NCBI GenBank assembly: GCA_022385805.1
Contig: MU277690.1
Coordinates: 258,799 to 317,172, forward strand
Length of the DNA stretch: 58,374 nt
Direction: 5' to 3'
Source of the DNA: Pilatotrama ljubarskyi
Taxonomy: Eukaryota > Basidiomycota > Agaricomycetes > Polyporales > Polyporaceae
In this document: one piece after another, positions 1 to 58,374 of the stretch
Layout: the number at the start of each line of letters is the position of its first letter
Position numbering within the stretch: position 1 is the first letter of the stretch
The notes under the pieces: generated by a model
Seen by the model: only the letters and a program-made list of their open reading frames with translations
Databases searched by the model: none
What the model was told of the DNA's origin: nothing
Translations under genes and position numbers: made by a program

Positions 1-1119
1 GTCCGGGGCAAGGGCGGGGTTCTGTACCCCAGGGCGCGATGTTCAATAGGTGAACCAGCCATTTGTCGAGCCGCGGCCCGCGCGAGAGTACACTCCGTTT
101 CTGCGCCGGGCGAGCGGTGCTCCCGACCGCGAGCGCAGCGCGAGGGCGGAGGCGGGGGCGGGGGCGGGGGCGGGGGCGGGGGCGGGGCGAGGGCGAGGGC
201 GGGCTCGGGTGCACGGCGTTGCTGTCGGACGATACCGGGAGTGGATGTGAGTAGCTGGAGAATCTGTCCATTACTGTGCATTACGATCTGTTTGAATCGA
301 GGCGAATCGCGCGCAATTGAGCATAATTTCTGTCAATCGAGCTGAATGGATCTATATCTGCAAAAACGGTATAATTTTGATTGCCACCCATTAATGCCCA
401 TTGCGAGCTGCCCGGCAGATGTTAATGGGCTCTAATCGACCTTAATGGGGTCGATTCTCACTGGGTGTCAGCGCCTGTCACTGATGCCGTCGGCAAAGAG
501 CCCCGCGCTGTCCGGATCCGCTTGATGTCGTATCAGCCGATGCCGCCGTCCCGCCGCCCGGCGCTACCTCCCACCCCGCTTCCCAATCAGGCAGGTATAC
601 TGAACAACTCCTCCCGCCTCCCACCTTTGACGACGTATATCTCCCTCCCCCATCCACCGATTCCATCCGTTCTTTTTGTAATCTGTGCGCGATATTTATA
701 GCTACAATTAGGTACCCCAAGGTATGCTATGTAACTACATGGTCTAATAGAATTCAACAAATACATCTGAATGACCCTATTAACAGCCCCAAGTGCGAAT
801 TGTATGTGACTACGTCACTGGCAACTGCTCTCATGTATACCAGTTGATACCTTTTGTATTTGAGAATCTGATGAGCCACTATACACAGTGTTCTGCTTGA
901 TATACCGGGCTGTAATCACTATACCCCTGGTGCCATACATGCCTGTATATATACCACATCTCCGATTAGAAATGGGCGGCACGCTGCGGCGCGTTTACTC
1001 TATAATGTTTCAATAGTACTTAGAAGGATTTTTGCAAAGTCTTGAGGCCCTCTGCATTGTACAGAGTTGAGTACGAGGACCTGTACTGACATCAGGCTTC
1101 GGTCGTTCTAGAGCAGGAT
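1..1119. other. No supportable gene; mixed sequence
   Basis: Apart from the GC-rich simple repeat at 148-188 this stretch holds nothing I can assign. The reading frames are short, overlap in opposite directions and show no recognisable motif. At about 380-455 short phrases of the type TTAATGGG/ATGCCCATT recur, which may be remains of a repeat. Confidence 0.4.
148..188. repeat. (GGGGGC)n simple repeat
   Basis: About six tandem GGGGGC units followed by GGGCGA variants. The G runs on the plus strand could form a G-quadruplex. It lies near the window edge in otherwise unassigned sequence. Confidence 0.9.
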
Positions 1120-3510
1120 CAACCTAACTTCTGTAATAAGGCACGAGAAGTCCCGTAGAGTATGTTGATTTGTGCGGGACAAACTGCAGTGCAGGGCTCG
1201 ATGAAGCACCCCAACTGCGCCCGAGCAGCTGCGAGACCCGGGCCTTGATGTGGCAGATTGATTCTGACTTGAGGTGCTCCGACAACTGTGCTGGAACGTC
1301 AGCTCCTGAATGCCGCCCTCGCGAATGGCGCAGCAGTAGTACTACGCAAACCTGGGAATGCAGCGGCATTCGAGTCCAAGTAAGCAATGGTCCCGTCTTC
1401 GGCACTGTGGAGGAAGTTACTGAGGTTTCCCTCCAGATCGTCGAGGTCAAAGCGACGCTCTTCCAGCGCCTGAGCTGCCTGCTGGCATACCAATCCGGTG
1501 AGTCGGAGAGCGGCCGTTTGCATTCGTAGATCGCGTTTGGGCAAAGCCGGCTTAGTCGGGAGTAGTCATCCCTGATGAGGACACCTCCTGTGACCTGAAC
1601 GCAGGTGGGCCGGTGGAATCCCTCATGCTCACTATATTGATCTCGGTATATCTTGGGACATACAGCGAAATGCGGCGACACCCCAGTATTTCAAGCGCTT
1701 GATCCTAGAGCCCGTCATCGTCGTAGTCGATGTGAACAACCAGCTGGCGCGGACGTAACCGGACTCCGGATCGCTCTCCGAATTCATGTCTATGTCTAGT
1801 GTGCCTAGCTCGTTAGCTCGGCATCCCGACCACTGAGCTGACGAAACCATTATCGGTGCATCTAGCCGTCCAGCGATCTCAGGCGAAGATCAACCTAGGA
1901 TGCACGGTAAACACTCAGTATGAGTATGTCGCGGAACGACAATATTCTGACATGATAAGTCTGTTTACTCTGTTCTCCTTTCAGCATCGTGCGACCGTCG
2001 GCCTAAACCCGACTAGCGCGGTGATTGAGAGTGCCGCTGCGCTCTCAATTCGAAGAGAAACGCGTGCGCGAATGCTTGGGTCGCGCACCGCACACCGCGG
2101 ACATTTATGCCGACAATCTAGACGACGCGGATCGTCAGCATTTGCAAGACTAGTACTACACTCAGGACATGTGCAAGGATGCGTGGAACTCACCGCTTCC
2201 GCCGCTCCGTGCAATCAATCACAGTACTCCGCATAAGGACGCGCACCCTGCGAGCTGGATAGTGAAACTTGATGCCCATTGGAAATCAGGGCGGTGGTGA
2301 TGAGCAATACCCGCAATACCTCGCCGATGCTTTTGTTGACGAAGCCAGGCACCGGCGTGAAAATCATCCCGCCGCGCCTTCGGGTGGTGTGACTTGCGCG
2401 AACGGAAGCCAAGCACGCAGAAACTGACGTCCCCACTCCTCAATCTGGAGGCTATGTTGCGGCGGTCAACTCGATAAAGGTATCGGTCCTCTTCTGACGG
2501 GAAAGACGCACGAGCAACTTGCTATCACGCCGGAGTACGCAATGACTACGCTGCATGGCAACATGGTTAGCCTTTTCCTGCAGCAAGGGAATTGCGATGC
2601 GGTTGTGACATACCAACCACATCCTCGGGCCCTTCATCGGCGTCTACATGGCAATGTAACGTCATCTATTCAGCTACGCTGGTGGAGCGTATACAGCACT
2701 GAGCACGTGATAGACGTGCTACGGCGAGAGACTTTACCTGAGTGCAACCAAACCTCGTTTCTGTTGTCCGGTGATGATGGTGCTCGGGTCTGTCGTGAAC
2801 GATGCGAGCATCCGGAAGCACCGTGACAAAGTCGATTCAGTCCTCTATTGGAAGACGCGGATGAGTAAGGAACTCTTACTTTCCTTGGGTTGGCGAGTTA
2901 TCTCGCTGGTGACTTTGCAATGATGTGGGACCCCACGAGCATCCTAACCTCACTAACGAGCGTGGATACGAGCTTGGTCTGGGACTTCACACATCAGCGT
3001 GCATTCGACGAGATCAACTGATTGGTGCACGCTCACTGTGACCACCGGAATCCGCTGCATTTCTCACCCTGGCTTGTGACAGATGGCTCGCATGGTGGCA
3101 TGGGCGTCGTTGCGCAGGACGCAGACTGCTGTCCCGATCGTGTCGCCGCCTTCCTCTCTGCAAAGTTGTCGTCACTGCAGTTCAACTATGCTGTTCATGT
3201 GATCAAAACGCTTGCCGACGTTGATGCTATGTTGCGGCACCAGGAGTCCCTGTTGAGTGCCACTTGAAACGGGTCACCAACTACAGGAGATTGGTTTATC
3301 TGTCGAAGCTGCAGAGTTTGACTTTGACGTGCAATACACACGTGGAGCTGAGAAGGCCCTCGCGGACGCCTTGTCCTGAATGCGGACGCCTTGTCCTGAA
3401 TGATGGCACCGCGACCAAGCACACTGTGCATGATACCAGTGAGCTGGTCCATGCCCGATTGGCCGCCAACGCCGTCTCGATGCCTGTCCTGGTGGGCCTG
3501 TAGGTGCGGC
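1120..3510 (+). mobile_element. Decayed Ty3/gypsy pol relic (same family as 44-52.7 kb)
   Basis: Broken frames match, in order, the protease, RT and RNase H of the better preserved element at 46.3-49.0 kb. At about 1710-1760 the frame reads PVIVVVDVNNQLART, against EPIVVVVHINGQPARA there, followed by D-S-G-S-L. At 1858-1950 it reads AVQRSQAKINLGC. At about 2290-2410 the RT N-terminal part is recognisable from the KPGTGVK-like phrase. At 2542-2640 it reads HGNMVSLFLQQGNCDAV. At 3022-3267 the RNase H phrases WLVTDGS and FLSAKLSS appear. Many frameshifts, stops and deletions separate these pieces. It is a pseudogene relic. The protease Asp-Ser-Gly is kept here, whereas the younger-looking copy has Asp-Ser-Arg. 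Confidence 0.85.
3362..3401. repeat. 20-bp tandem duplication
   Basis: The 20-bp unit starting GCGGACGCCTTGTCC occurs twice without a gap. It falls in the part of the gypsy relic matching the conserved LADALSR end of RNase H, so it is a later local duplication within dead sequence. Confidence 0.9.
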
Positions 3511-3671
3511 GGCGGTGCCGGGCATGCTGCGACGCTCCTCATATCGCTGCCGCCCCGGAAACCGTGCGGACAGCCTCGTGAGGTCGCCGCCCGCGGACGA
3601 TTGTCGCTCGATGCTCCAGTAGACACCGGCGGCCAGAACGTGCGAAGTATACCTACCAGAACAAAATACTG

Positions 3672-3972
3672 AACACTGTATCATGCCAGCAACGGAGACG
3701 ATGAGCAAGCAGGGAATGTGCGTGCAGGTTAACATCTCACTGACACTTCGACCCTTCCCTACGATAGCCGGAAACCCCAGCCACACGAGTCCATCCTCTT
3801 CATGGAAGTTTTTGTACTCCTTTGGAGACTGGAGGAACGTCGCGAAGGAGGCTGAGCCGTATCGTCCTTGCAGTACCTCGAAGGCTTCCGTAAGGTCGTC
3901 GAGGAAGCGGTCGACGTGATGGACTGCCGCCGGTGGAGGTACGTCAGTGTCCTCAACTTCGTTTGCTGGCAA
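3672..3972 (-). pseudogene. Ty3/gypsy integrase N-terminal fragment
   Basis: The minus strand reads VLQGRYGSASFATFLQSP, then KEYKNFHEEDGLVWL and GRSVSEMLTCTH. This is the segment that precedes and begins the H2C2 zinc-binding domain of gypsy integrases; compare LQGRYTEDLFYHWILEAP and KNFVCRDGLVHL in the element at 51.5 kb. The frame breaks right after the first His region. It lies opposite in strand to the neighbouring gypsy relic, so it comes from a separate insertion or an inversion. Confidence 0.7.
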
Positions 3973-4013
3973 AGGTTATCATGAATGTCTGTAGGTTTGG
4001 TGTTGTATACCAT

Positions 4014-7000
4014 CGATGGCTGAGCCCCGTCCCGTCCTTCATCGGACTCAGGTGACGTCCCAGCCTGGCCTGTGTCAGCGGTACCGGTCCCGGGGCTGAT
4101 ATTGTGCCCGCCGTGCGGATTGCATGGGCTGCTGCGGGTGTGTGGAGCGGCTATTGCCCGTGCTCGAGTTCATCAGTCGCGCACTCATGTCTACTCCCGA
4201 AGGGGTACTCTCTCGCAAACTTGTCCCGAAGTATACTGTATCGGGCCGTATCGGGTTCCGCGGAACTACGGATAATATTTCTTCAAATCAGACTTACGCA
4301 CCGAAGCGCCGTGGGGTTTCCATGCCGCCTTGCTACGAGTGCACGAGCCAAACAATGACCGCCTTTTCCAGGGCGCCTTGTAAGCCACATGGCCGATTTG
4401 GATGAGACGGAGGGAGAGTGGTCAGTAGACAACACGAGGGGCAATGGCCCATGCTCTGGCCTGGAATAGGCAGGGGAAATGGGGTGAATTGTTCTCCTGG
4501 TTCTGGTCCGGAGCCAGTCTAGGAATCCAGACAATAGAACACAAAGCGCCGCATTCATCGCGTTTCTTATCGATAAGTAGATTTACTTATCCAGATTCCG
4601 GACCTGAACCAGGCTGGTAACCAGGTTGTCGACAGGAGTCCAGTTCAGTTCAAATTCCTGGCCTGTTCAGGAGGGAAGCACGGGCTAATGCCCCTCGTGC
4701 AAGATCCTCCTGCACTCGGGACGAGAAGACGCACTGCTACAGGCGCAGTGGCGATCAGGCAACTGGACGCAGGTCCCATATCCCGCCATTGCACACCCTG
4801 ATGCCTTGAGGACGTACTTCGAGGTCCTCGGCGTAGACGGCGTCGGGAGCTTAACAAGCGCTCTGGAGTGCCGCGAACGGACCGCCCGCAAGTCTTCTCG
4901 GGGTCGCCGATGAGTGCAGTGACGGTGACTGCTGGGGTTTGTCAGTAACAGATATCGCGAGGACGTCGAGGGACGGACGGGACACTTGCCGCCGCTCCTC
5001 TGACAGCCCACGGCTCTCGCTCTCGCTCTCTCCTTCGACTCTTCATTGTCCTCTCCCTCCTCGGTGTCCGTCTTGTTTACCATCTCGATCAGCCATCATC
5101 CGAACAACAGCAGCGCTATCTTACCAGCGCCACCTCGCTCAGTGGGGACGACTTCCTCCAGGACGACGAGAACTAAGTCCACCGCTTCGCTGTTCACCAA
5201 ATTCGGCACTACTGCTGTTTCGATCAAATCCTCCGCGACGGGAAGTGGGACAGCACGCAAATGGCTTACCGGGGTTGATACGACTAATTCGTCTCGCGGG
5301 AAGAATCCCTGGGCGCTTCAGCGTGGTCGCGACGGATGAGTCGGAGACCATCTAGTCTGCTACAAATTGAGGGGGTCTTGGGGGAGGTCGAGGTTACGGA
5401 AGTTGCCGTTCCCAGTTTCGATCTCCGACCCATCCCAGATCTGCGGGCACGCTTCACGTGCCTCGACGCGACGATACACGACGCGTCGAGAGCGCCTGGT
5501 ATTTTCCTTCGAGTCGCGTCGAGTGCGTCGTACTCTCGCTCGCAGTATAAAGCTCATCGCAGTGCGAGGAGAGTTCCAAACAATACATTGACTGAGAACG
5601 TACAGTACGTGTACAGGACAAAGTTCGACAAGCAGATAATAGACGCTTAGAGATTTCAGTAGCGGACATTCTGTCAGCCACCCGGCATCTCTGCCATCAT
5701 TCGGCATGTTCAACTCCGATGATCCGGGAGCCCTAACTGCAACCTCCACGCAGAGGGGGGTAATACGGAGCAGACGTCCGTTGTGCTTGCACTTCGCGAC
5801 GTCTGCCTAGGGGAGACTAGTGGGGAGTGGCAACGCCTGCGAACCAAATCTTATTTGTACATATTTGTTAATTCTCTAGACGCCTGAAAATGTGGGCACC
5901 GAAATCGAAACAAGTTCATTGCTGCCTCTCGCCCCGCGAGGGTCCAGTGAAAGGTGGAATTGAACCTTTGAGGTGTATTCTAAACATTGAGCAGAAAGAT
6001 TTTCGAGAGTCTTGACCAGTGCTTGAGATACCGCCTGAGGAGGTCGACAGGGGTGCCTTATCCAAAATCCACTCTACTCAGTATCTGCATCCGAGCGGCA
6101 TTGAGGAATCGCGATGGTTTTTGCAGCGGCGCGCGAGAAAGAGGGAGCACAAGACTGCGTCGACAGGAGGCAGCGGCTCGAGCACGGAGCGAGACGCGCA
6201 CTACCGCCACTTTCGCGTCAGAACGCATCACGTGATGCGCGCGACCCATTTCTCAGAAACTACTGGGCTCGCCTACAGATGCTCACGGTGTTCACGATGA
6301 GCGGCGAAAACCCTTTCTTTTAGAACTAGTGAGAGCGAAACATGTGCGCACATTATTGCTGTTGCTGCGCTGCATGCGCGCGTTCAGACACACCAGGATG
6401 GACGCGGTAGTGGCCAGGATCTATGCAAGTGTGCTGATTTCCGAGCTCTGAGCATTCGTGAAAATGATATTTTCTGAGTAGTTTCATTGAGAATTTGCTC
6501 GTCAATATCAGTGCTGCCTCTGCCCTTCAAGGCCTCAGAGCCCGAAATAAAATAGTATACTCTAGGTCTGCGCGGTCTGCCAAAGTAATTGGCGCTCGAC
6601 GCGCGCGCGCGCGTCTATTCAATCGCAGCGACCTTGCGATGCCCATCTTTCCCCCGAGCGCCTGATGACTAAGCGGTCCACGGGCTCTGCAGGCGTTGCC
6701 AGTCCCCAAGACTAGAGACCATCCAGGTCGCGGGCCAACACCCTTCCGCTGATCACATTGTTCCACACTTCCCCCTACCGCTATGGCAGCCTCTCGCTAC
6801 TCCGCTTCACAAGAGGACACCATTCAACTCCTCCTTTGATACCAGGCTGCACGGGATAAGCGCAAGCGTAAGCGCATTCATAGGTGTCGAACTGCTCGTC
6901 AGGCGATGCCCATTTCTACCATGAACAAGGGAGTCAACCGGGGCCAGTCCGTCTTCGGAGTTTCACCGGATGACGACGACAAGCGGGAGCAGTTCGACAG

Positions 7001-8438
7001 AATGACGAAGATTCGCCGCCAGCAGAATAAGGCCAAGGGAGCAGGATGTTTAGCTTGCTGCTAGTCCTTCCGGGGCTCGGGCCTGGGATTACGAGGAGAG
7101 GCCCACTGGGAAGGGCAAGGAGAGGGCAGCCGATGAAGACATGGAGGACCACGAGGAGAGCGACATGCACGACTCGTGCGCGACCAGGTGACGTGGTCAT
7201 CGCTGGGAGGGCGTCTGTTATAGCAGGCATGCATGAGCGTAACGCGTAACTCTCATGCATGACTTATTTACCTATATCGTTTGTCCATTCTTCCAGACCT
7301 CGAGTCGGGCTCTGGCTCTCTTGGCTCTGGCCTGGCTCATTTTCACGTACACGCGGACCATCTGCAGAAGTCCTGAACCTGTCCTTGTCGATGTCCTCTG
7401 GCAACATCAGAGGCGGCGTGCCAGGGAAAGGTCCTGCTTGTGGATAACGCTTGCGTATTTGCGGGATTGGATGTTATTTTGTTTGTAAGTCATTCCCAAG
7501 CTCCGACATGCTGACGCGAATCTTAACGTCTATCGCTCAATCGCTTTGTGACCATCGCCGCTCTGATCATTGATGCGTGCTGAACTGCACGGATGAGAGC
7601 AAGGCCGTCCTTGGCACTGAAGATCTCCCTTTCGCTCACCCAGGTTTCCGCCTCTCTGTGCAAGATCAAGGGAGTCCTGCCTCGTGTCTCCAGCTTCCAT
7701 GTGCTCGTCTGACGACTGGTAGGACTCGTCCCTCAGTCTGAAGCGCACTGTCAATGACTCGTGACAATCGGCCTGTGGGCTCCTTCCTGAGGACCAGCAA
7801 CTCTGCATGCCCCAGCCATAGATCGAAATGCGCGGCCTCCACCGTTGAGTAAAGGTCAAAGGGGATGGTGTCTCCTTGCTTGTGTTATTCTTTCTTGCGC
7901 GTCTTAGTAGTGTTATGTCAATTTGCTACTTGCATACGTCGTTCAGTTATGCCTCTCCAGTGCACGTCCGACTTCGCTAGCGAAGTCTCGCTGGTCGCCG
8001 TCAAGCTCACCGAGGTTCTGCCATCGCCGTGGCTCGCTGCTGTCCTCTCTATTACGCTCGTTGTGAATATAGTCTCCACCGCGTCCTCTTCGTCTCTGCG
8101 ATTCTGGACCGACCTTTCTCTGGTCGGGTTCGGGTGTGCATCAACGCGACGGGGACGCTCACACATCGCTTTAGCCGCCGCTGAGTTTTCATAGAGGACA
8201 TGCCGCAGCGGCAACCCCTCATACTGCGTTCGGCAAACGCAGGCGCACAGGATACTACAGGATACCGGCTTGTAGCCGACGCTCGTGGTTCCCCACAATC
8301 CTCCAGCGGATGATTCAGTCTCGCTGAGAACAAGGAGGCAAGCTTCCGATCCTATGACGCGCTCCGCGATATACTATAGTATACGGGGGCGGGCTCCGTC
8401 CAACATCAAGTATTATACCGGTGAGCGCTGTTCCCCAG
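4014..8438. other. No supportable gene; unassigned, probably eroded repeats
   Basis: No frame here is long, motif-bearing and free of a competing frame. At 4940-5340 and 6781-7060 the plus strand has short coding-like runs (for example SVFGVSPDDDDKREQFDR at about 6950), but I cannot join them into a gene. A 43-bp sequence at 5778-5820 recurs at 18283-18325, and a motif at 6663-6710 recurs near 37046-37098. Confidence 0.4.
5778..5820. repeat. 43-bp dispersed sequence, copy 1
   Basis: Starts CCGTTGTGCTTGCACTTCGC and ends GGGGAGACTAG. It is identical to 18283-18325. Here no obvious direct repeat flanks it, unlike the second copy. Confidence 0.9.
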
Positions 8439-8526
8439 CATCCAAAACAGCTTGATATTCACTAAAGAGTACTGGGATAGCAGCGAAGCTCTGGACCCGA
8501 TTCGTGTCAGCGGGCGACGTAGTCCA

Positions 8527-9983
8527 ATGCAGCATGAAAACAGATTTTGGACCGATATCCTTAGCTCCCTCCCTGACCCGGAATGCGATCTCAGGTTGAT
8601 CGACGTTGATCTTTGATCTCGAATCATAGGCGTGCTGTTAAAACAGGAAAACGAAGCCCAAGACACCCCAGAGACCGGCCATGCAAGATTGGTCCCGCAC
8701 GCAAGCTGTAGAGGGCTGTTTCCGCACCCTCCTACCAAGCCCAGACGGTCATGTCCTCGTTGCGTATGACGGTGAATTGACAGACTTGTGACCGCTCTCT
8801 CCACCTCACTGACACATGTTCAGAAGGTACAGAGAACGCAGGTCGCTTGAAGTTTTATGACAGTGGATCTATGCTTGAAGTTGGCGACATCTATACACCC
8901 AAATCAACCTCTGTTCATGCAATGTGCTGGATATCGACGCCCGAGAAAACCGCTCTGGCATGCCTATGCACGGACAACATGATTCGTATATGGAAGACGG
9001 AGGGCACTTATCTTCCCATCAATTCGCGAGCGAGACCCACCATCATCCACAACATCTTTGGTGACATACAAGACGGCCAGCTCGCCTTCGACGATGAAGA
9101 GCAAATCTTGGCCGTGTCCGCTTCTGGCCAGCTGAAATTCTGGTCACTCCGCGGCAAGCAAGGTCGGCTGATCGGAGAATTGTCTTCGAAAGCGGAGGGA
9201 GGCGGCGCGACCATCACGCATCTGCATATCTTGTCCGGCCAGAGCAGACTGCTCGTCTTCTACGGCACACATGGTAGAATGTGAGATGACTTTGTTTTTT
9301 CACGATGTCTATATTGACATATCAAGTCAGTGTAGAATTTGACATTGCGAGGCAAAAGATCGTACATGGCCGTAAAGTAGCGGAAGAGTTGTGAGTGCGA
9401 ATTATACTCTTCATACCAAACACAGTCCACTGAGCGTCATCATAGTCAATCTGCCTCGGTGTCGGCGAACGGCAGCGTCGCCGTATGTACCCCGGAAGAA
9501 GGCATCAAGGTCTATGCATTACGCGACAGTCGAAATCTAGGGAGATCTACTTTACGGACGATGTCAGCAGTCGCGACGTATGCAGCCGCCCCGCATGGCG
9601 GGAAAACAGTCCGATTCTGCGGCGACGATCACCTCAGCATCATGTGCGCAAGCACACAAGAGCTATGGGTGCTTGATATAGCCTCCTGCATCGCAACGCG
9701 TCTCTTGCAGGCCAAGGAAGGTACGTAGTAGAACCCCGGAATTGGTTGACAGCACTAATGATCACCAGGCGTGAATTACTCTTTCGTACTGTCTCCGGGA
9801 GACGTGGTGCCCACCCGAGGCAAAATTGTGTTGGGCGCTGCGAGTGCGTTGGAACTCTGGGAGGGTATGCACAGGCTCTCTCGCTCTGCGGAGTCTTGAT
9901 AACTGAGGCTTCCTCTAGCGAACAACTCGATATCGAAGGTGCTTCCTGCCAATTTCCAAGAGCACAACGCACTGACTCCGTAG
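8527..9983 (+). CDS. WD40-repeat-like protein, seven exons
   Basis: The frame rejoins across six introns: 8595-8646, 8772-8823, 9281-9330, 9391-9445, 9721-9768 and 9865-9918. They are 48-55 bp long, with GT(A/G/T) donors and AG acceptors. The product is about 381 aa from the ATG at 8527; the open frame reaches back to an acceptor at 8438, so the true start may lie further upstream. Blade-like phrases of a beta-propeller are visible: SPDGHVLVAYD, ALACLCTDNMIRIWKTEG, EEQILAVSASGQLKFWSL, SVSANGSVAVCTPEEGIKVY, HLSIMCASTQELWVLDI and KIVLGAASALELWE. Strict GH/WD dipeptides are mostly lost, so this is a WD40-like fold call rather than a named family. Such proteins usually serve as interaction platforms. 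Function unknown. The stop is TAG at 9981. Confidence 0.75.
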
Positions 9984-10654
9984 CATCAGCGTGCTCTCCA
10001 GTTTGATACTATGGTCAATGAGAGTCCTCAGCCCTCCGTGAGCTTCATTCATAGTAGCCGGATGGCTTGTAATGATGAGTCAACGGGTGGAGTTCATCAA
10101 CGGTGCATAATCGACCTCAATACTAAGCAGCAATTGGGTGAGCGCCGGCCCTATCTCTGATGGCCTCATGATTGACGGGTTCCAAAAGCTGTCGATGGTC
10201 CGAAACGTGAAGAGTTCGTCCTAGGTATTATAGCGCGCGTGTTGAACATCATAATACTCTCTGTGGTACTCTCATTTCTGCCCAGCGATGCCGCCTGTCG
10301 GTTATGATCCGCCCGTGCCACATTTAGGGCGCAGGCATACAAGTGTATGGTGCTATAACGATGCACGAATAGCGGCAGCTCATTATGTACGCTAGTTCCT
10401 TGCAGTCTGCAGTCGTATCGCAAATCACGAGCTCGACAAGACATCATTATCGAGTTCGGACCCATGCACGATCCTTCGGGCTCGAAGGTTCGTAGAGGGA
10501 CAATGGTGCATGCCTGTACCACCAATCTCTAACGAGATCATGTGCTCGGACGCATAAACCTGAAGCAAGCATACTAGCCAACTCGGAACCAAATAGCAGA
10601 CTCTCGGCGCATGTGCGACGATCAATGATAATATTCATCCGGTTCGGCCTCTCG
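9984..10654. other. Intergenic, nothing recognised
   Basis: No frame with coding character. It separates the WD40-like gene from the GATCGA cluster. Confidence 0.4.
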
Positions 10655-10822
10655 ATTTGTGATCGATCTGCGTCTTAATCGATCACCAAGTAGTTGTTGA
10701 TCGATCTATAGATCGATTATTGATCAATTCCGGGAAATGCCTTTTGATCGATCTTGTGATCAATCACGCAATCGATCTGTAAAATCGATCAATCGGCTAC
10801 TTCGATCCAGCGATCGATGTTC
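10655..10822. promoter_or_regulatory. Cluster of GATCGA/TCGATC motifs
   Basis: About eight to ten copies of GATCGA or its complement, several as GATCGATC, lie within about 170 bp among many looser GATCAAT and GATC words. The cluster sits 140-310 bp upstream of the start of the small gene at 10965. GATCGA-type repeats are bound by white-collar GATA factors in Neurospora. A regulatory role here is inferred. A smaller cluster occurs at 40556-40590. Confidence 0.5.
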
Positions 10823-10964
10823 CTCATGGTCAATGTCGGGGACGGGAGGGATAGAATAGATAGGGGAGGTGGGTAAAAGAGCACCCACCATGTGCCGGGA
10901 TTCCCTACATCAGTCCCCGCCGTGATTGCTACCGATCGCCTATTGCTACCGCGATTGCACGATC

Positions 10965-11945
10965 ATGCCCGCCGGCAAAGCAGACGGCTCGCACCGCTCG
11001 AACCACTCCGGCTGTTCGGACCTGTCGAGCCTGTCTGCACTCACTCCGTCTCCTCCACCTGTCGAAGATGCGGAGCAGCGATATGCGACGGTTGTCCAGT
11101 GGCAGCGCGACGTCATCTTGAAGTCGAAGACAATCAAGTCATGCCCATCCACTGCTGAGGAACAATTTGTTGAGATTGCGTAGTAAGTAACAGTCATGAC
11201 GGACATGCTCAGCTCCGCAACACTCACAAATCGTTGCACAGTCCTGCTGACGCTGCAGGCTCGCCTATACAGATATATGACATGTTGTCGTATTCGCGTA
11301 CCCATGTCTTCATCGAAGGCATTAGCTGCTTCTGCGCTTATCTTCACGGCACTCGTCGATCAGTAAACCTCTACGTCGCTCGCCAAGGTCCACACGCTGG
11401 AGACGTGTGTCTTGGATGCCCCGAACAGGCACCTCATTCTGTTCAGCCACACGCGGATAACGGCTGCCAGTACTTCTGTAAGTAGTTCTCGTAAGCGCTG
11501 ACGAATGAGTCTACTAATTTTGAGACAGTCAGTCTCAACAGTCTTTCAGACCATATGCTGTCCCTCCCCCTTCGTGAGTACCCCATCCGTGGCGGTGCCT
11601 TCATCGGCAGACGTCCGAAAAGTGAGTGCAACGCTTTGGGGGCATTTGCACGGCTCAATGAAATGCACCGTAGAGATGGAACAGGAGCGGGACGCGCCGG
11701 GCGAGGCGCCGGTTCCAAGTCCGTCGCAATCGCATGACGCTTCCACCATCCTCAGGAAGGCTTTACTGACTCCTTCTCCTCTTCCTCCTCCTTCTCAAAG
11801 TGTTCCGCATGTCTCGGGGAATTCGCCTTCTATGGACGATATAGAGGATGAAGCCGCATTCGAGGAGGCCCTAGTTTTCCGCCGACGCTTCGATCTGACG
11901 GACGACGAAGAGCGCATCGTCATGGAGCTCTTAGACACGCAGTGA
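10965..11945 (+). pseudogene. Small unknown gene, apparently degraded
   Basis: The ATG at 10965 opens a frame with a Ser/Pro-rich start and the phrase VVQWQRDVILKSKTIKS. Coding character then continues in pieces, with a plausible intron at 11478-11528 joining in phase 0 to a frame that ends at TGA 11943. The last part is acidic (MDDIEDEAAFEEALVF and LTDDEERIVMELLDTQ). In the middle exon the most coding-like frame (SLAKVHTLETCVLD, RHLILFSHTRITAAS) is interrupted by TAA at 11364. The only junction that keeps frame into that exon implies a 30-bp intron (GTAAGT...CTCAG), shorter than others here. I do not recognise the family. It is either a decaying gene or one whose exons I have misjoined. Confidence 0.4.
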
Positions 11946-12870
11946 ATCCCCAGAAGTGCCATATGATATCGTTCTTTGTCGCGCGTAGAGGCACACATAT
12001 CAATGTACGATTGGCTGTCGCGCACCCCATGGTGAACTGCAAGATGCGACTGCTACGGATGGAGCAAGGCTGCGCATCACTCTCAAACTACGCAGGGTCG
12101 GTATTACTGGCGTCGAGAGCATATATGAGACCCGTTGCTGACATCGGCCTGATACCTGGCACCTCCCTGATCAAAGAAACCCCCTCCCTTGTCTTGATCC
12201 CCGGCAGGACCCACCGCAACTTCGCGTGTGCACATTTCGCGACTGCCTCCTTCAGGTTCTGCCCAGGCTTCGCCAATGTGAAGCAAGCTCGCATCTCCTA
12301 TAGGAGCAGCCGCTCGAAATCGAGCACCATCGTGAAGCGGACAACGTCCACCGCCCCGCAAGTCTGCCGTTTCTGCTGATATGAGCCGGGGGTACGCGGT
12401 CATCTGCTCCTCGCCCCTATGGGAAGCGTGGGCAGCCCGATTTGGATGACGATGCACCAAACCTCAGCCTCGTCCCCATCTCGCGCCCTCGCGCCTTCTC
12501 ATCGCCTTTCCCGGTGGCAGGCGCTATATGAGTTGCGACGGGACTGGTGTGATGGCGCGGGTCAAAACGAGGACGGCGAGACAAGGACTCAGGCTGAGCG
12601 CGCGACGTGGGAGAGAAGCAGCAAGAGCGCCGAGACGCGCGTTGACTCCGCGGGGCATACATGACGTGGGCGAGATAGCTATATACGAATGGCCATGACA
12701 GAATGATTGAGTGTAGTACAAAACGAGAGAATCGAGACTGGGCGTAGTGGAGAGGACGACACACAAGACGCTGGGCATGAGATTCGTGCTTGGCGCTCGC
12801 GCCGTACCACTATCTCCTGCTCAAGGGAGAGCGCGAGAGGTACGACCGCGCGATTCCAGCCAGATGGCTC
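11946..12870. other. No clear gene; probably includes the chromovirus LTR
   Basis: At 12100-12300 the minus strand has a short coding-like run (KLRWVLPGIKTREGVSL) that I cannot place. Around 12660-12720 the minus strand carries CGTATATAGCTATC, a TATA-like box. Together with its position just beyond the pol 3' end this suggests the LTR of the minus-strand chromovirus, but no second LTR is available to define its ends. Confidence 0.35.
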
Positions 12871-14200
12871 TCACGGATCGTACTTCGCGGCCGGGCGTGA
12901 CACGCGACCTGAACGAGTCGTGGTCTGCGTCGGCGGCGTGTACTCCGCGCGAAGGTTTTCATGCGGAGGTACAGGCGAGGGCGTGCGGCGCTGGCTAGGC
13001 GCGACGAGCGAGGGACTCGGAGGGAGGCGGATGACGAGGGGGGAAAGGGCGCGGTCTTCTTCGGCAGGAGCGGACGAGGGCGCGAGGTCTTCTTCGGCTA
13101 GGGCAGAGGAGGGCGCGAGGTCTTCTTCGGCAACCTGGGAGGACGAGGCAGAGGGAGCATTCTGGGCGGAAGCGGAAGAATTGGAGTCAGTAGAACGAAC
13201 GGAGGGGGTGTGCCATAACAGGGAACGTGGAGGACGAGGAGCGCGAGGATGACGGTGGTGCCAATGCTCGAGGAGCTCGTTGACGCCGGGAGTAGAGGGG
13301 AGGTCGGTAATGGGAGTCCAGGAGTCTTCTTCGGCAGATAGTCCTTTCCCAATGGATGAGATACTCGAAACGACGGCTGGTACGACGACAATCGAGGATG
13401 GATTGGGGTTCAGAAGGGGGCAATTCTTCAGATAAGTCGAAGGGGATGGGATCGGGTACGGGATGGAGAGCAGGATGGGAGTGGTAGGATTCAAGGAGGG
13501 AGACGTGGAAAACGGGGTGGAGACGGGAGAGGTAGGCGGGGAGACGGAGATGGTAGATTGCAATGTCGGAGAGCTTGGCGTCGACAGGGAAGGGACCGAG
13601 GCGTCGGTGATCGAGCTTGTCAGAGGGACGCGTCGTCTTGATATGGCGACGAAGCAACCATACGAGGTCGCCTTCTTTGAACTTGGGCGCGTCCTTGACT
13701 CGCTCGTTGTAGTAGCGGGATTGCCGGTGCTGCGACGCAAGGAGCTGGGCGTACAGCTCATTATGGATGCGCGTGAACCGTTGCGCGAGGTCGCCAGCAG
13801 TTGGAACAAGGATAGAGGGAGGAGTGATGAGGGGGTCGAATGTCGGGTTGTACCCGAGGTTCGCGTAGAAGGGAGATTGCTTGGTGGATGCGTTCACGTG
13901 GTTATTGAACGCGAACTCGGCCAACGGAAGGTAGTCGACCCAGTCGTCTTGTTGGGTCGAGACGTAAGCACGAAGGTACGTCTCGAGCGACTATTTCGTA
14001 CGCTCCGTTAGACCGTCGGTCTGTGGATGGTAAGCCGTCGAAAACTTGAGTTTTGTGTGCAAAAGACTGGTCAGTGCATTCCAGAACTTAGAGACAAAAA
14101 TCGAACCGTGGTCCGAGACGATCGTCTCGGGCATCCCATGAGATAACCCCTGCACCACCGCTGTCTCCCGCACTTCGTTGTGCATCGCATACCTCGAGAT
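12871..14200 (-). pseudogene. Chromodomain Ty3/gypsy element, pol 3' part
   Basis: The minus strand encodes the second half of the integrase core (ETIVSDHGSIFVSKFWNAL, then STAYHPQTDGLTERT at about 14185-13995), and then MAEFAFNNHVNASTKQSPFY. Next come the GPY/F region (FKEGDLVWLLRRHIKTTRPS, HRRLGPFPVD, LSRLHPVFHVSLLE) and a chromodomain (FEYLIHWE, then AEEDSWTPITDLP and NELLEHWHHRH in another frame). The first integrase Asp and everything upstream (gag to RNase H) are missing beyond about 14200. Frameshifts occur near 13990 and between 13330 and 13380. The chromodomain would target heterochromatin in a live element. The tail holds a short tandem repeat at 13047-13143. Confidence 0.9.
13047..13143 (-). 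repeat. About 33-bp tandem repeat encoding AEEDLAPSSA units
   Basis: Three imperfect units of 30-33 bp. On the minus strand they encode repeated (L/P)AEED(L/R)APSSA blocks in the tail of the chromovirus Pol frame. Confidence 0.85.
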
Positions 14201-14913
14201 TGCTTCGACATTGGATGTCCGTGCAGGATATCAATCTCGGCAAGATGGTATGCTCTCAGGTGCACCTTTGCATGGTCACGCAGTTGAGGCGTGGCAGGAG
14301 GGCCCTTGATTTACAAGTCGACGCGTCAAATGCCTGTGTTAAGGCCTTCAGCTTTAAGAACTGTGAAGTAGAAGTCGACTCGCGATTAGGCTTCGCAACA
14401 GTGTACTTGGGCAGCAGCACAGTGGGGATGGCAAGCGATCTTGATCACAGTGAGTACCACAGACCGGAAGGGTGTGTCATGGACGTCGTCGGGTAATAAC
14501 TTCGAACGACTTATGGGAGCTCAGGAGCGGCGGGACGAAGAGGGTCTCTGGTGGGAGCTGCGAGGGGAGTTCGAGTTCCTGCAGCGGATGAGCGCCCCGC
14601 GTGTAGATGCATAGCAGGACGGTATAACCTGCAGACGGCGACAGACACGACCAGGGCGCGAACCTGGGGAGTGCACGAGGCCCCTCGATGTAGGCAACAT
14701 TGGCTGAGATCGAGAACGACTCGCAAACCATCGTACACTAGCACCAACCAGCCGCACCTGTACTACGTACGCGCGGGATACAATGCTTGAATTAGATTTT
14801 GATAGACGAAGAGGATTTCGCCGTGAAGTGATGCAGGAAGCTAGCTCGTGCTAGTCGACCAGGAGGTGCTGCCCGTCAATCATACCTCCGCACTTCCTGA
14901 ATGGGCGGTCGAT
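14201..14913. other. No supportable gene
   Basis: Between the truncated end of the chromovirus and the 3' end of the JmjC gene. Only short conflicting frames. A small direct repeat CCTTTGGTCA occurs twice at about 14958-14980, inside or just at the JmjC 3' exon. Confidence 0.4.
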
Positions 14914-17430
14914 TTATCTATGCACGGGCATGCCACAGGTACGATCAAGGACCTCCGGACCTTTGGTCAACCTTTGGTCAGCGAAAAGTACTCTCCTCGT
15001 GAAAAACACTTGGAATGCATCCTCATCCAGGCCCTGCATTTCTGGCCATAGCGTTCTCGGCACCCAAAAAGGATGATGACGCTGTTCTCTATTAACGCGT
15101 CAGGACGAAAGTGCGTTGGATCGGAAACGACGAAGTGGCACTCACACGTGGCTCAGTACGCCGTCCAATTTGTCGAACGTCCGCTTCGAATCGGAACATG
15201 CTGGATGAGGGCAACGGTACCTGTGCATTTGAAACTCAGTCGAGTCCTCTCCAGAGCGGCGTAACTTCGTCCTTCTGGCTTGATCATCGCGAGCACTCTG
15301 ACTCTGACGTTTTCTGAGGCGTTTGCGTTGTAGTCGGGAAGGAGCACAGTCGGAGGTGTTGGGGACGATGTTCGCCATGTTGGCCAATTGAGCGTGGATC
15401 GAATGCCATGCATGCCAGAGTGTGGCTTCGAGCTGTAGGATGTCCTCCTTGCGCTCCTGATGCAAGGCCTCTCTAACTTTCATGCTCTGGGTTACCGCGT
15501 CGACGCTGACAAAGTCGGATGCAATCTTGATGCATGGTAGGAGATTGCTGACCTGTAATAAACCATGAAGTGAGCAAATCCGCGTACAGACAGGCGTTGT
15601 GGCTTACCTGATGCGGGCATCCAGCAGGTATGAAAATCGCCTCGCCTCGATGCTGTTCGATGACGAAAGGGCGCACGCCTTGCTCGGCAAGCTCCTCCAG
15701 CATGGCGGTGGTCAGGTACGCGCCAATACGGGATCCTTGTCTATCGGGGACCCTGTCACTGATCTCAGGTACCCACGCAACTTATCGACATCGCTTGCGA
15801 GGAAGATGTGCCATAGAGCGCCTGCTTTCCGAGAGTCTTCTGAGGCAGTGTACATGAGGATATTCACTGCGTTTGTGACATCCAGATGCAGTGCTGTCGA
15901 GCCAACCTCGTCAAGATCGCGAGTCGCGATGTACATCTTCGGCCCTGTCGGAGTGTTCAGGTGCTATACCAAGAGTTCGAGAGTTCGATTACCTAAATCC
16001 GGTTTGAATGATTGACGTGAGGACGAGGAAAGAGGAAAGTGTGCTGCTAGATTATGAAAGCCGTCGAGGCGAGTATGCGACGCCATAGGAACTGCATCCA
16101 TGAACGCATAGAAGTGATCTGGAAATTCACTCGCCAAAGCGGTAGAAGACGGCCAGTCCTGTGGTCATTACAGGACTCTGAGCTCGAGCGGGTGATTAGC
16201 GTGTGATTCACATACCTTAAGCTTGATCGTCCCTCCCCTCTCGAGGTCACTACGGAGAAAATCCTGGAAGAACTGTGCAACCGTGCGGCGACTTGGCGCA
16301 GACTCCCGAGAATCTAATACCTGGACCTTCCCTCCAAGATCAGTCAAGATCATTTCGCACAACCGTGAGGACTACCAACCCTTTGAGAGCCATGGGTCAG
16401 CATGAAACGGCGAGGAGACCAGTCCCCCTGCAACGGCTTATCTCCAAGGGAGACGACCAGGGGGACACCGTTCGCAATCAGAGCGTAATATGCACGATCC
16501 TGGCCGGGCGTGATCTTCGGAGTGCTTCGCATGCTCCTCGCGAGGAGCAACATCTTCTGGGAGGCTTGTGTGTGAGGGATCGGCTGTTGACCGTTGCTAT
16601 TCGTCATCACCGTTTGAACTTCGGCCAAGATGTCAGCCAACTGGCCGGGTTCCAAACGTGAAATCGGCAAAAATCGGTGCTGAGCGCACCAATGAGTGTA
16701 CGCGGTAGAGGAAGAAGGCGCTGCGACAGACCTCTGAACCGTGTACGCATTCGAGGCTGAATCTCGTGTCCTCCGACCAACACTGCGTGCAGATCTCAAA
16801 ACCACACGATTCACATAGGAATGAGCTCGAGAAAATAGACGTGACGCAGTGATCTACCCGTTGATTAGACTACCATCGACAAAGATGACACGCGGACAAG
16901 TAATCTCGCGCGTCGCGAAATGGTATGAACCCACCACAGGTGACCCTATGAGTCGTTTCGAACGGCCTGTACCTCGCCCCAGTTCTCGTTGCGTGCTTGT
17001 GCATATCGACTAAAGTAGGATAGAATGCGTAGGCCAGCTTGACCTTGCAAGGGTGTGTTAGCGGTCGCAAGACTCGGAGCACTACATGCCGGAAATCACC
17101 TGTAGTTCCTGTACAGAGACGAGATCGGGAGCTGTGTGAAAGACAGAAGGGTACTCGAACGGCCCAGCGGAGGATTTCTCAGACGAGACTGAGCATAGCT
17201 CGTCCCGTATGAAACCGTTCTCCAGCCATAGAGTACGGACACCTAGGAACATGCTCAGTATAGCACGGAGACTCTGGAGAAGCAAGAAAGATGCGCGACC
17301 TTGGAATCGACAGCAATCTCCCTTCTTTCCCGCGGAGCATACAAAGCAGTGCCGCAAGGGTACGCTGATCCTCTTGCCACATATGGTTAATTTGCGCGAA
17401 GAACACGGGTGTTGCTGTAGTCCTGTCCAA
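14914..17430 (-). CDS. JmjC-domain protein (KDM3/JHDM2-like), one frameshift
   Basis: Predicted Fe(II)/2-oxoglutarate-dependent demethylase of nuclear chromatin, by family. An N-terminal Cys motif (HCFVCSAGKKGDCCRFQG, about 17355-17300) splices to VRTLWLENGF. Further on, GVPLVVSLGDKP leads into TVAQFFQDFLRSDLERGGTI, then DWPSSTALASEFPDHFYAFM. The JmjC core follows: GSTALHLDVTNAVNI with the HxD iron ligands, and FVIEQHRGEAIFIPAGCPHQV with the second His. The C-terminus has CPHPAC...HVEQRH, a possible Cys2His2 finger, and stops at TAA 14914. Introns that keep frame lie at 15089-15145, 15553-15607, 15945-15992 and 16159-16215. Between about 15704 and 15740 the frame shifts (DKDPVLA must join AYLTTAMLEEL) and no intron explains it, so the gene is either broken or contains a sequencing error. 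The 5' exons above 16814 are approximate. Confidence 0.75.
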
Positions 17431-17791
17431 ACTTCAGTAACGGGGGCAGTATGAAGCTCAATGACTCATACCGCCTAGGCTATCCATCCTACCGAAGTTG
17501 CTCGGAGACGGTGAAGGTTTCTTCACGGTCAGTCGAAGCGCCTGCGACTCAAACGGCTGTCGATGACACCAGCTGTAGAATTGAAGCTCCGCGGAAGCTC
17601 CGCTGGGATTGCCACCGCGTCAGCGCCCGCACCACATCCGGGCGCTTGTGAACTCAGCTGTGTCTAAAGATGTGATATTTCAACGTTTCAACGTTCACGT
17701 TCAACGTTCAACACGCGGCGGCAGGCCCATCCATGCTCGTTACACTGCAGTCGCCGTAATTGCGTACTCTCACTCAGCTACTGCCCATCAT
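17431..17791. other. Intergenic
   Basis: No gene recognised. Short word repeats occur (GAAGCTCCGCG twice near 17580, AACGTTCA several times near 17685-17710). Confidence 0.4.
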
Positions 17792-18270
17792 AATGTCGGA
17801 CAGCCCGCCTCTCTCCCTACAACAGCCCCTCGTTGCCGAGGGGACTCAACGCGGGCTCAAGCTGCTGACCCTCCCCGCAACGCCGCCCTCGAAAGGGAAA
17901 GGCAAAGCGGTCCTGCGCGCGAACATGACGCCTCGCCAGAGCACACTGCGGATATAGTTTAACCCATGAATGACTAGTCGCAAAGCTCCGCTGCTCCTAC
18001 CTAGCCAGCTGAAGAAGACGACCTCTACGCCGATCCGTTACATCCTGCCCCGTCTACTCGCCGCAGCCTCCGTGGGCAGACATCCGCCTTGCCGCGTCTA
18101 CCTCCTCCACTAAGCGCAAGCGCGGAGAGGATGCCCAGCCTAAGGATGCCCGTCGAGCCCCGGCTCGCGCTCAACAATGATCGATGATCCGCCCGCGAAC
18201 TCTGCACGCAGGACGCAAGACGGCGGCAAGGCCACCGTCGCCTCCCTTACGGATAACCTTACTGTCTTCC

Positions 18271-18333
18271 AGGATCAGCTTACCGTTGTGCTTGCACTTC
18301 GCGACGTCTGCCTAGGGGAGACTAGGATCAGCT
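18271..18333. mobile_element. 43-bp insertion flanked by 10-bp direct repeat
   Basis: AGGATCAGCT occurs at 18271-18280 and again at 18324-18333. Between them lie 43 bp (18281-18323). Deleting 53 bp (insert plus one repeat) restores an uninterrupted reading frame in the surrounding gag-like sequence for well over 80 codons, so the insertion is secondary. The shared sequence 18283-18325 is identical to 5778-5820. No terminal inverted repeats are visible. Confidence 0.8.
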
Positions 18334-18582
18334 GCTAGCGCACACTCGCTCAGTTGAAGCCGATCGGGCGGCTATTGGAGTTCAACGACGAGCGATTGTT
18401 GCGCGGCCAACTCCCTGCATACGTACTGAGTCTAGTGCTCACACCGCGCGGCTCGAAGGCAGCCAACGCGCGCTACTCGATCAGGATGAAAGCCGCCTCA
18501 TCGAGATGTCACAAGTGGTCGAGAACAGCGTACAGGCGATCAACGCGCCTCTTTGCCGGTAAAGCACCACGGCTGCCTCGCA

Positions 18583-18626
18583 CCCCACCTACGTTGCCAC
18601 CGCTCCCCACCTACGTTGCCACCGCT
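18583..18626. repeat. 22-bp tandem duplication
   Basis: The unit CCCCACCTACGTTGCCACCG plus CT occurs twice in tandem, at the end of the gag-like relic. Confidence 0.85.
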
Positions 18627-18680
18627 CCCCTCACCGCACCTGTTCGCGTCGGAGGCCGGTGTCACCGCGGGTGATCTCAA

Positions 18681-20660
18681 GGACGGTTTTGTCCCTCGGT
18701 TGAACCCTCCGCCTCTCCCCGAGTCACCCGATCGCCTCACACCCCTGGGTGCCCTCGAGAAGTCCTCGTCAACTCGCTTCCCTCCGCGACAATGGATGAC
18801 ACGCCCACGTCGTCCCGAACTCCGCCCTTCTCGCCCGGCGAGCTTGTCTCTGTGGAAGCGCGCCTTGTCGCGTCTGAGGGCGGTGTCAAGGCGAGAGTCC
18901 GGCTGGCGTCAGCTACCGCAACGTCCTCGCTATCCCCAACGACGACCTCTGTTGCATCTTCCAGGTCCGTATTTCCGTGTCTCCTGCCTCTTCGCATATG
19001 CGCTGACACTGCGAGTCTGAGGTTGATGCCAGGCTCGCATAAACACAATTGCCTGTCCATCAGACTGGTCCACGGTGGCGCTCGCCTCGGTCCTAGAGAT
19101 GGGCAAGGATCCTTCTGCCGCCTCGGACTACCCCAATATTGGGCTGGAGAGCTGCCTACTCAACCGCTCACGCTCCTTGTTGACCGTCGCATGCGCGAAT
19201 GGGTAGACCATACCGAACGAATACCACGGCTCCAGAATGGCTCCTGCGCCGGGTGTCGCATCGAGAACAACGTCTTCGCACTGCGTACCGCTATTGACCA
19301 AGCAAGCGCACACGAACGCACCCTCTGAGTCGCACTCATTGATCTCACAAATGCCTTCCCGTCCGTCGACCAGCACGTGCTGTGGGCCAAGTGACATACG
19401 GTACGTATTCATCCTAGTCCGTCCGCACACACCTCATTCATACTCGCTTTGAGCCCCTTCGACCGTGCTTTCGCTTCATTGGATAGCCGAATCTCGTCCA
19501 TGGCGTCCACTCCAAGTTGTACGTCCGCCTCCTACTCGCCCTTTCCCTAAAGATGACGTCAGCGGAGCAAGGCTGCTCTCTCGGCGCTCGGTTCACATCC
19601 ATCAGAAAGACACCGTCCATGCCTGTGTCTTGAGGGCGAGATGTTTCTCAGCTGGCTTTTGCTTACCGGCGCGTTTCGTAAACCACTCAAGTGCTTCGAT
19701 CCAAGCGACCCTGTGCGTGAGCTTGCCTGCAGATTCCTGCCCTCCGTCTCGACGCTGCTCAGGGCGTCCTGTCCATCTGCGCTCCTTGTGTTCGCGCAGT
19801 TCCTCACTCGGTCATCCCGGCTATTGCGCATATGGTTGCTTGATCGGCGCGTATGCGCCTCAATGCAGTGGAGAATCTCATCTACGTCGAACAACAGCTT
19901 CCTCGCACGCAGTCTTGTGTCGCTTGATTCAATTTCGGCAACGCTTTCTTGTGGCCAAGGTCATCGTCCTCGGTCAGCCTGTTGACGTCCTACTCCCGCC
20001 TCCGCTTGCAGATATGCCAGCCCAGTATCGAGTTGCCATTCTCATTGTTGGTTCCGCCAATCCCCCACGTGGATTTGCGTCGCCTTCACCTTGCTATCCG
20101 TCACAATGTCGTGCTTCGTCCCCTCCAGTTGGCTGCCACTATGCATCCATTCCGGCAATCTTGACTTCAATGACTCCCTATACAACTTAGGTGATTATCC
20201 GTGTATGAACCGCCTGCGGGCAAGGCATGATTCTCCGTGCTGCGCTCTCATCCTCGTGTGACGCCGCCCTCCCTGTATTTCATACCGCCGATCCCGCCAT
20301 GTGCACTCTCACGAGGTCTGGAACTCGTCGACATGACTTAGGACGCAAAGGTCGTTACAGCTATCCGCTATCTCAGGTCCGGCGTCCGTGCTCTCGCTTT
20401 TCGGTTATGAATATTGAATGCATAAGAAACGGCCTGGAGTAAGCAAACATGAAGTGACAGTGGTATACCGGAAATATCAGTGGTAAAGTCCGAAAGCTCG
20501 CGGACCTGACGAAACCAATTCCTGTGGACTGTACCATGCGTGGGGGCCCCGGAGTTCTACGGCTGCCGGTCATCCTGACCTAAAGATGTGATGATCGTTC
20601 CTCATACAGAGAGCTTCACCATAGTGATCGACTTGGATGACGATCATCGCAGATCGGTTC
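18681..20660. other. Unassigned, likely eroded retroelement sequence
   Basis: High GC3-like composition and scattered short coding-like runs on the plus strand (for example around 18790-18965), but stops interrupt every frame and no domain can be named. It may continue the gag-like relic upstream. Confidence 0.3.
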
Positions 20661-20663
20661 ACA

Positions 20664-20681
20664 TGTATATAATATATATTG
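20664..20681 (+). promoter_or_regulatory. TATA-like box upstream of the SUN gene
   Basis: GTATATAATATATATTG lies about 65-80 bp upstream of the ATG at 20744. Position and composition fit a core promoter; inferred, not tested. Confidence 0.5.
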
Positions 20682-20743
20682 TCCAGAGGCGACCTTTCCT
20701 ATGAACCCACCGCGCCGCAATATTTTTCTGCTCTACGCTCTCG

Positions 20744-22078
20744 ATGTTGCGCTTCATGCGATTGCTTTTGATGAAGATGGTAGACGACTGGCGTGCAACA
20801 CTATACCACACCGAGGACTTGCTATCGTCCACTCTTGCCTTGCTCCACTCGGTGGCATGGCTATGGATGCAAATTCTTTCCTGCGCTGCTGGAGTTGGCC
20901 TGCTCTGTGCAGCACTGGCTCCCATATTGTCAATCCTCCGTGCAGAGGACGGGTTCATTCAGCATTTCACTGCTCGCGGTATGTCAAGAAGAGGATTCGA
21001 CGGACTTATATTGACCATTATCTCCACTGTAGCGCTCCAGCGAAGTAATGAACAAGTAGGGCTCGCCGAGGCACTGGGCTCGCTGGAAACCAGAATCGAT
21101 GCCTTGGAGAAACAGCTTATCTTGGGCCGCTACTACGACGGCGTGGGCATGTTTGACTACGCAAGCTTGCCCGCGGGAGGCCGCGTCGTGCATGAGTTGA
21201 CTTCTGGGACTCATGCATTTCACAAGTACGCTTGGTACCAGCGATGGCTACCGTGGTCGTCGCCTGCGACGGATGCATACCCCCCAGAGTACGGAATCAC
21301 TCCGGAGACGCAGTACGCTTCCTGCTGGCCCATGAATGGTCGCACTGGCGCTCTCGGGATCTCTCTGTCCACTCCTATCTCCATCGGCTACTTCACTATC
21401 GATCACGTCCCCAGAAACATGACACTTCATCACGACACCGCGCCCAGAACTGGTGAGCTATGGGGCTTACTGGACGACAACGACACAGATCTAGCCACTA
21501 TGACTACACTCACTACGAGCACTCTCTCCGATGTGATGAAAAAAACGGGAAGTGACGCACCTCGAAGTGGGCGATTCACGACATCTCCGTGGGTCCTTCT
21601 GGGCAGCTTCACCTACGACATGCTAGCCGATCGGCCCGACCAAACATTTTGCGTGCCCACGGATGTGATTCGTGCGCTTGGCCCGACCAAAATGGGGACG
21701 GTCATTCTAAGCATCCAGGACAATTGGGGTTCCGAAGACTATACTTGTCTCTACAGGATCCGCGTACATGCCACGTGTGGGTCGAATAGTTTGAAATTCC
21801 TGACTTTCCGTATAACCCACTTTTACAGGAAGTATACATATTCGCGCGCATTCGTACCGATGCCAATGTTGTGTCCAGTGTCCATGGATGACAGGAAAAG
21901 CCAGTGGAGTCGCGACTGTGCGGGAGCCGCTGCTATGGGTACGAGGGTCGTCGATGTTGCAGTACTGGAAGGAGTAATAGACCCACCTATACCGGTTAGT
22001 GCCGGAGTGGTTTCGTGGACGTTTCAAATGCATTGCCGTCTTGGTCAGACTGGAAAGCAGGACGGGTCAGCTGCCTAG
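20744..22078 (+). CDS. SUN-domain protein (Sad1/UNC-84 type)
   Basis: SUN proteins sit in the inner nuclear membrane and bind KASH partners across the perinuclear space. The frame shows a hydrophobic membrane segment (LSCAAGVGLLCAALAPILSIL), a short coiled coil (LAEALGSLETRIDALEKQL) and then a SUN domain. Diagnostic phrases are FDYASLPAGGRVV, CWPMNGRTGALGISLSTPI, YFTIDHVPR, TGELWGLLDDND, LGSFTYDM and NWGSEDYTCLYRIRVHAT. Two probable introns, 20979-21032 and 21775-21828, are both exactly 54 bp, in frame and stop-free; both have an inner CTGAC- or TTGAC-like branch site. Spliced length would be 408 aa. The last about 80 residues look less conserved, so the 3' end may differ. The start is the first ATG of this frame; an overlapping frame opens at 20701. 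Confidence 0.85.
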   Translation: MLRFMRLLLMKMVDDWRATLYHTEDLLSSTLALLHSVAWLWMQILSCAAGVGLLCAALAPILSILRAEDGFIQHFTARGMSRRGFDGLILTIISTVALQRSNEQVGLAEALGSLETRIDALEKQLILGRYYDGVGMFDYASLPAGGRVVHELTSGTHAFHKYAWYQRWLPWSSPATDAYPPEYGITPETQYASCWPMNGRTGALGISLSTPISIGYFTIDHVPRNMTLHHDTAPRTGELWGLLDDNDTDLATMTTLTTSTLSDVMKKTGSDAPRSGRFTTSPWVLLGSFTYDMLADRPDQTFCVPTDVIRALGPTKMGTVILSIQDNWGSEDYTCLYRIRVHATCGSNSLKFLTFRITHFYRKYTYSRAFVPMPMLCPVSMDDRKSQWSRDCAGAAAMGTRVVDVAVLEGVIDPPIPVSAGVVSWTFQMHCRLGQTGKQDGSAA

Positions 22079-23600
22079 GGCCAGTCGCTGCTCTCATAGA
22101 CGCGTTCCAGGTAGTCTCGTTCCCGCCGTTCTGGCAGCGAGCATTCACTCCGGACCGGGGAACGGACGCCATGGTCGGATTCATCGCGTCGGACGCTGGA
22201 GGTACTCCTCTTCCCATCGAATGCCTCTTCCTCGTGGGAGGGGACATAGCATGCTAGCAGACTAAACTCCGGGGTCGACTGGGTCAGCATAATGAAGACG
22301 AAGTGCATGAAGTGGCGATCGACTCACGAGTGGGTTGCGTTTCTATCTTGGCGGTGTGAACTGGTTGTTGGTCAGGGATTGCGGCTATAAGCGTCGCATT
22401 TGGCTCCTAATGCTGCGAATCCACATCCTCTTTGCTGACTGAGGTCAGTGAGCGCTTCAATCAATTCTTCAGTTTCCGACTCCTCTTGCACACTCAAGGA
22501 GCTGAGGTCGGAGAGTGAGCGCTGACTGTTTAGGACTGTCTTCGGGAAGTCATTGAGCTTGCGGTCCATGCAGCTCCATCAATCAGCTTGTAAAGCGATG
22601 TCGCGAGCAGCACTTACCTCCACGCTGCCGGCAGCAGTGTATGGTGAGGGCTCGAGTTCTATAGCAGAGCTCGCGCCCCGATGGTGGTCGGGCTCTTCAG
22701 GCAAGGGCGGGCTCTCGCTCCGCTCCTCATGTGTTAGGCCTCAGCACTTGCTTGATGCTGAATAATAGCGTCCAAATCCGCAGGAAAGCTTCAAACGGAG
22801 TCCCAAGGTTATCCTAGACTCCGATTAACACATACCATAGGTCCTAGGACTTTGAGCGGGTCGATCACGATCATGATGGTAGCCTACCTTTCCTCGGGCG
22901 TCACTGGCGCATTGCAAGATTGTACTCGGAAGGCACCTTCAGACTCACCGGGCCAGTTCTTGACGCGACAAAACATGGAGGCCATGGCACGGGAAGAAGC
23001 GACAGTGAGAGCAGCCTCCCGTAGGCATGCCGTTGGCTGGACACCGCCGAACGTTCGCCGAGTAGCTGACATGATGATCAAGCGGGTTCAGGCTGTCGAG
23101 GACTCAGGTAGGCACGCAGTTCAGTAGCTGAGCAGAGCCAGAGCCATGTAGCGGTGGAGGGCTCGTAAAGCAGATATCGGAGGCGTAGAGTAGAAGAGTC
23201 CCTGTCAGCGAGGAAGAGGAGGAATTCCGAATAAGGTGTACAGTAGCGTGGTCGGTGGCGTGAAGATGTAATCTTATCAGTACCAAATATAATCTTATCA
23301 GTACCGAATATGGAAGGTGTACCGGGTCTCTTGCGTTCCGCCCACTGGCAGTCTTGCAAGCTGGCAGTCTGGCAGTGTGCTCTCCCGTAACCCAGCAGCG
23401 GATGGTCGGGGAGGAGTAGGGTGAGTGAAAACGGGCAAAGTACGCATTTTAAAATTCTATCGTAATGCCGTAATGCTTTGTATGCCCCAGATGACACGCA
23501 CCGAAGAAATTCAGATGAGGGACGTCTCCTGGAGTGCTGAACCCGGCGGCGAGCACCCACGCAAAACGCGCCAAGTCGTCAGAGGGGTTATCGATGGTGA
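22079..23600. other. No supportable gene
   Basis: A short coding-like run lies at about 22080-22257 (VAALIDAFQVVSFPPFWQR) directly after the SUN gene, and another at 22852-23127. Neither could be connected to a gene. A 21-bp tandem duplication is at 23269-23310. Confidence 0.35.
23269..23310. repeat. 21-bp tandem duplication
   Basis: TAATCTTATCAGTACCAAAT plus A, repeated once with a single A to G change. Confidence 0.9.
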
Positions 23601-23642
23601 TGGAGAGTCCGCGGTGCTGAGTGGGTACGGCGCGCACTCTCG
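23601..23642 (+). repeat. Truncated 5' LTR of gypsy element
   Basis: First 42 bp shared with 26732-26773. The sequence then diverges into gag-coding sequence, so most of the 5' LTR has been lost. Confidence 0.65.
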
Positions 23643-23689
23643 GCTCGTACTCGGAATTCAAGACTTACAGCCGTAATTTTCCAAATTGT

Positions 23690-25271
23690 CGCCGACTACC
23701 TCGCCAAGCACTCAGTCCTGACTCCTGCGGGACGAGGAGCGCGACCGCCTCACAAGGGCCTTCCAGAGCACCTTCAGCGTGCCCTACTTGAGCGTCTTAA
23801 GGTCAAGTGCCCGGATGTGCATGCGCTGCACCCGCCGTACTCCGTCGTCGAGGTCACGGAAGCCACTGAGTTCGTCCTGGATGAGTAAGACGACGATGCT
23901 CCCATCGAGCGAGCCACCCTCCGCACCACCGAGTTCGTAACTCCGCAGGTCAACCCCGAGGTTACAGGGCTCACGGACGCCCTCAAACCCACTCTCGCCG
24001 CTCTCCTCCAGCAGCAGCGGTCAGCTAGCGCTTCGCCCGCCCGTCAAGGCCCTTCTCACATGGGCCCTTTGAACCCGCGCCCGGGACAGTGCCACTACTG
24101 TGGTGACAACGCTCACATCATCCAGCGCTGCCCCCAGGTCAACGCAGACACGGCCGTTGGGCTCGTCAAGCGTAACGAGCCAGGACAGATCGTCCTCGCA
24201 TCCGGGAGCTACGTCCCTAGCGCCATCGCTGGCAGCACGTTACGTGAACGCGTCCAGGAATACTACCGACAGCATCCTGGCGCGCGACTTGCGCAGCCGA
24301 TGCAGCAGCTTCTCTTCGAACCCGCGTTAGTCCTTTCGCCGACCTCGCTGCATTCGGTCACTCAATTACCGGCCGCGGCCGACCACTCACAACCCGCCTC
24401 GGCTGTCGCCTCTCGCGGACTTATTTACGACGTTGCGCACGACCAGGACGGCCTGTTTGCCCAGCTGGAACACGAAACGATCCCAGCAGAGTGTCGCAAC
24501 AACTGGCAGGCTTCCACGTCGGCAACAGCCAACGCCAGCGAGACCCGCACAGCAAGTGCACGCCGCCGTTCTGTACGCTTCGTTGAACCTCCGGAGACTA
24601 GTATTCATCTGCCAACCTCTTCTCGCATCGAGGAGGTCCGAGTCCCCGACGAGGCCACTGTGCGCACACAAAACGTCCCAGTAACAGCGGACGCGTTGTC
24701 CGACGCTTCTACTGCCACCGTACCGCCGTCCGCCCTCGAACATCCATACCGCAACGTCCGCGACGCAACTTACGCTCCTCCATCACAACTGAACTATGGA
24801 ATTCCCGCTTTTTCACCTGCTAAGCCCCCGTCTGCGCCGCCAACGAAGAACGAAGCCGCCTATCGCTCTTTTGCACCGGTATACGATGTCTTCCGCCGCT
24901 GTCTCGAGACGCCGACCTCGCTCACATTGGAGGAACTCCTCGACTTGTCACCGGAGACTAGGAATGCGACGCGCGAGGCGTGCTCGATGCGTAGGGTACC
25001 GGTGGACAGACAGGAAGGGGGCGAGGGGACGGACAACGGCCTTTCTGGTACGCACCACGCCACTACATTCCTTGCTCACATGCCCGAGTCTTTCGTCCAG
25101 GCAGCGGACACACAGTCGCTTCGCCAGGTTGATACTCCACCGCCCGATTCCCTCGTCATCGCGCATCCCGTCTACAGCTTCCTCAAGGCTTGCAGTCCTG
25201 GTGAATCCCTCCCACCTCTGGTCGCCTCCGCTAACTCTCTCGCCATTCGCGCCATCGAAGGCATGTTCTAG
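23690..25271 (+). pseudogene. gag of gypsy element (zinc knuckle), stop at about 23886
   Basis: Gag packages element RNA in cytoplasmic particles. Upstream of the ATG at 24060 the same frame continues back (LLERLKVKCPDVHALHPPYS, then VVEVTEATEFVLDE) to near 23690, with a TAA in frame at about 23886-23890, so the 403-residue open part is not the original start. CHYCGDNAHIIQRC at residues 11-24 is a C-x2-C-x4-H-x4-C knuckle. The rest is Pro/Ser/Ala-rich, low complexity. It ends at TAG 25269, 20-odd bases before the protease frame. Confidence 0.8.
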
Positions 25272-25295
25272 GACTCGCTTTAAGAGCCCTTTAGC

Positions 25296-25517
25296 GTGTC
25301 ATGCATCCTCGACAGCGGATCCGCCATCACCTCAATGTCGGGCGGCCTCGCGCACATTCTCGGCCTCGCATTCGACCCCAACGTTGTCCTGCACATGCAG
25401 GGTGCGAACGGCGATCAGTTGCTCGGCCTCGCGCATAACGTCCCGGTGCGGTTCGGAGACATTGTCGTGACCTCCAGTTCCATGTCACCAGCTCGCCTGC
25501 CTACGACGTTATTTTAG
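25296..25517 (+). pseudogene. Retroviral-type aspartic protease fragment
   Basis: The frame reads CILDSGSAITSMSGGLAHIL with the catalytic D-S-G at 25311-25319, then GLAHNVPVRFGDIVV. A frameshift after 25490 moves the end (DVILGRPFDVL-like) into another frame. The protease would cleave Gag and Pol. The active-site triplet is intact, unlike in the element at 47.1 kb. Confidence 0.75.
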
Positions 25518-25599
25518 GACGACCCTTCGACGTGCTCACGGAAAGTGCCGTCCAGACGTTCAGCGATGGCACTCAAACCATCACGCTGCCACCGACGGT

Positions 25600-26654
25600 A
25601 GCACCCCCACGCCGCTCTTCACCAAGTGCCATATCGACACCATGCACATGCGCACGGCAGGTGGCTTCCGATACCTCCTCAATGCCCGCTGCTCCTTCGT
25701 CTCGTACGCCGAAGCCTGCGCGACTCGCCAAGAGACAGCGAAGATCATTGGCGACTGGATCTATCAGACCTCATCTACCGCTGGGCCTCCCTGCGCGAGA
25801 TCGTCACCGACAACGGCACGCCCTTCGTCCAGGTCCTCAAGTACCTCGCAGACCGGTATGGCATTCACCATGTTAGCATCTCAGGATAAAGCCCGCGAGC
25901 AAACGGTCTCATCGAGCGGCTGCATTACGAAGTTCACCAAGCCCTCTTCAAGGCGGCAGAGGGCGACCAGTGGCGCTGGCCACAATACGTCTACAACGTC
26001 CTCTGGGCAGACCGGATGATGGTACACCGCGGCTTTGGGTGCTCACCATACTTCGCAGCGACGCGCTGCCAGCCAGTGCTGCCCTTCGACATCTCCGGGG
26101 CCACGTATCGCGTCCCACCCCCGGATGCTATGCCGTCGACTATGGACCTCGTCGCCTCGCGAGCTCACGCGTTAGCACGGCCGCAAGAAGATATCGCCCG
26201 CATTCACTCGGATGTCTACCGGGCACGCCTGGAAGCTGCGCGCCGCCTCGAATGCGACCATCAGATAACAGAACTCAACTTCGAGCGCGGCGCCCTTGTC
26301 CTCATGCGCAACACGGCAAAGGCCTCAACCGCAAAATGCGACGCGCTACCTTGGTCCGTACGTCGTCCTCTCGTGCAATCGCGGGGGCGCGTACATCGTC
26401 TGCAAACTCGACGGCTCCGTCCTGGACCGTCCCATTGCGGCGTTCCCCCTCATCCCTTACCTCCTGCGACGCTCGGTCGACCTATCCCGGCCTGACGACG
26501 ACTACTACCTGGACGTCTCAACGGCTCGCCTACGCGAAATGGAAGCAACGACGGTCTCAGGCGACGATGAAGATGAAGAAGAGCCTTTGGAAGGCAAAGA
26601 GTTCGAGCGGGACGCTCACTTCGGGGAAGGCGACGCTCATCCGAGCATACAATA
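25600..26654 (+). pseudogene. Integrase of gypsy element, frameshifted
   Basis: Directly after the protease the sequence reads, across frames, TKCHIDTMHM with the first catalytic Asp. It continues RYLLNARCSFVSYAEACATR, then WASLREIVTDNGTPFVQVLK with the second Asp, and ANGLIERLHYEVHQALFK with the Glu after a TAA near 25889. The C-terminal part has FGCSPYFAATRCQPVLPFDI, then TRYLGPYVVLSCNRGGAYIV and LIPYLLRRSVD. All three DDE residues survive but at least three frame changes and one stop break the frame. The zinc-binding N-terminus is missing, lost with RT and RNase H. Confidence 0.85.
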
Positions 26655-26731
26655 ACCACGATCGATGCGTCAGACTTCCCCGGCGATGCGATGGACCGAG
26701 GACGGTTCAAAGCTCAGTGGGGAGGGGATGA

Positions 26732-26993
26732 TGGGGAGTCCGCGGTGCTGAGTGGGTACGGCGCGCACTCTCGTCGAGTCGCGTCGGCCTGAACAGTTGC
26801 TCGGACTCCGGTATGCGTTTCTCCCCGGTTCCGTTTACTTTTACAGGCCTTGCGCGTCGCCGACTCTTGGCGGCGCGGATGCAACCCTTAGGCAATCCCG
26901 CCTCGCTGAAGATCAGGTGACCGCGCCCGGACGCGTCGCACCGACCGTCTCGCCGCCTCGTCTACCAGACTCCCGCTCTTTTTTCATTCTACG
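26732..26993 (+). repeat. 3' LTR of gypsy element (partial)
   Basis: Starts TGGGGAGTCCGCGG after a purine tract and runs at least to the pogo insertion point. The end cannot be fixed because the 5' LTR is truncated. Any remainder should lie beyond 33779. Confidence 0.6.
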
Positions 26994-27169
26994 TACAGTC
27001 GACACCCTCTTAACCCATACCTGTCGGGAGAGGCCCCAGGCTATGGGTTTTCGCAGGTCATGGGTTACGAGAGTAAGCGCCCATAGGGCGCTAAGAGTTG
27101 CACACATAGGCGCCCACACGGAGCGAACGTCTCGACATACGAAGATTCGTTTCATACTCTATACATAAG

Positions 27170-28946
27170 CTATGGCCGGAAGTAGTCAGTAATCGATCTT
27201 TCCCTCATGTTGCGTTGCGCATCAAGTGACAGCTGGCGCCCAAACTGCCTGAGGATGTCTTCGAGTTTGCGAGCAAGTGGGTCATTGAGTGTGTTGGAGT
27301 ACCGGGTGAGGAGCGCGGCCGCTTGGAGTGCTTCTCGTCGCGTCGGCTGAGGCTCGGGTTCCTCGTCTTCATCCAAGGGTGGTCCAGATTCCAAACCATC
27401 TTCATGCGCAGCGTGCTGTACAGCAAGGAAGATCTCCTCGTCTGATGTCATCTCGATCAACTGGGCCTCAATCTGTGGGTTGAGCAGAGATGCGACGTCC
27501 ATTCGATTGCACTTCTGGAGTGCTCCGGTTTCGACAAGGTTATTGAGTGCGGTCTCGACGGTCTTCTCAGCTTGTTGGACAGGGTCGCAGGCGCTCGCGG
27601 CGTCCGAGAGAAGCGAGTCGACAGGGACTGAGGGTGTGGGAACGGGGAGATTAGAGTCCACGCCAAGATTGGGGGGCAGGATGCCAGCCTTGCGCCAGCA
27701 GTGTCGTATGGTTGTCGTGTCGATGTCCTTCCATGCAACGTCAGCAAGCCGCATGGCCTCGAGCTGGTTGATGTTGTAGATTTCGGATGGGGTGATGCCG
27801 GCGTCGTACCGATTAATTGAGCGCTCAATGAACTTCGCGCGATAATGGGCCTTGAAGCACCGGATGATGCCTTGGTCGTTCAGCTGTACATGAGCGGTGA
27901 GGTTGGCCTCGAAGTTCTCAACGCGAATGGTGCTGGGAGCGGCGTGTGCAGAGAAGTTGTCCTGGAGCAAGAGGATTTTACGACCTTCACGTGCGAGCTT
28001 CCTGTCCCACTCCTCAATCCACTCCTGATATAGCGTGGTCGTCATCCAAGCCTTCGCATTGTGCCGATATCGAAAGCCTAGCTGAGCTGCTGTCTTCTTT
28101 GCGAACGCTCTCAGCTGCTTCCACTTCCCAATGACGAAGGGAGGGAGTTTATCGGTACCACTTGCATTTGCTGTGAATGCGTAGGTTAGGCGGACCTTCT
28201 TGCCTTTGACGCCAGAGGTAGCCTTGTCGGAAAGCCCACGATCCAGAGGAAGCCTGCGTATACAATCATTAGTTAGGATAATTTGTATCGTAACCCAAGA
28301 AGGCTGTACCCGTAGAAAAGGCCCGTCTCATCCATATTGTAGATGTCGCGCAGCTGGTAGCCGCCTTCTGCGATGAGCTTCTGAATGCGCCGACGTTCGT
28401 CCTCCACCACTACAGCCTGCGCAGACGCCGCTTCGCCGTGCCGCTTGAACTCGCGCAGTCCATGCCGCTTCTTGAACCTCTCCAGCCAGCCGTTGCTGAG
28501 CCGCAGCTGCTGCTCGGCAGGAACCTGGGCTCGGTCTGCGAAAAACTTCCATTTGTGGCGCAACACGTCGCCTGTGAGCTGGATATTCGACGACAGGGCA
28601 GAAGCCACCCATAAATCCATCATTTCCTCGACTTCGGGAAGCTGGGTCTGCAGGAGACGCTTTGCCGACCCCGCTTTGCCTGCCCCGCCTCCTGCCTGTT
28701 CCCACCTTTTCCGCCACATCTCCTCGTCCTTGACCCACGAGCTAATGAGCGGCTGCTTCAATGTGAGGTTCGGGTAGATAGCATTGAAGTGTTTCGCGGT
28801 TTTCGTCTGGTTCCTGCCATTCACGTGGTACCAGTCGAGAATCTCGATCTGTTGGGCGAGCATCGCATTCTCCTTCCTCTCGAACACCGGCTGGGCAGCT
28901 GTCTTCTTCTTGGGTTGTTCCGCAGTGCTCTTCATATTCTCCGGCC
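27170..28946 (-). CDS. Pogo/Tigger-type transposase (DDE_1, CENP-B-like HTH)
   Basis: DNA cut-and-paste transposase. One intron (28254-28309, 56 bp) joins the two parts in frame; from the ATG at 28935 the product is about 569 aa. The N-terminal part has a Psq-like HTH (KTAKHFNAIYPNLTLKQPLI) and a CENP-B-type HTH (RLSNGWLERFKKRHGLREFK). The catalytic acidic residues are in DIYNMDETGLFYG, KILLLQDNFSAH and LNDQGIIRCFKAHYR, so the DDD triad is present with no stop or frameshift. A further upstream exon is likely: a 65-bp intron (28947-29011, GTGGGT...AATAAG) would join the frame at 29012 in phase, giving an uninterrupted basic run through QKRKRPENMKSTAEQPKKK. That exon is split by the nested transposon. 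Confidence 0.9.
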
Positions 28947-29164
28947 CTTATTGATCATGTCAATTCAACTCATCCCGTGTTCAGATAATACATTTTCGAG
29001 GATTAACCCACGCTTTCGCTTCTGGCCAACCACGGCGTGTGGCTCCCCCTCGACAGCACCACATGAGCGCGAGCCCTCAAACGCCACTGTCAGCCGTGCA
29101 ATGGCAGTGCTTTCGGCCGCTGTGAGCGTGCGGAGCCCTGCCTCAAAATCCGTTGCATCTTCTA

Positions 29165-29231
29165 CAGCTGTTTGCAGAATCATTGGACGGGCGCTTTTGT
29201 CGACGCGCCGCGCCCAAACAATTCAAACAAC
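29165..29231 (+). repeat. Left terminal inverted repeat of Tc1/mariner element
   Basis: 67 bp, reverse complement identical to 33281-33347, preceded by TA. Confidence 0.95.
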
Positions 29232-29539
29232 ACAAAAAACACGAACGGCATCGGTTCGCTGCAGAGGCCCAGTCTCGCTCCGCTATAATGCCTTGCTGCC
29301 CTCAAAAGATCATTTTTACATACTGTAGTAGGTTGAGGGGCCCTCAGGGGATGTAGAACTCATGTGTAGTAGACAGGACAAAATGCGAACAAGCCGTGTC
29401 CCTCCTGCTCAGGCTACGGTGGCAACACTTGACAACCTCACTAGCATATGGTCGCAACTGATATTGGTGCCCTACCACCATCTCCTTCCTCTCATTTCTC
29501 CATCTCACTTTCCCGACTTCTCTATCCTGTTGTTGCGTG

Positions 29540-31866
29540 ATGGCTGTCGAGGACGGTGGGCCACCGTCCGGGACCCCAGCCGCCACCGAGGCTCTACTGG
29601 CACTGGGCAACCCTCAGCCTCCACAGGACAGTGTTGAGGATGACTCCGACGACGCGCGCTGGTCGCCGTTTTATGGAATCAATACAGGCCTTGGCTCCGA
29701 CGACAGTCTTTCCAATGATGGCCTTGAGTCGGAGGTCCAAGAGGCCACAACGGGGCACGAAGCCGCTCAATTGGCCCTGAATGATGATGACGTGGTCTTT
29801 ATCGAGCACTCCGACCAGGAGAACGTGGACACCAGTGCACCATCTACTCATGTCCAGCGGTCCTTCACGGAGATAGTAGGAGACTTGGAGACTTCTGGCT
29901 CTGGTACGTGCTCTCAACGAGTGCTTGCTCATGCACGGACGCAAGTTGGAGATGACTTGGACTCACATACGACCCTCAATGGGTGCTTTGTTGAACAGAG
30001 TACACCTTCGCATCAGGGAGTAGCCCCGAGCTGCCTCTCCGCGGGCTTCTTCTGGCACAGGCAAAACATGCTTCTCGACAAGCATCGACGTCACAGTCCG
30101 GCCTCAAGATAACGCTCCCTCCATTGTCGAAGCTCGGAAAGGCGTCAACTGGCACCCACAAGGCGTCAAGTACTCGCTCGCCTCTTCCGGCCCCAAAGCA
30201 GAGGAAGAGCCCTGTCAAGAAGAGAGGAAGCTCACGCTCAGCAAATCGAGATACAGCCGCACATCGACTCAGGTTGAATATGCAGTACAAGCGGCAGAAG
30301 GAGGGACGCACGCATCGCACCATGAAGACGTCCACCAAAAGCGCTACTCCACATGAACGTTCACACACTCGCGCTCCGATACCCGACCTCGCTGCGGCTG
30401 TTGACCTCTTCTCCGACATCGCATGCGATGCAGTTTCACCCAGCGCCAGGGAGCCTGATGAACAGTTCGAGGAGTCAGAGAATGTTCCACCCCGAAAGGT
30501 GGCGAAGCGTGCGGGTCCTGGTCGTCCACCAGTCAAGGCTACTCCACTCACGAAGTACTCGGTGGCGGCGTACATTGAGGTCCAGCACCTTCGTGAGGTA
30601 CAGAAGACTCCTCGATCAAAGAAGATATGCGAGCCTGAGATATGGTGCGGTGGTCCTGTCACGATTACGCACCTGACGACCTGGCCCGAGCTCCTTGACG
30701 CGATTGCGAGGACTGCGCAAGTCCGAAGGGAGAATCTTGTCATAACGTCCCTTTGCTGGCAGTTTGCGGCCTTCGGAAAGTCCTCGAAGAGTGCACTTCT
30801 TCCGCTGACAGACGAGGCGGGGTTCAATGCACTCATCAAGGAGGGGATACTCAGCTGCAATGGTGCGCAGGTCTTGGTCTTGCGTATGTCCCCTCCCATC
30901 AAGCCGGCTGTGAAGGCTCATCACACGGTGCATACCTTCCATTCTCAGGCACCCATGACAGCCTGCGCTGATACCTATCACCCTCTGCAGCTGCCGTGGG
31001 CTACTGTAGCCAGCGACGAAGTTCCGGACTGGTTGCATGCCGGTTTAGTCGTCAGTGGTGAAAGTGGAGGGGGAAATGTGACAAGTGGGGAGGAGAGCGA
31101 GGAGGGCGACGCAGGAAAGAAGGGCAAGGGAAAGGGAAAAGGGAAAGCCAAGTCGAAGTCGAAAGCGGTAAGTGTCGAGGTTGTCAACCTGTAACAGGAA
31201 TGGAAATATCTCACATATGTGGCGTCTCCATAGCTCAGCATAGACGACCTGCTGGCGCCAATTGTTGAGAAGCTTAAGCTCCGTTATCCCGTCGGATGCT
31301 GTCCCTACCATCCCGGGAAGCGTTGCTTCTACCACCGCGGTCTGGACTTACATTTCGAGCTGGATAATAACCGGCTCTTGGTATGGGCGGCGTCAATAGA
31401 GAAGGTATGCTTCTCGCGGTGCTATGTGTACACTAATTGATGCCCGAGTTGCTCAATGGTGACATATTTACTTCAGGGCAACGACGGTGTCGACTACGAT
31501 CACATTCCAATTCACAGCAAGTTCTTCCAAGCCAGCCAGGCACTCAAAGTGCCACTTGCGACTGCCCAAGGGGACCGGCAAGGCTTTCGCACTCTGGCTG
31601 GCGAAGCTCCACCACCGCCGGTCACTTCCCATCCCCAACCTTATCCCGCTCCTGGGATGCCATATCCTATCATGCAACCACCTCCTGGTATGTACCAATA
31701 CCCTCCCATGTACGGTGGAGCATACAGCGCTCCCCCGATGATGCCGTACTATCCTCCAGTGATGTCTGCCCCGCAAATGGGCCAGGCTGGATATTACCCT
31801 GGTTTCGGGCAGCCGATGCCTGGTCCTTCTACACCTGGCGGCAGCTACAGCATGCCTCCGCAGTGA
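29540..31866 (+). CDS. Cargo gene of the Tc1/mariner element, unknown function
   Basis: The ATG at 29540 opens an acidic exon (MAVEDGGPPSGTPAATEALL, then LNDDDVVFIEHSDQENVD). A long middle exon (30097-31167) has basic NLS-like runs (PKQRKSPVKKRG, PPRKVAKRAGPGRPPVK with an AT-hook-like GRP core), a folded-looking segment (ITHLTTWPELLDAIARTAQV, ENLVITSLCWQFAAFGKSSK) and a Lys/Gly tail. Introns 31168-31233 and 31405-31476 are phase 0. The fourth part has YPVGCCPYHPGKRCFYHRG with four Cys and two His, a possible zinc site, then LHFELDNNRLLVWAASIEK. The last exon ends in a Pro/Tyr/Met-rich tail. The junction between exon 1 and the exon at 30097 is not resolved; an extra small exon is likely. I do not recognise the family. 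NLS, AT-hook-like and Cys/His features suggest a nuclear DNA- or chromatin-associated protein (inference). Confidence 0.75.
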
Positions 31867-32056
31867 ACGACAGGCTTGCGAGTCACTATACGCCACATAT
31901 ACCCCGTTGCTCAGACATTGTGTTTACCTTTTGCCGTGTCTTCCACTCATTCCTTGCTACATATTGTCACTCCTTCTAAATAGCATAACGGACATCCTTA
32001 GAAGCACCGCCGCCGGGCGTAATAGTGTCGAACAGTAGGATTATTTTAATCATGAT

Positions 32057-33199
32057 CTAGGCAGAGATGTACCCACTGTGCGCATACCACCCGCGTGCCT
32101 TCTCTGGCGTGACAGCAGCCACGCAGCCTTCCATGATCCCTAGCTCGGGTCTGTCCTCCTCGTCCCACATCAATCCATGTCGACGAAAGTGATACTTCAC
32201 TGTGGGCAGACGACAACACTCGTCAGAGATCATCATAATGACCAGATTTATCTTTAGTACCCACCGCAGCTGAACGCCTCCTCTATCGGGTTGTAGTCAG
32301 GCGAATAGGGTGGAAGGAATATATAGAGACAGCCTGATGCACTGTCAGCTATCGCCGGGGTGAAGAAGACCAGATGCCAGCTCACCGGCAGCTTCAATGG
32401 CCTCGCGCACCGCAGCACTCTTGTGTGTGCGACAGTTGTCGACGATGAGGACACTGTTGGGACCGGGGAAAGGGTTCATCTTTGGTAGCTGACAGGGGGA
32501 TGTCGGGAACATATATGAAGCTCGAGACGTAGAGTCACTCACCAGGTCATTGACGATCCAGTCGTAGAACTCCCTGCTGTCGACCGCATGCACAATGCGG
32601 ATGGTGAGGAAACCATCGACACTCAACGCTGGCAGAATGCTATAGCATTTCCCACGCCTGAAAGAGTAGACCTCACAAGCACGCTTCCCTGCCAGTGCAC
32701 GCCCATAATGCCGATGTATGGTGCGGTTGTCCTTGCTGGACTTGTCGGCGAAGACAAGCTGATTGGCCGTGAAGCGCGACACGATGTCTGCCTTCCACTG
32801 AGCGCGTGTGAGCTCGTCGCGCTGGGATGCGGTCTTGCGGAGCTTCTTATAGGTGTAGCCAAGAGCCACGAGGGCGCGATGAATAGTGCTGACAGAGAGG
32901 GGGAGATCGTAGTTGACAGCGAGCCAAGAGGCAATCTCGTCGAGATAGATGGAGGGGGCCGCGCGGAGGAGATCCTGGAGGTCCTCGAGTATTGCGCTGC
33001 TCAAGACTCGTGGCCGGCCTTGGAGAGTCGTCAGAGACGACAGGAAGTGACGTTCGCCCTGAGGTTCTCTAGAGACCCATCGAGCGACACTTTGCCGTGA
33101 GACTCCAAGAGCGTAGGCCACGTCAGCGACCTTCCAGCCTGCTCCAACGAGGACGACACATCTCTCCTTTAGATCGCGACTGATTTTCCACCTCGCCAT
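32057..33199 (-). CDS. Tc1/mariner (IS630-like, DDE_3) transposase
   Basis: Three introns keep the frame open: 32200-32264, 32334-32385 and 32489-32542. Spliced length is 972 nt, 323 aa, from the ATG at 33199; an ATG four codons upstream is an alternative. The N-terminus has a homeodomain-like HTH (WKVADVAYALGVSRQSVARWV). Catalytic residues are in QLVFADKSSKDNRTIHRHYG (first Asp), NSVLIVDNCRTHKS (second Asp) and FLPPYSPDYNPIEEAFS (third acidic). IS630/Tc1-type transposases cut at TIR ends and insert at TA, matching the TA duplication of the element. No stop or frameshift was found. It starts about 80 bp inside the right TIR and points towards the cargo gene. Confidence 0.9.
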
Positions 33200-33280
33200 G
33201 CAGGAGAACAATGAGAATAGACTCTACAAGAAGCTACAGGGACGCGCAAGCATGGACAGCAGTTTTCGCGGTTTTTTTGC

Positions 33281-33347
33281 GTTGTTTGAATTGTTTGGGC
33301 GCGGCGCGTCGACAAAAGCGCCCGTCCAATGATTCTGCAAACAGCTG
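33281..33347 (-). repeat. Right terminal inverted repeat of Tc1/mariner element
   Basis: Reverse complement identical to 29165-29231 and followed by TA at 33348. Confidence 0.95.
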
Positions 33348-33805
33348 TAACATGTTGATCACGCGCTGCTCATCGACGAGATTTGCTTCGTTGTCAAGCC
33401 ATGCCTCGTCGTCAGACCCGATGGGCTTCTTCGCGGCAAGAGCAGCCTCAATGCGTGCGCGGCACTCAGCGACCTGTCCCTCGAGAAGCTGGAATGCTTC
33501 TTTCAACTTCTCGAGTGACAATTGATGCAAGGACATAGGGAGGGCGAGGCGAAGGAGTGGTCACAGGCACAGGCGTGGGTTGCAAGCACATCAGATTACT
33601 ATTATGGTAAGTGAACTTATGGGTTTTGCTCGGGCATCGGACTATGGGGTATGGGCTATCACAGGTTCATGGGTTATGGGGTCGATTTCCCCCTTCCCCA
33701 ACTCGGGAGAACCGAAATCCTATGGGTTATCACAGGTTATGGGGTACGAGAGGTATGGATTAGGAGGGTGTCGACTGTACTCTACCGTACTTTACAGACC
33801 AATCA

Positions 33806-34346
33806 GGCGTGTCACGCGTCACACGAGGTCCGCCTTACCGAATTTCGGGGCCACGGTTCGCTGTCGGGGCCAAAATCCACTAAGCGCCCGGACTATACGG
33901 GCGCTCACCCCCGCCGCCTGCAGTGTTGGCCCGGTTGGCCCGGAGTCGGGGAAGACTGCGTGTCAACTGTCGGCCAGCCGACTTTCGACAAACTCGACAC
34001 GGTCGACTTTCGCACGGGCAGTCGACCCCCAAGCGGCCAATCCTATTGGCTGGTTGAGGCCACGTGCAGCACTCGGCACATTCCGAGGACGACCAGGCGC
34101 TAACCACATTCACATCACGTGCGTCCTTGACCTGGAGTCGTCGAGTCGTGCGAAAGGTGGTTGCAGACTCGGTCGACTGTCGGCCCGGTCATGCCGCCTC
34201 AGTGACCGCGCCGACAGTTTGCGGACTGGGCCAACACTGGCTGCCTGCCATATGCATGTCAGGTAGTTGTCACAGGTCCCAAAGGTCTCTGCCGGCCTAG
34301 GCCTGCCGGATTTTGTCCACCGTGTCACATGTCACACCCCTGCTGC
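33806..34346. repeat. Possible short element with inverted GTGTnAC ends
   Basis: GTGTCACGCGTCACACG near 33810 and CCGTGTCACATGTCACAC near 34320 are roughly inverted copies of each other, about 520 bp apart. Between them are GTCGACT/CGAAAG words in both orientations. No frame is convincing. It could be a MITE-like element, but the ends are themselves palindromic and no target duplication is clear. Confidence 0.3.
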
Positions 34347-35001
34347 TTTGGTCTGTAATCTACAGTATTTTCTTCGATTGTGACCGGCGCTGTAGCGTCC
34401 GGTAGATAGCATACACGACAGGCAATGGCCCATATTCCCCGCCAGAATATGGTCAGAACATCGATTCGAGTCTGGACTCCTTTTCCCAAAAGGAATATGT
34501 TGGTGAAATGTCAGTGGCAGCGAGCTCCGCACTTATAATGGGGACCGGCAAGGCCTGCAGGGCCTATCCTGTTTGTGTCTGTTTGGATTTCGAGTAGGCG
34601 CCCGGGAGAGGTGGTAGCAGGAAGTCGATGACGAGTATAAACAACAGAGTGCCCGTAGGGGCGTAAAAGAACGTCGAATAGACAACATGGGCAGGGAAGA
34701 AAAGATTGGCGATTTCAGATTTTCCGCGCGCGGGTTGTAAGGGCGCGAAATGGCAGTCCATAGACCCATAGAGAGACCCCCGAAAGGTGTATTGAAAAAT
34801 CAAATTCTACAATTGAATTAGCTAAAGAACGCGCTCGCAATAGCCAGGTCGCGCACGGGGAGAAGGTGGAAGAAAGCGAGCAAACAGTACACAGAGGAGA
34901 CGAGCAGGAGACCCTGCGCGCGCCGGGCGCGGTCGCGCCACAACCGTGTCTGGCATCCCTCACGTGATCGAGAAACTAAGGAGGGGCCGTCGCCGCCATA
35001 G
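34347..35001. other. No supportable gene
   Basis: Only short frames; one minus-strand frame from 35171 opposes a more coding-like plus-strand frame. Confidence 0.35.
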
Positions 35002-35331
35002 CTACCTACGCAAGAAAACCACCTCCATACGCCCGGAAACACTAAAAAACCCATCCAGCAGCTGGTAAGGATGTTCTCCAATATTTGGGACAGCGTCAGA
35101 GGAAGGCCGATGAAGCCATGGCGAAGGTGAATGCCACCGTACTCGTCCTCGATCTCGAAATCATCCGGCACTTCAAGAATGCGGAGTTAGACGAGCAGTT
35201 GGAGGTGTTCAGGAAGCGCATTCTAGACCCTGTGGTTCCGAAGAAGTCGAAGGTCTCAAGGCGGGCAGACAAGCTGGTTGCTCTCAAGAACGCGATTATC
35301 CGTTATGTGCTCAAGCCCGTCGTGGCAGGTA
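35002..35331 (+). CDS. Small unknown gene fragment, Lys/Leu-rich
   Basis: From an acceptor at 35001 the frame reads LPTQENHLHTPGNTKKPIQQL, then after a short putative intron (35065-35099) RKADEAMAKVNATVLVLDLE. It continues FKNAELDEQLEVFRKRILDP and KLVALKNAIIRYVLKPVVA up to a donor-like G|GTATCC. Helical, charged character and consistent frame favour coding. No family is recognised, the 5' and 3' ends are unknown, and the 35-bp intron is short. Confidence 0.35.
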
Positions 35332-35399
35332 TCCAGCTCCAGCATCAGCAAACCGAACATTCGCATGTAAGCGCCTGCAGCACACGATGAGGGCGACAG

Positions 35400-38300
35400 C
35401 GCTCGATAAGTGCTCCTCGTGCGCGACGATGTATTGTAGACCGACTGTAGCACACTACCGCGCTTCATCGTATGCTTCCTATACTATAAATCGTTCATCG
35501 GACGACATCAAGAATTGTCGGCCTCTATCAGCAATCATCACGCATGAATATAGTATACAGTGCTCTAGGGTGCCGCGTGGTCAGACCACTTCATTCCGTG
35601 TACCAGAGCTGTGTTGATGAGTGCCACACAGTATCCGCGACTGGGACCCAAATGGGCCGAATCCATGGCCGCGCAGAGGTGCCCCGGCGTTGTTCAATGT
35701 CGTTCGCCTACGCGCCCAGCTCGTGTCCCAAAATGGATGTCTTTCGAGGGTTCCGCTGAGAAGCTGTCACATCTTTGAACTCCGCGCCGGCTTCCTTTAT
35801 CACTCCACTCATCCATTGTATAAGACCAGACGCGTCGACTTCCGCCCCTCAGACGGTTCCCCCGACCGCTCATCCCCATAATGCCCTCTGCCGGAGCGCC
35901 TTCAAATACGTCCACAACAGTCTTTCGAGTCAAATGCAACACGACCCCTAGGTAAGTGTGCACTGTGCCGACACGGCCCTTCATACTCATAAGGTCATTT
36001 GCTCGTCGCAAGTACTGTAAGTGCATCCGATGCGCGCGACGATAAGCGCATACATCTAGTCTTCTGAGTACCTGACCGAGCATTTTGCAAGTAGGTAAGT
36101 CGGCTCCGGGTCCCCCACGCTCGTGCGTCACGACAGGTATGCTTTCAGGTACGTTCACTAGCCTTCACTCATTTTCCGCATACTGACAGCTTGGTGCCTA
36201 GATTGGCCCAAGTTTGCATGCACCGCATATGAGAAGGCCCGCGTTGCTGTCACTTGAATAGGCTCAAGCCATCGTGTCGTCGCATCGGCACGAGTTCCAT
36301 CACTCCGCGGGATGCTACAGCCTGAGTATTCTTGATAACAATGTACATATTTGGGTGCTCTCCTCGAGCCTAATAGACGAGCCTAATGAAAGAGAATATG
36401 ACCTGCAAGTTCAATTGCACGCTCTAGAGGTGTATGCACCGGCAGAGTCTGAGACAGGAGGCACTGTGCTGTAAGATGCCCCGTGGTAGTCCACAGAACC
36501 TCGCGCGGCGGTCTGGGTCGCTCCAGAGAGCTCTGCATAGCCCCGCGCGGCCTTCGATAAAGCGCTACAGATGCCCACAAGTGAATATGTGGCAGTCTGC
36601 AGGCTGACCGGCGGGCGTATACATAGTCCTACATCAAGCCACGGTGGTCTAGTAGAGTCCATGGGTTCCCGGCATAAGTTCATCGTATACTACCTGGTCT
36701 GTAGCGTACTACCCGGTCTATATGCTACTGTAGGTTTCTATAGATCTTTGCGCCGATATGCTGATGAGCAAGCTCAAGGTTTGCCATCAGCGGGTCGCGA
36801 GAAGATGCCGTAAACTACATAGCTCAGGGTCGTATATTCTCACATATTCTCCTCTATAGTTTGTACTTCTTTGCTAATCCTACCATACACGATTCACATC
36901 CTCAAACATATCGACAGTCTGCATGAAGCTGCCCACTATGCGCGGTCGAACAAAGACAGCGCGCGATTGGACGCGACGCGATGCGCGACGCGCGCCTCCA
37001 TTTAGACGCGGTGCCACTGATACCACCGTTCAGATGGGCGTCTGATGACTAATCTCACCGCAAGCCTCGCAGGGACTTGCCAGTCCCCACTTATAACTCT
37101 TTGTAGCCCGCATACAAAGAGATACTTACTCATGTTAGTACGATTACGGGGTCTTCCGATCCCGAACATGACAGCGACAGCAGAACGATCACTACGCTTT
37201 TCCAGGGATTTCCCCCTTCGGGATATCGGCCAAATACCCGTCGTGATAGAAACCTGCACTAGGTACTAGAGCAACCCAGCTTGTTTAGGCGCCGTGCGCC
37301 TTGCGCTCAAGCTCAAAGCTCGTCGTCTTCGTCTTCGCCGCCGCCCCCGTCGTCGATTGCCGTAAGCTCACTCAGCGCAGGCTCTGCCTCACTGGGTTCT
37401 ATTCTGGTCCTATCTACTCTATCGTAACCTCCTCCTCTGTGCTCTCCGACGACTCCGCGCCACACTATCCACTCTTCAACCCGAGAGTTTGGATATCTAT
37501 CAACGGAGTAGCTGTAGCTGCAGACGCCCTACTACTGCGTGAGACCTTTCAGCAGGCGGCGTGAAACAGATGCGCGGATGGGAGGACGTCTGAAAACTAG
37601 TACTACTGACTTCCAGTTCCAGCCTGATTGTTACAGTGTCTGCGAACAATTCAACTCATCGTCGGGAGCTCACGTAACCGACGGCGTTCGTACACCGCGA
37701 CATAGTGGTCGCGCAGGATGACCGCCTCCCAATGCGCATCGCAAAGCGGCATGCCCGACACCTCACACCTCCATACTTGCCGCGCTCGCTTGAGCTGTCC
37801 ACCCTAGTGCGTGTCCGAGCTCAGTGGTCGTACATTGGGCACGCCACGATAGTGCATGGTCCTCAACAATGTGCTCACCCATCTGGAAAACTCTAGACGT
37901 CCGATCCTCCTCTACGTCTCGATGTTGCAGCTCTTTCTGTAACCAGAGCCGGAGTATGTGCAGTACGAGGGTTGACAATGAGTGGCGCTCGGTATCGCTG
38001 GAAGCCATTGCTACTGATGTCGAGCACTCGTCATCTCCTTGACTAGTCCAAAATGACTCTGGAGGATGCGTTCTCAGCCTGTCGTGCTCGCCCACGAATC
38101 CATCCCCAGCGTCGTGGCAAGAGGATAGTCATGGATTCGCGCTCTGCGGCTTGGTCCGGCAAGTGTTTTGCAAGATTTTCACTCGGGTCGGTCATGCTGA
38201 CGCCGTGATAGGCCAGTGAATTGAGTGCACTAATGAGTCCCGAGTACCTTATATTGCGAATCAAAGTGGTAGGACGACATTGCGTCGTGCCGGTGTTGAC

Positions 38301-38808
38301 AGGGCGCTCAGCGGCCAGCTGTGGGCCAGGAGATATACCGAGGCACCCTGGGTCGGGCTGCTGTCCATGTTGCCCGCCACGGTGTCATTGTTACCAGTGC
38401 ACAATCGGACAGGAGCGGCGAGCGCACGCAAAGACGCTCGCGAACTGGGTAAAAGACCGAATACTGGAGGTGCGCTATTACTAGAACTGTGCGGACAAAG
38501 TAGTCGCAGCCCGACTGATCGGACCATTCTCCGCTTCCACCGTTCCAGTGGTGTATCCTTGGGGCGGAAAGCTCGGGAACGTAGTCTACTCGGAACCACT
38601 CAATGGGCGACGACCAATGATAACGAAATTCTAAAGGTGCTAAGAAGCTACAATGACTGTCAATACGACGTAGCTGCGGTGATGCGGGTACTTGGAACCA
38701 GCTTCCGTGAAACGCTCGACCCTACAAGAGCAGAAGTCCATTAACCCGGGTCCATTACCCTCGTGACAACCGGCCGGGAAACGCGAATGCGCCCTACTTT
38801 TTGACTTC
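35400..38808. other. No supportable gene
   Basis: 3.4 kb with only short conflicting frames. Near 37046-37098 a motif (TGATGACTAAT... TTGCCAGTCCCCA) resembles 6663-6710. The 37300-37450 stretch is pyrimidine-rich and looks like a promoter or 5' UTR but leads into no gene I can define. Confidence 0.35.
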
Positions 38809-40206
38809 TTATGTGCCGACCTTCTGTTTCTTCGCCTTCCTGGAAAACCGCAGGCCGCATCTGAGGAATAGCGCATATCAGACCGTCGTACGTCCAAACA
38901 ACATCTGACTCACCTGTTACAAAGCTCAATATTACCACTGGCACCCCGCCTCCATTCAGGACTCCGCTCCGTGCCGCACTCCGTACAACTGTGCACGTTG
39001 GGGGGCGGCCGCTTCAATCGAGTGCCGGCGGAAGGGTTCGGCTGCTGCGGGCTGCGATTGTTCTTGAGCCCACATCTGCGATGGATCATGAATACGACGG
39101 AACCGCAGTACCGAAGTCGCATCCTCACTTATTACAGATTCTCTTCCTCGTTGTGCGATCTCTGCGCCACTGGGGAGTTTGCACTGTATGGCACTTGGAG
39201 CAAGGCTGCTCCGCGCCCTCTGGAACGCTCTCTGGAACAAATAAAGCGTGTGCGGTCGACGTCGCATCTGCGCTGAAGGGTCCTATAAACGGCTTTAGCG
39301 TGCCTACACTCTGGAATGTTCGTTGAAGAGGAACATACGAGATTCGGGATGCATATCCCCTTCCACTATGTGATGGTAGGCAAAGAGTATGTCTCCTGTA
39401 TGCGGAGTCAGTCTCCATAAGATCCTGCAGTCAAGACAAAGTCACACCATGGGGAATGAGCACGCTGTCGACCCGAAGGACTGGGCTTACTTGCAACTCC
39501 ACGGACAATCTCGAAGCACAGGTTGTCGTCCTCGACGATGAAGATGACAGCGCCCTCAAAGATTCACTTTGCACTTTTGGCACGATAGCGCAGTAGGCAT
39601 CCTCCCAGAACGTAGATGGCGGCCAAGTGCAGATGAGAGCGCGACGTCTCTCAAAAATTCCATACATCTGGAAGGCGGCGGATACGACCGTCGGGACAGG
39701 TAAGAAGTGGATTAGATGTTCCTCCAGCGCAGCAATATCTCGTGAGTCGAAACCTTGCGTGGCACATGCCGACATATCCAGACGATCCGTAGGATCGGAT
39801 GATGCATGCACGAAGGTGAGGAACAAGTCAGCCGCTACCCTATTCTTGATGATGTCCATTGGAACATAATCTGCCGTTGAGAGCGTTGAAGCAACGTTGG
39901 AAGCCTCGGAGTTAGGTTCCAGATGCTTCGAAAGAGCTTCCGGACGCAGAATGCGTACCAGACTTCGTCGAAACGAGATTTGGCTGTGAAGGTTGCGCTA
40001 GATGAACAAGGGATGGCGCACCTCATAATGCAACCTTTATCGGAATCACCCAAACTGGCATTGAGATCCTCTTCAACATCCTCGTGATCTTCTGGGTGGA
40101 CAATCTCAAGAAAGCTCTTCCCGGAGAGGCGATTGGAAGCGGTCCTCCCTAATAGTCCGGAGAGGGAAGGGCCGAGGTGAATGACGACCAAATTACTGGT
40201 CATCAA
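38809..40206 (-). CDS. WC-2-like PAS protein with two GATA zinc fingers
   Basis: White collar 2 type proteins pair with the blue-light receptor WC-1 and bind DNA through a GATA finger. The minus strand shows a PAS core (GLLGRTASNRLSGKSFLEIV and HPEDHEDVEEDL). A WC-2-type middle follows (STADYVPMDIIKNRVAADL, FVHASSDPTDR, ALICTWPPS and VLRVDSVLIPHG). Then come CSKCHTVQTPQWRRDR...CNK|CGLK and CTECGTERSPEWRRGA...CNR|CGLR, two consecutive GATA-type fingers. Each finger is cut by a 53-bp intron (39076-39128 and 38861-38913) between the second and third base of the same codon. It ends at TAA 38809. Upstream the frame continues past 40206 (TPDFYSLHVSVWLL), so the 5' exon is uncertain. Known WC-2 proteins have one finger. 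Divergent from the gene at 40823. Confidence 0.8.
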
Positions 40207-40555
40207 GAGCCAAACTGAAACGTGCAGTGAATAGAAGTCTGGGGTTCATCCCCGCATGACTTACAGCAACGCAGCTCGGCCATGACTGGCAGAGACGGAG
40301 AGAACCGACAAGACGCGCGACTAGGGGCAGAGAGGACACAGGACGGGCGACAGGAGAAGCGGGAGAGAAGAGGCGAGATGTAGGCGCCCAAACAATCGGA
40401 AGCCTTCGAAAGGCACGAGTTCCGAGTCTGCAATTGCTCTCCCCCGCGACTCTCAACATTCTGAGATACGCTACTCCAGCGCCACCATTACGCACTCTGC
40501 TTCCAGAGTATGGAACCGATGACACATTTATGAGGGGAGATGATTAGGTAGAGTG

Positions 40556-40590
40556 ATTGATCAATCGATCAAGCGATCTATTGATCGAGG
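40556..40590. promoter_or_regulatory. GATCGA-type motif cluster between divergent genes
   Basis: TGATCAATCGATCAAGCGATC and TTGATCGAGG lie between the WC-2-like gene and the PHD-like gene. White-collar complexes recognise GATC-CGAT type repeats in Neurospora, so autoregulation or co-regulation by light is a reasonable inference. Confidence 0.45.
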
Positions 40591-40822
40591 AAAGCGTCGA
40601 CCTGGGTTGACAGGAAGACAAAAGACTCGACGAATTTCGATCACGAGAGTTATGCTGTGCTCTGCCGCGTACTGCTGCACGGTACTCTAAATAGCCAGTG
40701 CGAAAGGCCGCGCTAGGTCAACCCCGGATGAACTCTTCGCCTATGTCTCACTCGCCGTCTACTACCACCGATGACTCTCCCTCGTCATCTCCGTCTACCG
40801 CCAGTCATGCAACATCTGAAGC

Positions 40823-40974
40823 ATGGTCCTTAAGGTTGAGAACCCAGACTCGACGGCGTTACAGCCAAATCCGAATGCCTACGCCGACTGCGGAAATTTC
40901 CCCAATAATCTGGAGTGGGCGGAGTACCGCCACGCGAACAGGTACGCATGAAACTGACGGGTCCTCATTCTCCG

Positions 40975-41038
<64 letters not shown>

Positions 41039-42491
41039 GTCTGACCCTGTGCCCTCTCTCAGTAGTGACTCCGAATGCCTACAATGCGCCCTCCTTTCAC
41101 TCATTGTATTCGTCGCCCTTCACTGTAGGTTATGTCTGCATCAAGAGGACACATGGATTGACATTATGCAGCAATGCTTCTTCTGTCGCCAGGGCGGCTA
41201 TATACTGACCTGCCAAGTATGTTCCGCGATCGCAGGATGCATCTCAAGGGACGGCTTAGAAGGATGCTTCCCGGATTGTGAAGAATGGACTTGCCCGAGC
41301 TGCTGTAGGGCGACTGGCACGGATATTCCCGTAAGTTCGGCGCTATTTTCCAATCAGTTCTTCACTCATGAGAACACCTAGTATGCAGCCCCTTCACGCT
41401 CTTCCGGAGGAAGTCGCGCAGCCATGAGCACTGACTGTTTGGTCTTTTTCTCGGTGTTCTACGGAAGTGGTGCCCAGTTCAACTTCCACGAGGCCGCGTG
41501 CATGATCCTGGAGCATGTCTGTCGGAGTCGCTACATTGGACGCGTATGCAACGCATGCTACTTCCGAGATTTGCGCTAACTCTGTACAGGAGAAGGATCT
41601 GCTGATCGTTCGCTGTTCGTTTACGGACCTTGCGGAGCGCAAAACCGTCCATGAACTTAGAAACATTCGACAAGAGATTGTCAATTTTGTACGGTATGAT
41701 GACGGTGTCACGATTTATAACATCTATAGGAACTCACAAATCTCCCTAGCACACGGAAGACGCAACTAGTTGTGGCGATTAATACTCATGCAGATGCCAT
41801 GCACGGCAATCTAACTTTCCGACCGGGGCACTCGGCGCCTCTGGATGCGGTAGGCAACTGCATACTCAACGAGACAGTGGCTGACATCTCTCCAGTTCAT
41901 CGACCACACGTGTGGGGACCTCGTCTTAACCGAATTCACGAACTCTATGCTGTTTGCACTGTGCTGTGGTGGATTGGTGAAGCGCGCGCTCGCTCAAGTC
42001 CGAGAGGCGAGGTACGACGGTTATGCCATACCGCTGTACTGTTATTTGACGCTTGTTGGTGCAGCAAACGCTTCGCATCCGTCTTTGCCTTCGGCGCCCC
42101 CGCTCTAGACCCAATCTTGATCTCCGCACATTTTGCAACAACAGTCCTGGACTTCCACGTGTTCGGTCGAGAGTCACTCTGGAATACGATTCAGAGGGCG
42201 GGGAAGCCGGAAGTTTTGAACCATTCTGACGTATACATGGCAATACGGGGCGATATCTTCCGCATGCGCTCTGCCTGCCTCCGCAGACGGCCTAATGGTG
42301 ATCTGATTCGGTGCTGCAACCAAATCCCAAAATACCAGTGTCGTATTGGCAGCCGCATCCGCTATCGCTGCCTCCAACCCGCACATCGGGAATCCCGCAC
42401 ATTTTGGGTAAAGATGTTGCCGGTAGAGGCCCACAAACGGTGGATTATCGGAGAGACGGGTAAAGATAGATACATGATTGAATTGGTCTAG
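40823..42491 (+). CDS. PHD-like finger protein with possible CHAT-type protease domain
   Basis: The ATG at 40823 opens MVLKVENPDSTALQPNPNAY and AEYRHANR before a donor at 40942; an alternative ATG in another frame is at 40728. After a long intron with a (CT)n run, Cys-rich sequence follows: CFFCRQGGYILTCQVC, then CISRDGLEGCFPDCEEWTCP and SCC, a PHD-like spacing. Further exons give CLVFFSVFYGSGAQFNFHEA, then LLIVRCSFTDLAERKTVHEL and (phase 0 join) QLVVAINTHADAMHGNLTF. Next are TLCGDLVLTEF-like sequence with MLFALCCGGLVKRALAQV, then FASVFAFGAPALDPILISAH and HSDVYMAIRG; stop at 42489. The His in INTHAD..HG followed by Cys in ALCCGG resembles CHAT/caspase-fold proteases. That assignment is inference; the exon 2 junction is uncertain. 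Confidence 0.6.
40981..41035. repeat. (CT)27 microsatellite in an intron
   Basis: 55 bp of uninterrupted CT on the plus strand, inside the first intron of the PHD-like gene and ahead of its acceptor. Confidence 0.95.
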
Positions 42492-43997
42492 TCACTGTTT
42501 TCGAGAAGTTGCTGAAGGCGTCGTGATAGATGGTGTGCAACTTCCGCAGGGCATGGAGTACTCCGAGCCTTATTCTGATCGTGCAGTGTTGTGCATGACC
42601 AGAACTGTATGCCATCATCTGGCCGAAAGTTGTCTCTGCGGTGTGTTTAGCCGGTACCGAAGAAATGATACCGGCTCAATGTTTGTTTCCCTCCAACGGA
42701 CACTGCAAGTGGCACGACCGGAACGTCGTCGTCTGCCCGGCCTAAGCTCGAGAACGAACATAAGTACTGTATCGGGCTACACAAAAGAAGGCGTGCCCAC
42801 GAAGTGAACTAAGAGCCTCCCACGAAGTCGAACCAATGGCTCCATCTCCTCGCACGAAAGCATTGACCGATGAGTTCCAAGCACTGACAATTAGACTGCG
42901 CTGGTGCCGGTAACAGCTGGTTGCAAAATTGGAGACCGCGCGGGCTCGCCGCAAGCGGGCGCGTCTTGTTTGGTGTAACACCCGGCGTCCGTAACGCCGT
43001 AACACTTCCTATTTCAGACCATTACCTTATTAGTCACCTTCCTAATCCGTTGTATCCGCCTTGCTTGCTAATGCCTGGAAGTTTTCCTCTCCTCGCCGTA
43101 AAACTTCGCCTCCCCGAAAAGTATATACTATCCCTACCACGGATATGCAAATCCGCAACAGAAGTTGTCACTGCTCGAGCACATCGCGTCCGCATCACCT
43201 GTAAATTCACCTGGGCATTCTATCACGTCTATACTGCATGCATTCAACTTTTTGTGGCGAAATACGGTCTACAGAGTCCTGCGGAGCACTTCCGGGAAGG
43301 GACTAGCAAGAGTTCACGGTAATGCACATCGGGCGCTCTGCTACGCCTCTGAGGGTGTTCCCGTCCTTCCAGGCGAGCAAACACATATCGGGCATGCGCA
43401 ATCTATATTTCTACTATGCTTCAGCAATCGTGCAAAGTTTCACTCTTATCGGACGAGTGGAAGTAGTGGGATCTGGTGGAGATGCATGTGCAGAGGCGTA
43501 CACTTTGCGCGTGATCCTTGTTTTCAGCCCCTACAGATCGCAAACTTCACTCGTTCCTCTCCAAATTACATTGTCTTAATCAGCAAGAGTATACAAATCT
43601 AATACAAAAAGAATCAAGAGAATTTGTGGAGTGGTGGGGGAGGAACGGGCGATTTGCATTACTGTGTACTTGTGCATATCCGTGGTAGGGATAGTAAAGC
43701 CTTCGTTTTGTACCTAGAGAATCATCGTTCTTGTCAGTAATCGACAGACCGTACACCTGTCCTTCGGCGCTTGAACGTTCTCGTGTGCCGCCTCCGACTC
43801 CTTAGCGGCCGGCGTCACATCTTTTTGACAGTACATGACTACTGTTGCTCTCTACTCTCTACTCTCTCTACTTGCTCGACTCTCTACTCCCTCGCTTTAC
43901 GAAAAGTCTCCGCTAGTCTGGGCTCTAGGTCCGATCAACCTTCGACTTCCGACTCGCTTCGACACCACCAACCAACCCTCAAGTCTTCAAGCTCACC
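42492..43997. other. No supportable gene; probably contains the 5' LTR of the next element
   Basis: Short conflicting frames only. The pyrimidine-rich 43850-43930 stretch (CTCTCTACTCTC words) just before the gag start looks like a 5' leader. LTR borders could not be defined because no 3' LTR was matched. Confidence 0.35.
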
Positions 43998-46139
43998 ATG
44001 TCCAACAATAACCCGGAGTCATCGTATTCAGATGCGGTATCTGGGTCGTTCCCCGGTGAGTTCACTTCCTCTGTCAGCTCAAAAGCCGACACTACCTTCG
44101 GCAGCACCCTGACCTCGTTGTCGGGTGAAACTGTCGAAGGGACCCCCTCCAGAGCCGAGACTGTGCCTCGGATGACTTATAGTCAGGCCGTCTCGTGCTC
44201 GTCCTCGCCTGGACCGGTTGCCGGTTGTCCACGAGGATAGTTCCCCGGTGCTGGGTGCCCGGGAGGACGCTAGTACCATGAAATGCACCAATATATTTTC
44301 TGCCCCAATCACGAAGGCTCTACAGTCTGAGCATGCCCCCGAGACGTCAGGCGGCCAATCTGTGGTGCCATCCGTCAAGGTCGAGGATGACGACGAAGGC
44401 GGATGGACCCCTGTCCTCCGCAAGAAGACCAGTCGCGAACGGTTGCTCGCGAAGGATGGGCCCCCTCACTTGCCATCTGGGACGAGCAATTCTAAGCCCA
44501 CCAAGTCCTCCTTGAAGAATACGGAGTCGACTGTCCTTGGCGACAAACATGAGAGTACTGAGTTGCGTGCGTTTGCCAAGGGCAAGTCAGTGGACCCGCG
44601 CAACTGGGGCACACTCGACGTTGACCCCAGGGAGCTAGACCCTCGCGCGCAGCTGCGCGAGTTGGCTAAGTATGCGGCTCCGCTGCAACGAGTAACAGAC
44701 CCTTCAAAATGGCACATGCGTGATACTACGCCCGCGGTGGACGACTCCGATGAGGAGCTCTGGCGGAACAATGCAACTAATGCTCAGGGCACCGGGAACC
44801 TCCCGAGAGTTAGCCAGCCTGTTGCTCATGACGCGGCGGCGCCAGTACCTCACATTGGTAATCCTGCCAACGCTATTGTCAGTTCTTCCATCAGTGCGGC
44901 TCGCGCCAAGGGTACCACGCCTGGAGTGAGCGGTGTGGACGCCGCTAAGAACTTGCGGCCGGTGACCCAGGTTGAGCCTAGTAGCTACCTAGGCCAGGCT
45001 TTCCGCGACCTTGCTGACAAGGAACCTTCAGAGCCTTCGAGCTCTGACTCGTCTTCGTCTTCGGACGAAGGCGCGGGCGGCGGAGAGAGGAGCGATGCTG
45101 CGAGGCGCAAGAAGCATAAGTACCATGAGAAGCTGCGGGAAAAGATGCGTGAGCTCGCTCACCTACAGAAGGCAAACACCTCGAAGGCTCCCGTCTTGAA
45201 GCCTCGAGAGCCAACCCCATATGGCGGTGTTGCAGATGTACGAACTTTCCATAAGTTTGTGCAAGATATTACGGCCTATCTTGATGGGTATCAGCTTGAG
45301 CCTTGCGACACGCTATAACAGTATCGTACTTCCTTACTGATAAGGCGTATGACTGTCATACCGTCACCATGGCTGCGAGCCCGCGCGAATGGTCGCTCCG
45401 GGATATTCTCGTTGAGGTCTTCAACTATTGCTTCCCTGTTGACTTCCGTCAGCGAATGCGCCTGCACTTGAAGCGAGTCATGCAAGGCTCGCGCCCTGTG
45501 CACGAGTTTGTCCATGAGCTGCAAGAGCTCTTTTTGATGGTTGGCTATCTAACCGAAGAGTCGCGAGTGGAGCAGCTCTGGTACGGACTCAAACCAGCTC
45601 TACAATCAGAGCTGTGGAGGGCACCCCTGAACCTTTCAACTGCCTCTTGGTCGGAGGTGCAAGCCGAAGCTGAGATAGCCGAACTCGCTCTTGCTGCGAG
45701 CGCGACCGCCGACCGGGGTCAACGAGGCGGGTCCGGTCATCGGGACAGTGGTGGAAGAGGGCCTAGTGACGGCGCAGGCTCCTCGCATAATGCCCCGCCT
45801 AATGCCAGTGCGCCCGCGGCCCGCGCGCAGGCTAACCGACGGGAGCGCAGAGATGCGAGGCGTGGGCCTCATAGGACTGCCCCGAGTGAGCGGCCTGCTG
45901 CACAAGCCAACGTTGCTCAGGCATTGTCACGGTCGGGTGGCGACAGGTTCCACCCCAACAGAGGCGCGCGCAACACCCCTGCGCGAGAACGTGCCGGTGC
46001 AAAATTGTCCTCCCAAGAAATGGATGAACTGCGCGCTGCGGGAAGTGCTTCATCTGCAGGGAAATGGGTCACATGTCACGGAACTGCCCGACACGAGCCA
46101 ACGTACCGTCGGGCTCGAAAGGGCGACCCCCGGGTCTGA
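43998..46139 (+). pseudogene. gag of gypsy element, three frames
   Basis: Starts MSNNNPESSYSDAVSGSFPG at 43998, shifts near 44225 into a long frame (WTPVLRKKTSRERLLAKDGP, then a Ser/Asp-rich stretch and YHEKLREKMRELAHLQKA). After a stop at 45316 it continues in the next frame with the capsid C-terminal part (FNYCFPVDFRQRMRLHLKRV, VHEFVHELQELFLMVGYL, RVEQLWYGLKPALQSELW). The knuckle CFICREMGHMSRNC (46046-46087) lies in yet another frame and is C-x2-C-x4-H-x4-C. The order of domains is normal for gag; the frame changes show decay. Confidence 0.85.
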
Positions 46140-46345
46140 CTTCGTTCAACGTGGAAGTTGATGATGAAGAGCCCTTGCAGGTATTGTCTGCGTCCACTGC
46201 GCGGATGGAGGAGCTCCAGTTGCACAGCCTTGAGCTAGCTGGCAGCGCCGAGATGGAGAGTGCCGGCTTTGGCCATCTTGTCCTCCCTGCTCTGCCGTGA
46301 GAAGGGCGTAAGCACACATCGATACGAGATATCCATGCGCAGCGG

Positions 46346-47524
46346 GTGGCGCACCTGCTAGACAGCCATCGACCGTATCTTCCTGGCGAGGGTCCCGATG
46401 AAGCACGGATCGTTGCCTACTGCGGTGAGGTAACCGGGGTAACCGGTCCTATAACAATATATTGTCAGAACCGGCGGGATCATCGGCACCCTCGAATCGT
46501 ACCTACCCGTAGCGGTGAGCTCAAGCTCGCAGATGACCCGTCTTTCGGTGTGGTCAGCTGGTTCTGCGCGCAGCTCCGGGAGTTATTTGAGGACTTTCCA
46601 CCAGATTCCGTGAGGGTCGGACGCGAGCTGATGGGTGATGTCGCCGCTTGCTGGATGGCACAGGTCCTTGATGAGTACGAACCATGGCCCAGATGGAACA
46701 GCACTCCTGCAGGACGTGTGAACATGAGCCGATTTACGGCTCTTCGTCAAGGGAATGCCATCATTGTGGGAGATGCTTACCTGGCTGTGCGACTAGCCAT
46801 CCCGGTGCACGTGTACAGTAACTCACGATTCGACCTTGTCGGGTGGTACGCAGTGCAAGTGCGTCGACTCCTGCACGGAGAACGGTTGGAACGTGTCGAG
46901 CTAGAAGCGGGTGAACTCACGGCCTTCTTCTCACATGCTTGTGATGAGTACGTCTGTTCGCCTTCAGCCGGCCATATCATTGAGGCTAATGCTGTGCGAG
47001 TAGGACACCAGTCTGCTGGGAGCGCTGTCCCACCCATGCAGCGTAATGCTGCCGTCACCCGTGACTTTCAGCGGGTGATTCGTGAACCCATTGTAGTTGT
47101 CGTACATATCAATGGACAGCCCGCGCGCGCCTTGCTTGACTCCAGGTCGCTCGCTGACTTCATGTCCGCTAAGTTTGCGCATCAGATCGGTATCAAGCCT
47201 CGTGAGCTCGAGAAGGCCTTACCGGTGCAATTAGCCGTTCAAGGCTCTCGTGCGAAGATAAATCATGGGTGTTCCGCTATGCTCGAGTATCAGACCATCA
47301 TATCTGAGCGATACTTTGATATCATGAACTTACTGAACTACGACATCATCCTTGGTACACCGTTCTTGAACCAGCCTAAGGTCATGCTTGGGTTTAACCC
47401 TACAAAGGTTGTGATAGGCACTCGCGAGGTAGTGGCCGCTGAGTACTCGGCGGCACGTAGTCGAGTCTCGCGCTGCGGATATTCAAGAAGAACGTCTGGA
47501 ACGCGCGCGTGCACAGCTGCGTGA
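46346..47524 (+). pseudogene. Protease-region Pol frame with altered active site
   Basis: A 392-codon open frame. The retropepsin segment reads VVVHINGQPARALLDSRSL followed by ADFMSAKFAHQIG; then ISERYFDIMNLLNYDIILGT and PFLNQP, the usual flap-to-end pattern. The catalytic triplet should be D-S/T-G but codon 47144-47146 is AGG (Arg), explained by a single G to A change from GGG. The decayed copy near 1767 still reads D-S-G. The region before it (46346-47040) has no named domain. It overlaps the RT frame by 16 nt. Confidence 0.8.
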
Positions 47525-49038
47525 GTACGCGGCCCCGATATGTCGCAAAGCGAGTGACGCACCTTTTCCACCCCTTCGCGCGATCAATCAATCACACCAT
47601 CCTGTTGAAAGACCCTAGCAAGGTCTATGGGTGGCGACCGTCCAAATGCCCCGATGCGCTTCGCCCGGCCTGGATTGAGAAGCGTGATGCGTCTTTGAAA
47701 TCAGGACGATGGCGGATGTCGAGCGCACGCAATACGTCTCCATTGCTCCTGCTTACGAAGCCCGGCACAGGTGTGAAAGGGATACCGCTGCGGCTACGTG
47801 TTGTGTGCGACTTGCGTGAGCGCAACGCCAATACCATCAAAGTCACGTTCCCCTTACTGGACATGGAGGCAATCCTGCGCCGGGTGTCGCGAAAGCCATT
47901 CTTGAGCCTCATAGATGCCTATGAGCAAATTTGCGTGGAACCCGAGCATGTAGAACGCACCGCTATGACGACACCTGATGGGAATATGGTCAGTCTGGTA
48001 CTACAGCAAGGCAACTGTAATGCTGTTGCTACGTACCAGTCCCTGATGAATCACATCTTCGGTCTGTACATCGGTAACTTCATGGACATGTACCTTGACG
48101 ATATTGCAATCTATTCTGACAGCCTAGGAGATCACGTCGAGCATTGTCAGCTTGTGATTGATATCCTGGAGAAGGAGCAACTTTACCTGAGTGCGACGAA
48201 GCTGCGCTTCCTGTGCACCGAATTGAGGATCCTCGGTCACATTGTGGACCAGGATGGCATCCGTATGGATCCGGATAAGGTCGATTCTGTGCTCAACTGG
48301 AAGGTCCCGACGACCAAGGAGCTCCTGCGGGGTTTCCTGGGATCAGTTGGCTACCTCGCAGATGACATCGGACTCATCCGCCTACCTATGGGTGCCCTCT
48401 CGAGCTTGACGGGGGCGGAGGCGAACTTCCGTTGGGGCCCTACTGAACAGCGAGCTTTTGATGAGATTAAGCGCCTGGTACACCAGCACCGCACTCACCA
48501 TCGCCGTCCGCTCGACTACTCGCCAACTGCTGAGCGCATCTGGCTCGTTACAGACGGCTCCGTGGCGGGCATGGCCGGCGTGATCTCCCAAGGTGAGCAC
48601 TGGCACTCAGCCCGTGTCGTGGCATTCTTCTCCGCGAAGTTGTCCTCAGCACAACATAACTACCTTGTGCACGAAATTGAAATGTTAGCAGGTGTCGAAG
48701 CCATGCTGAGGCATCGAGAAATTCTACTGGGTTGCCATTTCACGTGGGTAACTGATCACAAGGGCCTCACCCACCTTCTTGCGCAACGGAACCTGTCTGG
48801 GCGACAGGCGCGATGGTTAGAGAAAATCAGTGAGTTTGACTTTGAAGTTGAGTACGTACCGGGAGCGGACAATGTCCTCGCGGATGCCCTGTCGCGCATC
48901 TACGCCCATGATGCGCCTGGCACAGTGCGCGCTGCCTCCGAGTACGTCCTGCATGACGAGGACGAGCCTTTTGCCACGCCCTCGCAGCCCAACCGATCTC
49001 GGCACCCGTGTACACAGCTCTGGAGGCGGCGGCGTTGA
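47509..49038 (+). CDS. Reverse transcriptase and RNase H of gypsy element
   Basis: Copies element RNA into DNA. The 509-codon frame includes the RT N-terminal YGWRPSKCPDALRPAWIEK, PLLLLTKPGTGVKGIPLRLR and VVCDLRERNANTIK. Next are the first catalytic Asp in FLSLIDAYEQI, HVERTAMTTPDGNMVSLVLQ and MDMYLDDIAIYSD with the YxDD-type box, then LGHIVDQDGIRMDPDKV. RNase H shows D (WLVTDGSVAGM), E (YLVHEIEMLAGVEAMLRH) and D (FTWVTDHKGLTHLL), ending VPGADNVLADALSRIY. All catalytic acidic residues are present and there is no internal stop, so this is the best preserved part. The family usually has extra residues between LID and AYEQ, suggesting a small deletion. Confidence 0.92.
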   Translation: MHSCVSTRPRYVAKRVTHLFHPFARSINHTILLKDPSKVYGWRPSKCPDALRPAWIEKRDASLKSGRWRMSSARNTSPLLLLTKPGTGVKGIPLRLRVVCDLRERNANTIKVTFPLLDMEAILRRVSRKPFLSLIDAYEQICVEPEHVERTAMTTPDGNMVSLVLQQGNCNAVATYQSLMNHIFGLYIGNFMDMYLDDIAIYSDSLGDHVEHCQLVIDILEKEQLYLSATKLRFLCTELRILGHIVDQDGIRMDPDKVDSVLNWKVPTTKELLRGFLGSVGYLADDIGLIRLPMGALSSLTGAEANFRWGPTEQRAFDEIKRLVHQHRTHHRRPLDYSPTAERIWLVTDGSVAGMAGVISQGEHWHSARVVAFFSAKLSSAQHNYLVHEIEMLAGVEAMLRHREILLGCHFTWVTDHKGLTHLLAQRNLSGRQARWLEKISEFDFEVEYVPGADNVLADALSRIYAHDAPGTVRAASEYVLHDEDEPFATPSQPNRSRHPCTQLWRRRR

Positions 49039-50301
49039 TGCCCACTGAGGCCCGCCAGACGTGCCCCCACACACGGGCACAGGCAGCTGCCCTCACTGCC
49101 GCTTCGTCCACCTCCAGCATCAAGCACACGTAAGCGCGCTCCAGCCACGGTACCACAAGGCCGCGTGACTCGTGCATCCCGCATGCTGCGCTTGACGCCC
49201 ATTGCAGTGCCACACCGGGCACCGGCGCAGCCCACTCCGCGCAAGGCATGCGTACCACCTGCGGCTCCCACATCTGCAAAAAGCCTAAGCGCTCGCGCGC
49301 CGCCGCGAGCCTTTACAATCCCTCAAAGCCACCGCGAGAAGACCCCTGGATCGCGAAGGCAATCGGTGACCAACTAGGTCTTTGCACTCCATACAATCCC
49401 CACCTACCGTCTCGCGAGCGCAGTCGAGCTCGACAAGCGAGTGCCGGGCTCGACGGGGGTTATCTGGCTCGCGCGCCTTCGTGAGCGTGTCGGCGGGAGG
49501 ACTGTTTAGTTGCGCTGTGCACATGCACTAGCTGTTTGACATCGATAGCAGACACAATAACTACAAAACCACGCAGACGGCAGTGAGCAGAAGGGCACGT
49601 ATATTGCTATGGCTATTACAGGGGCCGAGACGCATGACTATAATTCCCCGCCGTGTCATAGGAACAGACTAACAGATGCTGATTTATCACAATTTGATAG
49701 CTTAGATACGAGCAATGAGGTGCGCTGAGCCTCAGGTCCAGAGGAGTGTGAGCTGAGCGTCCAGAGCCCAGCTGAGATACCAAAGGGAGCTCAGAGCAAC
49801 CGGAATAATCAGACAGTCAAGAGCAGAGCTGACCATCAGATGCAGCATCCGGAGGGTCAGGACAACACTGTGTCAGGGAGCACGAAGTGGCACTCAAAGA
49901 CAAGCAACCCCAGAGCTACCGTCCATACAATGCCAGCACCCAGGATACCAGTCCAGATAGATCCCGAGGTACCAGTAGTTCGGCCGCTTCGATGCCAACA
50001 CAAGTCCCTAGTGGAAGCTGAAGCACCGGGGCCCGAGGGATGGAACCATAGACGGCGGGCGTGCCATTAGGTGTCCTGAGCTCTGGGCGAGAAGACAGAA
50101 TGTGAGGACAAGGAGGCAAAGACTGGGGCGCGGTGCATCGATTTATAGCCCGAATGCCACTACTTAGGAGTACGCGTCATGGGGCATGGACACGTTGAGG
50201 TCTGGCATCATCTGATCATAGGTAGTACATGGGGCCCTAGAGCTCGAGACTCAAGCTGGCGTCAACTCAGAAAGTAGTGCTGCACGCGTCCAGTGGCATT
50301 G
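49039..50301. other. Degenerate Pol linker, then unassigned sequence
   Basis: To about 49484 the Pol reading can be followed in other frames (APVYTALEAAALMPTEARQT). From about 49500 to 50296 no coding signal remains. The sequence is rich in GAGCTGAG/CCAGAG words, reminiscent of an LTR, but I found no TG...CA ends with a target duplication. Confidence 0.4.
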
Positions 50302-50998
50302 TGTTAAGTACCGTGCGGGGGTAAGACCGGAATCCCGGAGGCCGGAAGACGGAAGGCCGATATCGGACCTGAAGGGTCCGATCGGAAACTGGTCAGAGTA
50401 CACACGGTACTAGGTATGGAGAGGACTCACGAAACTATTAGTAATGCGCTTCGAGAGTCGACGGAGTCCTCTAATTTACAGCGGAATATACGATTATGTA
50501 ATCGGACCGAAAGCGGACCAATGTCGGAGGCCAGTCAGAGACCGGCGGTAGATGTTGAAGTGTCGAAGTGCTGGTTTACCAGAGGACAAGTCACGAAGGA
50601 CTTATCTTAGTAGAGTCGGAGGTCGGAGTATGATCGGACTGGAGTCAGAATGGAATCGGACCGGGGATCGGAGGACGGAATGTTATTCTGGAGGATCAAC
50701 AAATGGGTAAAGGACAGGGGACCAAAGAGTTGTACCAGCAGATCAAGTGGTTAACGAGATATCTGAACTAAAAAGCTACCCTATGGAATCCGAAGCTTAT
50801 ATAGTAAGAAGTAAGTTAGGTTCGGGTTTGTAAGGAGTAACTGCGGAGGGGAGCTCGGAGGTCAGATCGCGTGGAGTACGGCGCGGGTTAGTCTCATTTA
50901 GTCTCATCACCGATGATGACGAGTGAGTTTCGGAGACCGATCAGACCAATCGGGTTCCGAAAGGCGCCAGACTGGAAGGGTCCGCACGGGCGCTAACA
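50302..50998. mobile_element. Solo LTR, 697 bp, TSD CATTG
   Basis: Begins TGTTAAGTACCGTGCGG and ends CCGCACGGGCGCTAACA, imperfectly inverted. CATTG flanks it on both sides (50297-50301 and 50999-51003). Inside are TTATATAG (about 50800) and two 18-bp words shared with the LTR at 53436-54452. It interrupts the linker of the gypsy element. Confidence 0.85.
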
Positions 50999-51138
50999 CA
51001 TTGGCGGCATAACGAGCTGCGTACAGAACCTGCTCAACACTCGCATGTAGTCGAGTATGTCTTCAAGGTATGAATGACCGAAAAATATGATACAGTATCT
51101 AACGATGGAATGCTATCGTCCACGAGACGACACAAGCC

Positions 51139-52735
51139 ATGAGCGGATTGTCAATCTGCCTCCGGCTTGCCAATGCACCTCTGCGCTTGGGAGCACTTGG
51201 GCACTCGCACTCCTCGCAATCCTTTGCGCGCTGTTCGGGTTTTTGCAGATGCAAGACGGGCCGTGCTGAGACCTCTAAGGAGTTTGCAAAGTGCATACAA
51301 CGTGTTGTCCTTCATGGTCCATGCGAAGGCCAGGAGGGCGGGAAGGTATCCGGACCACCAGGACCGGCCCAGGGAACATGCACTGTTGTTGAGGAGAATG
51401 GGGACCTGGAAACAAACTGTCGTGAGCAACTAGCGCAAAGCATGAATCTGATGATGCACCTATCGGAGAATACGGACGGAATAGATCTTCTGAAAGCCCT
51501 CCAGGGACGGTACACGGAAGACCTGTTCTATCACTGGATACTCGAGGCTCCAAAACAGTTCAAGAACTTTGTCTGTCGCGATGGATTAGTACATCTGCGC
51601 GAGAATGACAGAGAACTGTTGTGCATACCTTATATCCGGATAGGGATGCAGAGTGTGCACGAGATCGTCATTCTGCACGCGCATTCGCTGCTGGCGCATC
51701 GTGGGGCTTTCAAGACACTGAACCTCTTGCACGACCACTTCTGGTGGAAGTCTATGGCCATGGATGTACGCCAGTACTGCGATACTGTTACATCCTGTGC
51801 ACCCACCTTCTTCTCCGGTTTAACTCCGCATTTTCCGGAATGAATTCTGGCCATTAACTCCGCATTTTCTGGACCTAACTCTGAACTTATTTCCCCATTC
51901 TGACTTCACTGCATTCTTTCCATACTGGTACTCCGCTTTTCCGGAGTTTACTCCGCATTTTCGGACTACAATTCCGCTTTTACGGACTACAACTCCGCAT
52001 TTTCTCCGAAGTTCAGTCTTATGTCTCAGATTGCGCCATTCCTTCACAATAGGCTTATTGTCTTCATCCCGGAATCCCTCTTCCGTCCTTCTCCTCATTG
52101 TTTACGTTCACAATAAGGCTTACTTCTATATATATCGAGCTGGTATGTCGTAGCTACTCAGTTCGGATACTTGTTGTACTTCTTGTCATTGCCGTGATCC
52201 TGCAATCAACTTGTGTCTTGTCCTCAATTCCGCTCCTTGTCTTCAAGTCCGCTCCAACTCCAGGACGTACTCCGCTCCAACTCCGGACGTACTCCACCCC
52301 CATCCTCTAGTCCGAAATTGAGGACACCCCAGAAGGTTCTCAGGTGCGTTGCTAATAGCTTCGCGGAAGTCCGCATTTTTGAAGTCTGCACCCCCAACTC
52401 CGGACTTAATGCCAGCACGTCCCTAACAGATACCTGCCAAACATGCAAATGGAGTAAGCCTAATAATCAGCAGCCTTATGGATTATTGCACCTGCTGAAG
52501 GTTCCAGACGCACCTTGAGAAGTTGTAGGGATCGACTTTGTTGGGCCGCTCCCTGAATCAAAGAATCAGAATGCTCCCCATGACTCCATCGCGGTTATGA
52601 TTGATTTGCTCACCGGTATGGTACACTTGGTGCCCTGTTGTACGAATTATACTGCGCGCGAGGTCGCGGAATTATTCTTTGTTGAAGTTTATAAACATCA
52701 CGGCCTACCGCGCATGATAGTCAGCGACTGAGACT
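51139..52735 (+). pseudogene. Integrase of gypsy element, split by a solo LTR
   Basis: The frame gives LLKALQGRYTEDLFYHWILE and FKNFVCRDGLVHL, then the zinc-binding segment HEIVILHAHSLLAHRGAFKT with NLLHDHFWW and DVRQYCDT. The solo LTR 51786-52428 cuts here. After it come CQTCKWSKPNNQQPYGLL, EVVGIDFVGPLPESKNQ with the first core Asp, then DSIAVMIDLLTGMVHLV and HHGLPRMIVSD with the second Asp. With the LTR and one GATAC removed the frame is continuous across the Cys pair of the HHCC finger. Two TGA stops (near 52517 and 52728) stand where Trp and Arg are expected. The Glu part is missing beyond 52740. Confidence 0.88.
51786..52428 (+). mobile_element. Solo LTR, 643 bp, TSD GATAC
   Basis: Begins TGTTACATCC and ends CCCTAACA; GATAC precedes (51781-51785) and follows (52429-52433). 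It carries a TATA run (CTATATATATCG at about 52127) and many repeats of the type ACTCCGCATTTTC(C)GGA in its 5' half, and GTACTCCGCTCCAACTCC in its 3' half. It differs from the LTR family at 50302 and 53436. Confidence 0.9.
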
Positions 52736-52897
52736 CGCTCCTCAGTACTACTTAGTAGTATATCATTCCATTGACTCGCACAGGGTAAGCAAGGGATAAT
52801 AACGACAGAAAAGACACAGATATTGCATTCTGGACAACTCTCCCGGCTTTGAGGGTGCATCACCGACTTATCTGAGCTCACCGTGTGTTTCGTGTCT

Positions 52898-52966
52898 TTT
52901 CCACAAATCAGGCGCAGCACGTCAATTGGAGCGCAAGTCCAATGATTTTGCAAACAGCTGTAAGAT
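52898..52966 (-). mobile_element. Decayed right end of the Tc1/mariner family
   Basis: GTCCAATGATTTTGCAAACAGCTG followed by TA matches the right TIR of the 29165-33347 element with one mismatch in this core, and weaker similarity runs back to a GGCGCAGCACGTC phrase. No left end or transposase was found nearby, so this is a relic end. Confidence 0.65.
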
Positions 52967-52968
52967 TG

Positions 52969-53435
52969 ACCCGATGCACAATGGGCCATGTCAGGTGATT
53001 TGAAGTGTCTCGCTTGGCTGGGAAATTGGGAGGAGGCGGAGTAAAGTGCTATAGTCTTCGGCCATAACACGAAAACACCAAAAGTGTCCTTACAACATTG
53101 CAGTTCAGAAGGCATGCTATAACATTGTGTGGCTGCATTTTCTCGTTAGGAGATGTGGAAGGAGTCTATGGTACAACACGGTAGGTGCCATCAGCCAACT
53201 GTCAGCCAGAATGTACCAGGCGCTTACTGTGTGATGGTGGATTTGGCGGGTACACGTGATCTGTCATGCAAAGTAATGCTTGGCCCGTTGTGCATCGGGT
53301 GAATCTTAGTACAGTCTTATATGGGTTCTCAGAACACTAAATTATTTCTCGTCCCTCCAGCATTTCCTTGGGCATCCAAACGATTTCAATGTTCTATAAG
53401 ACCTCCAGTGGCCAAGCTGGTAAATCCTGAGCCGA
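52969..53435. other. No supportable gene
   Basis: Short unassigned sequence between the transposon end relic and the third LTR. A long stop-free minus frame spans 52705-53115 but has no recognisable content and overlaps both relics. Confidence 0.4.
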
Positions 53436-54452
53436 TGTTAGGATGTGTGCCGTAGACAGCAGACGGAGCGAAGGCCGGGGGTCTGGGGGAGTTCTGGGGA
53501 GTTCCAACTACAACACAAAGGGGTGGGGACTTTGCGAAACTATTAGTAATGCCTTGAGCGGTCTCGTCTAGTGTCCCCTATTTACACACCGGGGTCTCGC
53601 CTTTTCTTCGTACCCAAGAAGGGGTTAGAGAAACGGAACGAAAATCATATATTATTTATCCGATTCTACGGTCACGAGAACGTGTTAGACAATAGGTATT
53701 CTCTGGGACACAGAATTTCTACTTTTCTTTCTTGTTCTATGGGCCAGATAATAAGAGTGCCCGCTCTTTTCTGGCACGTTGCCCGCTCATCGCCCGCTGT
53801 TTTTCGGTGGGCGCTGCTATTTTCTGGACCACAGAATAGGAAGGAAAAATTCAAATTATGCATCGCGTTCTCCCCTTCCGAGAAGGTATAAGATAATAGG
53901 TATCATCATGAGCGCAGAATAACCAATTCTCGACCCAATTCTCTAACTTGTTCTGAGGTACAAAGCAAAAGCAAAGCCCCAGTGTGTTACTGGGGTACAC
54001 CGACAAGGTTCCGGGAGCCCGAAGGAGTTCCGACAGATGGGTAAGCAGAGTTCTGAGACATGAGCGACAAGGAGAAAGGAGGGATGGATTGGCAGAGGTA
54101 AGTACAGAGTTAGTGCGACGAGTAAGCAGAGGAAGTAGCTGAGAGTAACGAGGTGAGTAACGAGATATCTGAACTGAGGCAAAGGCTACTATCAGCGTGC
54201 TATTTATACTAAGTAGCCCCGACAAATAAGGAAAGGCCTTACACCATAGTCATTGGAGTTCCGGGAACTCCAAGGCCCAATGACGCAAGACAAGGAAAAG
54301 GGATAAACCGATAAGAAGAGATATGATGTCAACGGAGAAAGAGCTTGAAGAATACTAAGTAAGAAAAGTGCGGACGTCCAAGGAAGTCCTGTCCAGAACT
54401 TCTGTGGGAGTTCTGGCGGAGGTCACGCCCTCTGGTGGCATGGGACGTGACA
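53436..54452. mobile_element. Probable solo LTR, about 1 kb, same family as 50302-50998
   Basis: Starts TGTTAGGATGTGTGCCG, ends GGGACGTGACA; flanked by GCCGA and GCTGA, a 5-bp duplication with one C to T difference. CGAAACTATTAGTAATGC (53535-53552) and TAACGAGATATCTGAACT (54158-54175) are identical to words in the 50302-50998 LTR and in the same order. Confidence 0.65.
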
Positions 54453-55436
54453 GCTGAAAATAACATCATGGCAACTTACAGGTCAGTTGGTCATGGAAAA
54501 TTCTGCCACTTGAGAAGTTTTCTGCATCCCCAGCACGCAATTTGCAGTATAAAATCCAGAGATTATGTGGGCACATTCCTTATCTCTCTTATGGCCATAG
54601 GAGAGGCTGCTGTGAATGAGCAGCTCGAACACATCCCTCAGACGGGCGCTAAAGTGGAAAAGTTGCCAATTTGAGCCATCAGCATTGCTCAGCATGTCCG
54701 GATAAGATGAGATTGTCAAGTGCACCTACTAGGTATGGTAATATTTTGGGTGTCAAAGAGTGTCCCGAGGACTCAGGCAGATTCAGTAAGAGATTTTGGG
54801 ACAGATGCTCATTGATTCTGCCAGTGTTATGCGGTCTGGCACACCAGAAGAAGTATATAGGTACATCAAGTCATGTGGTATAGAATTTTGCCACCTGGTA
54901 CAGGTGGAGAAGCAAAGAGGTAGGGAGGGACACCGACAAAAACTTGGGTGTCCCAAGGACCCATATAAGACTGTAGAGACTAGAAACTGTGTCTTATTGT
55001 CGATTTTTATCTGATCAAAAAAGAGCTTATGGCCCCACCACCCTGCATGCTCCTACAAGAACTGATACATTGGGACGAGCCCCTTACACGTTCACGTGGA
55101 GGGGCTTTGTTAAACTAGGGGTTAATGACCCACCTGGTTTGCTCGGCCTTTCAAACTCCGCTGTGGCGGCACCAATCTTGTAATCTTATCTACTCCCGCC
55201 TCACCAGCGCTAAACTGCCCGGCACTCCCAACGGTGGCCCATCAGGCGCTTATTTCCGCTGTCCTCAAATACGTCGCATGCGACCTCCTCCTTGTTATGT
55301 GTGCACGCGCGAGTGCTTCACTTAATCATGTCTGTACCTAGATCAATGCAACATGTGGTTCCCTGCACTCGACGCAGAGTGGGACACACAAAATAAAATC
55401 AAACAGCTTTATGGCGTAAACTGACAAGTATGGACT
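54453..55436. other. No supportable gene
   Basis: AT-richer sequence with short related phrases (AAAATTCTGCCACTTGAG near 54500, GAATTTTGCCACCTGG near 54885, GGGTGTCAAAGAGTGTCC near 54750 and GGGTGTCCCAAGG near 54945), suggesting an old internal duplication. It may be the flank of the MULE remnant. Confidence 0.35.
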
Positions 55437-57320
55437 CTACTCGCGAGTGCGATACTGATATCCAATGGTTATTGAGGGATTGGGCTTGTTCCGCTGATGC
55501 ACGTTGGTCTTGGGCATAGTTCGGCATGTTTCGGTATACTCGACTGCATGCACCCACTCCAGGGCCACGTGAAGGCAAGCCTTTGCATACAAGACATAGC
55601 GATCATCTGGTTGAAGGCGCTGCAGCTTGAAGAGAGAAAGTGCATGAGTGAGGAACTTGGGGAGTTCCTTGCTAGGCAGGCACCACACATCAGGAACAGG
55701 TGTGTGGTCCAGTGTGCACATCCAGCAGATCAGAGTGCGCATGCTCTGATCAATTGTGTTGCGGACCAAACGGGAACGAGGATCACTTTCAAGGTGCCGG
55801 TTGACAATCTTGATAGCTGAGCTGAGGAGGCACTCAACTTCATCAGAGTTGACCTCTTCCTCATCATCAAGCTGGGAGTGAAAAGCTATAATCAGTACCA
55901 GACAGGTAATTTTGCAAATCAAACTGTAAATACAAACATCAAAACCAGCACCACCTGTCGCACCCATACAGAGAATGCCATCATGCCCAGTTGGTGGGGC
56001 TTTGTCTGGAGACAATGAGATCTTACGTAGTATTGAGTAAGGTAAGGGCAACACGGTCTGGGCAACTAGCACTTACTGACTCGAGAGCCACCTGCGCTCA
56101 GAATCTCAATGTCAGAGTCATCCAGGTCTGGACGCTCTGAGCGTGTGACAGGGTAGATGATCAGTCGGCCTCTTGCATACATTGCAGCCAAGCATGGGAA
56201 CACATTGTTTCTGGTGGCGGTGCAATCACGCCATTAATCAGAACGGTATAGAAGGAATATGATACCACTCCGCAGTCGGCCACTGAGATGGTGGCAGCTT
56301 GGCAACAGCCTGTACGAGGTGTTTACAGAGCAGATGTGAGTGGTACTTCTGTGCACCGCAGTCACATGTCCAGGTTTCGACATTCATGGTGTATGCTCTG
56401 CGAACTGGGACCTTCTCTAGACGTTTCCATGCACTTTTGAGCACAGCCTGGGTATGGGAAAGCGACGGGACTTAGCCCTTGCATGAGTCCTCGAGGAGCT
56501 CTTGGAGGGTGAGCCGGTAATGTGGCAAGGTCTTTGTGATGATTGCATAGAGTGTGAGATCAATCGGAGGGTGGTTGTAGCGGTGGAGGACAAAGTGCTT
56601 GATGCTCCACCAGAGGGCCTCAACAACCATTGTTGTGTGCTTCTGTGGAATGCTCACTGCATATGCAGAGCGTGCCCAGAGTTTCCAGCAAGGACGGCTA
56701 GACCATGAGCTCCACAGGTAAGCCCAGACATCAGCCAGGTTATTCCTGTAGCAGTCATGATACATCTCGTTGACTGCATCTTGACAGATATCTTCAGCAG
56801 AGCGCGCTTTGCCATGGCGTTCCGGAAGCAATGAGTGTTGACAGGCGTGCTTAGCGAAGAGCCGAAGGAGTAGTAGACAGTGGGGAGCAGGACAGAAATG
56901 GTAGCCAGAGGTCCGTGGCTCAGGTTCCGAGGAAGTGGAACCTTGTGTGACATTAGTTTTGTCCTCAGCAATGAATGTCACCTTGCAGCGGTAATTGTCT
57001 TCTTCATCCATCTCTGAGATGATCTCATCTTCCCACACTCTGCAGTCTTTCCACTGGTTCTCGTCCTCCAACTCCTCCCCTGCTTCCTCGCACTGCACCC
57101 AGTGGTGGTCCTCATCACTCTCATCTCCCTCAGACACCCAACCAGAGTCCGCTTCAATGCCCACTGCAGATGGCGGAAGCTGCGACAGCCTGGCCCTGTC
57201 CCCGCTCAGTTGCTCAACCTCAAAAGGGCTCGGGAGAGAGGTGCCGGATGCAGGGAATTGTGGGTGTGAGAATGGAAGGGTGCCATCTATTGTGAGACAA
57301 ACATGTGGCACAGGTTTCAC
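55437..57320 (-). pseudogene. MULE-type transposase C-terminal part with SWIM finger
   Basis: Minus-strand pieces in order. First, an acidic region (GWVSEGDESDEDHHWVQ). Then the segment that follows the catalytic domain in Mutator-like transposases of basidiomycetes: FAKHACQHSLLPERHGKA, DAVNEMYHDCYRNNLADVWA, YLWSSWSSRPCWKLWARSAY and TTMVVEALWWSIKHFVLHRY. Next is a SWIM zinc finger, TWTCDCGAQKYHSHLLCKHL, with the CxC...CxH pattern (56238-56444). Last comes a C-terminal region to the TGA near 55437. The DDE catalytic core that should precede it was not found in 57320-58374. The three frames need introns or frameshifts to join. It is a truncated, probably dead copy or a domesticated SWIM protein; the first is more likely. 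Confidence 0.7.
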
Positions 57321-57428
57321 AGGCGGCGGTGGAAGCTACAGTATCTATAGCCAGAAGTAGCATAAATTGAATAAATACCAGTTCCAGGCCCTTATCTTGC
57401 CGCTGCCCAGCAGGAATGAAATGGAGAT

Positions 57429-57470
<42 letters not shown>

Positions 57471-57471
57471 T
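57429..57471. repeat. (TAGA)n microsatellite
   Basis: About ten GATA/TAGA units just upstream of the MULE fragment. Confidence 0.95.
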
Positions 57472-58310
57472 ATTCCGAGCTTATAGTGGTGCTCAGGCCG
57501 TTTACAGCCTATGTGGCCACTACTCGGTACAGGCCAAAGCCAGCTACACTATAGTGCTGTTGAAACCTTCTGCCCATTGAAGGGAGGTGCACAGGGTACA
57601 ACCTGTTTTCTGGTGCATCATAGATGTGTTGAACTAGGCGCTTAGTAATAGCAGCATAGTCAACCGGTCGCACTTAGTCATAGGTGCTGACGCACGGACA
57701 ATAGAGTTCGTGGCTGGTAGATACTGGATAGTTCTAGCACAGCCACATGTACAGTAGTATATAAGACCGCTCTGTAGGAGCGGATCTCTAAGTCGCTTTC
57801 TACCCTCAACCACTACGTGTGCCTCTACCAAGTGCTCCACAGGTAAGCTGAGCCTAGCGGGCTTTCCGCTGCGTGCCAAGCCCTGCTCAACAAGATGACT
57901 ATGTCCACCCTGCCATACAGTTTTGGGAGGATGCAGGGATGCACATCGTCAGTTGCTCTGGCGATGGCCGAAACCCCCTCTCCCCCCCCCCGGACCCGGG
58001 GTCGGCTGGGTCCACCAGCGCCCAAAGGTGTACTACTGCTACATACAAGGGACTGAACAATGTAAGGCAGGCGACATCCGGTAGCGGTGCTTGAGGCCAG
58101 TCATGGTACTGAGTGGTGCGGGTGAATACAGAGGTAGGGGTGGCAGTTGAGTTGAGTAAGACTTGGACGGAGATGGAAGGTGGCGTGTCCTGTGACACTG
58201 ACCTGTCAGGGAGGTGAGCCTGATAATAACGTAGTAGACAGCGGAGAAGAAAGAAGAAAGAGAGGGGGAAGGTAGCAGAAAGAAGGATGGAAGAGAGGTG
58301 GATGGCAAGC
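57472..58310. other. No supportable gene
   Basis: Short conflicting frames, a run of ten or more C near 57981-57991 and a purine-rich stretch from 58240 on. No missing MULE catalytic domain could be found here. Confidence 0.4.
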
Positions 58311-58374
58311 AAGGAAAAGGAAAAGGAAAAGGAAAAGGAAAAGGAAAAGGAAAAGGAAAAGGAAAAGGAAAAGG
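58311..58374. repeat. (AAAAGG)n simple repeat at the window end
   Basis: At least ten perfect AAAAGG units run to the last base. It differs from the common fungal telomere unit TTAGGG. Confidence 0.95.

Follow-up and report, generated by a model that had tools for sequence, protein, structure and literature searches.

Positions 29165–33347 of the stretch of Pilatotrama ljubarskyi DNA that we analysed (58,374 nucleotides, hereafter the window) are occupied by a 4183-bp IS630-type Tc1/mariner element of the DD34E class, which carries two convergent spliced genes, one for a transposase of 323 aa and one for a second protein of 697 aa. The features of the element are as follows.

29163–29164, unstranded: left TA target-site duplication, read directly
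29165–29231, plus strand: left terminal inverted repeat (TIR), 67 bp, identical to the right TIR (identity run recounted), with similar ends found 13 more times elsewhere in the genome
29540–31866, plus strand: second gene, 697 aa, exons 29540–29903, 29999–31167, 31234–31404 and 31477–31866; the splice model is identical to the public Pilatotrama ljubarskyi protein BV20DRAFT_979584 (P0001)
30547–30894, plus strand: predicted strand-strand-helix-strand-helix-strand region with a PB1/ubiquitin-like layout, residues about 305–420, from a low-confidence model
31234–31527 (intron 31405–31476 inside), plus strand: C-x2-H-P-G-x2-C ... H-x2-L ... L-x2-WA motif, residues about 512–585, from the column-shuffle test
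32057–33199, minus strand: transposase, 323 aa, DD34E, DDE_3, with Lys153 for Glu, exons 33199–32543, 32488–32386, 32333–32265 and 32199–32057; from the splice model, Pfam and alignment to relatives
33281–33347, minus strand: right TIR, 67 bp, identity run recounted
33348–33349, unstranded: right TA target-site duplication, read directly

The original prediction had described identical inverted ends of 67 bp with TA on both sides, and both were recovered when the ends were recounted and the flanking dinucleotides were read at the positions given above. The TIRs start CAGCTGTTTGCAG, and the arms, when TA and a mismatch are included, extend to 77 nt at 99%. The host had been taken for a basidiomycete, which is correct, P. 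ljubarskyi being a wood-decaying polypore of the Polyporaceae. The match of the TIRs is far beyond chance, since similar ends recur at the 13 other places in the genome (33.1 Mb searched, 173 contigs) and bound elements there.

When the flanks (28000–29164 and 33350–33560) were joined at one TA, a minus-strand ORF of 128 aa was obtained that reads through the junction. Next to the interrupted ORF is encoded a protein in which Pfam recognises the DNA-binding domain of Tc5-type transposases (HTH_Tnp_Tc5, E=2.5e-15). The element was thus inserted into a coding sequence that itself looks transposon-derived, and is nested within a further unit that resembles a transposon. When this genome was searched for the same site without the insertion, none was found: both halves matched the window itself, and part of the right flank gave one match of 77% at C168.

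The possibility exists that the second gene lies in a separate element that was inserted into, or next to, a one-gene transposon, as the original prediction had already considered, and the nested setting of the window element itself would be in keeping with this. Between 28800 and 33700, four inverted-repeat pairs of at least 20 nt were found, namely the TIR pair, one pair within the transposase gene and two pairs wholly outside the element. Since none of these encloses the second gene alone, a separate nested element was rejected; the sister element described below, which shows the same arrangement, also argues against it, and we regard this explanation as extremely improbable. The window element is very likely a two-gene unit.

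The transposase matched DDE_3 (E=7e-25), and HTH_33 and HTH_23 were also found above the cut-off. The Pfam comparison and the protein and genome searches with the window transposase were carried out with a splice model of 325 aa that differs at two introns from the 323-aa one. The catalytic triad consists of D152, D236 and E271, with 34 residues between the second D and the E. Counted in the 120 proteins listed out of the 558 found and aligned, the first catalytic D was kept in 118/118 relatives with a residue at that position, the second in 103/107 and the last E in 94/100. At residue 153, just after the first catalytic Asp, the window has Lys, against Glu in 117/117 relatives (120 aligned, 3 gaps). 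Thus, of the predicted DDE_3-type transposase without visible break, the domain and the intact reading frame were borne out, but this position departs from all relatives that have a residue there. Because Lys153 replaces such a constant Glu, the window copy may be defective, weak or dead despite its intact frame. The public model of the window transposase (P0006, 232 aa) misses a stretch past the first catalytic Asp and stops early, so that the full-length frame is hidden in it.

In a tree of 28 rows, made from 26 of the 120 listed relatives and two further sequences, the nearest relative of the window transposase was Trametes sanguinea NUW54_g7458 (SH-aLRT 99); the sister transposase was entered in truncated form (193 aa), which makes its position rough. 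Searched against genome contigs, the T. sanguinea transposase matched seven loci at 29–46% best-segment identity, each with a title that names a bacterial MAG; this would fit IS630 kinship and is uninformative on the second gene.

The second gene had been predicted to be spliced and to face the transposase tail to tail; four exons were found on the plus strand, and the two genes converge with stop ends at 31866 and 32057. The product gave no Pfam match at E<=1, neither to TET/JBP nor to Myb/SANT domains nor to any other family, and its structural model (mean pLDDT 39) had no match in the PDB with E <= 0.001. A search with residues 250–660, in which the 7988 candidates sharing most words were scored, returned five proteins in five species, including that of the window. 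The other four were from T. cinnabarina (43% identity over the whole query), T. sanguinea (40% over 84%), Cerioporus squamosus (38% over 34%) and Cubamyces menziesii (44% over 34%). At E<=1, Pfam gave nothing for the second proteins P0001, P0002, P0004 and P0130, and for P0126 only a below-cut-off match to SR-25. Scans of viral contigs by tblastn with an alignment of each of the two second-protein families (those of the window and of the sister element) did not reveal relatives.

It is possible that such a protein is captured cargo, i.e., the product of a host gene that was picked up between the TIRs and is carried as a passive passenger without a role in transposition. Both the missing Pfam match and the lack of a recognised transposition domain in the relatives would suit this explanation, as would the fact that Tc1/mariner elements typically encode a transposase only (PMC12242761). 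Against it, no homolog of the second gene was found outside transposons in this genome, where homologs lie at three places, all three of them inside TIR-bounded elements with a transposase.

The genome search with the window transposase revealed cousins at C73, C145, C8 and C72. At C8 and C72 we found an element of 3541 bp, here called the sister element, whose ends begin with CAGCTGTTTGCA. Its transposase (331 aa in the spliced model, with one GC-AG intron) is 37–39% identical to that of the window in two segments (tblastn), has 34 residues between the last two residues of the triad and contains a D-E-S motif. Its second gene lies on the strand opposite to the transposase, starts near the other end and converges with it, which is the layout of the window element; the 489-aa model of this gene is identical to BV20DRAFT_1050023. 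Aligned over 3541 positions, the copies at C8 and C72 showed 2 differences, with one residue of the second protein changed, and no similarity was seen between their flanks in the parts read. Since near-identical copies sit in unrelated flanks, the two genes of the sister element move together, and two independent insertions have carried both. The original prediction had left a choice between a novel lineage with two genes and captured cargo that is transposed together with the transposase gene; for the sister, joint transposition of the two genes is thereby shown.

A third place with sister ends, 3.59 kb apart, is present at C37, but the interior reads N. The duplications of the sister family are TA at C8, GA at C72, C16 and C1, and GC at C37, so that TA was found at one of the five places read (L041, L050, L051 and L052 being non-TA), against TA at both ends of 13/13 places read for the window family. 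The non-TA duplications are unusual for Tc1/mariner; the sample is small, though the elements at C8 and C72 are near-identical. Outside the C8 element, inverted arms were observed at 2826–3245 and 8406–8782 of L040 (193 nt at 78% and 141 nt at 87%), and the C8 copy is therefore inside a larger palindrome-like arrangement. The window also contains, at 42914–42973, a lone end resembling the C8/C72 TIR (83–84% identity), with no partner end detected.

At C73 and C145, where the remaining two cousin transposases lie, nothing within roughly 5 kb matched a second gene significantly (best E 0.055), and two matching ends were not found in the 9.9 kb read around each, so that related elements with one gene may exist.

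The second proteins of the window and sister families were compared as profiles. Over the full length the similarity was weak (hhalign probability 1.4%, P 0.036). Domain cuts, picked after the full-length profile alignment had been viewed, were then judged by column shuffling: (i) for the Cys/His...WA domain, 0/200 shuffles reached the score, (ii) for the joint PB1+WA cut, 1/200 did so, and (iii) for the PB1 region alone, 90/200 did so, which gives no sequence-profile support for a shared PB1 domain. The model of the sister protein is PB1-like, and residues about 305–420 of the window protein show the same predicted order of strands and helices in the low-confidence model mentioned above. Both proteins have long low-confidence tails, which are probably disordered. 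Thus, a single short domain and the layout of the genes are the basis for the putative homology of the two second proteins.

Beyond this genome, the second protein and the transposase of T. sanguinea have consecutive numbers (NUW54_g7457 and NUW54_g7458) and are each listed with a contig of 5,296 bp. Judged by gene number and listed contig size, not by DNA, the pair recurs in this species. For the other three species with a window-type second gene, no transposase on a contig of equal size was present in the 120 matches listed out of 558. Transposases of the window type (49% or more) were also found, among the matches listed, in T. cubensis, T. versicolor, Dichomitus squalens and Ganoderma adspersum. 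The species lists overlap little, and both window-type genes occur in only two species among the matches listed, T. cubensis and T. versicolor having the transposase without a listed window-type second gene. T. cubensis and Phlegmacium glaucopus each yielded a transposase and a second gene of the sister type, on contigs of unequal size.

Window-type transposases in species without a listed second gene would be expected if the latter were a passenger. On the other hand, a passenger would be expected to vary, but the pair recurs in T. sanguinea, and related second genes occupy the same place in the same orientation in two divergent transposase lineages. The second gene does not have the appearance of a randomly acquired passenger, and we consider this explanation unlikely. 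Since the homologs in this genome all lie in TIR elements with a transposase, since the sister has the same layout and since the pair recurs, by gene number and contig size, in T. sanguinea, we favour a two-gene Tc1/mariner lineage, in which the second protein would probably have the role of an accessory transposition factor.

Several known systems were compared with the window element. PIF/Harbinger elements have a transposase gene and a second gene. The same is true of Nuwa (PMC12730594); the window element is like these two in having two genes and differs from them in its DDE_3 transposase and in its second protein, which is without Myb/SANT. It shares with Tc1/mariner elements of the DD34E group the DDE_3 domain, the DD34E spacing, the N-terminal HTH domains, the TIRs and the TA duplication, but it is 4.2 kb long and has two genes. 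Tc1 and mariner are about 1.2–1.3 kb with a single ORF (PMC7325037), which is usual, not obligatory: the ciliate elements Tec and TBE have three ORFs each (PMC7325037, PMC12242761), and the additional TBE proteins were called surprising because a transposase alone is typical (PMC12242761). The extra ORFs of TBE have been proposed to encode accessory factors, and the extra ciliate proteins are reported as a zinc-finger/kinase protein, a site-specific recombinase or a protein of 22 kDa in which no domain was predicted (PMC12242761, PMC7325037). The window element resembles TBE and Tec in combining a Tc1/mariner-type transposase with extra coding capacity; unlike them it resides in a basidiomycete, and Pfam finds no zinc-finger/kinase or recombinase domain in its second protein, the ciliate proteins being compared by description only. 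Basidiomycete DNA transposons with an extra gene are known in the form of KDZ, Plavaka and others, which carry a TET/JBP dioxygenase gene (PMC12730594); the window second protein differs from these in having no TET/JBP match. The words 'mariner' and 'IS630' are absent from the main text of that article, and no basidiomycete two-gene Tc1/mariner element was described in the titles and abstract openings of the open-licence literature searched. Therefore, the window element is Tc1/mariner in kind, and what is new, within that literature, is its two-gene form in a basidiomycete.

It is also conceivable that the second protein is an anti-silencing or host-interaction factor that shields the element or steers its integration, as has been proposed for transposon-borne TET/JBP genes. 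Known fungal DNA transposons do bear such genes (PMC12730594), and probably disordered tails combined with a PB1-like interaction domain would suit a scaffold. However, Pfam revealed no enzymatic or chromatin-reader domain and there is no link to silencing, and this explanation seems to us distinctly unlikely.

For the accessory factor that we favour, the following mechanism can be envisaged. The transposase would bind and cut the TIRs and insert the element at TA in a cut-and-paste reaction. PB1 domains are known for interaction and polymer formation, and the second protein would work in trans by way of its putative PB1-like multimerisation domain, its Cys/His...WA domain, of which the Cys/His module is, at a guess, zinc-binding, and its long, probably disordered tails. 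The most likely route would be assembly with itself or with the transposase on the ends, or recruitment of the complex to DNA or chromatin. Tentatively, these elements could form a branch of Tc1/mariner that has two components and has not been described before in Agaricomycetes, and in which an obligate PB1-like plus Cys/His...WA accessory protein would have travelled together with DD34E transposases since before the two lineages of this genome split, the strict TA rule having been lost in one branch (TA, GA, GC). Tc1/mariner is the textbook case of single-protein cut-and-paste transposition, and if a branch in fungi retains a second gene, this would demonstrate the evolution of a partner protein, as described for the ciliate TBE and Tec elements. 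The genome of P. ljubarskyi offers a natural test set for this, since it contains elements with two genes, elements that have similar ends but no gene, and a sister family whose target duplications differ.

The gene-less elements came from the 13 other places with window-like ends, which are 85–91% identical to those of the window over 53–54 bp. Up to 10 kb was read around each place (one being shortened by a contig end), and 12 gene-less elements with both ends were found, with TA flanks in 12/12; L017, which has one end, and a second, overlapping element end of L015 were left out of this count, and L008 was counted despite an insert. Eleven are 868–875 bp long, and those at C24, C22 and C18 are 100% identical across 875 bp. 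Their match to the window element is confined to the ends, typically to the outermost 24 bases, one of which differs, and to a block of 16 bp at 38–53. The original prediction had called for a search for other copies with the same TIRs: transposase-bearing copies without the second gene were not seen in this genome, and the gene-less ones share ends only. It is likely that these elements, of about 870 bp, were moved in trans by the window transposase or a related one. A fragment of a gene-less element also lies in the window itself, at 52757–52960; it shares 81–85% identity with the others across some 200 bp and ends in CAGCTG followed by TA, its partner end not being found by match. The element of L008 (3006–4994) has grown to 1989 bp through an insert of ~1.1 kb.
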